A stretch of DNA of 64,000 bases from Pseudovibrio axinellae (lineage in GTDB: Bacteria > Pseudomonadota > Alphaproteobacteria > Rhizobiales > Stappiaceae): assembly GCF_900110875.1 (NCBI RefSeq), contig NZ_FOFM01000002.1:186001-250000 (forward strand), given 5' to 3'. The translations under genes and the position numbers were made by a program. The notes under the pieces were generated by a model. That model did not search any database, was not told the origin of the DNA, and worked only from the letters and a program-made list of their open reading frames with translations. Of this stretch, positions 1 through 64,000 are shown piece after piece. Every line of letters starts with the position of its first letter. The first letter of the stretch is position 1.

Positions 1-1480
1 GACCATCAGCAAACGGGAAGAATGCATCGGAAGCAACAACGCAACCTTTGGTCAATGGCTCTGCCAATCCCGCAGCTTGCGCAGCATCTTCTGCCTTACG
101 TGCAGCAATGCGGGCACTGTCAATACGGCTCATCTGGCCAGCACCAACACCAACCGTCGCACCGTCTTTCACGTAGACAATCGCGTTAGACTTTACATGC
201 TTGCCAACACGGAATGCCATCTTCAGATCAGCCAGCTCCTGCTCGCTCGGAGCGCGCTTGGTCACAACCTTCAACTCAAGATCATCAACCACACCGTTAT
301 CGCGGTTCTGTACCAGCATACCGCCAGAAACAGTCTTCACGAACAAACCTTCAGCACGCGGATCGGAAAGACCACCAGTCAAAAGCAAGCGGAGATTTTT
401 CTTCTTGGCAACCAGCTCAATCGCCTCAGGGCTTGCATCAGGGGCAATGATCACCTCAGTGAAAATCTTGGTGATCTCCCGTGCAGCGTCAGCGTCCAAA
501 GTACCATTCAGGGCAACAATGCCACCAAAGGCAGAAACAGGATCGCACGCCAGAGCCTTCTCGTAGGCTTCCTTCAGCGTTGGCGCTTCAGCAACACCGC
601 AAGGGTTCGCATGCTTGATAATCGCAACGGCAGCTGTACGAGCTGGATCAAACTCAGAAACAAGCTCAAATGCTGCATCAGTATCATTGATGTTGTTGTA
701 AGAAAGCTGCTTGCCCTGCACCTGCTGCGCAGTCGCCACACCCGGACGCTTTTCGCCCGTAACGTAGAAACCAGCTGCCTGATGCGGGTTCTCGCCGTAG
801 CGCATCACTTCGCTCAATTGCCCACCAACTGCACGGTAGTCCGGAGCACTTTCGCCGATCTGGGCAGCCATCCAATTGGAGACCGCAGCATCATATGCAG
901 CGACACGCGCAAATGCTTTTTGTGCCAGTTTCTTGCGCAATGCGATTGGAGAACGCCCACCATGGGCGTCCATTGCCGCAATCACTTCCTCGTAATCGGA
1001 AGGATCAACAACGGCAGTGACATAGGCATGGTTTTTTGCCGCTGCACGGGTCATAGCAGGACCACCAATGTCGATGTTCTCAACACCGTTTGCATAATCA
1101 GCACCGGAAGCAACAGTCTCTTCAAACGGGTACAGATTCACACACAGCAGATCGATACCAGTGATACCGTGCTCGTTCATAGCAGCAACATGCTCAGCAT
1201 CATCGCGGATACTCAACAAACCACCGTGGACCATCGGATGAAGCGTTTTCACACGGCCATCCATAATTTCAGGGAAACCAGTCACCTCAGAAATATCTTT
1301 GACTGTGAGGCCCGCCTCCGCAATGGTTTTGCGAGTGCCGCCGGTTGAGACAAGCTCAACTCCACGCTCAGAAAGAGCTCGAGCAAATTCTACAAGACCA
1401 GTTTTATCGGAGACAGAAAGAAGCGCACGCTTAACCGATACGAGTTCAGGTATCGGAACGCCTTTGGAGACAACGGCCAT
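1..1480 (-). CDS. purH: Bifunctional AICAR transformylase/IMP cyclohydrolase PurH (3' end outside window)
   Basis: PurH catalyses the last two steps of IMP synthesis: formylation of AICAR, then ring closure. I translated the minus strand from the ATG at 1478-1480. It begins [19 protein letters not shown] and runs open to the left edge, about 493 residues. The family is usually about 530 residues, so roughly 40 C-terminal residues lie outside. The N-terminal MGS-like cyclohydrolase domain shows [14 protein letters not shown] and [14 protein letters not shown]. The transformylase domain shows MRYGENPHQ and the conserved KHANPCG. It is the last gene of a minus-strand set with the heparinase-like gene, 167 bp upstream. 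Identification is secure; only the end is missing. Confidence 0.97.
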
Positions 1481-1647
1481 AGTTAAAAGCCTTATTCTCT
1501 ACATGAGGAAATGAACGGGGTTTGACGCCCGCCAGATAACACTTATTCACAGCTGTGGGAACCCATTTAATGTGTCTGCAAAGCCGTTTGTAAGGTAACC
1601 TTTAGGAGCAGTTGATAGCTTATTAAGACGCTTACAGATAGCTGACG

Positions 1648-3363
1648 TCAGGTGTTCCGCCGAACTTTACCAGAAGCTGTCTTACGCAACATCCAGGTTA
1701 CACTTTGGCTCTCTTTAACAGCAAGCGTGATTACGATTTGCTGTGTCTGCTGATGACCGAAGACATCAGAAAGGTAAATCGATTCTTCGACCGAGAACGC
1801 AAGTCCTTCAGCCGTAAATTCCCACGCCTCGCCATCAGCGCATTGCAAAACAGCAGCATCGCCCATCGGCAACATCGAGCATGTTACACGTGGGTGGAGG
1901 TGGAAACGGACCGTAACCTTCTCCTCCTGCTCTTTATCCTCATTAGGCTTAAACCGATCAATACCATCAAGCACCGTACCATCACGCGAGAGGGTTAGAT
2001 CACGTTCATGTACAATGCCGTAGCGTTCAACATAACCATCGTGGCTAGCGATAACCCGATCGGACAGCTCAGTATCCTGGCGCTCAGCCGTCACATTTTT
2101 GGGACCAGACAGAACTGGATTTCCTAGCACATTTTCAAAACGTGAGGACGTCAAGAAGCGACAGGAGGACGTATCTCCAATTCCTGCTGTTGAATGAGCA
2201 GCTGTAGAACGGGCTACGAGCTTCCATGCAACTTGTCCACGAGTGGAAACGCCACAGTTCACGAAGATGCGGTTGCGTTTGGAAGAAAACTCAAAAGAAA
2301 GGCACCCGGCATGCGTGGTGTTGGAAAAGCGCGTAGGAGGTGGAGTACCCACATCCATCACAACCAGACTATCGCCGCCAATAAGACGCTGATAGCCGGA
2401 GTGAGGTGCGCTCACAGGCGGCGTGCCACGAGCATCATCATAGGCCAGGATCGTTGCAACCACATCGCCCGGTGTTGATGCCATGCCATTAAAGTGCACA
2501 AAGGAGCCATCGCCATGCCGGAAGAAGCGGATCATAGGCATCATCCGGTCAATGGACTCCATCATAACAGGCGACACTGTTTGTCCCTGCATAATGAGCG
2601 CTTGCCGGATCGGTAGCAGGTCAACCAGAATTTCGATGATAGCACCCGGATGTCGGGAAATATGCCCACCATCAGGAAGGATCTGGCGTTTAAGCTCGTA
2701 ATCGAGCTTTTTCAACGCTTGCTTGATATGCCGCCCCTGCCCGTCCATCGACACCGTCGCACAAGCATTTGCCATAGCAACAATCAAACGCGGCAACCCA
2801 TCCGGAGCTCTATTCATAGTGCGACGTAAAAACCGCACTTGCTTATAAAGCGACCGCATGAACGCTCGATAAAACTCCGCCTCACACCCAGTAAGCAACA
2901 AGGGAGACTGAGCCATCCAACTCAAGACACGTCGAGCAACGACTTCCTGATTCCAACCGATACTGTGCCAACGACCGCAGGTTTTAATCCAGTCTTCGAC
3001 AAGAGCGCGTGCATTCTGCTGCGCCATGTTGGTTTCGGCTGCACGCAGATGGCGGAGCCAAGAAAACCCATGCAGCGCCCTCGCCCACTCTAGGTTTGGC
3101 GGCTCGATATCAAAGGGGGACTGTCCACCGACCTCAACCAAATGCCCAGCAAAAAGGAATCGGCCAGCATAAATATCAGCTGCGTTCGTGGCGTCTGCAG
3201 TACGCAGGTCCTGGGGAGCAATAAGCAGACGTGACGGAGCGCTCCCAAACGAGACCAGGCGGAAAAATGATCCACCACGTGCCCAGTTCAAGCCGTTTTC
3301 AGCCGTATTTTGTGTCAAAAGGCTAAGGATTCTAAGCCTTTCGGACACCGTTGCGCCCGTCAT
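1648..3363 (-). CDS. Heparinase II/III family protein
   Basis: A 571-residue protein of the heparinase II/III-like polysaccharide-lyase fold. An alpha-helical N-terminal half (WARALHGFSWLRHL, WHSIGWNQEVVARRVLSWM) precedes a beta-sheet C-terminal half that contains HSTAGIGDTSSCRF and ERYGIVHERDLTLSRDG. The substrate cannot be read from the sequence; in Hyphomicrobiales this gene commonly sits between purH and rsmB, as here, and its role is not well established. I see no clear signal peptide. The start MTGATVSERLRIL has AGAGG almost touching the ATG and GGAG further upstream, so the exact start is uncertain by some residues. The gene probably shares a transcript with rsmB, 115 bp upstream. Confidence 0.88.
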   Translation of the reverse strand: MTGATVSERLRILSLLTQNTAENGLNWARGGSFFRLVSFGSAPSRLLIAPQDLRTADATNAADIYAGRFLFAGHLVEVGGQSPFDIEPPNLEWARALHGFSWLRHLRAAETNMAQQNARALVEDWIKTCGRWHSIGWNQEVVARRVLSWMAQSPLLLTGCEAEFYRAFMRSLYKQVRFLRRTMNRAPDGLPRLIVAMANACATVSMDGQGRHIKQALKKLDYELKRQILPDGGHISRHPGAIIEILVDLLPIRQALIMQGQTVSPVMMESIDRMMPMIRFFRHGDGSFVHFNGMASTPGDVVATILAYDDARGTPPVSAPHSGYQRLIGGDSLVVMDVGTPPPTRFSNTTHAGCLSFEFSSKRNRIFVNCGVSTRGQVAWKLVARSTAAHSTAGIGDTSSCRFLTSSRFENVLGNPVLSGPKNVTAERQDTELSDRVIASHDGYVERYGIVHERDLTLSRDGTVLDGIDRFKPNEDKEQEEKVTVRFHLHPRVTCSMLPMGDAAVLQCADGEAWEFTAEGLAFSVEESIYLSDVFGHQQTQQIVITLAVKESQSVTWMLRKTASGKVRRNT

Positions 3364-3478
3364 ACCTCTGGCTCACTCCACTAATAAAACTTAATGAATG
3401 GTTTGCGCCCAAGCTCTTTAAATCTCGTTAACCATTCCCAATTAGCGCAAATCCTTAATGACATTCCACCATCTCTTT

Positions 3479-4927
3479 TTAAGAGAGGCGTAATCGGGCA
3501 GCAAAAAAGCCATCCAATCCACCGGATGTTTCACCAGAGGATTCGTTATGGCCAGGCATCGCGCGAAAGTCCCCTTGCAAGTTAATCGCTGCTGAAACAC
3601 CGCCCAGCTCATCAGCAGTCACAGGGACACGCTGAAACTCAGGGTGTTCGAGCAATAAGCGCTGAACCTGAAGCTCACCCTCTTCTTGCTCAAGAGAACA
3701 GGTGCAATAAACGAGCGTTCCGCCCGGTTTCAGCCAACCCAGCGCCTTCTCGAGCAATTCGTATTGCAGGTCTGCAAGCTTGAGAACATCATCCTCTCGC
3801 TTCAGCCAAGCAACGTCTGGATGACGGCGTATCGTTCCTGTCGCAGAACACGGGGCATCCAACAAAATGGCGTCGAACAAATCCACAGGAACGAATTCGC
3901 GCAGATCTGCAACCTCAGTTTCAGCTTCCAACCCAACGCGTTTCAGATTCTGAGTTAGGCGTTGCAAACGACGTGCAGAAATATCAACAGCCGTTACATC
4001 CGCACCAGCAGCGGCAAGCTGCATGGTTTTACCGCCAGGTGCTGCACATAAATCAGCAACCGATTTACCAGCGATATCTCCCAGCAACCGGGCTGGAACC
4101 GCAGCGGCGGCATCCTGCACCCACCATTTGCCGTCATCAAAACCAGCGAGTTTTTCAATCGGTCCATCTGGCTGCAAGCGCACAGAGTAGCCCAGTTGAA
4201 CATCACCACCGAGTTCTTTGGCCCACTCATCGCGATCTGCAGGTACGCTCAAATCCAAATACGGCTCTTGCATATGGGCAGAGGACATCGCACGAGCGGC
4301 CTCCTCGCCATAAACCTCGCACCACCGCGCGAACATCCACTCAGGTGCATTCAATTTTGCTGCATCCTGCCCATCAATAATCGCGGCTCCCTCGCGTGTT
4401 GCGCGACGCAGAACAGCATTGACAAGGTTCTTGTATGGCTTTGCCCGTGCATCTCGCCCAGCTAATGTTACAGCCAGCGAAACAGCCGCATGGTCGGGTA
4501 CTGACATAAAGAACAGCTGCGCCATAGAAACATGGAGAATATCCAAGACTCGTCCGGTTTTCTCAGGGATCGGACGATCAAGGAAACGATCGATCACATC
4601 TTGAATCTGTCCGCGACGACGCAAAGCGGTCCCAATAATAGCACGCACAAGCGCTCGGTCATTTGGCTCAAGGCGCTTGTAACCAGGGTGACCATTGTTC
4701 AGATCAAGCTCGCCATCAAGAGGCATGCGCTTGGTCAGCACCTTACCAAGCAGATCAGTTGCTGCTTTGCGCGCTGCGTATCCCGGGTCCTTAAAGGTAC
4801 CCTCAGGGTTTTCGCTTTCAGGCGTTCTATCATTTTCCGTTGAATTAGTCGGCCCTGCAGAACGTTGTCTCCCCCTGAACTTGGAGTTTTGGTTCTGAGA
4901 AGATGTAGTTTTACGCTCTGCGCTCAT
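3479..4927 (-). CDS. rsmB: 16S rRNA m5C methyltransferase RsmB
   Basis: RsmB (Sun/Fmu) methylates C967 of 16S rRNA using S-adenosylmethionine. In the 482-residue product, a low-complexity polar leader (about residues 1-45) precedes a NusB-like RNA-binding domain (about 50-180) and a Rossmann methyltransferase domain. The domain shows AAPGGK (295-300, SAM binding) and the two catalytic cysteine motifs DAPCSATG (357-364) and YCTCS (407-411). The polar leader is longer than in E. coli, so translation might begin slightly downstream, but there is no in-frame Met before the conserved region. Its neighbours, the heparinase-like gene and purH, follow on the same strand. Confidence 0.95.
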   Translation of the reverse strand: MSAERKTTSSQNQNSKFRGRQRSAGPTNSTENDRTPESENPEGTFKDPGYAARKAATDLLGKVLTKRMPLDGELDLNNGHPGYKRLEPNDRALVRAIIGTALRRRGQIQDVIDRFLDRPIPEKTGRVLDILHVSMAQLFFMSVPDHAAVSLAVTLAGRDARAKPYKNLVNAVLRRATREGAAIIDGQDAAKLNAPEWMFARWCEVYGEEAARAMSSAHMQEPYLDLSVPADRDEWAKELGGDVQLGYSVRLQPDGPIEKLAGFDDGKWWVQDAAAAVPARLLGDIAGKSVADLCAAPGGKTMQLAAAGADVTAVDISARRLQRLTQNLKRVGLEAETEVADLREFVPVDLFDAILLDAPCSATGTIRRHPDVAWLKREDDVLKLADLQYELLEKALGWLKPGGTLVYCTCSLEQEEGELQVQRLLLEHPEFQRVPVTADELGGVSAAINLQGDFRAMPGHNESSGETSGGLDGFFAARLRLS

Positions 4928-5229
4928 TGTTAATCCATGTATTCCAGAAAGTGTCGCCAGATCGTGGGCGCCAGCAATTTCGTTTATGATGCATTCATGC
5001 TTAAAAGATCAGGATGCATCCTGATCTGCTTTTTCCAGTTGCACTGGAAGTTTTGGCAGATTACTGCCAGTTGTAACCACAAGGTAACTGTTAAATCCTG
5101 CTCGGCTAACCACAGAACCCTTAATATTGCAAAGACATTTTGGGAAGCAAGAAAAGTTATTCAGGTAAACACGGCACAATCAACAAAGTAAATGTAAGGC
5201 CGTTCTACCAATTGCGAATTACCTTGCAT
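4928..5229. other. 302-bp gap between rsmB and htpX with two dyad elements
   Basis: This gap lies between the rsmB start and the htpX stop. It should hold the rsmB promoter and the htpX terminator. An open frame of 84 codons on the plus strand has no ribosome-binding site and no recognisable protein, so I do not call it. The notable content is the pair of dyads listed separately. Confidence 0.6.
5007..5049. repeat. Two adjacent dyad-symmetry elements (possible htpX terminator)
   Basis: Positions 5007-5026 are a perfect 20-bp palindrome, GATCAGGATGCATCCTGATC. Six bases further, 5033-5049 is TTCCAGT-TGC-ACTGGAA, with 7-bp arms and a 3-nt loop. Read on the minus strand the first dyad is followed by TTTTAAG; on the plus strand the second is followed by GTTTTGG. 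They may form a loose bidirectional terminator for the htpX transcript, about 180 nt downstream of its stop, or a protein-binding site. Function is inferred. Confidence 0.5.
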
Positions 5230-6240
5230 TTACCCCCAAGGCCCTCTGGGTTTTCTCTGCTTATCACGCCTTGTCCGATCGCTTCCGCTAGGACGTCGTG
5301 AAGCGCCCCATGGGCCACTAGGGCGACGTGTGTCATCTCTCGGCGCTTGCGTGTCACGAACACCAAAATGGTCATTACCGGAGTTGCGCGTTTCAGAAAA
5401 ACCTCCAGCTGCTGCCATTTCACGAAGCGCTGAAATTCGGTTATCGGTATTAGGGTGTGTTGAGAACAGGTTATCCATGTTCTGACCGGAAAGTGGGTTG
5501 ATAATAAACATATGTGCTGTTGCGGGGTTATGTTCTGCATCTTCATTCACAACCCGCGCTGCGCCACCTGCAATCTTATGCAGAGCTGAAGCAAGCCACA
5601 ACGGATTACCACAAATTTGCGCGCCCATACGGTCAGCTGCATATTCGCGTGTTCTTGAAATCGCCATTTGAACCAACGCGGCTGCCATTGGTGCAAGGAT
5701 CATCATCAAAATAGTTCCAAGAAATCCTAGCGGATTATTACGGCTCCCACCGAAGAAGAATGCAAAATTCGCCAGCATTGAAATTGCGCCTGCAATCGTC
5801 GCTGTGATGGTCATAATCAATGTGTCGCGGTTTTTCACGTGCGCTAACTCGTGCGCCATAACGCCAGCAACTTCTTCTTTTGACAGGGTATCTAAGAGGC
5901 CCGTCGTCGCTGCAACAGCGGCATTTTCAGGATTACGACCCGTCGCAAATGCATTCGGTTGCGGATTATTGATCACGTAGACCTTAGGCATCGGCAATTC
6001 TGCTCGCGCTGCCATGGCACGTACCATGCCATAGAGCTCAGGGGCCTGACGCTCATCAACTTCCTGGGCATGGTGCATAGCCAGAACCATGCGGTCCGAC
6101 TTCCAGTAGGAGAAGATATTCATGCCGCCTGCGATCAGAAGCGCAATCAGCATACCTGCCTGCCCGCCGATCATGAAGCCAATGCCCATAAACAAAGCGG
6201 TCATCGCCGCAAGCAGCATGCCGGTCCGTACATAGTTCAT
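5230..6240 (-). CDS. htpX: Membrane zinc metalloprotease HtpX
   Basis: HtpX is an M48-family inner-membrane protease that clears misfolded membrane proteins under envelope or heat stress. The 336-residue protein has two N-terminal membrane segments (about 7-26 and 29-45), the zinc-binding HELAH motif at 130-134, two more hydrophobic segments (about 143-165 and 175-192), and the downstream SRTREYAAD segment supplying the third ligand. The C-terminal tail after about residue 280 is hydrophilic and Arg/Pro-rich, with repeated RRPSGPWG / RKPRGPWG-like units, an extension not found in E. coli HtpX. GGAG lies 10 nt upstream of the ATG. No sigma-32 promoter was identified by eye. Confidence 0.95.
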
Positions 6241-6613
6241 TGTCTAAGTGCTCCAATCTGTCTTATTGAGCTTAATCCCGCTGTTTGGTTTCCCCCAAAG
6301 GCAAAGACTCTTCTCAAATAAAAGTGTTAGCGTAGAGCTCATTTGCGCAGTTTGATGCAACACGCTCTACCAACCAAAATCTCGTTTTCAACCACTCTAA
6401 ATGCGCTCGGCATATTGCAAAACACCTACGCTCAAGCCTATATCGAGTGTGTATTCGCGAGAAGTTCACACCGAATGTTTGGTCAAGAATACGCGATGAT
6501 ACAAAAATCTACGCAATCATTGTGAAACTACCGCTACCTGCTTAAGTGGTAGCTCCAAATGGCAAACGCAAGCTTACCCAAATGATAAGCTGTATCAGCC
6601 AACGGGGAATAAA
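6241..6613. other. 373-bp divergent intergenic region htpX / DUF1674
   Basis: Both flanking genes are transcribed outward from this region. It includes a small hairpin, GCTACC-N9-GGTAGC near 6529-6552, with no T-run. A 60-codon frame at 6343-6525 lacks a ribosome-binding site and protein-like composition. I see no riboswitch or RNA gene. Confidence 0.5.
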
Positions 6614-6877
6614 ATGGATACAGAGAAAAAGTCTGCCGTCGAGAGTTTCAAGGCGCAAGAGGTCGACACTTCAGAGCAAGTCGATGAAAAGCCAAAGAAA
6701 CGCAACTTTGAAGACCTACCGCCAGCAGCACAGCGCGCTTTGCAAGAAGCAGAAGCGCGGCGCGCCAGTATTGATGCGAACCAAAAGACAATGCCCAAAG
6801 AGCTCGATGGCCGTGGCGGTCTAGATCCCGCGCGCTACAATGATTGGGAAGTTAAGGGCATCACCAGTGATTTCTGA
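6614..6877 (+). CDS. DUF1674 protein, SDH assembly factor 4-like
   Basis: An 87-residue soluble protein ending DPARYNDWEVKGITSDF, the hallmark C-terminus of the DUF1674 / SDHAF4 (Sdh8) family. The mitochondrial relatives bind the flavinylated SdhA subunit and promote succinate dehydrogenase assembly; a similar role here is an inference from family. The N-terminal part is charged and probably disordered. GGGG lies 6 nt upstream of the ATG and fixes the start. The gene converges with zntB, only 3 bp between stops, so it is probably monocistronic. Confidence 0.85.
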   Translation: MDTEKKSAVESFKAQEVDTSEQVDEKPKKRNFEDLPPAAQRALQEAEARRASIDANQKTMPKELDGRGGLDPARYNDWEVKGITSDF

Positions 6878-6880
6878 GCG

Positions 6881-7885
6881 CTAGAAAATTTTAAACCAGC
6901 GCACAATAACAAACAGTACAAGTCCGATGAGAACCAAAAAGCCTGAAACGACAGTAAAGGCGACAGGGTCATTACTACCTGGAATGCCGCCCACATTGAT
7001 ACCCAGCAAACCGGTTATGAAACTCAGCGGAAGAAAAACAACAGCAATCGCTGCCATGATCAACATATAGCGATTGGTCGCTTCTGAGCGCTTAAAGACA
7101 ATTTGGTCGTGAATAATTTCTGCCCGCTCACGTATAGCGCTCATCTCTTCAGCGATTCGAAGTGCGCGGTCCCCTGCCTCACGCACCCGGCGTTTGTTGA
7201 TACGATCAATCCATTTAAAGTTTTCGATTTCAAAATTCTTCAAGGCGTCAAGAAAGGCAAGCATACTTCGTCTCACAATCGTCGCCAATCGACGCACATG
7301 AGCCAATTCGCTCTCCCACGGATGATCACCCGTTTTCAGAACCACATCCTCCAGGTGGTCAATCCGGTCCTGCAAAACCTCCGCAATGCTTTCTGCGCGT
7401 TCAGCGATCGCAAGCACCAGTCGCGCCCACAACTCAGCTGTACTTTCTGGAGGAAGGCGTTTGTTGAAGCTCTCGATCAGGCTTTGAAAAGCATCAAGGG
7501 GACCATCCCAGACACAAACCATTTTGCTTTCATCCACCCAGACATGGGCAAACTCCATGTCCCCACTTTCCTGTTTTGGCAACTCGTTGAAGGCATTAAC
7601 TGCCACAAAGGCACCTGAAGATCTGATATGGCAATGTGGCCGTACATCTTTGGCAAGGAGTTCATCAATATCGCTGTGCTCAAGTTCAAGTTCTTCCAAA
7701 AACTCGCGATTTTGCGCAGCACTGCGTTGAAGATAAGCCAAATAGAATTCACCTTTTTCCAGTTCATAGTCACGTAATTGGTCAAGCGTAAACCGACGCA
7801 TGCCTTTCAACTTGGAAAAGACGACAACAAACGAAGAATCCAGATGAATACGGTCTGCCACGATTTTATTTGTGGTTTGCGCCAT
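6881..7885 (-). CDS. zntB: CorA-family zinc transporter ZntB
   Basis: A 334-residue protein of the CorA metal-transporter superfamily. A long cytosolic N-terminal domain with coiled-coil-forming helices (about 150-260) is followed by two C-terminal membrane segments (about 272-293 and 307-328). The loop motif is GINVGGIPG (about 295-303), the ZntB variant, rather than the GMN of Mg2+-transporting CorA, so zinc is the likelier substrate; direction of transport is not readable from sequence. The start has GGGA 10 nt upstream. The gene is transcribed away from the aminotransferase-ftsK operon. Confidence 0.9.
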   Translation of the reverse strand: MAQTTNKIVADRIHLDSSFVVVFSKLKGMRRFTLDQLRDYELEKGEFYLAYLQRSAAQNREFLEELELEHSDIDELLAKDVRPHCHIRSSGAFVAVNAFNELPKQESGDMEFAHVWVDESKMVCVWDGPLDAFQSLIESFNKRLPPESTAELWARLVLAIAERAESIAEVLQDRIDHLEDVVLKTGDHPWESELAHVRRLATIVRRSMLAFLDALKNFEIENFKWIDRINKRRVREAGDRALRIAEEMSAIRERAEIIHDQIVFKRSEATNRYMLIMAAIAVVFLPLSFITGLLGINVGGIPGSNDPVAFTVVSGFLVLIGLVLFVIVRWFKIF

Positions 7886-8000
7886 TTCGACAAATCCCGG
7901 CCTAAGTTCAGTCCTAACTCAGCGGCTCTATCAAAACTCACACTTCTAAAAAATCAGATGACAAACCCTAGAAGAAACACTTATTCAGCTTAGCGCACAC

Positions 8001-8023
8001 TAAATTGGTTAACAGCCAATTTA
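8001..8023. repeat. Inverted repeat upstream of the aminotransferase-ftsK operon
   Basis: TAAATTGG-TTAACAG-CCAATTTA has perfect 8-bp arms and a 7-nt spacer, centred about 75 bp upstream of the GTG at 8088. It lies between divergent zntB and the aminotransferase. It also contains TTAA-N7-TTTA, one base off a CtrA-type full site. An operator function is inferred. Confidence 0.5.
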
Positions 8024-8087
8024 CCAAAAAACATTAGAGTTTTGGTGTCCTGTGCAATTGTTGTAAATCATTCCTGCGAGAATTCTT

Positions 8088-9284
8088 GTGTCCACGAAAG
8101 AAGTTGAAAAAAAATCTAATGGAGGAAACCCGTTTCAGCGACTGAACCAGCAACTCGCTGACATCGCACCGGGTCTTGATCCAATCATCATGACAATTGG
8201 TGAACCGCGCCATGAGCCGCCAAGCTACGTCGTTGAGGTTCTTGAAGAAAACAAGGATGGGTTCCGCAAGTATCCAGCTATTCGTGGGACAGATGAATTT
8301 CGCGCCGCCATTGGAAAATGGCTCACGAACCGCTTTAACCTGTCTGAGGACTTAGACCCGGACAAGAGCATAATTCCGCTCAACGGTTCTCGCGAAGGTC
8401 TCGTGTTCGGTTGTATTTGTGCACGCGACTATTTGCAAAAAGACAGCAAGCCCGCTGTTATTTTGCCAAATCCGTTTTATCATTCCTATGGCGCAGGTGC
8501 CCATATTGCGGGCGCAGACGAAATTTTACTGCCCGAACCAGCAGATGGGGTTCTGCCTGATCTCGACGCTATTGACCCTTCTCTGCTCGACCGCACTGTC
8601 GCCTTTTACTTTGCTTCCCCAGCCAACCCGCAGGGCACTGTCGCGCCAATGGAATATTGGCAAAAGCTGATCAAACTAGCTCGCAAGCACAATTTCATGC
8701 TCTTTGCGGATGAGTGCTATTCTGAGATTTATCGCCAAACCCCGCCAACAGGCATTCTTGAAGCAGCTCAATCCATTGATGGAACGCTCAAAAATGTCGT
8801 AACCTTCAACTCATTGTCCAAACGCTCTAACCTGCCGGGCGCGCGTTGCGGTTTTGCTGCTGGGGACCCGGATTTCATCCAGTTCTTTGCAAATTTCCGC
8901 AACCTTGCTGCGCCGCAGGTTCCAATGCCCATTCAGGCACTGGCCGTGCGTGCTTTTGGTGATGAAGAGCATGTGATTGAAAATAGACGCTTGTACAACG
9001 AAAAGTACGATGCTGCGGAAGAAATGCTCTCGCCTTTGTTTGGGCCAGTGCGCAAGGATGGTGGATTTTTCCTCTGGCTTGATGTTTCCCGTTGGGGTTC
9101 TAGCACTCTGGTTGCCGAGAAGCTCTGGCGTGAAGTCGGTGTGAAAGCCCTTCCCGGCTCTTACATTGCCTCTGATATGCCGGACGGATCAAACCCCGGT
9201 GAAAATTACATTCGCCTCGCCCTCGTAGGAACCTTGGAAAGCAGCAAGGAATCCTTCCGAAGAATTTTGGACTCTCTGGAGTAA
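8088..9284 (+). CDS. Class I/II PLP-dependent aminotransferase (DapC-like)
   Basis: A 398-residue fold-type I aminotransferase. Visible motifs are [11 protein letters not shown] (substrate-side), [27 protein letters not shown] (Asp208 contacts the PLP ring) and [10 protein letters not shown] with the Schiff-base Lys245, then a conserved arginine region ENYIRLAL. The subfamily resembles succinyldiaminopimelate aminotransferase (DapC) or YfdZ-type enzymes; the amino-acid substrate is not certain. Translation appears to begin at GTG 8088; the next in-frame Met is inside the conserved fold. It ends 4 bp before ftsK, so the two genes are surely co-transcribed. Confidence 0.88.
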
Positions 9285-9288
9285 TAGA

Positions 9289-12195
9289 ATGCGTCAGGCT
9301 GCTGCAATGCAACGACCAAAAGCAAACTCTGTTTCACTTGCTGATACAGAGAGCCCACTTAAACGCTTTATCAAAAGCAACATAATCGTCATTGGAGGCG
9401 CTGCAATCCTCGTCCTCGGTGTCTGTATCGCGGCAGCCCTTGCAACATGGTCAACCGACGACCCGAGCTTCAATCATGCCACTAATGCAGAAATCCACAA
9501 TGCCCTGGGGCAAACCGGTGCCGTTGTCGCTGACCTTTTGATGCAGACAATCGGTCTGGCAACAGCCGTTTTCCTCGTACCAATCTTCATCTGGGGTTGG
9601 CGCTTATCGCTCAAATATACATCCGGTATCACCCGCAAACGGTTCCTGACATGGTTTTTGGGAACAACATTGTTTGCAGGCGGGTTGGCCGCCATTCCAG
9701 TGCCTGCAAGTTGGCCACTTCCAACAGGGCTAGGTGGCTTCCTCGGTGACTGGATTTTCTCCATACCCTCCGCAATCTTGCCGGAGATTTCAACCGGCAT
9801 CAGAACGCTCACAGGTGCTGTCGGCCTAGGCTTACCCGCAACTATTCTTCTGGCTTATGCAGCAGGACTGATCGGCAAAGAAGGCTCTGCTGCGGAAGCC
9901 ATTCAGGATGACGCTGTTGAAGATGAGTACACCCCTCACGAAGCGCTCCCGTTCTCAGAAGATTCAGAGGACGACTACGAAAGTGAGAACAACCGGTATT
10001 ACGCGATCATTGGAGCGTTAAGTCACTGGAAACTCATGGCAAGCAGTGCCATCCAGCGCACATTGTTCAAGCGTAAATTGGTTACCGAGCAAAACTGGCA
10101 GGAAGAAGAATACGCACCGGTTCCGGCTCAAGATGGTCAGGACCAACAGCACCCTCAAAACGACTACGAAGAAGACCAGTACGACGCTGAGCAACCGCAA
10201 CAGTGGGATGATCAGGAAGCCTACGAGGAAGAGCCAGCTGAAAAAGGCGGCCTTATTTCTCGTCTAAGGCGCAAAGTTGCTGCACGGCTTATGCCAGATG
10301 AAGATGATGGACTCGGTGAGTACTACCAAGGGAAAGCTCCGGAAGATCACAACGATGTGCAATTCAATTCACATTCCGACGATCCTAACTTCCCATCACA
10401 GCAGGAACGCTACCCAGAAGAAGAATGGGAAGCAGGTACTGATGCCGTGCAACCAGCCTACGAAGATCGGGGTTATGATGAGGAAGAGTTTTTCGAGGAC
10501 AACGACCTCCAAAACGATGCTCATCTAGGCCCTCCACTTGGTCCAATTGGTATCGCCAGCCCGGAGGAAGCAGCAGCTAAGATGGCAGCGGCCCCTCCTC
10601 AACAGGCAGCTCGCCCAGCTCCAGGCCGCTCAGTTCCTCGTCCATTTGCGCAGGAAAAGAAATCCACTGCGATCATCAAGCAAGCCCCATTTGAACTTCC
10701 ATCAATCGAGCTTCTCTCTGAACCGCAGCAGGATGGCAAACAACGACTGAGCAAAGACGCCCTAGAGCAAAACGCCCGCATTTTGGAAGGCGTTTTGGGT
10801 GACTTCGGCGTCCGTGGTGAAGTCATCGCAGTACGGCCTGGTCCTGTCGTGACGCTATATGAGTTGGAGCCAGCTCCGGGCATTAAGTCTTCGCGAGTAA
10901 TCGGCCTTGCTGATGATATCGCGCGCTCCATGAGCGCAATCTCAGCACGTGTAGCTGTTATTCCGGGCAAAAACGCTATTGGTATCGAACTACCTAATGC
11001 CAAACGCGAGACAGTTTACCTGCGTGAACTTCTTGATTCTGCTGACTTTGACGGGTCCAAAGCCAAGCTGGCTATGGCTCTAGGAAAAACCATTAATGGT
11101 GAAGCCGTCGTTGCCGATCTGGCACGAATGCCTCACCTGCTTGTGGCAGGTACAACAGGTTCTGGTAAATCCGTTTCTGTTAACACCATGATCCTTTCCC
11201 TGCTCTACCGGCTCACGCCTGAGCAGTGCAAGTTGATCATGATCGATCCTAAAATGCTGGAACTATCTATTTATGATGGAATTCCGCACCTTCTCACTCC
11301 CGTTGTGACCGATCCGAACAAAGCAGTTGTTGCTTTGAAGTGGACGGTTCGCGAGATGGAGGATCGCTACAAGAAGATGTCCAAAATGGGTGTCCGTAAT
11401 ATTGACGGCTACAACACCCGTATCGGGCAAGCGATGAAAAAAGGCGAACGGTTTACCCGCACGGTTCAAACCGGCTTTGACAAAAACACTGGCGAGCCGA
11501 TCTTCGAAGAAGAAGAGCTGCCAATGGAAGAAATGCCATATATCGTTGTAATCGTCGACGAAATGGCAGACCTGATGATGGTTGCAGGCAAAGACATTGA
11601 GGGCGCAATCCAGCGTCTGGCTCAGATGGCTCGTGCTGCTGGTATTCACCTTATCATGGCAACGCAGCGCCCATCTGTAGACGTCATCACCGGCACCATT
11701 AAGGCGAACTTCCCAACGCGTATTTCGTTCCAGGTCACCTCAAAAATTGACAGTCGCACGATCCTTGGAGAAATGGGCGCAGAGCAGCTGCTTGGAATGG
11801 GTGATATGCTGTATATGGCAGCTGGTGGCAAAACCCAACGCGTGCACGGACCTTTCGTCGCTGATGACGAAGTTGAGGATATCGTGAACCACCTCAAAGA
11901 ACAGGGCTCGCCTACCTACCTCTCCGATGTCACCGAAGAAAGCGAAGCAGCTGGTGGTTATGATGCTTTGACACAAGGCTCTGGAAACGCAACCAACGAC
12001 CTGTTCGATCAGGCAGTCGCAATCGTCGCCAGAGACCGCAAAGCCTCGACTTCTTACATTCAGCGACGCCTCTCCATTGGCTATAACCGCGCTGCATCAT
12101 TGATCGAACGAATGGAACAGGAAGGTATGATTAGCCCATCAAACCACGCAGGCAAGCGCGAAATCCTGCTTCCAGAAAGTGATGAGCAGTTTTAG
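9289..12195 (+). CDS. ftsK: DNA translocase FtsK
   Basis: FtsK couples division to chromosome segregation by pumping DNA at the septum. The 968-residue protein has four N-terminal membrane segments (within about residues 28-210), a long acidic Gln/Glu/Asp-rich linker (about 210-430), and the RecA-like motor with Walker A GTTGSGKS at 621-628 and Walker [10 protein letters not shown] near 754. A C-terminal winged-helix gamma domain ([28 protein letters not shown]) recognises KOPS-type sites. The start ATG 9289 lies 4 nt after the previous stop; Met7 is an alternative. Size and architecture are normal for the family. Confidence 0.97.
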
Positions 12196-12394
12196 GGCAC
12201 TCTGAAAACGCTAAGTTACGCCCTCTGGCGCTATCAAATATTCAATGAGAATTTGGGGTACATGCCCCATCTTCGCCTTATGGTAACGATAGCGTCGCAA
12301 AATAAGGATTGAGAGATCACTGAGGGCGTGATTTAGAGAAGAGTTAATCAACTCGCTTTACGGTTGATCAAGTTTTGACAGCGGAGTTTTATTT

Positions 12395-13084
12395 ATGATT
12401 GCATTTCAAGCGATCTTTTTTCGTAGGATTGGCAAGAGCCTCGCACTTGCAGCGGCACTTTGCATAGGGTCAGCACCACTAACTGCGGAAAACTCCGTCG
12501 CTCAACCGACAGAAAAACCGCAACAGGTTGCGCTGTCAAACGTTCAGGCCATCGACTCTGTAAGCCGATACTTCAACTCTGTGCGTAACATGCATGGCAA
12601 GTTCGTTCAGTTTGGCCCAACTGGAGGGCGCGTTGAGGGACAATTCTTCATCAGCCGTCCAGGTAAAGTGCGTTTCTATTACAAAAAACCATCCACGTTG
12701 GACATTATCTCCGATGGTAAAATGGTTTCAGTGAAGGATCGCAAGCTTCAAACGCAGGACATCTGGCCGCTATCTCAAACCCCTCTGCGCTTCTTGCTCT
12801 CCGACAAAATTGACTTGAGAAAAGACACAAACGTCAGCAATGTGGTTGTCGAGCCAGACCTCATCACAATTACCATTGATGATAAAACCCGCTTCACGTC
12901 TGGCCGTCTGACGCTGATCTTCGACGCTAGAAATTTTAAACTGAAGCAATGGACTGTCCGCGACGCACAAGGCTACGATACCTCTGTTGCGATTTACGAT
13001 GTGGTTGAAAATGGCAAGACCAACCCAGATCTATTTAAGATCGACTACATCGCGAACGCTCGACAAAAGCGCGGCAACAAATAA
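12395..13084 (+). CDS. lolA: Outer-membrane lipoprotein carrier LolA
   Basis: LolA is the periplasmic chaperone carrying lipoproteins from LolCDE to the outer membrane. The 229-residue product starts with a signal peptide (basic FFRR, hydrophobic LALAAALCIG, probable cleavage after LTA near residue 31). The mature part has the LolA beta-barrel features VSRYFNSVRNMHGKF, GQFFISRPGKVRFYY and DARNFKLKQWTVRDAQG. It lies 199 bp downstream of ftsK, and the ftsK-lolA order is typical for the order. The ATG at 12395 is preceded by GGAG about 8 nt upstream. An intrinsic terminator follows at 13139. Confidence 0.93.
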   Translation: MIAFQAIFFRRIGKSLALAAALCIGSAPLTAENSVAQPTEKPQQVALSNVQAIDSVSRYFNSVRNMHGKFVQFGPTGGRVEGQFFISRPGKVRFYYKKPSTLDIISDGKMVSVKDRKLQTQDIWPLSQTPLRFLLSDKIDLRKDTNVSNVVVEPDLITITIDDKTRFTSGRLTLIFDARNFKLKQWTVRDAQGYDTSVAIYDVVENGKTNPDLFKIDYIANARQKRGNK

Positions 13085-13138
13085 GCTTGCCTGCATCCGT
13101 TGGGCGACGCTTTAAGACGAAATATACTGTAAGAGAGA

Positions 13139-13162
13139 GGAGTGCTTCGGCGCTCCTTTTTT
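13139..13162 (+). terminator. Intrinsic terminator after lolA
   Basis: GGAGTGC-TTCG-GCGCTCC, a 7-bp stem with one G-T pair closed by a TTCG tetraloop, is followed at once by six Ts (13157-13162). It should end the aminotransferase-ftsK-lolA transcript. The T-run is 19 nt ahead of the next ATG, so the ATP-grasp gene would need some readthrough or a promoter overlapping the terminator. Confidence 0.88.
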
Positions 13163-13180
13163 ATGATCTAGAGACCTGAA

Positions 13181-14242
13181 ATGCTTTTTGCACCTGTTTC
13201 ACCCGACCAGCCGAACCTTCCACTGGCCCCTCGCTTACTTGCCCAACTGTGCCAGAAGAAGAAAGTGAAGCTCGCGCTGGACAGCGAGTTCTTCTATTTC
13301 GGCTACATCGAAACAGCCAAAGGCATCCGCTTTCCCATCAAGGGCGGTGCGTTTGCGTTAAACAGCTATGCTGCTGGTGAAGCTGCAAGAGACAAAGAGT
13401 TTTGTGGTCGCCTGCTGCATGATGCTGGCCTCCCTACTCCGCAATTCCAGCTCATTCACTCAGACAGAGCAATCAGGCAGCTCAGCACAGCCAGCCCTCA
13501 CGTTGCTGACAGGCTCAACTCACTTGCCAAAGCACAGTCCCTAGCAGAGCAGTTCGGTTACCCACTCTTCATCAAACCAAATGAGGGAACGCAGGGCATT
13601 GACGTGCATAAAATCAACACCCCTGCGGCGCTGCAAGAGCACCTCGCACAAGCGTTAGAGCACCATGAACGCATGCTTATTCAACAAGCTGTCACGGGCA
13701 ACGATTACAGAGTGATTGTGTTGGATGGGAAAGTTCTGGCAGCGATAGAACGCCAACCTCTTTCAATTCAGGGAAATGGCTCTGACACAATTTTGAGGCT
13801 ACTTGCTGAAAAACTGCAAATGCTGACAACACGCAGCGGCGGACACAAAATAGAACGGGGCGATCCACGCCTCCTAAAAGCCATTCAAGACGCCGGATAC
13901 CAGCTTAATTCCATAGTGCCCAACGGCCAAATACTGCCACTTCTTTCCAACGCAAACCTCTCAACGGGCGGTACAGCAATTGATGTTACAGACCATGCCT
14001 CGCCCCACTTTAAAGACCTTGCCATTAAAGCAGCACAGGCCTGCGGCTTACAATACGCAGGCGTGGACATTCTATGTGAAGATTTATCGCTAAATGAAGG
14101 GGCAGCAAATGTCTTGGAGCTCAATGCAGGGCCGGGCCTGACGAACTTCTGGCAAGCCTCACCTGATCATCATGACCGCATTCGGGCCATCTATGAGGGC
14201 GTGCTGGACGCGATACTCAGTACCAAGCAACCGTCCTGGTGA
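13181..14242 (+). CDS. Stand-alone CphA-like ATP-grasp ligase
   Basis: A 353-residue ATP-grasp enzyme, predicted to form an amide or peptide bond through an acyl-phosphate. It resembles the ATP-grasp domain of cyanophycin synthetase CphA and of bifunctional GshAB: LNSYAAGEAARDKEF and DAGLPTP lead into the domain, LFIKPNEGTQGIDV binds nucleotide, and the CphA-like NLSTGGTAIDVTD is present. LNAGPGLTNFW supplies the metal-binding Glu/Asn region. There is no Mur-ligase half and no GshA half, so it is not a complete cyanophycin synthetase. The substrate is unknown. It sits alone between lolA and a convergent gene. Family call is firm, function is not. Confidence 0.75.
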   Translation: MLFAPVSPDQPNLPLAPRLLAQLCQKKKVKLALDSEFFYFGYIETAKGIRFPIKGGAFALNSYAAGEAARDKEFCGRLLHDAGLPTPQFQLIHSDRAIRQLSTASPHVADRLNSLAKAQSLAEQFGYPLFIKPNEGTQGIDVHKINTPAALQEHLAQALEHHERMLIQQAVTGNDYRVIVLDGKVLAAIERQPLSIQGNGSDTILRLLAEKLQMLTTRSGGHKIERGDPRLLKAIQDAGYQLNSIVPNGQILPLLSNANLSTGGTAIDVTDHASPHFKDLAIKAAQACGLQYAGVDILCEDLSLNEGAANVLELNAGPGLTNFWQASPDHHDRIRAIYEGVLDAILSTKQPSW

Positions 14243-14243
14243 A

Positions 14244-14265
14244 ATGGCGGGAATGCTCCCGCCAT
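14244..14265. terminator. Bidirectional hairpin between ATP-grasp and DUF1737 genes
   Basis: ATGGCGGGA-ATGC-TCCCGCCAT has a perfect 9-bp stem and a 4-nt loop, two bases after the ATP-grasp stop and eight before the convergent DUF1737 stop. It lacks a strong T-run in either direction, but its place between convergent stops suggests it serves both transcripts. Confidence 0.6.
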
Positions 14266-14272
14266 CGAGTTC

Positions 14273-14479
14273 TTACCAAGCACCAAGCTTAGTCTCTGGC
14301 GTGTACGTCTCACCATCAACATGCTTAACCACAGCCTGACCACACATGGTAACGCCTTTGGTTGCATCGTAAGTCATGGTTGGAGAACCCTGAAGTTCCC
14401 AGCCCTTATTCAAAGCTTCAGTCACACGGTGACAAAACTTAGCAGAATCCGGTTCAGTGATGAGGCGGTAAAGGCGCAT
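14273..14479 (-). CDS. DUF1737 family protein
   Basis: A 68-residue protein matching DUF1737: MRLYRLITEPD, FCHRVTEALNKGWELQGSPT and CGQAVVK are family hallmarks. The family has no established biochemical role. It lies 90 bp downstream of the CoA-ester lyase on the same strand and is probably co-transcribed with it. This pairing suggests a link to that enzyme, but nothing in the sequence shows which kind. No signal peptide or membrane segment is present. Confidence 0.85.
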   Translation of the reverse strand: MRLYRLITEPDSAKFCHRVTEALNKGWELQGSPTMTYDATKGVTMCGQAVVKHVDGETYTPETKLGAW

Positions 14480-14569
14480 TGCTTCTTCCTTGGTTATTCG
14501 TTGAGTTGGCGGAAACTATCAGCCAAACACGAAATAGGCTAGAGCCAGACCACCTGTTCGCGATCACAA

Positions 14570-15475
14570 TTATGCGTTGGCGTCTCGTGTAATTGCCTCA
14601 GCAACAGCGACTGTTTTCTTGCCAATCTCTGCATGCAAACGCTCTACCATCTTGCCTTCGACCTGAACTGCGCCTTTTCCGGCATTTTCAGGCAGCTCAA
14701 AAGCAGCAATCATCTTCTTGGCCCACTCAACCTCTGCTTCACTTGGAGAAAACGCTGTGTTGCAAGGTTGTAGCTGCTTTGGATGAATAAGCGTTTTGCC
14801 ATTCATACCCATCTCAGCGCCCTGATCACACTCCGCGGTAAAACCTTCCAGATCAGAGAAGTTATTGTACACACCGTCCAAAATATCAGCACCACCAACA
14901 CGGGCGAGCGCGAGGAAGGTCATGAGCCATGGCATCAACACAGCACGGCCCGGTAAGATTTGCGCACCGCTTTCCTTGCTCAAGTCATTCGTGCCCACAA
15001 TAAAGACATCCAAGCGATTGTCCGGGTCCTGTGCTGCCTCTGCGATTTCAGAGGCGTTCAAGATTGCCCCTGGCGTTTCCAGCATCGCCCAGATGCGAAC
15101 ATCATCAGGCGTGCCCTGCTGGGCCATGTAGTTCGCTACTGATTTAATATCGGCAAGGCTCTCAACTTTAGGCAAAAGAACCGCGTTTGGTTTCGCAGCA
15201 ACCGCTGCTTTCAAGTCATCATTCCCCCAGGGGGTCTTCAATCCATTGATGCGGATGACAAGTTCCCGGTGCCCGTACCCACCATTTGCAACAGCCTCAC
15301 AAACCTGTTCGCGCGCCATCTCTTTTGCATCTGGTGCAACAGCGTCCTCAAGGTCTAAAAGCAAGACATCCACATCCAGCCCTTTGGCCTTTTCCAATGC
15401 CCGCGCATTTGAACCGGGCATATAAAGCGCACTCCGGCGCGGTCTGATGGTGAAAACTTGCTCTGAGCTAGACAT
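14570..15475 (-). CDS. HpcH/HpaI-aldolase / CitE-like CoA-ester lyase
   Basis: A 301-residue TIM-barrel enzyme of the CitE-like branch (malyl-CoA, beta-methylmalyl-CoA or citramalyl-CoA lyase/thioesterase). SALYMPGSNARALEKA is the N-terminal signature, LLLDLEDAVAPDAK and RINGL carry substrate and metal residues, LLPKVE and WAMLETPGAIL form the Mg2+-binding strand, and KTLIHPKQL closes the barrel. The exact acyl-CoA cannot be read. I start at ATG 15475 because AGGAAG lies 6 nt upstream; an in-frame ATG 27 nt further up has no ribosome-binding site. DUF1737 follows downstream. Confidence 0.85.
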   Translation of the reverse strand: MSSSEQVFTIRPRRSALYMPGSNARALEKAKGLDVDVLLLDLEDAVAPDAKEMAREQVCEAVANGGYGHRELVIRINGLKTPWGNDDLKAAVAAKPNAVLLPKVESLADIKSVANYMAQQGTPDDVRIWAMLETPGAILNASEIAEAAQDPDNRLDVFIVGTNDLSKESGAQILPGRAVLMPWLMTFLALARVGGADILDGVYNNFSDLEGFTAECDQGAEMGMNGKTLIHPKQLQPCNTAFSPSEAEVEWAKKMIAAFELPENAGKGAVQVEGKMVERLHAEIGKKTVAVAEAITRDANA

Positions 15476-15857
15476 GACGCTTCCTGTTGCATTGCAAAAC
15501 AAGAGGAGTTTAGAGCGCCCTATTCTGCTTAACTACCCACCATTCGAGCTAATTTCCTAATTTGATTGCCCAAACAGTAAGCCTTTGGCTGCAGTAACCG
15601 CAAACAAGAAGAATAAATGCCCTCCTTGCAGAAACCTCACTTTGATTTAAGCGCTCGAGCAACAAGAACACGAAGGGAATAGAGGCTCATTTCCCATGAT
15701 CAAATGAGGATCGCGACAATACAACGCGGAAAGAAATCCCATTGGCTAAACCTCCCACACAATTCGATGTTCCATCAGACTATCGTCCCTTGATTTTGGA
15801 AGATTTTTGGGGTCACTTTATAATTCAAAATCTAACGACGGAACGGGAAGAGGTAGA
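15476..15857. other. 382-bp divergent intergenic region, CoA-lyase / GNAT
   Basis: Besides the GNAT promoter listed separately I see no coding frame with a ribosome-binding site and no strong hairpin. The lyase promoter must lie near 15500-15600 but has no convincing consensus. Confidence 0.5.
15796..15824 (+). promoter_or_regulatory. Sigma-70-type promoter for the GNAT gene
   Basis: TTGGAA (15796-15801), a 17-nt spacer and a perfect TATAAT (15819-15824). Transcription would start near 15831, giving a leader of about 27 nt before the ATG at 15858. This is read from sequence only. Confidence 0.65.
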
Positions 15858-16319
15858 ATGGCTGATCTTTCTTATAGAGCCTTGAATCCTGCTGATGCGC
15901 CAAACTTGGCCCCTCTCATTGCGCAGAACGCGCAGGCTCTGAAGCGTGGGGCGCCACGCCGCCCTGACGAAGTTTTCGCCGAGCGCTTGATTGACGACAA
16001 ATCAATCGAACTTATTGGCGCATTTGAAGCCGAAACTCTGGTTGGCTTCGCCGCTTTCTTCGATATTCCAGACCTGGTTTCGGGCCTGAGAATTGGCCAG
16101 CTGGACGATATCTACGTCGTTCCAGAGCAGCGCCATAAAGGCATTGGCCGCACACTGGTGGAAGAGCTCTCTAAAATTGGCCAGGACCGTGACTGGGTTC
16201 ACGTCCGTTGGTTGGTGCCAAACAAAAACAAAGTCGATAACAGCTTGTTTGAGAACCTGGCAGAACCAGGCGATAAAGACAGTCTCATCGTGCCGATTGA
16301 CCGCCTGGCACTTGCATAA
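15858..16319 (+). CDS. GNAT family N-acetyltransferase
   Basis: A 153-residue acetyl-CoA-dependent acyltransferase. The core motif A is LDDIYVVPEQRHKGIGRTLVEEL, where the R-x-x-G-x-G/A loop binds the CoA pyrophosphate; WVHVRWLVPNKNK and the terminal YxN-like region (DNSLFENL) follow. The substrate is not predictable. The start at ATG 15858 is chosen for GGGAAGAGG just upstream; a longer frame from 15807 would begin upstream of the predicted transcript start. It ends with an intrinsic terminator and converges with the DUF2125 gene. Confidence 0.88.
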   Translation: MADLSYRALNPADAPNLAPLIAQNAQALKRGAPRRPDEVFAERLIDDKSIELIGAFEAETLVGFAAFFDIPDLVSGLRIGQLDDIYVVPEQRHKGIGRTLVEELSKIGQDRDWVHVRWLVPNKNKVDNSLFENLAEPGDKDSLIVPIDRLALA

Positions 16320-16335
16320 AGTTCAGTCTTTGAAA

Positions 16336-16360
16336 GCGGCTCTTAGGAGCCGTTTTCTTT
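16336..16360 (+). terminator. Intrinsic terminator after the GNAT gene
   Basis: CGGCTC-TTAG-GAGCCG (16337-16352) followed by TTTTCTTTT. The hairpin overlaps the last codons of the convergent DUF2125 gene, whose stop is at 16343, so the 3' end of one gene doubles as the terminator of the other. Confidence 0.8.
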
Positions 16361-17386
16361 TAGGATCAGCTTTGGCACAGGTCCAAGATCAAAGAACGCG
16401 ATGCGAGCACGACCATTTTCGATTGTAACGGGCAGCCTCAGCGTCGGGACCCCATTTTCAGCACTTCCCTTGCCAATGCTCATTGCCGTCTTCTGCAGCG
16501 CTTCAAGCGTCTTTGAGCCATGAGGAAACAGTGGCTTCAGCGCATCCTCAAGCTGATGAATGCCGGTAATCACCAGCGGCAGTGTCCCATTCAAACGGCC
16601 CTCCCGGTCAATCACCAAATCACCACCGGTTTGGATCGAAAACTCACCACTTTTGAGTTGCGCGCTTGAGACATTGACCTTTAGCTCTTCATCAACCATC
16701 AAATCAGCAATGTTGCTCACCTTACCATCAAGAAGCTGCGCGCCTGCTGGCAACTGCACGAGTAGGTTGATATCGAGCGGGACTGCACCAGTGGCATTTT
16801 CTGCTATCAGGCCTTGAACCAGCAAGGCTGCCTCAAGCGCATTCTTATCCCCTTCAAGGCGACGCAGATGCAGCTCGGTTAGATTAGCATCGAGCTTAAC
16901 AGATTGGTCGCCGACCGTATAAGCCAGCTTTGGTTCCTTGAAAACAGCATCAATTTTCCCAGGTTTGCCATCTTGCGCAAGGACACTCGCCTGAGCAGTT
17001 TTCCAATTTGCAGAGTAAGCAGGACCCTTTTGACCAAAGTTTGCTTCAGCTGGGCTGATGGCCTCAAAAATCAGGTGGTTTGGATTATACGCCAGCGCAA
17101 TACCGCGTAACTCCTTGATAAAGTACCACTCCCCATTCTTATCCATTCGAAATGGAGTACAGGTCAGCTCAAACCGGAACGGGTACCCACCGAGCGTTTG
17201 ATCCCCACATTCAAGACTTCCACCGTCAGCTTCTGCAACCATCACGCCGTTGCGGATCACGTCAGAAACAACGCCGCGCCCAACTGCCCAATAGGCAGAC
17301 CACCCGCCAATGATCAAGGCGACAAGGATCGCTAAAACGAAATACGCCGACTTTCTAGGGGGCCGGGATACTTTTGGTTCAGTCAT
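16343..17386 (-). CDS. DUF2125 family envelope protein
   Basis: A 347-residue protein of family DUF2125, common in Alphaproteobacteria and of unknown function. An N-terminal cytoplasmic basic stretch (RPPRKSAY) is followed by a membrane anchor (about 13-35, FVLAILVALIIGGWSAYWAVG). The rest is a beta-rich periplasmic domain with LECGDQTLGGYPFRFELTCTPF (conserved cysteines), an AsmA-like composition, and repeated VxGLIxxN / LPLVITGIHQLEDAL segments. It is divergent from ChaC with 96 bp between the starts. The ATG at 17386 is followed by the usual N-terminus of the family. Confidence 0.82.
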   Translation of the reverse strand: MTEPKVSRPPRKSAYFVLAILVALIIGGWSAYWAVGRGVVSDVIRNGVMVAEADGGSLECGDQTLGGYPFRFELTCTPFRMDKNGEWYFIKELRGIALAYNPNHLIFEAISPAEANFGQKGPAYSANWKTAQASVLAQDGKPGKIDAVFKEPKLAYTVGDQSVKLDANLTELHLRRLEGDKNALEAALLVQGLIAENATGAVPLDINLLVQLPAGAQLLDGKVSNIADLMVDEELKVNVSSAQLKSGEFSIQTGGDLVIDREGRLNGTLPLVITGIHQLEDALKPLFPHGSKTLEALQKTAMSIGKGSAENGVPTLRLPVTIENGRARIAFFDLGPVPKLILKENGS

Positions 17387-17482
17387 CTACTCTCCGTTAC
17401 CCTCACACATTGCTTGTGAGTTGCATGCTGATTACGAGCCTGTTAGGTCGTGTGTATCTTAGAATTCTACGAGAAAATAGCT

Positions 17483-18007
17483 ATGCGAGATTTATGGATA
17501 TTTGGCTACGGCTCGCTAATTTGGCGCCCCGGCTTTACGTTTGAGCAAGCTATTCCAGCAATCTTACATGGCGTGCATCGCTCGCTCTGCGTTTATTCTT
17601 GGGTTCACCGCGGGACGCAAGAGAACCCTGGTCTGGTATTTGGGCTGGATAAAGGTGGCGCATGTATCGGCAGGGCTTTCAGGATCGCCCCACAAAACTG
17701 GCAAGCCACACTTGAGTACCTTCGCGAGCGTGAGCAGCAAACAATGGTTTATCTAGAAGCACACCGTCGCGTTCGCCTGCTTGATGACGAAGGCACCAAA
17801 GTCAGGGCTGTCACCTTCGTTGCAGACCAAAAGCACGAGCAATATGCAGGTGCGTTACCGCTAGACAAACAATTGCAGATTGTAAAGGGAGCCGTGGGGC
17901 GGTCTGGCGCAAATCCTGAGTATGTACTCAACACGCACGCCCACATGAAGGAAATGGGGATCAAAGATCAAAACGTAGAATGGTTGGCACGACGGCTTGC
18001 TTTATAA
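17483..18007 (+). CDS. ChaC-type gamma-glutamylcyclotransferase
   Basis: A 174-residue protein of the ChaC family, which degrades glutathione to 5-oxoproline and Cys-Gly. DLWIFGYGSLIWRPGF is the substrate-binding YGSLIW motif; CVYSWVHRGTQENPGLVFGLD follows, and the catalytic Glu is in the segment EYLREREQQTMVYLEAH. VGRSGANPEYVLNTHAHMKEMGI closes the domain. Start at ATG 17483 places the motif at residue 8, as in the family; an upstream in-frame ATG 33 nt earlier lacks support. It converges with the LexA-box gene, with 13 bp between the two stops. Confidence 0.9.
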   Translation: MRDLWIFGYGSLIWRPGFTFEQAIPAILHGVHRSLCVYSWVHRGTQENPGLVFGLDKGGACIGRAFRIAPQNWQATLEYLREREQQTMVYLEAHRRVRLLDDEGTKVRAVTFVADQKHEQYAGALPLDKQLQIVKGAVGRSGANPEYVLNTHAHMKEMGIKDQNVEWLARRLAL

Positions 18008-18020
18008 GATCAAGCGCGAC

Positions 18021-18425
18021 CTACTCGTCCTCTGGTTTGATATATGAAAAAATCCCCGTGCGCAGATCGTTATGAGCATGATCTCTCTCTACAGAGTCGG
18101 CAGCCAGAAGGTGGACGTAAGCCTCGTGTGACGACTTGATCACAGGCATTGGGTTCTTCTCATTCGGCATACCCATATACCCGAGCCAAATCACGGCTTC
18201 ACTCTTCCCATCCTTAATCAGAACCAGATTTTCTGCATAGTCAGCCGTCTCCTCCGGAGAAATCCGGGTGAAGAGATACCTGTGCCCGGATGTACCAGAC
18301 CAGTACTTGAACTGACTACCAGACCCTAGCTCTTCTGACACGCGCGCGGACGTGCCACCTGGCAAGTGATCATCAAACAACGAGTACTGCAACGCACTCT
18401 CCTGTTCTCTCCTGCTACTTCCCAT
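18021..18425 (-). CDS. Unknown 134-aa protein under a LexA-type box, with a clamp-binding-like motif
   Basis: I do not recognise this protein. It is soluble, with no signal peptide or membrane segment. Residues 13-17 read QYSLF, followed by DD, which fits the QL(S/D)LF-type pentapeptide by which many proteins bind the DNA polymerase sliding clamp (DnaN). A central segment (about 38-85) with FKYWSGTSGHRYLF, LVLIKDG and AVIWLGYMG looks like a small beta-rich domain, followed by a helical end. The promoter carries GTTC-N7-GTTC, the alphaproteobacterial LexA site, between TTGTAA and TATAAA elements. The TATAAA is only 5 nt from the ATG and there is no ribosome-binding site, so the mRNA may be leaderless. 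SOS induction and clamp binding are inferences. Confidence 0.75.
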   Translation of the reverse strand: MGSSRREQESALQYSLFDDHLPGGTSARVSEELGSGSQFKYWSGTSGHRYLFTRISPEETADYAENLVLIKDGKSEAVIWLGYMGMPNEKNPMPVIKSSHEAYVHLLAADSVERDHAHNDLRTGIFSYIKPEDE

Positions 18426-18430
18426 AGTAC

Positions 18431-18460
18431 TTTATAGAACAAACTGTGAACATATTACAA
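18431..18460 (-). promoter_or_regulatory. LexA-regulated promoter (SOS box GTTC-N7-GTTC)
   Basis: On the minus strand, TTGTAA (18460-18455), an 18-nt spacer, TATAAA (18436-18431). The spacer contains GTTCACAGTTTGTTC (18451-18437), an exact match to the GTTC-N7-GTTC LexA consensus of Alphaproteobacteria. A repressor bound here would cover both promoter elements. The match is direct; LexA binding is inferred. Confidence 0.75.
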
Positions 18461-18480
18461 GTTGACCCAGAGCATTGTCA

Positions 18481-18514
18481 AAAAAGAAGCCTCCTTTAAG
18501 GCAAAGGCGGCTTT
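18481..18514 (-). terminator. Intrinsic terminator after plsC
   Basis: Read on the minus strand: AAGCC-G-CCTTT, loop GCCTT, AAAGG-A-GGCTT, then CTTTTTTG. A 10-bp stem with one internal G-A mismatch and a six-T run, 36 nt beyond the plsC stop. It insulates plsC from the LexA-box gene. Confidence 0.8.
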
Positions 18515-18549
18515 CTTTCCTCTAAACAACTGATTTCCACGCAAAATCT

Positions 18550-19329
18550 TTATTTTTTCTTATTTTCTGCCTGTAGTGCACGGGCTTCTTTGATGATTAT
18601 GTTATCTGGCGTGGCTTTTTCAGCCTCATCAAGCAAGCGATCAGATGCCGTTTCAATCCGACCTTGGAGCAACTTGAAGAATTCCTCCGGCGGCAAACCC
18701 GGCTGAATTGGCTCAAGGAACTCTGCTGTCGCCGTACCTGGAAAACGGAAGAAACGACGCCGCGGCCAATAAACACCAGAGTTGATCGCGACTGGCACCA
18801 CCGGACAATTCAGTGTCTTGTACAGGTGCACAATACCATACTTGTATTGCGGCTCAGCTCCAGCTGGACGGCGCGTGCCCTCTGGGTAGATGATGATATT
18901 GCGCCCCTCGGCAATCGCCTCAGCTGCTTTACGGGACATCTCCGTGAGCGCTTTACTCTTCCTACCCCGATCGACAGGAATCTGACGAAACTTCATGAGG
19001 TACCAGCCAAAGAAAGGAACCCAGCGCAGCTCCTTTTTAAGAATATATGTCGGCTGGTGACAGTATTCTGCCAGTGCAAAGGTTTCCCATGCGGACTGGT
19101 GTTTGGATACGATGATACAGCCCGTATCAGGGATATTCTCCAGGCCCCTAACTTCAGACTTCAAGCCCGCAACCCAATGCAACAGAAATTTCTCGGTACG
19201 GCTCCAAAATGAGAGAAGCCACCAGCACCACTTTGTTGGCAACAGAAAGAGAAACAGGCACGCCAGCATAATAATCAAAGTGCTGAGGTAAAAAAGAACG
19301 TTGAAGAGGATGGAACGCAGAACGATCAT
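18550..19329 (-). CDS. plsC: 1-acyl-sn-glycerol-3-phosphate acyltransferase (PlsC)
   Basis: A 259-residue membrane acyltransferase making phosphatidic acid from lysophosphatidate. An N-terminal membrane segment (about 8-36) is followed by the acyltransferase blocks: VSKHQSAWETF (HxxxxD-like block, here HQSAWE), WVPFFGWYLM, IPVDRGR, and IIYPEGTRRPAGAEPQYKYG with the EGTR substrate motif, then VPVAINSGVYW. The first block has Glu instead of the usual Asp (H-x4-E), a known variant among close relatives. AAGG precedes the ATG. YdcF lies 64 bp upstream on the same strand. Confidence 0.9.
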   Translation of the reverse strand: MIVLRSILFNVLFYLSTLIIMLACLFLFLLPTKWCWWLLSFWSRTEKFLLHWVAGLKSEVRGLENIPDTGCIIVSKHQSAWETFALAEYCHQPTYILKKELRWVPFFGWYLMKFRQIPVDRGRKSKALTEMSRKAAEAIAEGRNIIIYPEGTRRPAGAEPQYKYGIVHLYKTLNCPVVPVAINSGVYWPRRRFFRFPGTATAEFLEPIQPGLPPEEFFKLLQGRIETASDRLLDEAEKATPDNIIIKEARALQAENKKK

Positions 19330-19393
19330 AGTACCTTCACAAACATATTCGAGTGGCCCAAGCCAATGCCAATTTAGAACTTACTTCGCGAAT

Positions 19394-20101
19394 CTAAGAG
19401 AGTCGGTTTACAGGAAACACGACATCCAGCTCAACCCGCAGTCGAACGAGGATATACTTCACATATTCGCGTAGGAGAAGCTTTGTTATCGAAGAACTTT
19501 CATACCACCGCTCTAAATCCAGCTCTCTGTGGTAGACAGGGCTCGGATAAAGGCTCGCATTTGGTAGGCGAACCTGCAATTCCGCCAAGGCTCTAGGCAT
19601 ATGATAAGCGCTAGTCACAACCAAAAGTGAATTAAATTGATTTTCTCGAACCCAGCTCGCTGTTTCCTCAGCGTTTCCGATCGTATTCTGTGCTTTTCTG
19701 TCCAAATCAACACAGCAATCAAACAACCACATCCGCTTGGAGTTCATGCGAGCGATCTGTTTTGCACTGGTTGACGGGTGTACACCGGAGATAAGAAGCC
19801 GCTTCGCGCTCCCAGTCTCCAGAAGGTCCAGACTTTGCGAAATCCGGTCGCGACCACCTGTCAGCACAACAATACCGTCTGCATGTTTGGGAACAACAGT
19901 TTGCACGGCAGGCTGCAACACTTCCACAAACCACAAGAACCCGCCGATAAAAGAAATCGCGCACACACAGCAAATGAGGAGAAAAAAGCGAACGGCTCCG
20001 CCGACAAACCAAGGCCAACCAGAACGTTTCTCAGAACCGATTGCAGCCGGACCTTGCTCCCCGGATTTTCTTATATTTGCCGCTGAATCGCGCGTATTCA
20101 A
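19394..20101 (-). CDS. YdcF/SanA-family (DUF218) membrane protein
   Basis: A 235-residue protein of the DUF218 family (ElyC/SanA/YdcF), implicated in envelope integrity in E. coli. One membrane anchor (about 38-60) precedes the domain with IVVLTGGRDRISQSLDLLETG, RLLISGVHPSTS, TIGNAEETASWV and LVVTSAYHMPRAL, the family signature including the conserved histidine. The start is a TTG at 20101, supported by GGGAG 6 nt upstream. It lies between ftsX and plsC on the same strand, so all these envelope genes may share transcription. Confidence 0.85.
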   Translation of the reverse strand: MNTRDSAANIRKSGEQGPAAIGSEKRSGWPWFVGGAVRFFLLICCVCAISFIGGFLWFVEVLQPAVQTVVPKHADGIVVLTGGRDRISQSLDLLETGSAKRLLISGVHPSTSAKQIARMNSKRMWLFDCCVDLDRKAQNTIGNAEETASWVRENQFNSLLVVTSAYHMPRALAELQVRLPNASLYPSPVYHRELDLERWYESSSITKLLLREYVKYILVRLRVELDVVFPVNRLS

Positions 20102-20203
20102 TGAATGCTCCCTGATACGGCTACTACAGTTATAGCCACAAACTTGAACAAGAATTTTCCTGACTACATATCAGAATTGGCAAAAATAGGAAGAATTCGG
20201 ACC

Positions 20204-21271
20204 TTAATCCATATTTCCCAAATGTCTGTGGACAGCCAGACGAGATGTGAGTGCAGTCAACACGGCGACCAGCACCACAACAGCAACAATACCAAGATAC
20301 CCGATTGCACTCACCTGCGCGGAGCCAAACAGCGCCTGCACCTGATTACCACTGACTGAGCTAATATCGCCGCCCCCAAAAAAGCCGATGATCAGAAAGC
20401 TGAGTGCAGCCATCATTCCACCAAAGATACCACCTTTTAGGCCCAGCCACAAAAAGTGTCGCTGAAACTCAGAAGCAATAAAACCAATCTCCGCGCCAAC
20501 GAAATGCAACACCTCAACAACATCCTTGTTGCCGGACATAGCAGCTTGCGTTGCGAAAATAACTGAGAGCACCATAGAAAACAGAACAAGCACCAATATA
20601 CCGAAACCAGCCAGCACGGCCGTATTTGCCATTGCTGAAAGCTGGCGGTTCCAAACCCGGTGGTCATCAACCGATGCCGCGCGAATATCCTGCTCAATCT
20701 GGTTTTTCATTGCCGGTAGATCCAGCAATTCAGGGTCACTGATCTCCACCAGCACCAAACGCGGAATCGGAAGCTCTTCCAGCTCCAACCCCTCACCCAG
20801 CCAGGGCTGAAGCAGGCCTTTGGTTTCCTCATCAGAAAGCGCACGCGCATCCCCAACTCCAGGGAACTCGCGCACCAACGCAAGAGTACGGTCAATCTCA
20901 AGCAGCATATTGACGCCATCTGCTGGTCGGATCTGCACCGTCACCTCACGTACAAGATCGTTGGTCCAGTCATTGGCTGCGTCATTGACAATTGCAACGA
21001 AACCCACGGTCAGGCAGGCAAGGAAGCTCATGATCGCCACAACAAGCATCAAAGCTTGTCCCGAAATAGCTTGAGGTGGAACAATTGGAGCTGTTTTTTC
21101 TCTAAGGCTAAATCTCAGATTAGAAGATTTCGGGCGCGTAGCTTTTTTGACCGGGCGCTTTGCCTTCTTCTTAGGCGTCGCCGCTCTGGCCCCATCCGGC
21201 CTTCTCGCCTTAACTGTCGCACGCTTTGCGCCGGTCATGGGCGGATCTCTTCTTTGCTGAGTATCAGACAT
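20204..21271 (-). CDS. ftsX: Cell-division ABC transporter permease FtsX
   Basis: FtsX is the membrane partner of FtsE; the pair activates septal peptidoglycan hydrolases. The 355-residue protein has a very basic N-terminal tail (about 15-60, rich in Lys/Arg/Ala), a first membrane segment (about 75-98), an extracytoplasmic domain, and three C-terminal segments with the FtsX permease fold (TAVLAGFGILVLVLFSMV, VEVLHFVGAEIGFIASEFQ, LKGGIFGGMM). I start at ATG 21271, which overlaps the end of ftsE by 8 nt, a usual coupling; a longer frame would run deep into ftsE. Confidence 0.93.
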   Translation of the reverse strand: MSDTQQRRDPPMTGAKRATVKARRPDGARAATPKKKAKRPVKKATRPKSSNLRFSLREKTAPIVPPQAISGQALMLVVAIMSFLACLTVGFVAIVNDAANDWTNDLVREVTVQIRPADGVNMLLEIDRTLALVREFPGVGDARALSDEETKGLLQPWLGEGLELEELPIPRLVLVEISDPELLDLPAMKNQIEQDIRAASVDDHRVWNRQLSAMANTAVLAGFGILVLVLFSMVLSVIFATQAAMSGNKDVVEVLHFVGAEIGFIASEFQRHFLWLGLKGGIFGGMMAALSFLIIGFFGGGDISSVSGNQVQALFGSAQVSAIGYLGIVAVVVLVAVLTALTSRLAVHRHLGNMD

Positions 21272-21923
21272 GAACAGCCAGCCGCCCGTCGTTGAGAATA
21301 AGATGTCGAGCTTCAATCTGCTCTAGCAAATGAAAATCGTGCGTTGCGATGACCACGGAAGTTCCAAGCCTGTTCAACTCAATAAAGAGTCGTAACAGCC
21401 GGCGTGCAAGAGGAGGGTCAACGTTACCCGTTGGCTCATCTGCCAACAGCACCTCAGGCCGCGTAATCAAAGCGCGCGCGATGGCTGCGCGCTGCTTTTC
21501 GCCCCCTGATAGAACCGGCGGCAACACATGCATGCGGTCGCCAAGCCCGACCCACTTCAACAAATCGATTACATCTGGACGATATTCGGATTCAGATTTC
21601 CCTGCGACACGGTGCGGTAAGGCAACGTTTTCGTAAGTCGTTAAATGGTCCAGCAAACGAAAATCTTGAAAAACAACGCCAATTCGGCGGCGCATAGAAG
21701 GCAACTCTGCCTTCGCTAACTTGGTGGTATCTTTACCAAAAACTGAGATCAGTCCACGTGTGGGGCGCATAGAGAGAAACAACAAACGCAAAAGACTCGT
21801 TTTCCCCGCGCCCGAAGGGCCAGTGAGAAACTGAAAAGACTGCGGCTCAATGGAAAAGGTCAAATCCCGAAGGACTTCAGGGCCCATTCCATACCGAAGC
21901 CCCACATTCTCAAAGCGTATCAC
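21264..21923 (-). CDS. ftsE: Cell-division ATP-binding protein FtsE
   Basis: A 219-residue ABC ATPase. Walker A is GPSGAGKTS (about 36-44), the Q-loop is VFQDFRLLDHLTTYENVALP, the signature is LSGGEKQRAAIARAL and Walker B is VLLADEPTGNVDP with the H-loop IATHDFHLLE. The residues after the Q-loop, FRLLDHLT, are characteristic of FtsE. It is the first gene of the ftsEX pair and is divergent from the zinc-ribbon gene across a 424-bp region that contains a CtrA-type box. Confidence 0.95.
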   Translation of the reverse strand: MIRFENVGLRYGMGPEVLRDLTFSIEPQSFQFLTGPSGAGKTSLLRLLFLSMRPTRGLISVFGKDTTKLAKAELPSMRRRIGVVFQDFRLLDHLTTYENVALPHRVAGKSESEYRPDVIDLLKWVGLGDRMHVLPPVLSGGEKQRAAIARALITRPEVLLADEPTGNVDPPLARRLLRLFIELNRLGTSVVIATHDFHLLEQIEARHLILNDGRLAVHV

Positions 21924-22347
21924 CGAAAATTCCCCTAGCAGACGTATGGTTTTGCCCTATCAGCAGAATGAGGCCAAACTCGTTCAAATTACTCTAAAAA
22001 ATAATCATCTCGTGTTCAATTTAGTTCGACACTTACCCCGGCAAATTTATGCGAGCCTGTTCCTTTAGACATCCAAATAACAAATTAACACTTCATTAAG
22101 AAAATAAATGCCCTCATAGCTTTGGGAAACTCAATTTCAGGGACTTAATCTGACATGAAACCCCTGCATTTAGGCTGGTCAAAGCCTTAGGTTTTGGCTA
22201 CTTGTGCGTATTGTGCATATTTGGTGGCTCTGAGGCGTATTTTTAAAAAGAACCTTTGGTTTTTTAAGCTAGAAACACGCGAAAATGAAGGATTAAAGCA
22301 GTTTACCTGAGGTTATTTGACGGCAAACTTCTTTTGGATCGCACTCG
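21924..22347. other. 424-bp divergent intergenic region ftsE / zinc-ribbon gene
   Basis: The region is AT-rich, has no credible coding frame, and carries the CtrA-type site at 22085-22099. Promoters for ftsE and for the zinc-ribbon gene must both lie here; I could not assign -35/-10 pairs with confidence. Confidence 0.6.
22085..22099. promoter_or_regulatory. CtrA-type binding site TTAA-N7-TTAA
   Basis: TTAA-CACTTCA-TTAA is an exact match to the full CtrA consensus TTAA-N7-TTAA known from Caulobacter and related Alphaproteobacteria. It lies 162 bp from ftsE and 249 bp from the zinc-ribbon gene. CtrA control of division and polarity genes fits the neighbours (ftsEX, ZitP-like, CpdR), but binding is inferred. 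Confidence 0.55.
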
Positions 22348-23313
22348 ATGAAAATTATCTGCCCACAATGTAATACTGCCTATAAAATTCCCGCCGATAA
22401 AGTTGGCGAAACCGGTCGCAAGGTGAAGTGCGCAAGCTGCAATCACATTTGGCAGGTTGCGTCCAAGGTAGAAGACGAGTGGGCTATCGAGCTCAATGGA
22501 AATACCGAAGTACACAACAATTCAACACCAATTAACGAACGCGCAGAGCCGTTTTTCTCTCAAGGCTTTGACGAAAGTGCCTTAGCTGGAGCAAATAAAC
22601 GAGCCTCTCGCCATGTCGCCTTTTCTGATGACGACCTTGGCATCGGCTCTAAAGAAGTGTCTTCAGATTCAATCAGTTCTAAGGATAAGCCAACTGGCCC
22701 ACAATCCTCTGGTCCTGGCGATGAGCCCAATGAAACTCCGCAGGATTCGACCAGTGCAGATGAGGAACCCTCAAAGGAAAAAAACCAATCTGAGGGCACC
22801 CCACAAAAGCCTAGGGCACGAACTGGAAAAAAAACCAAGTCAGCGCGCAAATCAGGTGCTATAAGCGCGAAAGGCCTGCTGGGAGCAAGTCTTCTTACTA
22901 TGTCACTCGCACTCTGTTTTACAGCTGTGCAATATCGTGAATCATTAGTAAGAGCCTTCCCCGATTTGGCTGGTCTTTACCAGTTGGCTGGTATGACCGT
23001 AAATCTGCGTGGTCTTGTTTTTAAAGATCTGAGAACCTTCCGTGAGGTTGACGATGGTTCCCTAATACTCGTTGTAGAAGGGGCTGTAGAAAACATCACT
23101 GGAAGTGAGACGTATATTCCAGCCATCAAGCTGGCGCTGCGCTCTCAAGACACACAAGAGATACATTCCTGGATTGTGGAACCGCAACAAGAGCGGCTTG
23201 CACCAGGAGACAGAACACGGTTCAGAACTCGGCTCGACAATCCACCAGAGCGAGCCGCCGACATTCAATTGCGCTTTATAGAGCGCCAGAAAAAAAGAGC
23301 GAGCATTAGATGA
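22348..23313 (+). CDS. MJ0042-type zinc-ribbon membrane protein (ZitP-like)
   Basis: A 321-residue protein with an N-terminal zinc ribbon: CPQCNTAYKIPADKVGETG then CASCNHIWQV give four cysteines in two CxxC pairs. A long disordered acidic/Lys-rich linker (about 50-175) leads to one membrane segment (about 180-198) and a C-terminal DUF3426-like periplasmic domain (LILVVEGAVENITG, PAIKLALRSQD). The layout resembles Caulobacter ZitP, a polarity factor that works with PopZ; orthology is likely but not proven. The ATG at 22348 gives the ribbon at residue 5. It overlaps hpt by 4 bp (ATGA). Confidence 0.82.
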   Translation: MKIICPQCNTAYKIPADKVGETGRKVKCASCNHIWQVASKVEDEWAIELNGNTEVHNNSTPINERAEPFFSQGFDESALAGANKRASRHVAFSDDDLGIGSKEVSSDSISSKDKPTGPQSSGPGDEPNETPQDSTSADEEPSKEKNQSEGTPQKPRARTGKKTKSARKSGAISAKGLLGASLLTMSLALCFTAVQYRESLVRAFPDLAGLYQLAGMTVNLRGLVFKDLRTFREVDDGSLILVVEGAVENITGSETYIPAIKLALRSQDTQEIHSWIVEPQQERLAPGDRTRFRTRLDNPPERAADIQLRFIERQKKRASIR

Positions 23314-23855
23314 CCGGTAATCCGGAAATCCGCGTGCTGTTTGATGAAGAAGCAATTGCGACGCGTGTAGACGCCATTGCAACTGCTATCGCGCAGGACA
23401 ATCCTCACAACCTACTTGTTATAGCAGTGCTGAAAGGAAGTTTTATTTTTGCAGCCGACCTTGCCCGTGCATTGCATAAAGCAGGTTCCGCTCCGGAAAT
23501 GGAATTTTTACACCTTTCGAGTTATGGAAGTGGAACGGTATCGTCTGGAGAGATCAAAGTACTCCGCGATGTCGAAAGCGATGTGTCTGGAAGAGACGTC
23601 ATTTTGGTAGATGACATTCTCGAATCTGGCCGCACTCTAAAGTTTGCACGCGACATGATCGCCGCACGTGGAGCCAAGTCTGTCCGGATCGCTGCACTTC
23701 TGGACAAACCGAACCACAGGAAAGCTGACGTTAAATCGGATTACACGGGCTTCAATTGTCCTGATAAATTCGTTGTCGGTTACGGTATGGACATGGGGCA
23801 TGCATGGAGACAGTTACCTTTCATCGGCTATGTGCCGCAGGAAGGTGACGACTAA
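23310..23855 (+). CDS. hpt: Hypoxanthine phosphoribosyltransferase
   Basis: A 181-residue purine-salvage enzyme that converts hypoxanthine (and often guanine) plus PRPP into IMP/GMP. The type-I PRTase PRPP motif is VILVDDILESGRTL; LLVIAVLKGSFIFAADL holds the flexible-loop Lys-Gly pair; LDKPNHRK and FVVGYGMDM form the hood that grips the purine. The start overlaps the upstream stop (ATGA), so translation is coupled to the zinc-ribbon gene; cpdR follows 14 bp later. Confidence 0.93.
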   Translation: MTGNPEIRVLFDEEAIATRVDAIATAIAQDNPHNLLVIAVLKGSFIFAADLARALHKAGSAPEMEFLHLSSYGSGTVSSGEIKVLRDVESDVSGRDVILVDDILESGRTLKFARDMIAARGAKSVRIAALLDKPNHRKADVKSDYTGFNCPDKFVVGYGMDMGHAWRQLPFIGYVPQEGDD

Positions 23856-23869
23856 CGAGGGGGGCTAAA

Positions 23870-24262
23870 ATGGCTCACATACTCCTGACGGAAGACGATG
23901 ATGCAGTCCGCGCCTTTGTAAAACGCGCATTGGAGCTGGACGGGCACAAAGTAACCGCTGTGGAAGATGGCGCCGAAGCCGCTCTTGTTTTGCTGCAACA
24001 GCAAGGTAAGTTCGACCTTCTTCTCTCCGACATTAGAATGCCGGAAATGGACGGGATCGAACTTGCAATGCAAAGTAGCCAACGTTACCCCGGCCTGCCG
24101 ATCCTTCTGATGACTGGTTATGCTGATCAGCGTGAACGCTCTGAAGAAGTCGGCAAATGCGTGAAAGACGTTCTGACGAAACCATTTTCATTGGTTGAAA
24201 TCCGCAAGGCAGTTTCAGTTGCCCTTGCTGATGAAAGCTCAGAACAAACCGCCGTCGCATAA
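23870..24262 (+). CDS. cpdR: Single-domain response regulator CpdR
   Basis: A 130-residue receiver domain with no output domain. Asp9/Asp10 form the acidic pocket, Asp54 (LLSDIRMPEMDG) is the phosphoacceptor, the switch Thr is in LLMTGYAD and Lys in LTKPFS. Single-domain receivers beside hpt in Rhizobiales are CpdR, which primes ClpXP for degradation of CtrA and other cell-cycle proteins when unphosphorylated. The identification as CpdR rests on this context and overall resemblance; other stand-alone receivers cannot be excluded. The ribosome-binding site is GGGGG 9 nt before the ATG. Confidence 0.8.
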   Translation: MAHILLTEDDDAVRAFVKRALELDGHKVTAVEDGAEAALVLLQQQGKFDLLLSDIRMPEMDGIELAMQSSQRYPGLPILLMTGYADQRERSEEVGKCVKDVLTKPFSLVEIRKAVSVALADESSEQTAVA

Positions 24263-24290
24263 CAGCCCGGAACACTTCCAAGAATTTTGA

Positions 24291-24320
24291 ACGCGATCAC
24301 TCCCTGAGCGATCGCGTTTT
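24291..24320 (+). terminator. Intrinsic terminator after cpdR
   Basis: ACGCGATC, 11-nt loop, GATCGCGT, then TTTT gcatt. The 8-bp stem is perfect and lies 28 nt after the cpdR stop, between convergent cpdR and the LysR gene. The T-run is short. Confidence 0.7.
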
Positions 24321-24379
24321 GCATTGACACAAACCCCTCAAAAACACGCGTTCTTAGCGCCTCAAAAACGTCAATGAAA

Positions 24380-25285
24380 TCAGACCAGCTCTTTAATTTG
24401 AAATGCAGACGCCAGCACTATTGAAACAAAAGCCTTCGCTGTTTGGCTTCCATCATCGGCCAGATAGACATTCGTCTCGGGCAACGCAGGAAGGCCATAG
24501 TCTGCTGGCACTTCGACCAACTCCTGACTAACAAGCGATCTCGGCAACGCTGCAATGGCCAGATCCCCTCGCAATGCCGCAACCTGCCCCATCGAAGTAT
24601 CGCTGGAATAGGCAATCCGATAGTCACGCTCTGCAGTTTGCAGCGCCGATAAAGCTGCCTCTCGCCATGCACAGCCAACTTCGGAGATCGCCAGCGGCAA
24701 CGGTTCGCGTTCAACGGCACGCCCACCCTTCCTCATCAGCCACATAAGCGGCTCAGAATACAACCGATGAACTTGAAAATCGGGTTCAGTTGCTTCATTG
24801 AAAAGCGCAAGATTGGCCTCTCCGGCATCAAGCAAACTTTGCACGGCATGACTGGTATCTAAGCGAACATCGACAATGATACCCGGGTGGGTTTCTGATA
24901 GCCCTCGCAAAAGACCGGGAACCAGCGAAACACCAAGATCATGCGGTGCCGCCAAACGCAAGTGACCAGTAAGCGCAGAGCCTTTAAAGGCCGCGATAAC
25001 CTCATCGTTGAGCCCTAACATTTTACGCGCAAAGCTTAGCAGGATCTCGCCGTCTTCAGTCAAACGAACATGACGAGCGTCTCTGGACATCAGCTTAGCG
25101 TTAAGCAGCTCTTCCAATTTCGTAATCTGAAGACTTACAGCAGATGGAGACCGGTGCACGCGGGTCGCAGCGCGCCGGAACGTGCCAGTTTCACAAATCG
25201 CAACGAAAGTCCGCAGGGCATCCAGATTGAGCGTCCGGCTTGCCCGCACCAAATTCTGCTCCAATGTTGAGAATACCTGATCCAT
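24380..25285 (-). CDS. LysR-family transcriptional regulator
   Basis: A 301-residue LysR-type regulator. The winged-helix DNA-binding domain (about 18-80) includes LDALRTFVAICETGTFRRAATRVHRSPSAVSLQITKLEELL; a periplasmic-binding-like effector domain follows. It is divergent from an EamA transporter with 69 bp between starts, the usual arrangement for a LysR protein controlling its neighbour. The inducer is unknown. Confidence 0.9.
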   Translation of the reverse strand: MDQVFSTLEQNLVRASRTLNLDALRTFVAICETGTFRRAATRVHRSPSAVSLQITKLEELLNAKLMSRDARHVRLTEDGEILLSFARKMLGLNDEVIAAFKGSALTGHLRLAAPHDLGVSLVPGLLRGLSETHPGIIVDVRLDTSHAVQSLLDAGEANLALFNEATEPDFQVHRLYSEPLMWLMRKGGRAVEREPLPLAISEVGCAWREAALSALQTAERDYRIAYSSDTSMGQVAALRGDLAIAALPRSLVSQELVEVPADYGLPALPETNVYLADDGSQTAKAFVSIVLASAFQIKELV

Positions 25286-25354
25286 AAGTTCGGAACCTAC
25301 CGTTTTTCTAAACCTGGGTCAAAGCCTATACTCCCACGAGACAGGGAGAGCCGG

Positions 25355-26491
25355 ATGACCACTCACCACAACAACTACATTCAAGGTACCTTTTGGGCAC
25401 TCACCGCCGTCCTTATATGGGCCGGATCTCTGGTCCTGATGCGGCTTGGGGTGACAACGAGCTTGAATGCTTACGACCTCACCGCACTGCGCTTTGGCAC
25501 AGCGGCAATGCTTCTTATACCTGTCATACTCAAGCATGGCTTTGCGTATGACAGGCTGAAGCTGCGGGGCATCGTTTTGATAGTCACCTGCTTTGGCGCA
25601 CCCTATATTTTGTTAATATCCTTCGCCTTAACCACCGCATCAGCCACCGCTGGGGGCGCAATAAACCCCGGCTTCATGGCCGTCATCACAGTCTTTCTGG
25701 CACCGCAAGCCTTTAAGACGAGGATAGGTCGGGCACAGCTCCTCGGGATTGGGCTTATCCTCATGGGCGTGCTTTTTACGATAAGGCATGAGGAAAGTGG
25801 TCTTCCAATCGGCCCTGCTCTTTTCGTCCTGACGGGCAGCCTATGGGCACTTTATGGACTAACCGTCCGCAAAGCCAAAATCCTGGCACTCCACGCAACC
25901 GCTATCGTTGCTGTTGGGTCTGCGCTTTTTTACCTCCCGCTCTACATTATCGCTCTACCCAAGCAAATCTCCACTGCATCCGCGCGGGACATCCTCTTAC
26001 AGCTGGGGTTTCAGGGCGTATTGGTCAGCGTCGTCGCGGTGTATTCCTTCAATCGCTCTGCCGAACTTTTGGGGCCGGTGATGGGCGCAACGCTTCCAGC
26101 CCTCATTCCAATTGCCACACTGGGAATTGGAGCAGTGGTTTTGCACGAACCTGCAGGCACGGGTGAAATCACAGTCGCAACAACCATTGGCTTAGGTGTC
26201 GCCCTGATCCTCATCGGTCGCAAACCCAAATTCAAAGAAAAAGCGATTTTGCAGGAGGCGCAGCCTCCACTAAAGGCGAGCTCACCGAAGCGTAGCCAAC
26301 TCAATAGCGCTTCATCAGCCGCTCTAAATATTCCAGCTCCAGCTGTGGCCGCTCGGGATCAGAAAGGCGGCGGCGGAGTTCTTCAAGGATGCGCCGCGCC
26401 CGCTGAACCTCTATCTCGTCGGGAACCTTCACCTGACTGCCAAACTCAGGCCCCTCAACACGGCGCATCCGACCCAGCGGGTCTTCATTGA
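25355..26491 (+). CDS. EamA/DMT-family transporter with run-on C-terminus
   Basis: A 378-residue drug/metabolite transporter. Ten membrane helices in two EamA repeats fill residues about 10-290 (FWALTAVLIWAGSLVLMRLG starts the first). The family is normally about 290-310 residues long. Here the frame continues for some 80 residues of Ala/Pro/Ser-rich, unstructured sequence and overlaps the 3' end of the convergent TIGR02302 gene by 191 bp. A hairpin GGAGGC-GCA-GCCTCC at 26254-26268 marks where the ancestral gene probably ended. The transported substrate is unknown; LysR next door probably regulates it. Confidence 0.85.
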   Translation: MTTHHNNYIQGTFWALTAVLIWAGSLVLMRLGVTTSLNAYDLTALRFGTAAMLLIPVILKHGFAYDRLKLRGIVLIVTCFGAPYILLISFALTTASATAGGAINPGFMAVITVFLAPQAFKTRIGRAQLLGIGLILMGVLFTIRHEESGLPIGPALFVLTGSLWALYGLTVRKAKILALHATAIVAVGSALFYLPLYIIALPKQISTASARDILLQLGFQGVLVSVVAVYSFNRSAELLGPVMGATLPALIPIATLGIGAVVLHEPAGTGEITVATTIGLGVALILIGRKPKFKEKAILQEAQPPLKASSPKRSQLNSASSAALNIPAPAVAARDQKGGGGVLQGCAAPAEPLSRREPSPDCQTQAPQHGASDPAGLH

Positions 26492-28937
26492 GCGGCGCGT
26501 TGGCAGACTGCCCTCGCCCGCCGTTTTGGCCTGCCAGCTGCTCAGCAAGCGACTGCGCCCCTTTGCGCAAAGACTCCAGCGCCTGGCTCTGTTCAGAAAC
26601 CGCCTCGTCCGCTTGTTGTGCCCCAAGCGCCTCGCCTGCTTCTTCCATGGAGTTTCCAGCACTGTCGAGGTCTTTGCTTGGCTTGGCCCCGTTATTCGCC
26701 ATGCTATCGAGCAGTTTTTGCAGTTCGTCAGAAAGGTTTCGTTGCTGCCTTTGAAGTTGGCGGAAAGCTTGCTCAGCCTCCTCGTCACTCATCTGATCAG
26801 CCGGGCTCCGCTTCCCATTTGGTCTGTTTGCGCGCGGATTTTGGCCATCAGGATCAAACTTATGCGTCTCATCCATCAAATTGCGCTGCTTTTCGATCAT
26901 GTCGCCCAGGCCTTCTAAAGCTTGCAGCATCTGTCGTTGCTGTTCACTTGGCGTTGGTTGTTGCTGCGCATTTTGCATGTTCTCCAGCATCTGCTGCATT
27001 TGCGCCAACAGCTCGCGGGCAGCTTCCAAAGAACCGGTTTTGGCGAGTTCTTCCATACGGCGCAGCATGTCATCCAAATCACGAGGCGTAATCTGCTGAG
27101 CATTTTCATTCATCGGCATTTGGCCAAGCTGCTGCGGATTGTCCTTCATTTGTTGCGCCATCGACTTCAAGTAATTATCCAGTGCCTTGCGCAAATCACT
27201 CATCAATTCAGCGATTTCCTGCTCAGAAGCGCCCTGCTCCAAAGCGCGTCGCAAGGCTTCCTGTGCCTCTCGCAAAGCTCTCTCGGCTGCAGAAAGCCCG
27301 CCATCCTCAATGGTGAGCGCCACATTCCAAAGCACATCCAACATGGTGGTGAGTTGTTCATCTGTGTTGGCGGCAACAAGCTCACTATACGCAAACCGCA
27401 GCGGCAAATAAGAGCCTGCATCGTTGATGAAACGCTCTGGTGCAATCATCACCATATCCAGCGCATCAACAACCTGAGGGTAACTCTCCACGTTCATCGC
27501 AAGTTTACGCCGTTGCTCAACCACTGCACGCGCTAAAGGCTTGTTGAACCGTCTCTCAGGCAGCTTGATATACACGGGCTGCGAGCGCCCTTCCTGCTCG
27601 GCCTCATCCCGGGCCACAAGCACAAGAGCAACCTCAGACCCAGCCCACGGATGCGCTGTCAGGTCTTGATAGGTCTGCCCCACAGACATGCTCGCATCTT
27701 TGGGCGGCAAGCTCAGGTTAAATCGGGGCGCCTCAACCAGAGACCGGCCCGGCTCATCATTTGCATCGCCACGCTGCACTTTTTCCATGATTGCTTCGGC
27801 AGAAACCACGCGGTAGTCATCTTGAACCAGATAAGTCAGCTTAAGGCTGCCAGAAAGTTGCTCCTCCGGGTCGTCAAACAAGCGAATACGGGGCGGTAAG
27901 TCCGGGCGAATGGCAATCTTCCAGGAATATTGCGGCGACCCATCTTGCAAGATCTGTAAACGTCCACTCGCATTCAGCGGAAACCGCCATTCAGTGCTCT
28001 TCAGCTCCTCTGAGGTTTCACCAGCTCTTGTTTGCTCCCGTTCCGGCTCCACAAACTCCTGCCCGCGGGCAGAGAAGTAGACAACCGAGAAATCACTGGT
28101 TCCCTGTGCCCGCACTAGCACCTCACTTCCACTCGCAATGGAAAGCGCGTCATCCACGTCACGAAGTTGATTTGCATCTCCGCTCAAGAACACCGGAGCC
28201 TCTCCAGTGTAGGGAGGCGGCGTTATCCAGGCATCAATTCTTGCAGATATGACAGTTCCAACACTTTGAGACTGGAAAGGTAGGAGAAGATTCGACCATC
28301 GGTTCGCATCCGAAATGGAATATCCAACCACGAGCAACATAACGGCAAGAACTCGTAGCCCGTAAGGGTCCTTTGTAAAACCGCGAGGGTTTACGCCGCC
28401 TACTCGCAGGTTTTTCAGTCGCTCGCGTAAACGCTTTTGGTGCACAGCCCAAAGAGCAAGGGCTGCTTCATCGTCTGTGCCTGTTGCCTGCTCATCGTTG
28501 TAGGAGAGCAAGGGCCTGTGTAGTAAGTCGCTTGCAATCTCAACTTTGCGCAACCCCTCCGCTTCATCAGGAAGTTTCAGGTTTAACAGCGGATAGCAGC
28601 TCCACATGAACCCGGCAAGCAAGGCAATAGAACCGAAAGCTGAGAGATAAAAACCAAGCAGCTGCCAAACCCCAAGAAAGCTCAGGGCCACATAAAAGCA
28701 GGAAATAATCAATGGAATCTGCGCAACGGGCCAGAACCGCTCCCAAAACAAATACAGCCGAGCTTCAAAAGCCAGCCTCTTCAATCTGTGGGGGAGTTTT
28801 TGAGAAAACAGGTATTTCCAGAAAGCGATAGTCTCGGCATTTTCGCCGCAGTGCCCATCATGCCCTCGCAAATCATTTGCTGAAGCAATGACATTCTCAG
28901 GGGTGTTGTTAGCGCTATTCTCTTTCTGATGCGTCAC
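26301..28937 (-). CDS. TIGR02302 / DUF4175 family protein
   Basis: An 878-residue protein of the alphaproteobacterial TIGR02302 (DUF4175) family, function unknown. Membrane segments near residues 72-92, 98-118 and 193-210 flank a cytoplasmic loop; a beta-rich region (about 230-480, SWKIAIRPDLPPRIRLFDDPEE) is followed by a long helical, Gln/Glu/Met-rich segment (about 560-820) with many LQRQQRNLSDELQKLL-like heptads, predicted coiled coil. The C-terminus DPERPQLELEYLERLMKRY is conserved in the family. It lies downstream of lysA on the same strand. Its 3' end is overlapped by the EamA gene. Confidence 0.87.
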   Translation of the reverse strand: MTHQKENSANNTPENVIASANDLRGHDGHCGENAETIAFWKYLFSQKLPHRLKRLAFEARLYLFWERFWPVAQIPLIISCFYVALSFLGVWQLLGFYLSAFGSIALLAGFMWSCYPLLNLKLPDEAEGLRKVEIASDLLHRPLLSYNDEQATGTDDEAALALWAVHQKRLRERLKNLRVGGVNPRGFTKDPYGLRVLAVMLLVVGYSISDANRWSNLLLPFQSQSVGTVISARIDAWITPPPYTGEAPVFLSGDANQLRDVDDALSIASGSEVLVRAQGTSDFSVVYFSARGQEFVEPEREQTRAGETSEELKSTEWRFPLNASGRLQILQDGSPQYSWKIAIRPDLPPRIRLFDDPEEQLSGSLKLTYLVQDDYRVVSAEAIMEKVQRGDANDEPGRSLVEAPRFNLSLPPKDASMSVGQTYQDLTAHPWAGSEVALVLVARDEAEQEGRSQPVYIKLPERRFNKPLARAVVEQRRKLAMNVESYPQVVDALDMVMIAPERFINDAGSYLPLRFAYSELVAANTDEQLTTMLDVLWNVALTIEDGGLSAAERALREAQEALRRALEQGASEQEIAELMSDLRKALDNYLKSMAQQMKDNPQQLGQMPMNENAQQITPRDLDDMLRRMEELAKTGSLEAARELLAQMQQMLENMQNAQQQPTPSEQQRQMLQALEGLGDMIEKQRNLMDETHKFDPDGQNPRANRPNGKRSPADQMSDEEAEQAFRQLQRQQRNLSDELQKLLDSMANNGAKPSKDLDSAGNSMEEAGEALGAQQADEAVSEQSQALESLRKGAQSLAEQLAGQNGGRGQSANAPLNEDPLGRMRRVEGPEFGSQVKVPDEIEVQRARRILEELRRRLSDPERPQLELEYLERLMKRY

Positions 28938-28948
28938 TTAGGCCTCGC

Positions 28949-28990
28949 TAATCGCCGCCTGCCTTTTTTCTTTTTAGCATACGGCGATTA
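28949..28990. repeat. Inverted repeat between lysA and TIGR02302
   Basis: TAATCGCCG (28949-28957) and CGGCGATTA (28982-28990) form perfect 9-bp arms around a 24-nt loop with two T-runs on the plus strand. In the minus-strand mRNA the hairpin would sit just upstream of the TIGR02302 ribosome-binding site (GAGG). A role in mRNA processing or translation control is possible. Confidence 0.45.
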
Positions 28991-29035
28991 ACGTCTATCG
29001 ACAATCTGGCAAACCTTAGGGGCTTCTATATAAGG

Positions 29036-30307
29036 TTAAGCCTTTTCAACCCAGTTAGGCACAACGTCCTGGTTGAGCAATTCATCATAGCTCTGGCGCT
29101 GACGAATAATGGCAAACTTATCGCCATCAACCAAAACCTCTGGCACCAGCAGGCGTGTATTGTACGTACCAGACTGCGTCGCGCCATAAGCGCCGGCAGA
29201 GTAGACAGCCAGCAGGTCGCCTTCTTCAAACTTCGGCATTTCGCGGTCACGAGCAAGGTAGTCGCCAGTTTCACAAACCGGACCAACAACATCAGCGAGC
29301 ATAGTTTCACCGTTTTGTCGCTCTTCACTCACTGCACCAATATCATGGTGTGCTTCATAAAGCGTTGGGCGGATCAGATCGTTCATTGCTGCATCAACAA
29401 TGACGAAATTCTTCGCTTCGCCTTCTTTACGGTAGATCGTTTCGGTAACGAGAATACCCGCATTTCCGGCGATCAGGCGTCCAGGTTCGGTGATAAGCTT
29501 CACACCAAGACGCTCGATATGCTTACGAACAATCTTTGCGTACTCTGTTGGCAAAGGCGCTTCAATGCCGCCGCCGTAAGGAATGCCAAGACCACCGCCC
29601 ACATCAAGGTGTTCGATCTCGATACCATCTTCCTTGAGCAGCCCAATCAACACACCAAGGCGTTCCAGTGCATCATCGAATGGCCCAAGCTCAGTGATCT
29701 GAGACCCAATATGCATGTCCATACCGGTCACTTTCAGGCCCGGCAGTTGCGAAGCTTCTTTGTAAGCAGCGCGCGCATGGTCCCAGGCAATGCCAAACTT
29801 ATTTGCAGCCAAACCGGTAGAGATCTTGGCGTGGGTCTTTGCATCCACATCTGGGTTGATGCGCAAAGAGATCGGTGCAACCTTGCCCATCTCTGTGGCG
29901 ACCGCAGAAAGACGCCTCAGTTCTGGTTCGGATTCCACATTGAAACAAAGGATGCCAGCATCCAGCGCAAAGCGCATTTCCTGACGAGTTTTGCCAACGC
30001 CGGAGAACACAACCTTGTTTGCAGGAATACCCGCTTTCAGCGCACGGCGCAGTTCCCCTTCAGAAACAACATCCGCACCAGCGCCAACCTTAGCCAGCAC
30101 TGTCAAAATGGCGATATTGGAGTTCGCCTTCATTGCATAACAGGTCAGGTGCTCTATGCCATCAAACGCACCATCAAAAACCTTGAAGTGACGTTCAAAT
30201 GTTGCGCGGGAATAGCAGTAAAATGGTGTACCAACGTCCGCCGCGATGTCAGTCAGCGCAACGTCTTCAGCGTGAAGCACGCCATCCTTAAATTCGAAGT
30301 GGTGCAA
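29036..30307 (-). CDS. lysA: Diaminopimelate decarboxylase LysA
   Basis: LysA converts meso-diaminopimelate to lysine, the last step of the pathway. The 423-residue fold-type III PLP enzyme has Lys60 (CYAMKANSN) as the cofactor lysine, DVGGGLGIPY as the phosphate-binding glycine loop, ITEPGRLIAGNAG, and the catalytic cysteine in GPVCETGDYLA. The length is normal. It lies between the small lipoprotein gene and TIGR02302, the arrangement argH-lipoprotein-lysA-TIGR02302 being common in Hyphomicrobiales. Confidence 0.97.
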   Translation of the reverse strand: MHHFEFKDGVLHAEDVALTDIAADVGTPFYCYSRATFERHFKVFDGAFDGIEHLTCYAMKANSNIAILTVLAKVGAGADVVSEGELRRALKAGIPANKVVFSGVGKTRQEMRFALDAGILCFNVESEPELRRLSAVATEMGKVAPISLRINPDVDAKTHAKISTGLAANKFGIAWDHARAAYKEASQLPGLKVTGMDMHIGSQITELGPFDDALERLGVLIGLLKEDGIEIEHLDVGGGLGIPYGGGIEAPLPTEYAKIVRKHIERLGVKLITEPGRLIAGNAGILVTETIYRKEGEAKNFVIVDAAMNDLIRPTLYEAHHDIGAVSEERQNGETMLADVVGPVCETGDYLARDREMPKFEEGDLLAVYSAGAYGATQSGTYNTRLLVPEVLVDGDKFAIIRQRQSYDELLNQDVVPNWVEKA

Positions 30308-30355
30308 TGTAAGTCCTCTGCGCTGGTCCTACCCTCGCGGGTTTAGCAAACCAGT

Positions 30356-30625
30356 TTAAAAATTGAAGTCGGGATCGCTGCTATCCGCACCAATCAATGG
30401 ATCCAGAAACAGGCTTTCATCCTTGTCACCTGGAACCTGAGGAACAGGAGCATCATTCAGGGGCGGCGTTGCACCATCTGCACTCGCCTGAGCCTGACTT
30501 GGTGATTCCAAGCTGCCTTTACGCCCACACGCCGAAACACTCAGACCAAGCGCAACAATTGTGAGGCCAATCAGAAGTTTGGAACTACGGCTTTTTGTAA
30601 TAACTGTCATGCCTTGCAAGCTCAT
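30356..30625 (-). CDS. Small lipoprotein, LptM/YifL-like
   Basis: An 89-residue predicted lipoprotein. The signal peptide ends with the lipobox VSAC, followed by GRKGSLE, the CGxKGxL-like start typical of the YifL/LptM group, which in E. coli sits beside dapF and helps LptD mature. The rest is Pro/Asp-rich and disordered. I start at ATG 30625 because GGAG lies 9 nt upstream; Met 5 codons later is an alternative. Position between argH and lysA fits the family context. Confidence 0.82.
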   Translation of the reverse strand: MSLQGMTVITKSRSSKLLIGLTIVALGLSVSACGRKGSLESPSQAQASADGATPPLNDAPVPQVPGDKDESLFLDPLIGADSSDPDFNF

Positions 30626-30763
30626 TGTTGTCTGCTCCAACTTGGATGGTCTTCCCAAACCAGAAATCCTACCTAATGACCGGCTCAGTCAAGCCCAAGC
30701 CGGTTCTCTGCATCATTTCTGCACCGGAACACCAGTGACTGCAAGATCATCCGAAGAACAGGA

Positions 30764-32164
30764 TTACTTTTCTGTCTTCTGCTCTCGTTCAAGCTGCTTA
30801 AGCCAACGGCGAGATTGCTTGCGCACATTCACCGGGCTTGTGCCGCCGTATGAAACACGACTGCGAACAGATTTATCAACGGAAAGAACGCTGTAGATGT
30901 CATCTGTTATTTTCGGCTCAACACTTTGCATCTCTTCAAGCGTCAGGCGGTGAAGCTCCACCCCTTTGTCGACAGCTATCTTAACAAGTGCACCAGTTAC
31001 ATGGTGAGCATCACGGAAAGGCATGCCAACAACACGAACACACCAGTCCGCCAAATCGGTCGCAGTCGAGTAACCAGAACCAGCAGCTTTCTTTAGCGTT
31101 TTCACGTTTGGCTCAAGGTCGCGCATCATACCGGTCATCGCAGCAAGAGCGAGCGAAAGGTTCGGCAACGCATCAAATGCCTGCTCTTTATCTTCCTGCA
31201 TGTCTTTCGAGTACGTCAGCGGAAGACCCTTCATCATCACAAGAAGAGAGTTCAAAGCACCGTAAATACGGCCCGTTTTCGCGCGAATAAGCTCAGCAGC
31301 ATCCGGGTTCTTTTTCTGCGGCATAATGGAAGAGCCGGTCGAGAACTTGTCAGAAAGCTTGATGAAACCGAACTGTGCAGAACACCAAATCACAATCTCT
31401 TCAGCCAGACGAGACAAATGCATTGCACAGATAGACGCATCCGCTAACGCTTCAATGGCAAAGTCACGGTCAGAAACTCCGTCCAAAGAGTTGGCTGTTG
31501 GGCGGTCGAACCCAAGCGCGGCAGCCGTCATTTCGCGATCAATCGGGAAAGAGGTGCCAGCAAGAGCGGCACAGCCAAGCGGGCTTTCGTTCATCCGAAC
31601 ACGCGCATCTTGAAGGCGCGAGCGGTCGCGGGAGAACATTTCCACATATGCCATCAGGTGATGACCAAATGTCACAGGCTGAGCAGACTGAAGGTGCGTA
31701 AAGCCCGGCATCACGACCGCAGCATGTTCCTCAGCCTTCTCGGAAAGCGCCTGCATCAGGTCTGTCACCTGCGCCTCAAGATCGTCAAGGGAATCGCGGA
31801 CCCATAAGCGGAAATCGGTAGCTACCTGGTCATTTCGGGAGCGACCCGTATGAAGCCGGCCAGCCGTCGGGCCGATCAATTCCGCCAAGCGCGCTTCGAT
31901 ATTCATGTGAATGTCTTCAAGCGCACGAGAGAAGGTGAAAGTGCCGCCTTCGATCTCTGACAAAATTGTGTCTAGACCCTGAGCTATCTTTTCGGCATCT
32001 TCTGCGCTAACGATGCCCTGTGACGCCAACATGCTAACATGAGCCTTGGACCCGGCTATGTCTTGTCGGTAGAGCTTTCGATCAAAATCGATGGAAGCGT
32101 TGATCTCTTCCATGATTGCGTCTGGCCCTTCCGCAAAACGGCCCCCCCACATGCGGTTGCTCAT
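30764..32164 (-). CDS. argH: Argininosuccinate lyase ArgH
   Basis: ArgH splits argininosuccinate into arginine and fumarate. The 466-residue protein of the fumarase/aspartase superfamily starts [10 protein letters not shown], and shows [26 protein letters not shown] (catalytic His), and the signature [12 protein letters not shown] with the catalytic Ser loop. I start at ATG 32164, with GAGG 6 nt upstream; a further in-frame ATG 12 nt upstream is possible. Only 29 bp separate it from the divergent tlpA start. Confidence 0.97.
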
Positions 32165-32193
32165 GTCTAGCCTCATTATGATTTGGGTTTAAT

Positions 32194-32877
32194 ATGAAGA
32201 AACTGACAGTTACCGGAAAGTTCAGCCTTGGAAAAGGGCTTATTGTAGCATTCGCGGGATTTGTCGTCGTAGGTGGAGCCGTATGGGCGCTTAATCAGCA
32301 AAAAAGCGCTGAACCACAAGCCCTCGCCTGCGCTTCTTCAATGAATACAGCAAAAAATCTCAAGAGTTTGACCACCGGCGAAATGGCGTCTTTTCTGCCC
32401 TCACAGAAGCCTTTGAACCTCTCACAACTGAAATTCAACGATGCCGACGGCAATCTGATCAAAATGTCAGATCTTAAGGGCACCAAACTGCTCAACCTGT
32501 GGGCCACCTGGTGTGCCCCATGCCGCAAAGAAATGCCTCACCTTGATAAGCTCCAGCGCGAAGCCGGTGACGAGGCATTTAACGTGATTGCTGTGAATAT
32601 GGACCGCGGTGAAAATAATCCAAAGCCGCTGACATTCCTCAGTGATATTGGCGTGACGGATCTCGCATACTTCTCAGATCACACCATGGCCACGTTCAAC
32701 AACCTACGTGCCAAGGGCAAGGCACCGGGCCTGCCAAGCACAATCATGATTGGCGAAGACGGCTGCGAAATCGGCACCATGTTCGGCCCCGCGGACTGGG
32801 CATCCCCTGAAGCCTTTACGCTGGTAAATGCAGCACTGGCCGGACAGAAAGAAGATCAGACCGCCCAAGCCAATTAA
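32194..32877 (+). CDS. tlpA: TlpA-family periplasmic thiol:disulfide oxidoreductase
   Basis: A 227-residue membrane-anchored thioredoxin-like protein. One N-terminal membrane segment (about 16-34) is followed by a thioredoxin fold with the active site WATWCAPC (Cys107 and Cys110). In Bradyrhizobium, TlpA keeps cytochrome oxidase copper sites reduced during assembly; the same role here is inferred. An additional cysteine (Cys46) lies close to the membrane and another near residue 190, as seen in TlpA proteins. Divergent from argH. Confidence 0.88.
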   Translation: MKKLTVTGKFSLGKGLIVAFAGFVVVGGAVWALNQQKSAEPQALACASSMNTAKNLKSLTTGEMASFLPSQKPLNLSQLKFNDADGNLIKMSDLKGTKLLNLWATWCAPCRKEMPHLDKLQREAGDEAFNVIAVNMDRGENNPKPLTFLSDIGVTDLAYFSDHTMATFNNLRAKGKAPGLPSTIMIGEDGCEIGTMFGPADWASPEAFTLVNAALAGQKEDQTAQAN

Positions 32878-32916
32878 AGAACTGATGAGCCTACCTCAAA
32901 ATTCTTGGGGCAGGCT

Positions 32917-33297
32917 CTAACTCACATTTGTTGTATCCGTTGCGCACACCCGCAGCCGATGTCCATCTGGATCAACAGCAACAAACGTATACCCAAAATC
33001 CAGATCAACCGGTTCCATGAGTATTGAAATGCCCTTCTCTTTCCAAACGGTAAAAACCTGATCGACCTTTTCACGGCTAACATCGCTCAGTGACAGCTCA
33101 AACCCTCCAAAGGATGGTTCAGGCTTAGGATCAATGCCCTGTGCAAATTGCAACCCGAGAGTGACATCTTCTCCCAAAGAGAACAGCGAAAATTCCTGAA
33201 ACCTCTCGATCGGACCGCTTTGCAGAACATCCGAATAAAACTCAGTGCTTTTCTCAACGTCGTCGACATAGAGAATAACGCTATTGGGCTTAAACAT
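32917..33297 (-). CDS. VOC-family (glyoxalase/dioxygenase fold) protein
   Basis: A 126-residue protein with the VOC fold: VILYVDDVEKSTEFYSDVL opens the first beta-alpha-beta unit and FGYTFVAVDPDGHRLRVCA closes the second. Metal-dependent activity, if any, cannot be named; members include lyases, dioxygenases and antibiotic-binding proteins. The start at ATG 33297 is chosen for GGGG 7 nt upstream; a GTG 6 nt earlier is less likely. It converges with tlpA. Confidence 0.85.
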   Translation of the reverse strand: MFKPNSVILYVDDVEKSTEFYSDVLQSGPIERFQEFSLFSLGEDVTLGLQFAQGIDPKPEPSFGGFELSLSDVSREKVDQVFTVWKEKGISILMEPVDLDFGYTFVAVDPDGHRLRVCATDTTNVS

Positions 33298-33385
33298 ACT
33301 CACACCCCGTTATCTTGAAAATCAAAGAAACAAACAGATTGCTGCAATCTCAGAATAGCCCCTGCACCAAGAAATATCTTTGATC

Positions 33386-34267
33386 TTACCCCTTACCCGG
33401 GACCGGGCGTTCTCTCATTCTCATCAAACCTTCCTGCACAGCAGAAGCGACGAGAACGCCGTCACGCGTATACAAGCTGCCACGGCTAAATCCGCGTCCT
33501 CCGGCAGAGCGTGGGCTGTCCTGCGTATAGAGCAGCCATTCATCACAGCGAAAATCACTGTGGAACCACATGGCGTGATCCAGACTTGCGACCTGCAAGT
33601 TTGGCACAAACACATTGATGCCATGGGGGAACAGAGCCGTGTCCAGCAAGGTCATATCTGAAGCATAGGCCAGAACACACTGGTGAATACGAGGATCATC
33701 CGGCAGTTTTGCAGCGGCACGCACCCAGACATGCTGCACAGGCTCCTGCTTTTTGCGAGAAAAGTACTGCCCCAGATCCAGCGGACGCAGTTCAATCGGG
33801 CGCTCACGCTTCCAGTATTTTTGAACAGGCTCTGGCGCTGTGGCGATCAACTCCTCGGAAATGTCAGAGATCGGCATCAAGTCTTCCGGCATCGGCACAT
33901 CCGGCATTTCGATCTGATGCTCCAACCCCTTTTCCACGCGCTGGAAAGACGCGGACATAGAAAAGATCGCATGACCATGCTGGATCGCCACAACACGACG
34001 TGTCGTAAAGCTGCCACCGTCACGAATACGGTCGACCTCGTAGATGATCGGGATCTTCGGGTCGCCCGGCCGCAAGAAGTAGCCATGCAGGGAGTTTGCC
34101 TGCCGTTCCTCACCAACCGTACGCGAAGCCGCAACAAGCGCCTGACCGACAACCTGGCCTCCAAAAACGCGCTGCCAACCACTTTGCGGGCTTGTTCCTC
34201 GGAAGAGATTTTCTTCCAATTTTTCCAGATCCAAAAGGTCCAGCAAATTTTCAACAGCCTTCGTCAT
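33386..34267 (-). CDS. tesB: Acyl-CoA thioesterase II TesB
   Basis: TesB hydrolyses medium- and long-chain acyl-CoAs. The 293-residue double-hotdog protein shows ENLFRGTSPQSGWQRVFGGQVVGQAL and HGYFLRPGDPKIPIIYEVDRIRDGGSF in the first hotdog, and LDHAMWFHSDFRCDEWLLYTQDSP with GRGFSRGSLYTRDGVLVAS in the second; the catalytic Asp/Thr/Gln network includes the Asp of LDHAMW. Start at MTKAVENLL follows the family; the frame is open a further 53 codons upstream without support and into the divergent gene. Confidence 0.93.
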   Translation of the reverse strand: MTKAVENLLDLLDLEKLEENLFRGTSPQSGWQRVFGGQVVGQALVAASRTVGEERQANSLHGYFLRPGDPKIPIIYEVDRIRDGGSFTTRRVVAIQHGHAIFSMSASFQRVEKGLEHQIEMPDVPMPEDLMPISDISEELIATAPEPVQKYWKRERPIELRPLDLGQYFSRKKQEPVQHVWVRAAAKLPDDPRIHQCVLAYASDMTLLDTALFPHGINVFVPNLQVASLDHAMWFHSDFRCDEWLLYTQDSPRSAGGRGFSRGSLYTRDGVLVASAVQEGLMRMRERPVPGKG

Positions 34268-34338
34268 AGCAGACAAACCTATTTTTGTAGTGATTTCGAT
34301 TGCATGTGAGTAGTGTGGCGCTATATCGATAGTGTCAA

Positions 34339-34357
34339 CGGTTAATTGGGCTAACCG
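34339..34357. repeat. Inverted repeat in the tesB / UbiH-type divergent promoter region
   Basis: CGGTTA-ATTGGGC-TAACCG, perfect 6-bp arms with a 7-nt spacer, 22 bp before the ATG of the hydroxylase. It could be an operator serving both directions, or a leader hairpin. Confidence 0.4.
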
Positions 34358-34379
34358 AGCGATTACAGGAAAGAGTTCT

Positions 34380-35621
34380 ATGAGCAAGAAACAGGCTGCT
34401 ACTAAGGATCTGTATGACGTTGCCATTGGTGGCGGTGGTTATGTTGGACTTACGCTGGCACTTGCTTTGAAGCAATCAGAACCCTCCATGAAGATCGCAT
34501 TGGTGGACCTGCGCCCTCGCTCAGCAATTGAAAACGATCCACGCTCCTCGGCCATCGCCGCAGGTGCAGTTCGTATGCTGGAACAACTCGGCATCTGGCA
34601 CCAACTGGAAGCAGAAGCCCAACCCATCAACGAGATGATCGTCACAGACAGCAAGCTGCACGACAGCGTCCGCCCTGTGTTCCTGACGTTTGCTGGTGAT
34701 GTCGATGAAGGCGAACCATTTGCCCATATGGTTCAGAACAACCATATGGTCGGCGCATTGCATGATGCTGCCACGCAGGAAGGCGTTCACATCTTCGCGC
34801 CAGACAGCGTCAAAGACTTTGCAGTTGAACCTGCCAGCGTACAAATCACGCTTGGCGAAGGCAAAACGATCCACTCCCGCGTTATGATTGCCGCTGATGG
34901 TGTGCGTTCCAAACTGCGCGATCTGGCTGGCATCCATTGCAATCGCTGGAGCTATAATCAGAGCGGCATCGTCACCACCGTTGCACATGAGCGCCCGCAC
35001 AATGGCCGCGCAGAAGAACATTTCCTGCCATCAGGTCCATTTGCAATCCTGCCCCTTAAAGGCAACCGCTCCTCCATCGTATGGACCGAAAAAACGGCAG
35101 AAGCCAACCGTTTGGTCAATGGCGACGAGTTCACCTTTGAAATTGAGCTGGAACGCCGTTTCGGTCATCACCTTGGCGAGGTTAAACTCGCAGGCCCACG
35201 TCAGGCCTTCCCGCTCAACCTCGTTCTGGCGCGTTCCTTCGTCTCTAACCGCTTCGCTCTTGCCGGTGATGCGGCACACGGTATTCACCCAATCGCTGGT
35301 CAGGGCCTCAATTTCGGCTTTAAAGATGTTGCCGCCCTTTCAGAAGTGCTGGTGGATGCGCACCGCCTTGGCCTCGATATTGGCGCAGCTCACATTTTGG
35401 AGCGCTATCAGAGCTGGCGTCGCTTCGACACATGGCAGATGGGCATGACCACCGACGTGCTTAACCGTTTGTTCTCAAACAACATTGACCCGGTCCGTGC
35501 AGTACGAGACATCGGCCTTGGCCTTGTTGAGCGCATGCCATTCCTAAAGAAGTCTTTCATTGGAGAAGCTGCTGGTATGGCCGGTCCATCTCCAAAACTT
35601 CTTATGGGTAACCCACTGTAA
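34380..35621 (+). CDS. UbiH/UbiF/COQ6-family FAD monooxygenase
   Basis: A 413-residue flavoprotein hydroxylase of ubiquinone synthesis. DVAIGGGGYVGLTLALAL is the FAD-binding Rossmann fingerprint, VMIAADGVRSKLRD carries the DG motif, and FALAGDAAHGIHPIAGQGLNFGFKD the GD motif ending the FAD site. Which ring carbon it attacks cannot be read; Alphaproteobacteria often use one or two generalist enzymes (UbiL, UbiM). The start at ATG 34380 has AGGAAAGAG upstream. The SDR gene follows 29 bp later. Confidence 0.9.
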   Translation: MSKKQAATKDLYDVAIGGGGYVGLTLALALKQSEPSMKIALVDLRPRSAIENDPRSSAIAAGAVRMLEQLGIWHQLEAEAQPINEMIVTDSKLHDSVRPVFLTFAGDVDEGEPFAHMVQNNHMVGALHDAATQEGVHIFAPDSVKDFAVEPASVQITLGEGKTIHSRVMIAADGVRSKLRDLAGIHCNRWSYNQSGIVTTVAHERPHNGRAEEHFLPSGPFAILPLKGNRSSIVWTEKTAEANRLVNGDEFTFEIELERRFGHHLGEVKLAGPRQAFPLNLVLARSFVSNRFALAGDAAHGIHPIAGQGLNFGFKDVAALSEVLVDAHRLGLDIGAAHILERYQSWRRFDTWQMGMTTDVLNRLFSNNIDPVRAVRDIGLGLVERMPFLKKSFIGEAAGMAGPSPKLLMGNPL

Positions 35622-35650
35622 TACAGTTCTGAAGCAGGTTAGGAACACAC

Positions 35651-36502
35651 GTGACAGACAAGCGTTCCATCCTCATCACCGGGTGTTCCACCGGTATTGG
35701 TTATTCTGCAGCCCACATTCTTAAAGATCGCGGCTGGCAGGTTTTCCCAACCTGCCGCAAGCCAGAGGATGTAGAACGCCTGTGCAACGAAGGCTTTACT
35801 GCTTTTCATCTGGATTATTGCGCTTCCGAATCGATCCACGCTGCAGTTGAGTCAGTCCTAACCCTCACCAATGGCCGCCTTGATGCGCTTTATAACAATG
35901 GTGCGTATGGCCTGCCCGGTGCAATTGAGGACCTGCCAGTCGATGCTTTGCGCCGCCAGTTTGAAGCCAACTTCTTTGGCTGGCACGAGCTAACACAGCG
36001 CGTCATTCCAACCATGCGCAAGCAAGGCCATGGCCGCATCGTACAATGCTCTTCCGTCCTAGGCCTCGTCGCCATGGATTATCGCGGAGCCTACAACGCC
36101 ACCAAATTTGCATTGGAAGGCTACACCGACACATTGCGACTGGAGCTTCATGGCTCCGGCATACAGGTTAGCTTAATCGAACCGGGTCCGATTCAATCCC
36201 AGTTCTCCAAAACAGCCGTCAAAATGTTCTATGAAGAGATCGGCGAACCCGCTAAAAACGCCTCCCATTTCCGCGAAAGCTACAACCGCCGCCTTGCCAT
36301 GCTCGCCAAAGGCGGCACCACAAAATTCAAACTTCCACCCGACGCAGTCGTCAATAAACTCATCCACGCGATAGAAGCCCCCAAAGCAAAAGCCCGTTAT
36401 TACGTAACCGTTCCAACCTATATCATGGGCACATTACGCCGCATTTTGCCAACCTCCATGGTCGACATGATCCTACGCAGAGCTGCAAACTCGGAGGAGT
36501 AA
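35651..36502 (+). CDS. Short-chain dehydrogenase/reductase
   Basis: A 283-residue classical SDR. ILITGCSTGIG is the nucleotide-binding TGxxxGxG motif (residues about 7-17), YNNGAYG the NNAG equivalent, and YRGAYNATKFAL the catalytic Y-x3-K with an upstream Ser in CSSVLG. The substrate is unknown. The start is GTG 35651, with AGGA about 9 nt upstream. It is probably co-transcribed with the UbiH-type gene. Confidence 0.88.
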   Translation: MTDKRSILITGCSTGIGYSAAHILKDRGWQVFPTCRKPEDVERLCNEGFTAFHLDYCASESIHAAVESVLTLTNGRLDALYNNGAYGLPGAIEDLPVDALRRQFEANFFGWHELTQRVIPTMRKQGHGRIVQCSSVLGLVAMDYRGAYNATKFALEGYTDTLRLELHGSGIQVSLIEPGPIQSQFSKTAVKMFYEEIGEPAKNASHFRESYNRRLAMLAKGGTTKFKLPPDAVVNKLIHAIEAPKAKARYYVTVPTYIMGTLRRILPTSMVDMILRRAANSEE

Positions 36503-36641
36503 GGGGCAAGCCTTTAATCAGTTGGGTTGAAGCTGATTTGGCTCACATTGCCATTCTCATTGTTATGACAATCAGCTATTCTCAAAACTTAAAATTGTAA
36601 TTTCTGTTATTATTTGGAGTGTTGCAGATTCGGGAGGATAC

Positions 36642-38663
36642 ATGCAGGTACGGCTTCTAACGGTAGCTCTGGTGGCTTGTGCCATTTTGATGCCAAGCCA
36701 GTCTCTCCTCCCTGCATACGGATCGTGGCTCAATACCACGACCAGATCTGCGGAACGCGGCTCTGCCCACCACCAATATAAACTTGGATACGCCTACCTT
36801 AAAGGCACTCGTGTAGAACGGAATTATGAGACCGCATTAAAATGGTTCCTGCTCGCCGCTGAGCAGGGCCATGCCAGCGCACAGCTAGACGTCGGGTATA
36901 TGCATGAAAAAGGAAAAGGCGTTCCCAAAGACTATGCAAAAGCTGCCAAATGGTACCGGATGTCCGCAGACAAAGGCAATGCAATCGCTCAGACTAATCT
37001 TGGTCTTTTGTATCATAACGGGAATGGCGTTCCCAGAAACGCCAAGGAAGCTGTGAAATGGTATCGCCTCGCTGCAAAACAAGGCAATACCAGAGCGGAA
37101 CTTGAATTAGGGTACATGTACGAGAAAGGACTAGGCGTACCGCAGGACTATCAAGAAGCCTTTAAATCGTACCAAATTGCGGCTCAGCGCGGGAACACGT
37201 GGGCAAAATATAACCTCGCAAGCCTATATCACAATGGACGAGGTGTGCTGCAAGACTACAAAAAAGCTGAAAAATGGTACCGACTAGCAGTTACGAAAAG
37301 CCATGCAGAGTCGCAATGGCAGCTTGGGTACATGCATGCTAAAGGCCAAGGCATGCCGAAAGATTACCAGACTGCTGCATTATGGTACCAAAGAGCAGCT
37401 GATCAGGGAGTAGCAGCAGCACAATATCGACTTGCACAGCTCTATCAAAATGGGCAAGGTGTTCAGCAAGACCATTATGAGGCCGCAAAGTGGTACCGCC
37501 TCGCCGCCGATCAAGACGATGCCAAAGCGCAGTTTGAGCTCGGATATATGCACAGCAACGGCCTTGGCGTTAAGCTGGATCATATCGAAGCAAAAAAATG
37601 GTACCGACTAGCAGCCGATAACGGCATCTATATTGCAAAAAGTCGCCTTAACAACCTCGCAGAACTCAAAGAAGACCTGAAGCAACACTATGCCAATGTT
37701 GTGACGGAGTACCGCGTAGCCTTTGAGGACCGTCTTGCTAAGTTCCAATACAATCTCGGACGTGCCTACACCAATGGACAAGGCCTAGCCCAAGACTATT
37801 CTAAAGCTGCTGAAAGGTTCCGCATTGCAGCCACGCAAGGCCATTCTGACGCACAATTTAATCTTGGTCGCATATATGAATTAGGTCTAGGTGTAACACA
37901 AGACGATGCCACCGCTGCAACATGGTACATTCGCGCCGCTGAACAAGGTGTTGCCAAAGCTCAGTTTAACCTCGCCGCCATGTACGCCAACGGGGTCGGC
38001 CTGCCAAAAGACCTGACTGAAGCCGTAGCATGGTACCGTATAGCCGCCTCGGCGGGCCTTGCCGACGCACAATTCAAACTCGGGTATATGTATGCGACCG
38101 GACAAGGTGTGAAACAAGACGAAGCTGAAGCGGCGAAATGGGTCGGTCTGGCTGCTCAGCAAGACCATGCTGAAGCACAATATCGTTATGGAGTTGCCTT
38201 CGAAAACGGTGCTGGCTTGGAAGAAAACCGTTGGCAAGCTGTGCACTGGTACTACCGCGCCGCCAAGCAAAACCATGCAGAAGCACAATATAACCTTGGC
38301 CGTGTCTACGCCACTGGGCAAGGCGTTTCACGCGATGAAACCAAAGCTGCAAATTGGGTTTACCGTGCCGCAAAACAGGGGCATGTAGATGCGCAATACC
38401 GTATGGGCCTAGCGTTTTATAAGGGAAGTGGCGTAGAAAAGAATATTCATAGCGCATATGTCTGGTTTTATATTGCGGCCGAAAATGGCAGCAAACCTGC
38501 ACTAAAGAGTCTGGACGACACCGCCAAACTCCTTAGTTCTAAAGAAATCGACCAGGCAGACCGCAAGGCAAGGGCCTTCATGAAAAGCCTGAAAAGCAAC
38601 AATGAGAAAGATCCGTCGAAATTGCCAGCTAAGCGCAACTTTCTCCCTGTCCTACCCACCTGA
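36642..38663 (+). CDS. Exported Sel1-repeat protein (16 repeats)
   Basis: A 673-residue protein of Sel1-like (TPR-related) repeats, each about 36 residues, filling residues about 40-615. I count 16; the ninth (about residues 328-363) is degenerate. Repeats 2-8 alternate between LGYMHxKGxG and LYxNGxGV types, so the array grew by duplication of a 72-residue pair. An N-terminal signal peptide (about 1-27) indicates export. Sel1 proteins act as scaffolds in signalling, envelope or host interaction; the partner here is unknown. At DNA level TGGTACC recurs at the WY codons of many repeats. GGGAGG lies 4 nt before the ATG. Confidence 0.9.
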   Translation: MQVRLLTVALVACAILMPSQSLLPAYGSWLNTTTRSAERGSAHHQYKLGYAYLKGTRVERNYETALKWFLLAAEQGHASAQLDVGYMHEKGKGVPKDYAKAAKWYRMSADKGNAIAQTNLGLLYHNGNGVPRNAKEAVKWYRLAAKQGNTRAELELGYMYEKGLGVPQDYQEAFKSYQIAAQRGNTWAKYNLASLYHNGRGVLQDYKKAEKWYRLAVTKSHAESQWQLGYMHAKGQGMPKDYQTAALWYQRAADQGVAAAQYRLAQLYQNGQGVQQDHYEAAKWYRLAADQDDAKAQFELGYMHSNGLGVKLDHIEAKKWYRLAADNGIYIAKSRLNNLAELKEDLKQHYANVVTEYRVAFEDRLAKFQYNLGRAYTNGQGLAQDYSKAAERFRIAATQGHSDAQFNLGRIYELGLGVTQDDATAATWYIRAAEQGVAKAQFNLAAMYANGVGLPKDLTEAVAWYRIAASAGLADAQFKLGYMYATGQGVKQDEAEAAKWVGLAAQQDHAEAQYRYGVAFENGAGLEENRWQAVHWYYRAAKQNHAEAQYNLGRVYATGQGVSRDETKAANWVYRAAKQGHVDAQYRMGLAFYKGSGVEKNIHSAYVWFYIAAENGSKPALKSLDDTAKLLSSKEIDQADRKARAFMKSLKSNNEKDPSKLPAKRNFLPVLPT

Positions 38664-38786
38664 CCAAGTCTCCGACTAGCACAAGTGCGCCAAACATCAG
38701 CATAAAGCCGCTTGATTGCCGAGGTGACTGACAGCAACACGGATGATCAGGTTTCCGTCACACACAACTTGGATCAACAACACTTA

Positions 38787-39254
38787 CTAAAAGCTCTGCC
38801 CGCTCAGCGATGGGCACTGCGAGAGAGCCGAAATCTCTGCAAGCGCACGCACATAGACAACGCCGGATTTTTCAAAGGTGTCTCCCTCTATCCGAAAACC
38901 AAGGCGCTGATAAAACAAAACAGCATCTTGTCTGGCATCACACCAAAGCTGCTCGGCTTTTTGTAAGTCTGGCTGGCTTGCTGCAAACCGTATGAGACGG
39001 CTTCCCACCCCGCAGCCTTGTTTTTCAGGTAAAACCGCGAGCTTACGCAGCCTCACAAAGGGCAGATCGGAAAAGAATGACCCAACACCGATCAAGTTCT
39101 CTCCTTCGTAGGCCCCGATATGAAGCGCCTGCTCATCCTTGGGAACTTTTACGCGCTCTATCGGCGAGTCTGGCCAAAGCACGCTCTGACGCAAATTATA
39201 GGTCAGAACAGCGGGAATACTTCGAAAACTAACTCTCATTCCAATCACACTCAT
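38787..39254 (-). CDS. GNAT family N-acetyltransferase
   Basis: A 155-residue acetyltransferase: FVRLRKLAVLPEKQGCGVGSRLIRFA is motif A with the Q-x-x-G-x-G/S CoA loop and LWCDARQDAVLFYQRLGFRIEG is motif B with the conserved tyrosine. Substrate unknown. It follows the MFS gene with only 3 bp between stop and ATG, so the pair is almost certainly translated from one mRNA. Translation could start 5 codons later at MRVSF. Confidence 0.87.
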   Translation of the reverse strand: MSVIGMRVSFRSIPAVLTYNLRQSVLWPDSPIERVKVPKDEQALHIGAYEGENLIGVGSFFSDLPFVRLRKLAVLPEKQGCGVGSRLIRFAASQPDLQKAEQLWCDARQDAVLFYQRLGFRIEGDTFEKSGVVYVRALAEISALSQCPSLSGQSF

Positions 39255-39257
39255 TGC

Positions 39258-40406
39258 TCATTTAATCAATGATCGGCTCAGCACCAAACTCATCGCCAAC
39301 GCTGGCAACAGCAAAATGAAGCCACCTTGGATACCCAGATGGTCCGCAGCATAGCCAATGACCAGCGGACCAACAAGGAAACCACCGAGCGCAATCTGCG
39401 TCATCAGCCCCACATTGATTGCTGGAGAACGACCCGGTTTCTCCGCAGCTGCTGTCACCGCAAGTGGAAAACCACCAGAAACACCAAGCCCCACCAAACC
39501 AAAGCCAAGCAGCGAGACCATATAGTTGGGTGAAACGACCAGAATACCGACCCCAACCAGCGCAACAACGCAAATTCCCACCGCGGCGCTTTGAACGGAA
39601 ACGCGAGCACGCAGCCAGTCTCCGCTTAGGCGTCCAACGGTCACCATCATGGCAAAGGCGCTGTAGGCCAGCCCCGCATAACCTGCTGACAGGTCGAAAA
39701 GATCTGATACATAAATTGCTGACCAATCAGCAATCGCACCCTCTGTCATAGTAATGCCAAACGCGAAGAAACACACAGCTATCAACGCAGCACCGGGCAT
39801 CTCAAACCCGCTTGAATGCTTTTCCGCAATATCGGGCACTCGTCCTTCACTCAAACTGTAGGAGGTATAAAGCGCTGGCAACAAAGCCATGCCACTCACC
39901 ATCAAAACACTTTGAGATGGCCCATACCCAACCCAGGAAAAACCAGAGCTGACCAAACTTCCAACCAACACCCCAAGGCTCCACAACCCGTGACAACCCG
40001 ACATAATAAGCTGCCCGCTTTTCCGCTCAGTTTTATCCGCAATCACATTCATGCACAGCTCAACAAAAGCAAGCGCACTCCCCACAACCGCCAAATATGC
40101 AAAGAGCTGAAAAATGGACCCGGCATACGTTGGAAGCGGCATCAGGCAGATGAAACCAAAAAGCCCTCCTATCAAAAGTTGCCGCACTCCAACTTTCTCA
40201 GTCAGCCGCCCTGCGAACATCAATGTCACCAGCAAGCCAACCGGCATACCAACCAAAGCCAGCGCGAACTCGCCATCACTCACATCGAGACGCGATTGAA
40301 TTTCAGCAATACGCGGAAACCACGCTCCCAGAGCGATAGGCTGAAGAAAAAAGACACCGCGAATAAGTCTCACATCGCGCGCATCGAAAACGGCTTGTTG
40401 TGTCAT
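39258..40406 (-). CDS. MFS transporter
   Basis: A 382-residue major-facilitator permease with about 12 membrane segments. The loop 2-3 motif reads FAGRLTEKVGVRQLL (G-x-L-x-D/E-x-x-G-x-R/K-like). The overall layout resembles the YbjJ-like branch; substrate unknown. The linked acetyltransferase 3 bp downstream suggests a joint role in handling a small molecule, possibly detoxification by acetylation and export, which is inference only. An AT-rich inverted repeat lies 33 bp upstream. Confidence 0.88.
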   Translation of the reverse strand: MTQQAVFDARDVRLIRGVFFLQPIALGAWFPRIAEIQSRLDVSDGEFALALVGMPVGLLVTLMFAGRLTEKVGVRQLLIGGLFGFICLMPLPTYAGSIFQLFAYLAVVGSALAFVELCMNVIADKTERKSGQLIMSGCHGLWSLGVLVGSLVSSGFSWVGYGPSQSVLMVSGMALLPALYTSYSLSEGRVPDIAEKHSSGFEMPGAALIAVCFFAFGITMTEGAIADWSAIYVSDLFDLSAGYAGLAYSAFAMMVTVGRLSGDWLRARVSVQSAAVGICVVALVGVGILVVSPNYMVSLLGFGLVGLGVSGGFPLAVTAAAEKPGRSPAINVGLMTQIALGGFLVGPLVIGYAADHLGIQGGFILLLPALAMSLVLSRSLIK

Positions 40407-40439
40407 GAAGTGTACTTTGAAGAGAGGGACAACTAATAT

Positions 40440-40459
40440 AAATATCTAGTCTGATATTT
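40440..40459. repeat. AT-rich inverted repeat upstream of the MFS gene
   Basis: AAATATC-TAGTCT-GATATTT, perfect 7-bp arms with a 6-nt spacer, 34 bp upstream of the MFS ATG. It has the size of a MarR/GntR/TetR-type operator, but no regulator gene is adjacent. Confidence 0.45.
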
Positions 40460-40588
40460 TAGAGGAACGCAAGCTGGATACAGCACCTAATAGAACGCTA
40501 CTCCAAGCATTGACGTAACAACGCAAACCAACGCAGAGATATGCGCATAAAACGCAATTCCGCGCAAAACCGTTCAAAAGGAATTTCC

Positions 40589-41119
40589 GTGCCCCTGAGC
40601 GACACCACAAAAGCAAAACTTAAAAGCCGAGTTGTCTGGAGCCGCCTCGTGGGATGGGGACTTTTATGTTACGCCACAGCAGCTTACGGCGGCATCATCA
40701 CCTCACCCGCTATTCCAGAGTGGTATGCATCCCTCAACAAGCCCGCTTTCAACCCACCAAACTGGGTCTTCGCACCGGTCTGGAGCATCCTTTATACCCT
40801 GCTCGGCATAAGTGTTTGGATAGCAACGGAATTTATGAGCGAACCAGCAAAAGGCAAGCCAACACCGCCTGCCAAAACAAGCATTCAGGTTACATTCGTT
40901 ATCCTGTTGTTTTTAAATGGAATTTGGTCCTGGGCCTTCTTCGGCCAACAAAACCCCACAACAGGTCTTATTGTCCTTATCCTACTGCTCGCGCTAAGTT
41001 TTTTCACGTTTCGACTGTTTTATAGAGCACAAATCTTTGCAGCCTGGCTTTATCTACCCTATCTCCTATGGGTTAGCTTTGCAGCCCTACTTAATATCTC
41101 TATTGTGGTCTTGAATTAA
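40589..41119 (+). CDS. tspO: TspO/MBR family tryptophan-rich protein
   Basis: A 176-residue, five-helix membrane protein of the TspO/MBR family, which binds porphyrins and modulates tetrapyrrole-related regulation in Rhodobacter and Sinorhizobium. Conserved features include WYASLNKPAFNPPNWVFAPVWSILY, the ligand-site segment, and LFLNGIWSWAFFGQQNP. I start at GTG 40589, with AGGA 7 nt upstream; an ATG at 40541 would add 16 residues without a good ribosome-binding site. The partner HIG1-type gene follows 41 bp downstream. Confidence 0.87.
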   Translation: MPLSDTTKAKLKSRVVWSRLVGWGLLCYATAAYGGIITSPAIPEWYASLNKPAFNPPNWVFAPVWSILYTLLGISVWIATEFMSEPAKGKPTPPAKTSIQVTFVILLFLNGIWSWAFFGQQNPTTGLIVLILLLALSFFTFRLFYRAQIFAAWLYLPYLLWVSFAALLNISIVVLN

Positions 41120-41160
41120 TCTTACACCTCAATTGAGGTACTCAATTATTGGAGATGTTG

Positions 41161-41355
41161 ATGAGCGGTATTGTTGCCACTCTTGTTCCTATTGCTCTTT
41201 TTGCTGTCGCACTCGTCCTTGGGCTTGGTCTTTGGAACATGATGCGCGGCGGAGATCCAAACCGCTCACAGAAGCTTATGAGATACCGCGTCATCCTTCA
41301 ATTTGCCGCTATCATATTGATTATGATATCTGTTTATCTGGCGAGCACATCCTGA
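41161..41355 (+). CDS. HIG1-domain twin-transmembrane protein
   Basis: A 64-residue protein with two membrane helices (about 4-25 and 43-62) joined by a short basic loop, LGLWNMMRGGDPNRSQKLMRYRVILQFAAI. This matches the HIG1 (hypoxia-induced gene 1) domain; family members stabilise respiratory supercomplexes in mitochondria. The same role in bacteria is inferred. Start at ATG 41161 has GGAG 6 nt upstream. The PduO-type gene follows after 24 bp, so they share a transcript. Confidence 0.82.
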   Translation: MSGIVATLVPIALFAVALVLGLGLWNMMRGGDPNRSQKLMRYRVILQFAAIILIMISVYLASTS

Positions 41356-41379
41356 TTTTCTCTGGGGGACGGGTATAAA

Positions 41380-41955
41380 ATGGTCACTCTCAATAAGATT
41401 TATACAAAAACCGGCGATGACGGCACCACCGCTCTGGGCAGCGGCGAACGCAGGCAGAAGCACGACCTGCGCATCGATGCCTATGGAACGGTCGATGAAA
41501 CTAACTCAGTAGTAGGCCTCGCCCGCCTGCACGCAGCCAAAGAGTTTCCAAACCTGGATGAACTCTTAGGACAAATTCAAAACGACCTTTTCGATGTCGG
41601 CGCAGACCTTGCAACACCAGAGACCGATGAAGATCTCGGCTACGAACCATTGCGCGCCACAGCCAATCAAGTCACCTCATTGGAAGTCGCTATCGACCAG
41701 ATGAACGTTGAACTTACACCGTTGAAATCATTCGTATTACCTGGTGGAACGCCACTGGCAAGCTACCTGCACCAGGCCAGAACAGTAGCCCGCCGCGCAG
41801 AACGTCTGGTCGCCGCACTTGCAGAAAAAGAGCAAGTGAACAAACACGCGCTCCAATATCTCAATCGCCTGTCCGACCTCTTTTTCGTCGCCTCTCGCTA
41901 CGCAAACCTAAAAGGTGAAGGCGATATTTTATGGGTCGCAGGCAAATATCGTTAG
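41380..41955 (+). CDS. PduO-type cob(I)alamin adenosyltransferase
   Basis: A 191-residue ATP:cob(I)alamin adenosyltransferase (MMAB/PduO type) making adenosylcobalamin. IYTKTGDDGTTALGSGERRQKHDLRIDAYGTVDETNS contains the ATP-binding N-terminal segment, and FFVASRYANL the C-terminal Arg/Asn pair that closes the site. Length fits the family. It does not resemble the CobA type. AdoCbl serves methylmalonyl-CoA mutase; neighbouring ETF and CoA-enzymes are consistent with acyl-CoA metabolism. Confidence 0.92.
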   Translation: MVTLNKIYTKTGDDGTTALGSGERRQKHDLRIDAYGTVDETNSVVGLARLHAAKEFPNLDELLGQIQNDLFDVGADLATPETDEDLGYEPLRATANQVTSLEVAIDQMNVELTPLKSFVLPGGTPLASYLHQARTVARRAERLVAALAEKEQVNKHALQYLNRLSDLFFVASRYANLKGEGDILWVAGKYR

Positions 41956-42093
41956 TTTTTTCCAATTCTTGCAACGGCCAAACGATTGACCAATAGGTAA
42001 ACTATCAACACTTATGGACAACTATCGCCGCTTAAAGGCCACTTCGCATTATACATTGGTTGAAACCCGATACCTATTTACCCTAGGCGATCG

Positions 42094-42122
42094 TTGACAG
42101 CCCTCAAATTGCTGATTACGGT
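42094..42122 (+). promoter_or_regulatory. Possible promoter for etfBA
   Basis: TTGACA (42094-42099), 17-nt spacer, TACGGT (42117-42122). The -35 is a full consensus match, the -10 weak. It would give a leader of about 110 nt before the etfB ATG. The 287-bp gap contains no coding frame I would support. Confidence 0.4.
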
Positions 42123-42242
42123 CGCCCAAATTGCAATGCAATATGCATTCCCTTTTGGCTCTGACAGCCCGGCGGAAAGTGTGTCTTATCAACTTTGTTG
42201 CGACGCAAACTTCCCTGCATTTCTAGTGGAGGTTCTAGGAAC

Positions 42243-42992
42243 ATGAAAATTCTCGTGCCCGTAAAACGGGTCGTAGACTACAACGTAAAAGTTCGCGTTA
42301 AGGCGGATGGCTCAGGCGTTGAACTCGCTAACGTCAAAATGTCCATGAACCCTTTCGACGAAATCGCTGTTGAAGAAGCTCTCCGCCTTAAGGAAGCTGG
42401 TAAAGCAACAGAGATTATTGTGGTTTCCATTGGCCCTAAACAGTCTACTGAAACCATCCGTACTGGCCTTGCAATGGGCGCGGATCGCGGCATTCTCGTA
42501 CAAACAGACGATATCGTTGAGCCTCTGGCAGTCGCGAAAGTCCTTAAAGGCATCGTCGAAGAAGAAGAGCCAGGTCTTGTGATCCTTGGCAAGCAGGCAA
42601 TCGATGACGATTGCAACCAGACAGGTCAGATGCTTGCTGCACTGCTCGGCTGGGCACAGGGCACTTTCGCTTCGAAGGTCGACCTTGGCGACAGCACTGT
42701 TGACGTAACCCGCGAAATCGACGGCGGTCTGCAAACTGTTAAGCTGAATATGCCTGCAATCGTAACCACCGATCTGCGCCTTAACGAACCTCGTTACGCT
42801 TCTTTGCCGAACATCATGAAAGCGAAGAAGAAGCCGATCGCTGAGAAAACGCTCGCAGATTTCGGCGTTGAAGCAACCCCTCGCCTGAAGGTTCTGAAAA
42901 CAGCTGAACCAGCATCACGCCAGGCAGGCGTTAAAGTCGCTTCAGTTGACGAGCTTGTATCAAAGCTCAAAAACGAAGCCGGCGTTCTTTAA
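42243..42992 (+). CDS. etfB: Electron transfer flavoprotein beta subunit
   Basis: EtfB, with EtfA, passes electrons from acyl-CoA and other flavin dehydrogenases to ETF-ubiquinone oxidoreductase. The 249-residue protein begins [17 protein letters not shown], has [16 protein letters not shown], and the AMP-binding [13 protein letters not shown]; the ETF signature is [21 protein letters not shown] start at ATG 42243, preceded by GGAGG-TTCTAGGAAC; a longer frame from 42195 has no support. etfA follows after 24 bp. Confidence 0.96.
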
Positions 42993-43016
42993 GATAGGTC
43001 AAAAGGAGTTAGCAAT

Positions 43017-43946
43017 ATGACCACGCTTCTTGTGGCTGAACATACCAATTCTGCATTGAACGAAGCTACCGCTAAAGCGCTGACAGCAGCTGCTGAAATG
43101 GGTGGAGACGTTCATATCCTTGTTGCTGGTAAAGACTGCGGTGCAGCAGCCGACGCTGCTACCAAGTTGGCAGGCGTTTCAAAAGTGCTTGTAGCTGACG
43201 ATGCAGCTTATGAGCATCAGCTCGCTGAAACAGTTGGCGATCTGATCGTCTCACTTGCAGGCGACTACGACGCTATTGTTTCTGCCGCTACAACAAACGG
43301 TAAAAACACCCTGCCACGTGTAGCTGCAAAGCTTGATGTGATGCAAGTCTCAGACGTTATCGCTGTGGAATCTGCCGATACATTCCAGCGTCCAATCTAC
43401 GCAGGCAACGCAATTCAGACTGTACAGTCGACTGATGCTAAAAAAGTGCTGACTGTTCGCACAGCATCATTCGCAGCTACTGCCGAAGGCGGCGCGGCAA
43501 CAGTTGAAGCTGCTACACCTGCTGCAGACCCAGAAATCTCCTCCTTCGTTGGAGAAGAAATCGCTGCTTCTGATCGTCCAGAACTGGCAGGCGCAAAGAT
43601 CATCATCTCCGGTGGCCGTGCTCTTGGCTCCGAAGAGAAGTTCAACGAAGTCATCACTCCAGTTGCTGACAAGCTTGGCGCTGCAATCGGTGCATCCCGT
43701 GCCGCTGTAGATGCAGGTTATGCTCCAAACGATTGGCAGGTCGGTCAAACTGGTAAAGTGGTAGCGCCTGATCTTTACATTGCTTGCGGCATATCCGGTG
43801 CAATTCAGCACCTTGCAGGCATGAAAGACTCCAAGGTCATCGTTGCAATTAACAAGGACGAAGAAGCGCCAATCTTCCAGGTTGCGGACTACGGCCTTGT
43901 TGCAGATCTCTTCGAAGCTCTGCCGGAGCTGGAGAAAGCCCTCTAA
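43017..43946 (+). CDS. etfA: Electron transfer flavoprotein alpha subunit
   Basis: EtfA holds the FAD of the ETF heterodimer. The 309-residue protein has an N-terminal nucleotide-fold half and the C-terminal FAD domain: IISGGRALGSEEKFN, GASRAAVDAGYAPNDWQVGQTGKVV, and YIACGISGAIQHLAGMKDSKVIVAINKDEEAPIF, the ETF-alpha signature. Ribosome-binding site AAGGAG lies 8 nt before the ATG. It is cotranscribed with etfB. Confidence 0.97.
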   Translation: MTTLLVAEHTNSALNEATAKALTAAAEMGGDVHILVAGKDCGAAADAATKLAGVSKVLVADDAAYEHQLAETVGDLIVSLAGDYDAIVSAATTNGKNTLPRVAAKLDVMQVSDVIAVESADTFQRPIYAGNAIQTVQSTDAKKVLTVRTASFAATAEGGAATVEAATPAADPEISSFVGEEIAASDRPELAGAKIIISGGRALGSEEKFNEVITPVADKLGAAIGASRAAVDAGYAPNDWQVGQTGKVVAPDLYIACGISGAIQHLAGMKDSKVIVAINKDEEAPIFQVADYGLVADLFEALPELEKAL

Positions 43947-44091
43947 TCATATTTGATTAGCGTTTCATGAACCCCAAGATGTTAATATTTCATTCTGGGG
44001 TTCTTGCTGTTTAAGGCAAGGCTTGCGATGTATGTTTTGCGAGAACGCCAAACTGCGTTCAAATGGTGCTTGTAAGAATTTGGATCTGACA

Positions 44092-44973
44092 ATGGTGGTC
44101 GAAGTAAAAAAAGTCGGTGTAATTGGCGCTGGTCAAATGGGCAATGGCATCGCGCATGTGAGTGCATTGGCCGGATATGATGTGGTGCTTCACGACATAT
44201 CCCAGGATCGGATCGACAACGGTCTTGCCAGCATCAGCGGCAACATGGCCCGACAGCTCGCAAAAGGCACCTTAACTGAAGAGGCTCGCAATCTTGCTCT
44301 TGCACGTATCACGACCTCTGAAAATGTATCCTCGCTAGCGGATGCAGACCTCGTTATAGAAGCCGTCAGCGAAAACGAGCAGATCAAACGCAAGGTTTTT
44401 CAAAGCGTTTGTCCCATTCTTAAGCCTGAAGCAATTCTGAGCACAAATACGTCTTCTATTTCCATCACGCGCCTTGCATCTGCAACTGACCGTCCAGAAA
44501 AATTCATTGGTATCCACTTTATGAATCCGGTTCCAGTTATGGAGCTTGTGGAACTTGTGCGCGGCATCGCAACCAGTGATGATACCTTTGAAATTTCCAA
44601 GGGCTATACACTCGGTCTGAAAAAAACAATCGCGGTTTCCGAAGACTTCCCAGCCTTCATGGTGAACCGTATTCTGCTGCCAATGATCAACGAGGCAATT
44701 TACACTCTCTATGAGGGTGTTGGTTCTGTTGAAGCCATTGATACAGCAATGCGCTTGGGCGCAAACCATCCAATGGGTCCGCTTCAGCTGGCCGATTTCA
44801 TTGGTCTGGACACTTGCTTGTCCATCATGCAGGTCCTTTATGAAGGCCTTGCAGATACCAAGTACCGCCCCTGCCCACTATTGGTTAAATATGTTGAAGC
44901 AGGTTGGCTTGGTCGCAAAACCCAACGCGGTTTCTACGACTATCGCGGTGAAGTCCCAGTCCCGACGCGCTAA
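44092..44973 (+). CDS. 3-hydroxybutyryl-CoA dehydrogenase
   Basis: A 293-residue NAD(P)-dependent dehydrogenase that interconverts acetoacetyl-CoA and 3-hydroxybutyryl-CoA. VGVIGAGQMGNGIAHVSALAGYDV is the Rossmann fingerprint; FIGIHFMNPVPVMELVELV carries the catalytic His, and NRILLPMINEAIYTLYEGV and ANHPMGPLQLADFIGLD belong to the dimerisation domain. Start at ATG 44092 follows family alignment. The gene ends with a strong terminator. Its place after etfBA is frequent in this order and links it to short-chain acyl-CoA turnover, including polyhydroxybutyrate. Confidence 0.92.
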   Translation: MVVEVKKVGVIGAGQMGNGIAHVSALAGYDVVLHDISQDRIDNGLASISGNMARQLAKGTLTEEARNLALARITTSENVSSLADADLVIEAVSENEQIKRKVFQSVCPILKPEAILSTNTSSISITRLASATDRPEKFIGIHFMNPVPVMELVELVRGIATSDDTFEISKGYTLGLKKTIAVSEDFPAFMVNRILLPMINEAIYTLYEGVGSVEAIDTAMRLGANHPMGPLQLADFIGLDTCLSIMQVLYEGLADTKYRPCPLLVKYVEAGWLGRKTQRGFYDYRGEVPVPTR

Positions 44974-44988
44974 GACATAGATAGATAC

Positions 44989-45020
44989 AAAAAAGCCCGC
45001 TCACTTTGCGGGCTTTTTTA
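44989..45020. terminator. Strong bidirectional intrinsic terminator
   Basis: AAAAAAGCCCGC-TCACTT-TGCGGGCTTTTTTA: GC-rich stem flanked by A- and T-runs, so it works in both directions. It ends the etfBA-HBD mRNA (+) and the CobW mRNA (-), whose stop is 18 bp away. Confidence 0.9.
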
Positions 45021-45037
45021 ATATTTGAAGCAGTCGG

Positions 45038-46183
45038 CTACTTAAACGTGCCGCTAAACCCGCCGATGGACAGCGGGTTATCCATCATAGCGGTTTGATC
45101 AGGCGTGTCAGACGCAACGCCGCCTGTGAAGGCATCAAATATCTTCCTGACAAAGCCCTCAGACAGTCCCTTCGTGATAAACACTAGGCGTGTGCGATGG
45201 TCCTCATCAGGCCATGCTTCAAGGCGCGTTGGCGGGTGGAATACATGCTGCACGCCATGAACGACCAAAGGTTTGTCTGGGCATTCCACGGTCTTAATAA
45301 TTCCTTTAATGCGCAATAGCTTAGGTCCATGAGCCGAACGTAACAGATCTAAAAACATCTCCAGAGCAGCGTTTGATATCGCCCGATCCGTCTCCATTGT
45401 AAATGCACGAATATCTTTGCCATGCCGGTTTTGATCATGGGAGTGGTGGTGCCCCTCACCATGATGATGGCCATGAGCGGCATGATCTTCCTTATATGCC
45501 TCTTCTCGCAGCCATCTTTGAACATCTGGGATCTTTGTATCAGGATTATAAAGACCACAATTAATGAGTGCTGAGGCGCTTGCGGAGCCATCTTGCGCGT
45601 TTAAAACTTGCGCACCTGGATTGAGGTGCTTCAGCTCAGTCATCAGTCCTGCCGAGGGTTCCTGCAAATCGGTTTTGGTAAGGACAATCCGATCTGCCAC
45701 TGCAATCTGCTTGACCGCTTCTTCCTGTGAATTGATCGTATCCAAACCGTTCACTGCATCAACAAGCGTCACCACACCGTCTAGCCGATAGCGCATCAGC
45801 AGATAAGGGTGCAGCATGACCGTGTGCAGTACCGGAGCAGGATCAGCCAAACCAGTGGTTTCGATGATCACGCGATCGATCTTCTTCATCCGGCCATTAT
45901 CAATACGGCGCAAGATATCTTCCAGTGTATTAATGAGATCGCCGCGAATAGTGCAGCATAAACAACCGGATGAGAGCTCAATTATACCATCATCAATGTT
46001 ATCGACCAGAAGATGATCCAGACCGATTTCACCAAACTCATTGATGATAACGGCCGTATTCTCCAAAACAGGCTCTTTCAGGATTCGATTGAGAAGCGTG
46101 GTTTTGCCTGCTCCTAAAAAGCCTGTAATCACACTCAATGGAATTGGGGTCGGCGGACTCCGCCTCTCTTGTGTACTAGCCAT
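45038..46183 (-). CDS. CobW/COG0523-family GTPase (metal chaperone)
   Basis: A 381-residue G3E GTPase. VITGFLGAGKTTLLN is Walker A, the conserved GCLCCT is the metal-binding CxCC motif, and ETTGLADP and LTKTDL (TKxD) complete the G domain. A His-rich segment between the G domain and the C-terminal CobW_C domain contains HGHHHGEGHHHSHD, which suggests zinc or nickel/cobalt binding. Family members deliver zinc under limitation or cobalt to cobalamin enzymes; the metal is not certain. The start is MASTQERR; a longer frame would overlap the upstream gene. Cotranscribed with the D,D-carboxypeptidase (25 bp). Confidence 0.9.
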   Translation of the reverse strand: MASTQERRSPPTPIPLSVITGFLGAGKTTLLNRILKEPVLENTAVIINEFGEIGLDHLLVDNIDDGIIELSSGCLCCTIRGDLINTLEDILRRIDNGRMKKIDRVIIETTGLADPAPVLHTVMLHPYLLMRYRLDGVVTLVDAVNGLDTINSQEEAVKQIAVADRIVLTKTDLQEPSAGLMTELKHLNPGAQVLNAQDGSASASALINCGLYNPDTKIPDVQRWLREEAYKEDHAAHGHHHGEGHHHSHDQNRHGKDIRAFTMETDRAISNAALEMFLDLLRSAHGPKLLRIKGIIKTVECPDKPLVVHGVQHVFHPPTRLEAWPDEDHRTRLVFITKGLSEGFVRKIFDAFTGGVASDTPDQTAMMDNPLSIGGFSGTFK

Positions 46184-46208
46184 ATTTCTGCACTGCCTGT
46201 AGCTACGG

Positions 46209-47558
46209 TTACTGCCTTCTACCGAAGACAGCTGTATTAGCATATAGGCCACCAGGACTGCCAAACAAATCTCTTCTGGTGTTCGACCTCAACGGATGCA
46301 AAGAGGCGCCCTTTCCAATCGGGACATTCAAGATCCCTCCGATTGGCTTGTTCTCCAAACTAGTTTCAGAACCCGGCTTTGGCATCGGTAAGGGAACACC
46401 ATTTCCTAACTTTTTAAGTGCCACAACAGGATGCTCGTTTCCAATACGAACGGTAACAGGTGCATAATCCTTAAGTTGCGGACCTAGAATTTCTTCATAC
46501 ACCAGAGACCAATTTACCTTCTTCTTAGAAAGGCGGATAGACTTGCCACTTGGACTTGGGCTCGCAGCATCAGCATAAGCCATCATGCCAACCGCACCAC
46601 GCTTGCTGCCGAATCGGTCAACGAGTTGCTGAGCTGTTGGTTTCGCGTTGCGCTTACAATAATGGTCTTTAGGCGGATTCGGGTTGCCGCTTCCTCGAAA
46701 CGAAGAAATCCTAGCTCCGTTGGTTTTCTTAAACCCGCTATCAATGAGTTTTTGCGCAAACGCTGAACGTTCCAAACTGGATGCAGCTCCCAAAATAACA
46801 GCTATAATAGTTCTGCCATTCCGTGTCGCTGACGTCGCCACATTGAAACCGGAGTTACAAATGTAACCGGTTTTCAACCCGTTAGCCCCGGCAGTGCGCA
46901 GCAGGTAGTCTCGGTTCCCAGAGCGGAATGTTCTGCGGCCAAAGCGTATGCCAGGGTGACTCAAATAGGCACGGTATTGCGGAAACTCCTGCCAAAGTGC
47001 ACGCGCCAGAATTGCCATATCACGCGCACTCGTTACCTGGCGATTATCCGGCAAACCGTGCGGGTTAACAAAATTGGTATGCGTCATACCTAACCGGCGC
47101 GATGTGGCATTCATCCTTTTGATGAAATTTTCTTCCGTGCCTCCCAACCGCTCAGCGATGGCAACCGCAATATCGTTTGCTGACTTCACAAGGATCATTT
47201 TCAGCGCATTATCGAGCGTAATTGTGGTCCCGACTTTAAAACCCATTTTGCTGGGAGGCTGATTGAGTGCATTTTGTGAAACCATCACCATATCACTCAT
47301 AGCCATCTCTCCTTTGGAGATGGTCTGAAAAGCGACATAAGCAGTCATCATTTTCGTGAGGGATGCTGGGTACCAACGATCAGAGGCACCATGCTGCTCT
47401 AAAACACGGCCATTATCTGCATCGAGCAATAACCAAGTGGCAATATCTGCACGGGCACTCGAAAGTGCTGCAGCCAGCGCCACAGCAAAGAAAGAAACAA
47501 ATCGAATGTTGCGCGCAATCCAATAAATCGAAAAATTCACGATCCTGTCGCTCCACAC
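46209..47558 (-). CDS. Serine D,D-carboxypeptidase (peptidase S11)
   Basis: A 449-residue low-molecular-mass penicillin-binding protein that trims peptidoglycan side chains. A signal peptide (hydrophobic about 18-35, cleavage near ARA-DIA) precedes the active-site motifs SLTK (66-69), SAN (126-128) and KTG (229-231). The C-terminal half lacks the usual PBP5 C domain and amphipathic anchor; it is Lys/Pro-rich and ends with SPGGLYANTAVFGRRQ. This makes it a soluble periplasmic enzyme like the alphaproteobacterial DacF/DacC group. The downstream gene is the CobW GTPase. Confidence 0.9.
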   Translation of the reverse strand: MWSDRIVNFSIYWIARNIRFVSFFAVALAAALSSARADIATWLLLDADNGRVLEQHGASDRWYPASLTKMMTAYVAFQTISKGEMAMSDMVMVSQNALNQPPSKMGFKVGTTITLDNALKMILVKSANDIAVAIAERLGGTEENFIKRMNATSRRLGMTHTNFVNPHGLPDNRQVTSARDMAILARALWQEFPQYRAYLSHPGIRFGRRTFRSGNRDYLLRTAGANGLKTGYICNSGFNVATSATRNGRTIIAVILGAASSLERSAFAQKLIDSGFKKTNGARISSFRGSGNPNPPKDHYCKRNAKPTAQQLVDRFGSKRGAVGMMAYADAASPSPSGKSIRLSKKKVNWSLVYEEILGPQLKDYAPVTVRIGNEHPVVALKKLGNGVPLPMPKPGSETSLENKPIGGILNVPIGKGASLHPLRSNTRRDLFGSPGGLYANTAVFGRRQ

Positions 47559-47672
47559 CTACAAGTTCTTGCGGCAAAAAATTACTTTCAAAGCCGACTT
47601 AGATAGCACCGCGGCTGAATAAATTTCGTGAACAGCCCAAGCTACCCTTTGGCAGTACCGTAGGGGTAAACA

Positions 47673-47918
47673 ATGAAAACTATGTCACCAGACGCCCACA
47701 ATACAGACGGTGTCTCTCCCAAAATATTAGGGGCAACGATACCAGTAAAAGGCTGCCACCTCCAAACATTTCAGCGCATTTTTTTCGATGGGTATTGTTG
47801 GAAATTAAGTTATCAAAGACCCATTGCACCAATCACCCCTTTAGTTATCGGGGGCGACGGCTTTAGAGCAACGATTACCTGTCAACACTGCCGATTTGAA
47901 AGACTCTCATTTCTTTGA
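47673..47918 (+). CDS. Possible small orphan gene
   Basis: An 81-codon frame in the 444-bp gap between the D,D-carboxypeptidase and the GST. In its favour, AGGGG lies 6 nt before the ATG and nothing overlaps it. Against it, the protein (start MKTMSPDAHNTDG, two CQH/CRF cysteines near the end) resembles no family I know and composition is not clearly coding. The rest of the gap (47559-47672 and 47919-48002) shows only the GST ribosome-binding site AGGAG. Confidence 0.25.
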   Translation: MKTMSPDAHNTDGVSPKILGATIPVKGCHLQTFQRIFFDGYCWKLSYQRPIAPITPLVIGGDGFRATITCQHCRFERLSFL

Positions 47919-48002
47919 CGAAACCTTATCCTCAAGTAGCAATCAAAGAGCCTTTTCTTTTCTGCAATCCCCACGGATGATCAGGCTCAACAGGAGAACC
48001 TC

Positions 48003-48593
48003 ATGTACAAAGTTATTGGCCACCCGCAATCACGAACCATGCGTGTATTATGGACACTGGAAGAGTTGGGGTTGCCCTATGAGGTTGTGCCTTGCAAACC
48101 TCACCAAGATGAAATTCGTGCGGTAAACCCATCAGGAAAGATCCCTGCTTTAACGGTTGGCGATGACACGATCTACGATTCAACTGCAATCTGCACGTAT
48201 TTAGCAGACAAACACGACGCTCTTACTTTTCCTGCGGGAAGCCTCGACCGCGCGAAACAGGATAGTTTTACAAACTTCGCCCTGGATGAAATGGACTCCA
48301 TCCTTTGGATGGCTGCAAAGCACTCATTTATTCATCCAGCAGAAAAACGTATTCCTGACATTAAGGCCACTTGTAAGTTTGAATGGGCAAACTCAATGAA
48401 GCAGTTCGAACAACGGCTCAGCGAGAATACCTGGGCGATGGGCGACACATTCACGATTGCAGATATCATCATCGGGCATTGTGCGTTCTGGGCCCGGCTA
48501 TCTAAGTTTGAGTGGCCAGAAGGCGCCGTCAGTGAATATTTCACTAGGGTCCTAGCACGTCCAACACTGGCCAACGCCTCTGCTAAACTGTAA
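48003..48593 (+). CDS. Glutathione S-transferase family protein
   Basis: A 196-residue GST. The N-terminal thioredoxin-like domain starts MYKVIGHPQSRTMRVLWTLEELGLPYEV; AVNPSGKIPALTVGDDTIYDSTAICTYLAD holds the cis-Pro and the ES-like DSTAI glutathione-contact motif. The C-terminal helical domain has the N-capping segment FTIADIIIGHC. The acceptor substrate is unknown. AGGAG is 6 nt before the ATG. Confidence 0.9.
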   Translation: MYKVIGHPQSRTMRVLWTLEELGLPYEVVPCKPHQDEIRAVNPSGKIPALTVGDDTIYDSTAICTYLADKHDALTFPAGSLDRAKQDSFTNFALDEMDSILWMAAKHSFIHPAEKRIPDIKATCKFEWANSMKQFEQRLSENTWAMGDTFTIADIIIGHCAFWARLSKFEWPEGAVSEYFTRVLARPTLANASAKL

Positions 48594-48604
48594 CCGGACA
48601 CAAG

Positions 48605-48630
48605 GTGAGGGCGCACATTTTTGCCCTCAC
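48605..48630. terminator. Hairpin after the GST gene
   Basis: GTGAGGGC-GCACATTTTT-GCCCTCAC, a perfect 8-bp stem 12 nt after the GST stop. There is no T-run after the stem, only in the loop, so terminator activity is uncertain. Confidence 0.45.
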
Positions 48631-48800
48631 ACAATTCACCTGTCTCTGTAAGATCGTCGTGCAAGCTTGAACCAGACCTAGGGACAATAGGACCTACGAA
48701 AGTTCGAAGCATAAGCGCTAGACGCCCTAACGGCACCTGCCCATAATACACTCAAGAGTTGGGTATGTGATTACCCGTGGAGAAAATGGGGAGATTGACC

Positions 48801-50750
48801 ATGATTGGTGATGTGTATCCAGTACCGGCTGAGATTGCCGAGAATGCCCTGCTCAACAACGAGCAGTATTTGGAGATGTACAAGAAGTCCGTTGAAGACC
48901 CTGACGGTTTTTGGGGCGAACACGGAAAGCGGATTGACTGGATCAAGCCATATTCAACGGTCAAAAACACGTCTTACGACTATCACAATGTTTCCATCAA
49001 ATGGTTTGAAGACGGCACATTAAACGTAGCGGCAAACTGTATTGATCGACATTTGGCCGAACGTGGCGACCAGCCTGCGATCATCTGGGAGGGGGATGAA
49101 CCGGATCAAAGCAAGACAATCACGTACAAGCAGCTTTCCGAGGCGGTAAACCGCTTTGCGAACATGATGCTTGCGAACGGCGTTAAGAAAGGTGACCGCG
49201 TCACCGTTTACATGCCAATGATTCCAGAAGCAGCCTATGCAATGCTGGCATGTGCCCGCATCGGCGCTGTCCACTCAGTTGTATTTGGAGGCTTCTCGCC
49301 CGACAGTCTGGCAGGGCGCATCGAGGATTGTGAATCCCGTTTCGTTATTACAGCTGACGAAGGTGTCCGAGGCGGTAGAACCGTCCCTCTCAAAGAAAAC
49401 ACGGATCGCGCAATCGAGAAATGCGGCAACGTCGATAAAGTCTTCGTGGTAAAGCGGACCGGTGGCGACATCAAAATGATGGAAGGCCGAGACCTCTGGT
49501 ATCACGAGGAAATCGAGAAAGTTTCTGCAGAGTGCGCCCCAGCTGAGATGAATGCTGAGGACCCACTCTTCATTCTCTACACCTCAGGCTCCACAGGGCA
49601 GCCAAAAGGTGTCATGCACACCTCTGGTGGCTACCTAGTCTATGCATCCATGACACACCAATACGTCTTTGATTACCATCCAGGAGAAGTCTACTGGTGT
49701 ACTGCGGATGTCGGGTGGGTAACTGGTCATAGCTACATCCTGTACGGGCCCCTTGCAAACGGTGCTACAACACTCATGTTTGAGGGCGTTCCAACCTATC
49801 CGACCCCTGCCCGCTTTTGGGAAGTATGTGACAAACATAATGTCAACATCTTCTACACCGCTCCCACTGCGATCAGAGCTTTAATGGGTGCTGGAAACGA
49901 GCACGTCACGAACACATCACGCAAGTCACTTCGCATCTTGGGCTCTGTGGGCGAGCCAATCAACCCCGAGGCATGGCTGTGGTACCACAACATAATCGGC
50001 GATCAACGCTGCCCTATCGTTGATACGTGGTGGCAAACGGAAACAGGTGGCATCCTCATTACACCTCTACCAGGTGCAACTGATCTCAAACCCGGTTCGG
50101 CAACACGCCCGTTCTTCGGTATCCAGCCGGCAATTGTTGATGCAGAAGGCAATTTCCAGGAAGGTGCCACCGAAGGAAACCTCGTCATCACAGATAGTTG
50201 GCCGGGTCAGATGCGCACCGTTTACGGCGATCATGAGCGTTTCATCCAAACTTACTTCGCAACGTACAAGGGCATGTATTTCACAGGCGATGGCTGTCGC
50301 CGGGATGAAGATGGATATTATTGGATCACGGGACGCGTGGATGATGTGATCAACGTATCTGGTCACCGCATGGGCACGGCTGAAGTAGAAAGCTCCCTCG
50401 TCGCGCACCCAGACGTCTCTGAAGCGGCTGTAGTGGGCTATCCGCACGATGTGAAGGGACAAGGCATCTACGCATATGTAACCCTCATGGAAGGCTTAGA
50501 GCCGACGGAGGAGCTGAAAAAGAAACTCGTTCACCATGTGCGTGCAGAGATCGGTCCGATTGCCTCGCCTGATCTCATTCAGTTTGCTCCCGGCCTACCA
50601 AAAACTAGAAGTGGAAAAATCATGCGCCGCATCCTGCGGAAAATTGCTGAAGATAGCTTCGACAACCTGGGCGATACATCGACCTTGGCAGACCCAACCG
50701 TTGTGGGTGACCTGATAGACAACCGACAAAACAAAGTTGAAGTCATTTAA
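48801..50750 (+). CDS. acs: Acetyl-CoA synthetase Acs
   Basis: Acs activates acetate to acetyl-CoA through acetyl-AMP. The 649-residue ANL-superfamily enzyme shows [19 protein letters not shown] (A3), [11 protein letters not shown] (A5), [26 protein letters not shown] (A7/A8) and [14 protein letters not shown] with the acetylatable Lys606. The start is set at ATG 48801 because GGGAGA lies 6 nt upstream; two upstream in-frame starts (GTG 48777, ATG 48786) are less likely. A strong terminator follows. Confidence 0.97.
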
Positions 50751-50771
50751 GACAGCAGAACTAGTTCCATC

Positions 50772-50801
50772 CTCCCGCATAATATGCGGGAGGAATTTTT
50801 A
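50772..50801 (+). terminator. Intrinsic terminator after acs
   Basis: CCTCCCGCATA-A-TATGCGGGAGG then AATTTTTA; a 10-11-bp stem with a tiny loop, 21 nt after the acs stop and before the convergent TadG-like gene. Confidence 0.85.
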
Positions 50802-50814
50802 CTGCGAAATCAAT

Positions 50815-52269
50815 TTATTGAGACAGATATATATCTTTAATGTCGTTTGCAATCTTCTCAAAAGCCAGGATCAACGCACTTTCATTGGTAGCTAAATAGA
50901 AGGTGTCATCATTAGAAGCACAGTCTTCCATCACACGCCTTTCCCGATTGGAAGTGCCAAAATAAATAGAGTATATTGTGATATTCTGCGACTTCATATT
51001 GGAACAGACTGCCTTTGCTCTCATAGAAGAGGTTCCCTTGGGGCCGCTTGAAGATTCCTCATCCCAGTCTACAAATTCAGCCAGATCCTCATGCTCTTGG
51101 CGAGTGAACTTATTTGACCCGTCTGGATTAGGGCCAGGGGTCCAAGTTCCCTCGTCAATTTTGTCGTCAATCAGTTCTTTTCTTGCATCCTCAACATCCT
51201 CATAGTCGTCCCTATCACGATGATAGCGGTTGAAATCTCCATCGGTCATGAACACTGCATATTTTCGAAGATTCTCCGTTTCATAAGCAAGAGGCTCACT
51301 TCCAGAGGGCCAAAAATCCGCCCACTTTGGGGATATTGTGTACCAACCCCATGTGATCCCAATGTGCCCTGCAGTTCCATCATCAGCAGACAGGTCACTA
51401 ATTACAGAGAGTATTTTATTGCGATCAGCAGTGAGTGAGACCACTTCAGCATCTGCAGGACAATCTTCAAAGCCAGCGCCGATATAGTCCGTATTACCTT
51501 CATCATCTTCAAAATCATGGGCGACGTCTGTAGCGGCTTGATCAGTTATCCGCTCATGGACACATCCTGACTCGCTTATCGTGAAAGTAGCTTGTTCGGC
51601 CAGGTCATTAGCAAGCTTCACACCTTCATTGTAAGGAACAAATGACATTCGAATCTTACTTTTCGCTTGATTCGTACCTTCTGGGAGTAGCGCATCCAGC
51701 AGTCTCGTCGAGGCTGTTTTCAATGTATCGATATCAGATGACATCGAACCGGTGACATCAACAACGACCGCCACCTCAACGTCATTTCGTGGAAACCGCG
51801 CTGTCGAACTTGTGGCAACAGTGATCTTATCAAGGCTATCATCATCTGAGCGTGTCAAAATATTAAGCAGTGGACTAAAGCTATTATTCAATTCGGCTGT
51901 CGCACTGGCCGAAATAAAATCGGCACCGACCGTATAATTCACGACAGGAGTAGCGACAACGGTATCGCTACCCTCCGACAAAGCAAGGTTGGCCGCGAAG
52001 TACTCTTCGACCATTGTTTGAACGTCGTCTTCACTCAAAGTCGTCGTTGCAAGATTATTTGCTACAGCTAGTACTGCCGCATCCAATGACTGATTGACAG
52101 CACGGCGTGTGTTAAAAGCTAATCCAAAATCTATTGCCATTCCCGCAAATACAATGAGCAAGACCATCAAAAAGGCAACAAGGACAGCAACCACACCACC
52201 TTCAGAGCGCTTGAATTGCTTGAATATTTCGGAAATCCGTCCCCAGTAACCCATATTGAAGCCCACCAT
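50815..52269 (-). CDS. TadG-like pilus-assembly protein with VWA domain
   Basis: A 484-residue membrane-anchored protein. The N-terminus has the TadE/TadG-type segment: FKRSEGGVVAVLVAFLMVLLIVFAGMAIDFG, a class III signal/anchor (about 24-50), followed by ALNTRRAVNQSLDAAVLAVA. A von Willebrand A domain follows with the metal-site motif DVTGSMSSD (DxSxS variant with DxTGS). It ends with KIANDIKDIYLSQ. TadG proteins take part in Flp/Tad pilus systems, but no other tad genes are in the window. Met6 (52254) is an alternative start. Cys-rich segments suggest export. Confidence 0.85.
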   Translation of the reverse strand: MVGFNMGYWGRISEIFKQFKRSEGGVVAVLVAFLMVLLIVFAGMAIDFGLAFNTRRAVNQSLDAAVLAVANNLATTTLSEDDVQTMVEEYFAANLALSEGSDTVVATPVVNYTVGADFISASATAELNNSFSPLLNILTRSDDDSLDKITVATSSTARFPRNDVEVAVVVDVTGSMSSDIDTLKTASTRLLDALLPEGTNQAKSKIRMSFVPYNEGVKLANDLAEQATFTISESGCVHERITDQAATDVAHDFEDDEGNTDYIGAGFEDCPADAEVVSLTADRNKILSVISDLSADDGTAGHIGITWGWYTISPKWADFWPSGSEPLAYETENLRKYAVFMTDGDFNRYHRDRDDYEDVEDARKELIDDKIDEGTWTPGPNPDGSNKFTRQEHEDLAEFVDWDEESSSGPKGTSSMRAKAVCSNMKSQNITIYSIYFGTSNRERRVMEDCASNDDTFYLATNESALILAFEKIANDIKDIYLSQ

Positions 52270-52381
52270 CTACACCCGTGCATTTATATCAAGCATAATA
52301 TAACGGGCGTGACAGAGGAAATAATGCATCAACTTTGAGGAGAGTTTTGAGTTGAATGGATAATAGAGTGTTAACTCAATA

Positions 52382-52972
52382 TTACGGCTCTAGCTCACTG
52401 TCCCAATATAGGAAGTCCAACCAGCTCTCATGCAGGTAGTTTGGCGGAAACAAACGTCCGTTATTGTGCAGGTCCTGAACGCGTGGAACGAATGGCATTT
52501 GCACCGGACGCATGTTCATTTCCTGCCAGGACTTATTTGCCTTACGGAGATTGCAAGGAGAGCATGCCGTTATGACATTGCCCCAAGTCGTCAAACCGCC
52601 CTTACTGCGCGGTATCAGATGATCAAACGTGAGATCATTTCTAGACCCGCAATACTGGCACTCGAACCTGTCTCTCAAAAAGACATTAAATCTCGTAAAC
52701 GCTGGATTTCTTTGAGTTTTTACAAACGATTTTAACGCAACAACGCTTGGAAGTTGAAACTCAAAACTCGGGCTACGCACCACCTGATCATACTTGGAAA
52801 CAATGTTTACACGGTCCAAAAAGACAGCCTTGACTGTTTCTTGCCAGCCCCACAAGGATAAGGGATAGTAAGACAAAGGCCGATAGTCTGCATTCAATAC
52901 CAGCGCTGGGAAGGCGCCTTCTGAAACAATTACGCTCACACCATGCTCCCAAGTCTCTTTCGGAACATCCAT
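52382..52972 (-). CDS. HNH endonuclease
   Basis: A 196-residue HNH nuclease. The zinc-stabilised core is CQYCGSRNDLTFDHLIPRSKGGLTTWGNVITACSPCNLRKAN: two CxxC pairs and D-H...N...H-like catalytic residues. The N-terminal segment, FPALVLNADYRPLSYYPLSLWGWQ, occurs in a conserved stand-alone HNH family found in Alphaproteobacteria and in Cyanobacteria; role unknown. Start ATG 52972 is preferred over a TTG 9 nt upstream. No restriction methylase is adjacent. Confidence 0.87.
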   Translation of the reverse strand: MDVPKETWEHGVSVIVSEGAFPALVLNADYRPLSYYPLSLWGWQETVKAVFLDRVNIVSKYDQVVRSPSFEFQLPSVVALKSFVKTQRNPAFTRFNVFLRDRFECQYCGSRNDLTFDHLIPRSKGGLTTWGNVITACSPCNLRKANKSWQEMNMRPVQMPFVPRVQDLHNNGRLFPPNYLHESWLDFLYWDSELEP

Positions 52973-53151
52973 GCCAAACAAGAGGCACTTTGAGATGCTG
53001 TGATATTGTAGACAGTAAATGACGACAATGTGAAGTCACTAGCCCTCTTACTTCAAGGAATGAGGGGTAATTTAATGATCAGCCTCAATACATCTATAGA
53101 TATCAAATAGTTATGCCGCAAAAAATATTTCTAAATTGCTTTGAAGACAAC

Positions 53152-53181
53152 AAAAAAGCGAGAATAGCCTACTATTCTCGC
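53152..53181 (-). terminator. Intrinsic terminator after leuC
   Basis: On the minus strand GCGAGAATAG-TAGG-CTATTCTCGC then TTTTTT. A perfect 10-bp stem 30 nt beyond the leuC stop. Confidence 0.88.
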
Positions 53182-53211
53182 TTCCCGTATAACATCAAAT
53201 TTTAAAGCTGA

Positions 53212-54618
53212 TTACTTCCAGTCACGGACATCAACGAAACGACCTGCAATCGCCGCCGCAGCAGCCATACCTGGAGAAACAAGGTGGGTACGCCCCTTAA
53301 ACCCCTGACGGCCTTCAAAGTTACGGTTGGATGTTGAAGCACATCGCTCACCTGGCTTGAGCTTATCTGCATTCATCGCCAAGCACATGGAGCAACCAGG
53401 CTCACGCCATTCAAAACCAGCTTCCTTGAAGATCTCGTCCAAGCCCTCGGCTTCAGCCTGAGCTTTCACCAAACCGGAACCCGGTACAACCATCGCACTT
53501 ACACGGTCAGAGACCACCTTGCCTTTGACAACCGCAGCCGCTTCACGAAGATCCTCGATCCGGCCATTGGTGCAAGACCCAACGAACACGCGATCAACTT
53601 TGATATCCGTGATCTTCTGACCAGCTTCGACACCCATATATTCAAGTGCACGCTCTTTGGAAGCACGACGGGCTTCATCATCAATATCAGCAGGATCTGG
53701 TACGTTTCCAGTTACAGAAACAACATCTTCAGGTGAAGACCCCCAAGTTACGATTGGCGGTAAGTTGGCTGCATCCAGAACAATTTCTTTGTCAAACACA
53801 GCACCTTCATCGGTGTACAGACCTTTCCAGTAATTCAACGCCTGTTGCCATGCAGCCCCTTTCGGAGCCTTAGGGCGGCCATCAAGATACTCAAAAGTCT
53901 TTTCATCTGGAGCAATCAATCCAGCACGCGCACCCGCTTCAATGGACATGTTACAAACCGTCATGCGACCTTCCATAGACAAGCTGCGGATTGCTTCTCC
54001 TGCATATTCGATGACGTAACCAGTTCCACCAGCTGTACCAAGCTCACCGATGATAGCCAACACGATGTCTTTAGCTGTAACCCCGCCCGGAAGCAGGCCG
54101 TTTACAGTCACGCGCAGATTTTTTGCTTTTTTCTGGATAAGCGTCTGGGTTGCGAGCACATGCTCAACCTCAGAGGTGCCAATGCCATGTGCCAGAGAGC
54201 CAAAGGCCCCATGTGTAGATGTATGGCTGTCACCGCAAACAATAGTCATACCCGGCAGAGTAAAGCCCTGCTCTGGCCCAACAATATGCACAACGCCCTG
54301 ACGCTGATCCAACTCAGAATAATACTCGACACCAAACTCGGCCGCGTTCTTAGCAAGTGTTTCAACCTGCAAAGCGCTTTCTGGGTCATCAATGCCTTTA
54401 GAGCGATCCGTTGTAGGCACATTATGGTCAACAACAGCAAGAGTACGCTTCGGGTGGCGAACCTTGCGACCAGCCATACGCAGGCCTTCAAATGCCTGGG
54501 GACTTGTAACTTCGTGTACCAGATGACGATCAATGTAAAGCAGGCAAGTTCCATCTTCTTGCTCACTGACCACGTGGTGGTCCCAGATCTTATCGTAAAG
54601 AGTTTTGGCCTGCGACAT
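53212..54618 (-). CDS. leuC: 3-isopropylmalate dehydratase large subunit LeuC
   Basis: LeuC, with LeuD, isomerises 2- to 3-isopropylmalate in leucine synthesis. The 468-residue aconitase-family protein has the [4Fe-4S] cysteine in [14 protein letters not shown] and the pair in [29 protein letters not shown] and [26 protein letters not shown] are conserved active-site segments. leuD is not next to it here, which is usual in Rhizobiales. GGAG lies upstream of ATG 54618. It has its own terminator. Confidence 0.97.
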
Positions 54619-54918
54619 TGCGCTTGTCTCCTGGAAATAACTGATCGTTGCCCTTCGTTAAAATTCTGATCGCACCAACCAAGCGCTCAAGAACCGAAAA
54701 ATGATCAGTCACTTTATTCTTGCAGCTCTAAGCGGCCGCATAACTAAGTTGACGGGGCCACCAATAAAAGCAGCACTCGCTATACTGTCCTTATTATTTG
54801 ACCCAGAACCGCAAAATATCAAGCGCCTTTGCCTTGAGATTCTCTCAAGATGAAGGTGTAATGTAAGCAAACTGGAAGCAGGCTCATATTCAGAAGAGCT
54901 CGCCCATTCATGTTCGCT
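54619..54918. other. 300-bp gap upstream of leuC
   Basis: It contains the leuC leader and should contain its promoter. I looked for a leucine-rich leader peptide with an attenuator hairpin and for a T-box and saw neither. Confidence 0.5.
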
Positions 54919-55776
54919 CTAAACATATATTTCAATTAGCAAAACTTCTGGCGGACATAAAAATCGAATTGGGAGACCAGAACACCCCAGACCACTTCCG
55001 ACGATCAAAGTGCTTTCGTTTTCCTCAAAAGCTCCTCTTGCATATTTTAGATCAAGTCTAGACGGAATTGTTAATGCACCGATAAAGGGCAGCCGCACCT
55101 GACCTCCATGAGTATGCCCACTTATCGTTACATCCACATGGTCTTTTGACTTCACAAAAATGTCGGGCTCGTGCGCCAGCAGAACTCTTAAGGCAGCATC
55201 CTCTTCAACCAGGCTCAAGGCTGCATCAAGATCATCTCGGCGCCCACTCCCATGAAGTTGCTCAGCTTTTCCGTATTGATCACCAAGTCCTATGAACCAC
55301 ACATGAGAGTTTCCACGCGTAGAGACACGCAGCGCCCTGTTTTCTAGAACCGTCACCCCGTTTGCTTCTAAAGCCTCTCTGGCTTCCTCTCCTCCTTCCA
55401 ACCAATCATGATTACCCAAAACACCTAAAACGCCCAGAGGAGCCCTTAAAGCCGACATTGGCTTAGCCCATGCAGATGCCGTCTCCAGCGGTTTTGCAAA
55501 TGGACTGTGCATTCCAGTGTGATAGTCGCCGAGCAGCGCGACAACATCTGCATCCAACTCATTCACACGAGTAACAATCCGTGTAATCCGCTCTGGCCCC
55601 ATCCAGGGCCAGCAAGCATGTAGATCTGTAATGACGGCGACCTTCAGAGGTTTTTGCCCCAACGCTTCAGGAGATTTAACGACTTTATGTCGCACGACTT
55701 TGAGCAATAAAAGCGGCTCGACAAAAACCGCATACATGCCAAGTACAACAACAAAAATGAAAATGAAGGCCAGCAT
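54919..55776 (-). CDS. Membrane-anchored metallophosphoesterase
   Basis: A 285-residue calcineurin-like phosphoesterase. One N-terminal membrane segment (about 1-20) precedes the five metal-site motifs: ITDLHACW (D-x-H), ALLGDYHTG (GD), LGNHDW (GNHD), LAHEPD (H) and SGHTHGGQ (GHxH). The layout matches the YkuE/LpxH-like phosphoesterases that act at the membrane; the substrate is unknown. I start at ATG 55776 with AGGAGG upstream; a longer frame adds 15 residues without support. Confidence 0.87.
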   Translation of the reverse strand: MLAFIFIFVVVLGMYAVFVEPLLLLKVVRHKVVKSPEALGQKPLKVAVITDLHACWPWMGPERITRIVTRVNELDADVVALLGDYHTGMHSPFAKPLETASAWAKPMSALRAPLGVLGVLGNHDWLEGGEEAREALEANGVTVLENRALRVSTRGNSHVWFIGLGDQYGKAEQLHGSGRRDDLDAALSLVEEDAALRVLLAHEPDIFVKSKDHVDVTISGHTHGGQVRLPFIGALTIPSRLDLKYARGAFEENESTLIVGSGLGCSGLPIRFLCPPEVLLIEIYV

Positions 55777-55876
55777 TACGCCTCCTAAGAGCGCCTCGTG
55801 AAAGAGTATTCCATATACCAAAAAGGCTTACAAAATGAGGTTGAGCATCTGATAGTGGAACACTTTCCTAAGACGC

Positions 55877-55908
55877 AAAAAACCCCGCTGATTTCTCAGC
55901 GGGGTTTT
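55877..55908 (-). terminator. Intrinsic terminator after rplS
   Basis: On the minus strand CCCCGCTGA-GAAA-TCAGCGGGG then TTTTTT; a 9-bp stem with A/T-extended base. It ends the ffh-to-rplS operon, 29 nt beyond the rplS stop. Confidence 0.92.
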
Positions 55909-55936
55909 AGAAACCAAACAGGTTTGCGAGTAAATC

Positions 55937-56398
55937 TTACTCTGCAGAACCTTCAGCTTCAGCAACCTTAGCAGCAGCTTTTGCAGCTTTTGCTTCAGCA
56001 GCAATAGCACGAGCTTCTTCGTTAAGGCGCTTTGCGCGTACGTTGGTAGCTTCAACAATACGTGCAGACTTACCGCGACGCTCACGCAGGTAGTAAAGCT
56101 TCGCACGACGGACACGACCGCGGCGAATAACTTCCACGCCTTCAACCATTGGGCTGAAGATTGGGAATACACGCTCTACACCTTCGCCGTAAGAAATCTT
56201 ACGAACTGTGAAGCTTTCGTTGATGCCGCCGCCGGAGCGTGCGATGCATACGCCTTCATAGGCCTGCACACGAGTACGAGTACCTTCAGTAACGCGTACG
56301 AGAACACGTACGGTGTCACCTGGGGAGAACTCAGGAAGCTTACGCTTACCTTCGATGCGAGCCATTTCTTCGGCGTCGAGCTGCTCAATGATATTCAT
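55937..56398 (-). CDS. rplS: 50S ribosomal protein L19
   Basis: A 153-residue L19. [42 protein letters not shown] and [37 protein letters not shown] are the conserved core. E. coli L19 has 115 residues; here an Ala/Lys/Glu tail of about 30 residues is added. Start ATG 56398 has GGAAGAAA upstream. A 205-bp gap upstream, with three hairpins, separates it from trmD. Confidence 0.97.
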
Positions 56399-56431
56399 GG
56401 CAGTTTCTTCCATTATAAATATTGGTCAGAG

Positions 56432-56566
56432 CGTCCCGCAATGATCAAGCCATCGGGACGAGTACACCAAACCTTGGCATATGCCGGGAAGTGAAGTGGA
56501 ACTAAGACCCTAACGGTAAACGTTAGACAGAATCCACTCCGGTCGGCGCGGGTTTACCGGATTTTT
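56432..56566 (-). promoter_or_regulatory. Structured rplS leader with three hairpins
   Basis: In the 205 bp between trmD and rplS I see hairpins CGTCCCG...CGGGACG (56432-56460, 34 nt from the rplS start), CTAACG-N5-CGTTAG (56510-56526) and TCCGGT...ACCGGA (56538-56561). L19 leaders autoregulate in some bacteria; this one matches no family I can name. Structures are read by eye; regulation is inferred. Confidence 0.4.
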
Positions 56567-56603
56567 GTTGGCTTGTCATGATAAAAGTGTAAAAACCAAC
56601 TTA

Positions 56604-57305
56604 TCAACGGTTATTCTTTAAGTAATTCTGCCAAAGGTCTGGTCGACGTTCTTCAGTTATCTTTTCAGAGATCTCTAAACGCCACTGATCAATTAATTTA
56701 TGATTGCCGCTTTTAAGCACTGCCGGAATCTCGCGGCCTTCAAAGTCAACAGGGCGCGTATAGTGTGGGTGCTCCAACAAGCCGTTCTCAAAACTCTCAG
56801 ACTCACCGCTCTCTTTATTCCCCATAACTCCAGGAAGAAGACGAACGATACTATCTAAAAGCACATGAGCCGCCACTTCGCCGCCTGAGAGTATATAATC
56901 GCCGATTGACACTTCTTCGAGCTGACGGCCTTCAATAACGCGCTCATCGACTCCCTCAAATCGACCGCATACAATCACAATACCTGGGCCATCAGCCAGC
57001 TCACGCGCCTTCGCCTGAGTAAGCGGCTTACCGCGAGGGCTCATAAGCAGGCGCGGACGCAGGTCATTCTCTTCAGTGACATCATCGATGGCTTTACCAA
57101 GAATGTCAGGTCGCAGAACCATTCCAGCTCCGCCCCCGGCAGGCGTATCATCAACAGAGCGGTGCTTATCCGTCGCGCAATCTCGGATATTGTGCGCGCT
57201 CAATGACCAGTCTCCCCGCTCCATCGCGCGGCCAGACATGCTCATTCCCAGGTTCCCAGGAAACATCTCAGGATAAAGGGTCAATACAGATGCACGAAAG
57301 CTCAT
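56604..57305 (-). CDS. trmD: tRNA (guanine-N1)-methyltransferase TrmD
   Basis: TrmD makes m1G37 in tRNAs, preventing +1 frameshifts. The 233-residue SPOUT methyltransferase shows [38 protein letters not shown], the trefoil-knot SAM site [11 protein letters not shown] and [13 protein letters not shown], then [31 protein letters not shown] start at ATG 57305, AGGA 6 nt upstream. Confidence 0.96.
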
Positions 57306-57379
57306 GGTGATCCTGCTATTGTTGTATTCATCGAGATTGCAATAACTCAATTCCCGCTAAAAAAAAAGCAAACAAAACT

Positions 57380-57583
57380 TCAGGCAGGGAGGATGAACAA
57401 AGCCGCAAGGGCAAATATGAAGAGCATCACTGCAGCGGCAATCCCAAGTTTCCACAATCTAGCCCGCCAACGCAGGAATTCGTTGTCGTCACGAACAGCT
57501 AGCATGCGATAGAAATAGAAAATGGACAGTGATAATGCCACTACTGTAGCGATTGCTTGAGCAGTGTTGAACACCGACAGCAT
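57380..57583 (-). CDS. Small two-helix membrane protein, unknown
   Basis: A 67-residue protein I do not recognise. Two membrane helices (about 7-27 and 45-66) flank a short charged loop (VRDDNEFLRWRARLWKLG). Ribosome-binding site GGGGGAG lies 4 nt before the ATG, as strong as any in the window. It follows the 82-residue gene with a 9-bp gap, and precedes trmD by 74 bp, all on one strand. Confidence 0.6.
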   Translation of the reverse strand: MLSVFNTAQAIATVVALSLSIFYFYRMLAVRDDNEFLRWRARLWKLGIAAAVMLFIFALAALFILPA

Positions 57584-57592
57584 CTGCTCCCC

Positions 57593-57841
57593 CTAATTTA
57601 GGATAGAGATTTGGGAGAGTATTTCATGGATGCTTTCGCTTGGCTCCCCAAAAACCATCCCGAAAGCGAGGAAGCTAAGCCCAAGCAGAATAAAATACGA
57701 AAGAAATCGAAGTGACTTCCGAAGGTTAAGAAGAAAATCACCCTTCGTCTTTGATGCACAGGCATTAATCCAGAAAACGCCACTCATCGTCACACAGAAG
57801 AACGCGACTGCAAAAACTATCAGTAGAACGGCAGTAAGCAT
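57593..57841 (-). CDS. Small membrane protein, unknown
   Basis: An 82-residue protein I do not recognise: a first membrane helix (about 3-25), a basic loop with ACASKTKGDF, and a second helix (about 45-66), then a polar tail. GGAT lies upstream of the ATG. It sits between rimM and trmD, an interval usually empty or short in relatives, and forms a two-gene unit with the next small gene. Confidence 0.55.
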   Translation of the reverse strand: MLTAVLLIVFAVAFFCVTMSGVFWINACASKTKGDFLLNLRKSLRFLSYFILLGLSFLAFGMVFGEPSESIHEILSQISILN

Positions 57842-57935
57842 AAAATTATCCGAAATATGATCATTGATTTCCGGGTAGCATGCTAGAACATTAATTAGGC
57901 GTCAATTTCTGAAATAAGAAGTTTCTAAGCCCTAT

Positions 57936-58493
57936 TTATACCGGCTCAGAACCATCTTCCGGCTCTTTCTCACCTTCCTCATAAAAGCCGGTCGGAGCAT
58001 GAATCTCCATATATCCTTCATCAAGGTCAATGACTGGGACAACAGCTTTTGTGAATGGAAACATGAGAGAGTTGCCACTTTTTGGAGCAACTTCAATCAA
58101 CTCGCCAGCGCCAAAATTCAAAAGTGTAAGAACTGTCCCAATCACATCACCATTCTCATTAACGGCTTTCAGGCCAATGAGATCAGTGTGATAGAACTCG
58201 TCTTCGTCTTCTGTTTCAGGGAGTTTTTCGCGAGCAATATAAAGCTTCAACCCATTAAGCGCTTCAGCTTCATTACGGTCATTCACGCCTTCGAACTTAG
58301 TTACTACCACATTCTTTTGGACGCGTGCCCGTTTCACTTTGAATTTGCGATTACCGTCTTCGCTTTCCAGCTTACCGTAATCGCCAAAAGAAAGCGGGTC
58401 ATCGCCAAAAGGCTTGACCCGCACTTCTCCACGTATGCCGTGAGCAGCCCCGATCTGAGCCATTAGAATGCGGTCTTCAGGCGTGTTTGCCAT
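57936..58493 (-). CDS. rimM: 16S rRNA processing protein RimM
   Basis: RimM helps assemble the 30S head around S19. The 185-residue protein has the RimM domain (MAQIGAAHGIRGEVRVKPFGDDPLSFG, FEGVNDRNEAEALNGLKLYI) and the PRC-barrel domain (FYHTDLIGLKAVNENGDVIGTVLTLLNFGAGELIEVAP, MFPFTKAVVPVIDLDEGYM). It follows rpsP by 36 bp, as usual in this operon. A polar acidic tail is added. Confidence 0.94.
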   Translation of the reverse strand: MANTPEDRILMAQIGAAHGIRGEVRVKPFGDDPLSFGDYGKLESEDGNRKFKVKRARVQKNVVVTKFEGVNDRNEAEALNGLKLYIAREKLPETEDEDEFYHTDLIGLKAVNENGDVIGTVLTLLNFGAGELIEVAPKSGNSLMFPFTKAVVPVIDLDEGYMEIHAPTGFYEEGEKEPEDGSEPV

Positions 58494-58529
58494 TGCCGGC
58501 GTCTCCTTATCAGATCGGGTATGCTTAAC

Positions 58530-58925
58530 TTATTCGGAAGTTGCTTCTTCGCCAGCTGCCGCAGCTTCTTCAGCAGCAGCTTTTGCTTCAGCTTCTGCTG
58601 CCAACTTCTCGTCAAGACGCTCTTGAGCTTTCTTGCCGAGCTTAGCTTTGTTAGGGTTGTTGCGTGGCTCACGCTTCAACAGGCCAGCTACGTCGAGGAA
58701 GCGGTGTACGCGGTCAGTTGGCTGTGCGCCATTACCAAGCCAATGCTTGATGCGCTCTTCGTTCAGCTCAACGCGGTTTTCAGCGTCTTTAGGAAGCATT
58801 GGGTTGTAGCGACCAACAACTTCGATAAAACGGCCGTCGCGCGGGGAGCGAACGTCTGCAATTACGATACGGTAGAAAGGACGCTTTTTAGCACCACCGC
58901 GTGCCAGGCGAATTTTTGTAGCCAT
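58530..58925 (-). CDS. rpsP: 30S ribosomal protein S16
   Basis: A 131-residue S16: [43 protein letters not shown] is the conserved start, and [14 protein letters not shown] continues. E. coli S16 has 82 residues; the extra is a Lys/Ala/Glu tail. Chorismate mutase lies 20 bp upstream, rimM 36 bp downstream. Confidence 0.97.
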
Positions 58926-58945
58926 TGTTTATTACTCCTAGGTAT

Positions 58946-59263
58946 TCAGTCTGTGCTGTGTTCAGCAGCAATAGCTTCATGATGCCGAATAACTTCCTTC
59001 ACAATGAAGTTCAGGAATTTTTCAGCAAAGTCAGGATCAAGATTGGCATCGGTCGCTAAACGACGCAGACGCTCAATCTGAAGTTTTTCACGGGCTGGAT
59101 CAGCCGGTGGAAGGCCGTGGCTTGCCTTAAGCTCACCAACTGCCTGAGTGCAGCGAAATCGTTCAGCCAACATGTGCACCAAAGCCGCATCAATGTTGTC
59201 TATACTGGAACGAAGCGCACCAAGGACTACCTTGGCTTCTTCAGTCTTTTCGATCTCACTCAA
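58946..59263 (-). CDS. Chorismate mutase (AroQ class)
   Basis: A 105-residue all-helical chorismate mutase, converting chorismate to prephenate for Phe/Tyr. The AroQ layout is visible: LRSSIDNIDAALVHMLAERFRCTQAVGELKA (helix 1 with the binding Arg), then DPAREKLQIERLRRLATDANLD and AEKFLNFIVKEVIRHHEAI. The start is TTG 59263, directly after the ffh stop, so it is translationally coupled to ffh. The gene is a common member of this operon in Alphaproteobacteria. Confidence 0.9.
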   Translation of the reverse strand: MSEIEKTEEAKVVLGALRSSIDNIDAALVHMLAERFRCTQAVGELKASHGLPPADPAREKLQIERLRRLATDANLDPDFAEKFLNFIVKEVIRHHEAIAAEHSTD

Positions 59264-60793
59264 TTACTTTTTCCCCTTGCCAAGCCCTGGCAAACCAGCA
59301 GCGCCACCAAGACCAGGCAACTTCGGCCCGCCGACACCCGGCAAGCCTTTAGGCATTTCCATGCCACCTGGCAGCTGTCCAGCTTTCGCCATTTGCTCAA
59401 GAGCTTTGGGGTCAATGTTCGGCATTCCGCCGCCCATGCCAGGCATGCCGCCACCCATGGCACCCATCATCTTGCCAAGCATGCCCTTGCCTTTGCCCTT
59501 ACCCATAGCCTTCATCATATCGGCCATTTGGCGGTGCATTTTCAAAAGCTTATTGACTTCAGCAACCTGCACACCAGAACCAGCAGCAATACGTTTCTTA
59601 CGGCTTGCTTTCAAAAGTTCAGGCTTGGCACGTTCCTTCTTGGTCATAGATGAGATGATCGCCATCTGGCGTTTGAACATGTTTTCATCAAGGTTGGCCG
59701 CAGCAAGCTGCTTCTTCATTTTGCCAACACCCGGAAGCATGCCCATCATGCCGGACATGCCACCCATCTTTTCCATCTGCTTCAGCTGTTCAGAAAGATC
59801 ATTCAGGTCGAAGTGACCCTTCTGCATCTTCCGAGCCATCTCAGCGGCTTGTTCCGCATCAATCGCTTCAGCAGCCTTTTCAACGAGCGAAACAATGTCG
59901 CCCATTCCAAGGATGCGATCAGCAATACGCTTTGGGTGGAAATCTTCAAGTTCATCTGATTTTTCACCGGTACCAATCAGCTTGATCGGCTTACCGGTAA
60001 CAGCACGCATGGAAAGAGCCGCACCACCACGACCATCACCATCCATACGGGTAAGCATGATACCAGTAATGGAGCAGCGCTCGTCAAAGTTCTTCGCTAG
60101 ATTGACGGCATCCTGACCAGTCAGAGCATCAGCGACCAGAAGAACTTCATGTGGGTTGGAAGCAGCTTTGATCTGCTCCATTTCCAACATAAGTGGCTCA
60201 TCAATATGACCGCGACCAGCCGTATCAAGCATAACAACGTCATAGCCACCAAGCTTTGCGGCATTCAATGCGCGCTTGGCGATATCTACTGGTTGCTGTC
60301 CCTCAATGATTGGGAGCGTATCTACATCGTTCTGCTCACCAAGCACTTTCAGCTGCTCTTGCGCTGCCGGCCGGCGCGTATCAAGAGAAGCCATAAGAAC
60401 TTTGCGTTTATCGCGCAGTGTCAAACGGCGTGCAATTTTACCGGTTGCGGTGGTTTTACCTGCACCCTGCAGACCAACCATCATGATGCAGACCGGAGCC
60501 GGCGCATTTAGGTCAATCGGATGAGAGTCTTCACCGAGCATCTCAACAAGCTGGTCATGAACGATCTTAACGACCATCTGCCCCGGCTTAATCGACTTAA
60601 CAACCTCAGCACCAACAGCGCGGTGTTTCACCTTATCGACAAAAGAACGCACGATCGGCAACGCCACATCAGCCTCGATGAGCGCGCGACGCACTTCGCG
60701 CAGAGCTTCATTGACATCGGATTCAGAAAGCGCACCACGTTTTGTGAGCTTATCAAGAATGCCGCCTAGGCGATCTGACAGATTATCGAACAT
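59264..60793 (-). CDS. ffh: Signal recognition particle protein Ffh
   Basis: Ffh is the SRP54 GTPase that targets membrane proteins during translation. The 509-residue protein has the N domain (1-95), the G domain with G1 GLQGAGKTT (107-115), DTRRPAAQEQL, DTAGRGHIDE and TRMDGDGRGGAAL, and the Met-rich M domain (about 310-430) that binds signal sequences and SRP RNA. A Gly/Met/Pro-rich tail (GGGMPGMGGGMP, PGLGGAAGLPGLGKGKK) is added. It is the first gene of the operon to rplS. A candidate small RNA lies upstream. Confidence 0.97.
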   Translation of the reverse strand: MFDNLSDRLGGILDKLTKRGALSESDVNEALREVRRALIEADVALPIVRSFVDKVKHRAVGAEVVKSIKPGQMVVKIVHDQLVEMLGEDSHPIDLNAPAPVCIMMVGLQGAGKTTATGKIARRLTLRDKRKVLMASLDTRRPAAQEQLKVLGEQNDVDTLPIIEGQQPVDIAKRALNAAKLGGYDVVMLDTAGRGHIDEPLMLEMEQIKAASNPHEVLLVADALTGQDAVNLAKNFDERCSITGIMLTRMDGDGRGGAALSMRAVTGKPIKLIGTGEKSDELEDFHPKRIADRILGMGDIVSLVEKAAEAIDAEQAAEMARKMQKGHFDLNDLSEQLKQMEKMGGMSGMMGMLPGVGKMKKQLAAANLDENMFKRQMAIISSMTKKERAKPELLKASRKKRIAAGSGVQVAEVNKLLKMHRQMADMMKAMGKGKGKGMLGKMMGAMGGGMPGMGGGMPNIDPKALEQMAKAGQLPGGMEMPKGLPGVGGPKLPGLGGAAGLPGLGKGKK

Positions 60794-60930
60794 GCCGTTC
60801 CTTTAACAAATTCGTTTTTCCGAAACGATGGAGGTGCAGTTTAAACGACTAACACGTTCCAACTTCAGGTGAGTTGCTTTACCGCTGACTTTCACTCATG
60901 CACTCGCCGTATCATGCGAACTTACATAGC

Positions 60931-61038
60931 AAAAAATCACCCGAGGGCGCATCGCGCTGTCGGGTGTTGATCTCTGGGATCGCTTTATACCTTTTCGGGT
61001 CCCAGTCAATGGCTCAAGAACAAACCTGTTCAGAATTC
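60931..61038 (-). ncRNA. Candidate small RNA (~108 nt) upstream of ffh
   Basis: On the minus strand, a promoter at 61073-61045 would start an RNA near 61038. The RNA has hairpins GAACA-GGTT-TGTTC (61031-61018), CTGGGA...TCCCAG (61005-60974) and a terminator: CACCCGA-CA-GCGC-GAT-GCGC-CC-TCGGGTG (60966-60938) followed by TTTTTT (60936-60931). The terminator lies 138 nt before the ffh ATG, so the element could also be an attenuator for ffh. It is not SRP RNA: the GGAAGGAAGCAGCC-type loop is absent. Boundaries are inferred. Confidence 0.55.
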
Positions 61039-61044
61039 CAGCAC

Positions 61045-61073
61045 TAACTAGTTCTTCCGAGCAAGTGAGTCAA
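61045..61073 (-). promoter_or_regulatory. Promoter for the small-RNA candidate
   Basis: TTGACT (61073-61068), a 17-nt spacer, TAGTTA (61050-61045) on the minus strand; a start near 61038 follows. Good -35 and spacing, fair -10. Confidence 0.6.
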
Positions 61074-61163
61074 GCCAGAAGGCATTATTATTTTTGAAAA
61101 GAACCACTGAAAACCCAGTAAATTCCCATGATTGCCCGCATACAGCAGATCTCGTAGCTTGGT

Positions 61164-62189
61164 ATGACCACAGACCTCACTGGACCAGTAATGATCAAGA
61201 TACTCTTTGGCTTTCTTATTGTACTTGCGGTTGTTGTTTGGGGTTATGGTTGGGCCACCAATCAATTCACCCCTATCACCGTGAGTTTCTCGCCTTCACA
61301 AATAACAGGCGACGTTGAGCGATACCTAAGAGAAAAAGAGGCTAAGTTTCTTGATATAAAGCCTGGCCTTGAAAAGCAAATTATCTGGAATGACCCGCAA
61401 ACCAAAGAAAAGACGCGCTATTCTGTTATTTACATTCATGGTTTTTCTGCCAGCAAAGAAGAAATTAGACCCGTACCGGACAATGTTGCATCGCTGCTCG
61501 GAGCAAACCTATATTTCACTCGCCTTCCTGGGCACGGCCGTACAAGCGCCGCTATGTTGGAGGCCTCATATAATGATTGGGTCGACGACTTAGCTGAGGC
61601 AATCGAGATTGGCAGGAGAATTGGTGAAGAAGTAATTATAATTTGTACGTCTTTGGGCGGCACTTTAACTGGATGGGCGGCCATGGATGCGCCCGCACAG
61701 CAAAAAGATGTTGTTGCGATAGTATTTGTCTCGCCAGTCTTTAAGATTTATGCCAGTGGCAGTTTTATGCTCACCGCTCCTTACGCAGACATCATAGTCC
61801 CACTCGCAATAGGCCCTTATCGCAATACCGACCCTAATGCTGATATGGACAAACTTTATGCTTGGAATATTTGCTACCCAAATGAAGCTTTGCTTCCTCT
61901 AGCCCAATTCATCAAGCTGGTGTCCATTGCTAAACCGGAAGCAGCTAAGATACCTGCCCTATTCATATATGATCCCAACGATATCGTTTCTGATGAAACC
62001 GTGACAGCCAGTTACTTCGAAAAATGGGGCGCGCAGAAAGACAGGCTGATCATCAAGCAATCAGGTGATCCCAACAATCATGTTATTGCCGGAGATTTAT
62101 ATAGTCCGGGCAACAACATTATCGTGACAAATAAGATTATGACGTGGCTGAGTACAATGGGCATTCAGGGTCTTAGCGAAAAACTCTGA
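61164..62189 (+). CDS. Membrane-anchored alpha/beta hydrolase
   Basis: A 341-residue alpha/beta hydrolase (esterase/lipase-like). An N-terminal membrane segment (about 10-32) anchors the enzyme toward the periplasm. IYIHGFSAS (about 89-97) forms the oxyanion hole; the nucleophile is in CTSLGG (Ser163), with Cys in place of the first Gly of GxSxG. The acid is in YDPNDIVSDET and the base in DPNNHVIAGD. The substrate is unknown. Met10 is an alternative start. A decayed copy lies directly downstream. Confidence 0.82.
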   Translation: MTTDLTGPVMIKILFGFLIVLAVVVWGYGWATNQFTPITVSFSPSQITGDVERYLREKEAKFLDIKPGLEKQIIWNDPQTKEKTRYSVIYIHGFSASKEEIRPVPDNVASLLGANLYFTRLPGHGRTSAAMLEASYNDWVDDLAEAIEIGRRIGEEVIIICTSLGGTLTGWAAMDAPAQQKDVVAIVFVSPVFKIYASGSFMLTAPYADIIVPLAIGPYRNTDPNADMDKLYAWNICYPNEALLPLAQFIKLVSIAKPEAAKIPALFIYDPNDIVSDETVTASYFEKWGAQKDRLIIKQSGDPNNHVIAGDLYSPGNNIIVTNKIMTWLSTMGIQGLSEKL

Positions 62190-62225
62190 TTACAGCGCAA
62201 GAGAGTCCTTCCAAAGAGCTTCATA

Positions 62226-63244
62226 CTTATTGTTTTTGCCAGCTTCCCCTCACTCGTTTCTTTGCCATGGCCCATTCAAGCCAAAGAGCGTCTTAGGCGA
62301 AAGCTTAGCGCTTATCTCCTCAAAACACGTCTCCCACATGCTTCGATTTAATACTTCTGCCAAGGGGGGATGAATTTCTAGACCTCCGCCAGGGCACCGC
62401 TAAGCGAATTATTTGGTTCGACGATAAAAAAGATAGCAAAACCCCACTGTCTATCATCTATATACCTGGTTTTTCAGCAAGCAGTTATGCGATCCATCCT
62501 GTTTCAGGCCGCGTCGCACATGCAATGGAAGCCAACCTTTATTACACTCGGCTGACAGGACACGATCGCACCGGCGAAGCTTTGGCTGAAGCTACCTTAT
62601 ATGACAGGATCAACGACCTTGCAGAAGCCGTCGAAATTGGTCGCCAAATCGGTGAAAAAATAATCATTGTATCCACCTCAACAGGCGCAACGTTGTCGGC
62701 ATGGCTTGCCATGCAAGGCCACCACTGAATGAAGATGTCGCGGCAATGGTGTTTCTCTCGCCAAACTTCGGCTTAAAAGCTGCAGGAGGCTTTCTCCGCG
62801 ATATACCATTTGCAAGAAAGTATGTGCCTTTGGCCCTAGGCAAAGCTCGAACATTGTTCACCAAGCCGTCAAAAGCAGAACGGCTTGGGTGGGCCCATCA
62901 GCTATCCAAACGTGGCATTCCTACCGTTGGCAGCATCTATCACCGTTGTGCAGGAGTAAGATCCTGTAAAAGCAACTGCTCCATCGCTATTTATCTATAG
63001 CGAGAAAGATGAAACCGTTGACGCAGCCTTGACCGATATACACTTTGAGAAAGGAGGCGCGCACAAGCAGAGACTGATCGTTGCAACATCAGGTGATCCG
63101 AACAACCATGTCATCGCAGGCGATATCCTCAGCCCACAAAACAATGACCTCTTGGTTTCAACTATAGTGGAATCGCTTAACGCCAACCATCGGCTCCTGC
63201 AAGTGATAAACGGGCAAGTGCTCTTTTGCCCGTCCACCCCTTAA
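62226..63244 (+). pseudogene. Decayed tandem copy of the alpha/beta hydrolase
   Basis: Pieces in different frames match the upstream hydrolase in order. Frame around 62367-62728 reads EFLDLRQGTAKRIIW, IYIPGFSAS, NLYYTRLTGHDRTGEAL and IIVSTSTGATL (nucleophile site), then stops. Homology resumes in another frame at about 62725 (DVAAMVFLSPNFGLKAAGG ... YVPLALG) and shifts back at about 62966 (APSLFIYSEKDETVD ... SGDPNNHVIAGD). That is at least two frameshifts plus a damaged N-terminus. The catalytic Ser, Asp and His segments are still readable, so decay is fairly recent or the gene is under relaxed selection. Confidence 0.82.
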
Positions 63245-63253
63245 ACAGAGAGC

Positions 63254-63931
63254 CTAGTGCGAATAATCTCGCACTCCAAAAACAGCAGAACCAACGCGAA
63301 CATGGGTGGCCCCGTGCTGCACAGCTATCTGATAATCTGAAGACATTCCCATTGAAAGCTTTTTCAAACCATTCCGCTTCGCAATCTTCTCAAGCAAAGC
63401 AAAATGCATACCTGGAGCTTCTTCAACTGGCGGAATACACATCAAACCTTCTATCTCAAGACCCAACTCATCGCGACACTTCGCAATGAAATTGTCAGCC
63501 TCTTTGGGCGCTATCCCTGCTTTTTGCTCTTCTTCCCCGGTATTAACCTGAATAAACAGCTTAGGGTGCTTCTCTTGCTTATCCATTTCGGTCTTCAGCG
63601 CCTGAGCGATTTTTTCTCGGTCAACAGTATGAATCACATCGAAGGTCTGGACAGCTTCTTTAGCTTTATTGGACTGTAGCGGGCCGATCAGGTGTAATTC
63701 GACACCTTCAAACTCATCACAAAGCTCTGGCCACTTCCCCATCGCTTCCTGAACACGGTTCTCACCAAATACGCGTTGTCCTGCTTCTAATACATGCTTA
63801 ATAGCTGATGCTTCAAAGGTTTTCGAAACTGCAATCAAGGTTGCAGAGCCACTTGGACGCCTGGCATCCTTCTCAGCTTTTTCAATATTTTCCTTCACCT
63901 CTTTGAGGCGTTGTGCAGCTGCATCGCTCAT
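63254..63931 (-). CDS. YggS-family PLP homeostasis protein
   Basis: A 225-residue PLP-binding protein (YggS/PROSC/PLPBP) that controls the intracellular pyridoxal phosphate balance; it has no known catalytic activity. TLIAVSKTFEASAIKHVLEAGQRVFGENRVQEA contains the PLP lysine (SKT), followed by LHLIGPLQSNKAKEAV, LFIQVNTGEEEQKAGI and KKLSMGMSSDYQIAVQHGATHVRVGSAVFG. I start at ATG 63931 because GGAG lies 6 nt upstream; an in-frame start 17 codons earlier is unsupported. Confidence 0.93.
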   Translation of the reverse strand: MSDAAAQRLKEVKENIEKAEKDARRPSGSATLIAVSKTFEASAIKHVLEAGQRVFGENRVQEAMGKWPELCDEFEGVELHLIGPLQSNKAKEAVQTFDVIHTVDREKIAQALKTEMDKQEKHPKLFIQVNTGEEEQKAGIAPKEADNFIAKCRDELGLEIEGLMCIPPVEEAPGMHFALLEKIAKRNGLKKLSMGMSSDYQIAVQHGATHVRVGSAVFGVRDYSH

Positions 63932-64000
63932 TTCAAACTCCAGGCAAAAATTGATGGTGGGCACATGAAATGCGCGTACCAAGGCCCAAAAGCAAGAGTA

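Follow-up and report, generated by a model that had tools for sequence, protein, structure and literature searches.

A gene encoding 134 residues in the 64-kb stretch of Pseudovibrio DNA analyzed here (hereafter the window) is best read as a LexA-repressed SOS gene whose product would be a non-catalytic, GIY-YIG-derived adapter that docks on the sliding clamp. We give this reading a rough probability of 0.48. Within it we infer LexA repression, the fold itself, clamp binding and the adapter role. LexA would repress the gene, and the protein would be made once DNA damage leads to LexA cleavage. The protein would descend from a small alphaproteobacterial family of GIY-YIG nucleases, with the framework of the fold partly kept and the DNA-cutting residues lost. 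In Pseudovibrio, a disordered N-terminal tail would carry a beta-clamp docking peptide (QYSLF, then DD), through which the protein would attach to the sliding clamp at stalled replication forks and recruit, or compete with, other clamp clients. It would most likely serve the DNA-damage response as an adapter or partner without catalytic activity.

The gene, its promoter and its LexA-type box

The coding sequence of this SOS-box family protein starts with ATG and occupies 18021..18425 on the minus strand, as do all features of the gene, its promoter and its protein described below. It was delimited by reading of the open reading frame and by its homologs, and 26 of the 41 genomes searched with the single window protein contain homologs without inner stops. 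The gene converges with a chaC-like gene, and a terminator-like hairpin (18489..18508, by sequence reading) separates it from an upstream plsC-like gene (both gene names are from sequence reading). The closest copies are in genomes classed in the same genus, and the closest named homologs are from P. denitrificans, P. ascidiaceicola and P. japonicus. Based on profile searches, the gene is present in at least 38 of 87 genomes at the family level, in at least 147 of 249 genomes of an order-level sample and, the source genome counted, in at least 8 of 385 genomes at the class level; the three tallies are lower bounds, with at most 45, 15 and 10 candidates, respectively, scored per genome. One large sister genus of the same family (g2) has the gene in only a few genomes (at least 4 of 45), a pattern that looks like lineage-wide loss.

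The neighborhood of the gene was counted in 19 of the 25 named loci. The chaC-like gene adjoins the family gene in 12 of these, and ftsX-like and ydcF-like genes lie upstream in 15 (names by reading); in three Stappia loci the family gene has different neighbors. In most lineages it looks like a resident chromosomal gene. There were zero matches in a plasmid search with the window protein, in phage searches with a distant homolog and with a GIY-YIG relative, and in viral contigs searched with profile A2. Profile A3 matches four viral contigs, all with another subfamily. The IMG/VR contigs L248-L251, classed as viral, carry relatives of the 'SAWRGRSGRRYVVGVH' subfamily, and on L249 an ORF at 2343-3335, by reading similar to S24-type phage repressors, lies close to the gene of this subfamily. 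In a literature search, mostly of papers outside subscription, no title or shown abstract described the family, and an earlier regulon list may name the gene as a hypothetical protein.

Upstream of the gene is the LexA-type box GTTCACAGTTTGTTC, an exact GTTC-N7-GTTC (18437..18451; read from the sequence and conserved upstream of homologs), which lies between TTGTAA and TATAAA exactly where the initial annotation had placed it. GTTC-N7-GTTC is described as the alphaproteobacterial LexA site in PMC8565304, PMC7987155 and PMC3323433. By itself the box proves nothing, because about two are expected per window by chance (two seen, 2.0 expected from dinucleotide shuffles of the 64 kb). The second occurrence (21361-21375) is inside an ORF (21264-21923) that is ftsE-like by reading, and it is probably due to chance.

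The homologs decide the matter. Of 176 distinct family proteins, 116 are preceded by the exact box on the strand of the gene and 60 are not; the expectation for a stretch of the same length is 0.011. Each search covered the interval from 450 nt upstream to 30 nt downstream of the point where the profile match starts, and the background was taken from elsewhere in the same loci (8 per 344,546 positions). The 176 proteins, drawn from loci L001-L203, are unequally related; clustering at 50% identity yields 51 clusters, 36 of them with the box. Matched genomes outside the 176 are G480, G443, G477, G483, G482, G435, G473 and G481 at the family level and G579 and G040 at the order level. Because the box is conserved order-wide, SOS control, which the initial annotation had proposed from the arrangement of the window promoter, is strongly supported. 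We consider it very probable that the window gene is under SOS control, with LexA as its presumed repressor.

The source genome encodes LexA (TIGR00498, 176 bits, above the cut-off), and GAACACAATGAGAAC is found upstream of its LexA gene. Other boxes in this genome lie between ssb-like and uvrA-like genes, beside a recA-like gene and beside parE-like, parC-like and mmcB-like genes (all names read from sequence). In the last three cases (L237, L243 and L246) the boxes are 86 nt and 14 nt before ParE- and ParC-reading ORFs and 6 nt before an MmcB-like ORF, each in the orientation opposite to the gene. The parE gene of Sinorhizobium meliloti is named as SOS-regulated in PMC3323433. A scan of the source genome with GTTCN5TTGTTC retrieved 19 sites, and 19 were retrieved with the reversed control pattern; thus, the number of boxes is uninformative and only their places count. 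Several of the 19 sites are away from promoters. One is directly before imuB, and imuB was left out as support because this box falls within the imuA-like coding sequence, at its 3' end. Elsewhere in the source genome, GTTCTTATTTTGTTC (L244, G000:C86:140369-140383) is found 4 nt ahead of the start codon (ATG) of a gene for a predicted membrane protein of 181 aa; this may be another leaderless SOS gene or a chance occurrence.

In the window promoter, the candidate -35 element is TTGTAA (18455..18460, by sequence reading), and the 18-nt spacer that follows it contains the box. When the ten closest promoters are compared, eight have TTGTAA at this site; the other two have TTGCAA or TTATAA. The candidate -10 element, TATAAA (18431..18436; sequence reading and the closest promoters), is 5 nt (GTACT) from the ATG. 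By reading, there is no Shine-Dalgarno-like purine run, which confirms the earlier description of a start lacking a ribosome-binding site. An alternative promoter, TTGACA-N18-TAATAT (18452..18481, by sequence reading; consensus-like at 10 of 12 positions), overlaps the site, and three of the ten closest promoters have lost its TTGACA. The leaderless mRNA suggested for the window gene is uncertain, because this second candidate promoter would start the mRNA inside the box.

The suggestion of a leaderless message fares better in the relatives. In 48 of the 115 relatives that have both an exact box and a usable start, the box stops 1-2 nt ahead of the start codon (ATG or GTG). Shine-Dalgarno-like runs are absent from all 48. 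A TTGA or TTGC lies in the 30 nt upstream in 46 of the 48; of these matches, which number 50, 46 begin 18-20 nt ahead of the box. The N7 spacer is commonly T-A-n-n-T-T. Read in this way, the geometry of the 48 relatives places the predicted -10 element inside the N7 spacer and the predicted transcription start at the ATG. In a stricter count, a -35 element matching at least 4/6 at 17-20 nt was found in 60 of 116 cases, including 43 of the 48, and the -10 element also matched at least 4/6 in only 28 of those 60. A leaderless SOS message in which operator and core promoter are merged is likely for this large branch. The Pseudovibrio layout is different: TTGTAA and TATAAA flank the box, and there is an overlapping second promoter close to consensus.

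The clamp-binding-like peptide

The window protein carries QYSLF at residues 13-17, followed by DD (18375..18389), as had been noted from the sequence; the assignment as a clamp-binding-like motif is based on the sequence and on conservation in the same genus. The clamp consensus is given as QL[S/D]LF or QxxLF, with positions 1, 4 and 5 the most important (PMC12309361), and Asp residues are described after the clamp motif in UmuC and Pol III (PMC3716654). QYSLF fits QxxLF and has Tyr at position 2, compared with Leu in the consensus. Among 56 selected ORFs of the window, Q[LYFMI][SD]LF was seen once against 0.08 expected, the looser Q.[SD]LF twice against 0.34 expected, and Q..LF three times against 2.45 expected. 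The second Q.[SD]LF is QNDLF at residue 67 of an unrelated ORF (41380-41955) that reads as a cobalamin adenosyltransferase, so this pattern also arises by chance. The DnaE of the source genome has QNDFF, which resembles a clamp motif and lies in what we take to be the region expected to hold one. DnaE2 has QCQLF, far from the expected place, and no clamp motif was found in DinB and ImuB of the source genome with the pattern used.

Conservation of the peptide is restricted to the genus. Of the 15 same-genus homologs, 13 carry QY[SA]LF and two lack it. The 13 comprise ten close homologs, two with 41% identity and one with 30%, which has QYALF. The codons of the motif vary synonymously and the flanking residues are replaced, which argues for purifying selection on the peptide within the genus. 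Outside the genus, among the 159 of 176 proteins with tails examined, clamp motifs were found in no N-terminal tail and in one C-terminal tail; the tail-motif rule missed L007, which has QYSLF, and the count of 13 was read from the sequences themselves. L153 has QLELL near its C-terminus and L162 a similar QLDLL, possibly a second, independent clamp-like motif in one lineage. The initial annotation had asked whether homologs keep both the box and QxSLF: the box is kept across the order, and QxSLF within the genus and not outside it. As QYSLF is absent outside the genus and from two homologs within it, the basic job of the family cannot depend on this peptide.

In the AlphaFold2 model, QYSLF lies within an N-terminal tail (residues 1-36, 18318..18425) that is predicted to be disordered (pLDDT <50), and it is not buried, a point on which the initial annotation had made the motif depend. 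The window protein is acidic (pI 5.2, net charge -8, core -3), a charge more in keeping with a protein ligand than with DNA. The pI is 7.9 and 8.8 in two QYSLF homologs, though, and its median is 6.6 in the 116 box-bearing proteins. We judge the prospects of clamp docking through QYSLF in Pseudovibrio to be evenly balanced: the match to QxxLF, the disordered tail and the purifying selection in the genus agree with the proposed clamp-binding-like motif, but it is not a trait of the family.

The same distribution favors the strongest alternative, in which the protein is SOS-induced and GIY-YIG-derived and its main role is independent of the clamp. In that case the core would bind a DNA structure or a partner, and QYSLF would be accessory or unrelated. 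The core (YW.G.SG.RYL, G82, VHLLA and DL) is kept order-wide and QYSLF is confined to one genus. Four of five canonical-type relatives have a pI of ~8 to 9.5, as is often the case in DNA-binding proteins (the fifth, L198, is at 6.6). However, an acidic protein such as that of the window is a poor candidate for DNA binding, although the family does not share this acidity, and QYSLF is under purifying selection where it is present. We consider a role independent of the clamp unlikely, and less so than any of the other alternatives to the clamp-docking adapter.

Probable relationship to GIY-YIG nucleases

The initial annotation described a protein of no recognisable family. This is correct for direct searches: the window protein has no match in Pfam, NCBIfam or PADLOC, its only match in PHROGs is phrog_20014 (E 0.26), and five homologs scanned in Pfam gave zero matches. 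It does not hold for profile-profile comparison, which places the protein beside GIY-YIG nuclease-like proteins. A distant homolog matches a Bradyrhizobium barranii plasmid gene annotated as 'GIY-YIG nuclease family protein'. We compared an SOS-type profile (A4), made from the window protein and 22 of the 25 named loci (L210, L211 and L218 left out, some N-termini trimmed), with a set of five relatives (A5) that were chosen by eye for canonical GIY-YIG residues, so that residue counts in A5 are by construction. In hhalign, A4 and A5 match with Prob 96.1 and E 2.8e-9; the alignment spans 96 columns and extends through the last helix. Via an intermediate set (A3), the scores are 98.9 for A4-A3 and 99.7 for A3-A5. 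The control, a neighboring unrelated ChaC-like family, gave Prob 0.2 against A4 and 0.6 against A5. We consider GIY-YIG ancestry of the family likely, with the fold itself a prediction.

At the aligned catalytic positions, Y, Y, R, E and N are replaced in the window protein by V, W, K, H and K, respectively, the aligned R and N columns being uncertain. We rejected an active nuclease on account of these changes, which affect all five positions. Among the 116 box-bearing proteins, a group that includes one canonical-type protein (L198), the GIY Tyr is kept in 18, the Arg in 23 and the Glu in 17, and Trp takes the place of the YIG Tyr in 73. The GIY Tyr is kept in 30 of 56 others without the exact box. 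The YIG Tyr is described as replaceable in R.Hpy188I (PMC2630997), and GIY-YIG families without the Asn are reported in PMC1564403. Based on its sequence, the window protein is probably GIY-YIG-derived and non-catalytic, and not a nuclease. L198, the second relative in genome G587, has GIY-YIG-type Y, F at YIG, R, H, E and N, with an exact GTTC-N7-GTTC 49 nt before its ATG; it is possibly an SOS-controlled active GIY-YIG nuclease.

Other positions of the core are well conserved. The box-bearing proteins keep the W-G-SG-Y segment, the YIG glycine (109/116), the His of VHLLA (112/116), the Asp of DL (114/116), a Tyr (111/116) and an Arg (87/116), the last four corresponding to H105, D120, Y50 and R114 of the window protein. 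Such conservation is strong for a pure scaffold and could signal a different activity rather than none. The fold may have been repurposed as a different enzyme, in which Y50, H105, R114 and D120 would make up a new catalytic site; after damage, it might use nucleotides, RNA or DNA ends as substrates. Yet the His (3/5) and the Asp (4/5) are kept in the canonical-type set too, so they may be structural, and neither fold nor sequence searches gave a significant match to another enzyme. We regard a repurposed enzyme as improbable relative to a non-catalytic adapter.

The core (residues 37-127, 18045..18317) is predicted to be folded, with a pLDDT of ~70-85 in most of it, and to be degenerate GIY-YIG-like based on hhalign. 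Predicted strands are at residues 39-43, 49-55, 67-72, 78-82 and 100-105 and helices at 57-63 and 111-125. The AlphaFold2 model made with A4 has an overall pLDDT of 66, with 80 of 134 residues at 70-90 (medium confidence); a single-sequence model (pLDDT 37.6) was discarded. Foldseek retrieved nothing at E <0.001 from PDB and BFVD. Among the 50 BFVD matches listed, the top one is unnamed (prob 0.95, E 0.048), and an intron-associated endonuclease (prob 0.35) and a GIY-YIG protein (prob 0.20) both rank low. Because Foldseek finds no significant solved structure, the fold assignment is based on sequence profiles and a medium-confidence model.

The link of A5 itself to known GIY-YIG proteins was evaluated in several databases. 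In Pfam, two of the five members have GIY-YIG matches below the cut-off (best E 0.0074) and three have none. The sole NCBIfam matches are Cho, UvrC and a group I intron endonuclease, all below the cut-off. In PDB, UvrC or T4 endonuclease II account for seven of nine matched sequences (E 0.15 to 1, below the cut-off), and the best match, 'Ika8' (E 7e-5, with no stretch passing alone), is not GIY-YIG. One A5 member carries the annotation 'GIY-YIG nuclease family protein'. PDB profile searches with A1 and A3 retrieved only unrelated proteins (E 0.35 or worse). The best candidate for an A5-type paralog in the source genome has an E of 0.049, and none is clear.

The weak GIY-YIG link of A5, the lack of Pfam and NCBIfam matches, PDB sequence matches at chance level only and the negative Foldseek result could all be explained if this were an independent small SOS protein outside the GIY-YIG lineage, its profile match reflecting chance or a convergent W-G-SG-Y likeness. 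Against this stand the hhalign E of 2.8e-9 over 96 columns, the higher-scoring intermediate set and the control Prob of 0.2, and we find an origin outside GIY-YIG very unlikely. Least credible of all is a chance box together with a chance motif before an ordinary housekeeping gene, which the expectation of roughly two boxes per window would allow but which is contradicted by the homologs, where the promoter box is conserved order-wide.

Comparison with known systems and significance

The closest precedent for the working mode of the window protein appears to be ImuB, described as an SOS-controlled polymerase relative without catalytic residues that binds the clamp in Mycobacterium tuberculosis (PMC3901139). 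The two are alike in SOS control, in being relatives of an enzyme without its catalytic residues and in having a clamp-binding motif, which in the window protein is predicted. They differ in that ImuB is a relative of Y-family polymerases, whereas the window protein is a 134-aa GIY-YIG relative encoded outside the imuAB-dnaE2 cluster. The motif itself resembles that given for UmuC of DNA polymerase V, QLNLF, which like QYSLF has Q1, L4 and F5 and then acidic residues (PMC3716654). Unlike that of UmuC, the window motif has Tyr at position 2 and is in the N-terminal tail of a non-polymerase.

Cho and UvrC share the GIY-YIG lineage and are the best NCBIfam matches of single A5 members, below threshold (Cho E 0.02, UvrC E 0.05). 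The window protein is much shorter than both, and all five catalytic residues are missing from its aligned positions. In E. coli, the SOS response induces Cho. WP_231146028.1 of Bradyrhizobium barranii (L203) shares with the window protein the W-G-SG-Y segment, the YIG glycine, the H-x-LA strand and the D-[LI] helix. In contrast to the window protein, it keeps Y, Y, R, E and N and has no exact box upstream. In Caulobacter, two GIY-YIG genes are described in PMC10688885 as being under XRE regulators, apparently outside SOS control.

A broader interpretation, which we offer tentatively, is that the family is an order-wide, unannotated SOS effector in which a GIY-YIG nuclease has turned non-catalytic. 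In one large branch the message would be leaderless, with the operator serving as the -10 element and lying directly against the start codon. In Pseudovibrio the protein would have gained a clamp-docking peptide, making it the nuclease equivalent of ImuB. Alphaproteobacterial SOS regulons still include genes of unknown role. The family gene is small, present order-wide, often at the same chromosomal place and marked by a clear regulatory signature, and is thus amenable to knockout. An operator that doubles as the -10 element of a leaderless gene would, if true, provide very tight and fast control. A dead nuclease relative acting as an adapter in the damage response would, if true, be a parallel to ImuB and add GIY-YIG proteins to the pseudoenzyme theme.
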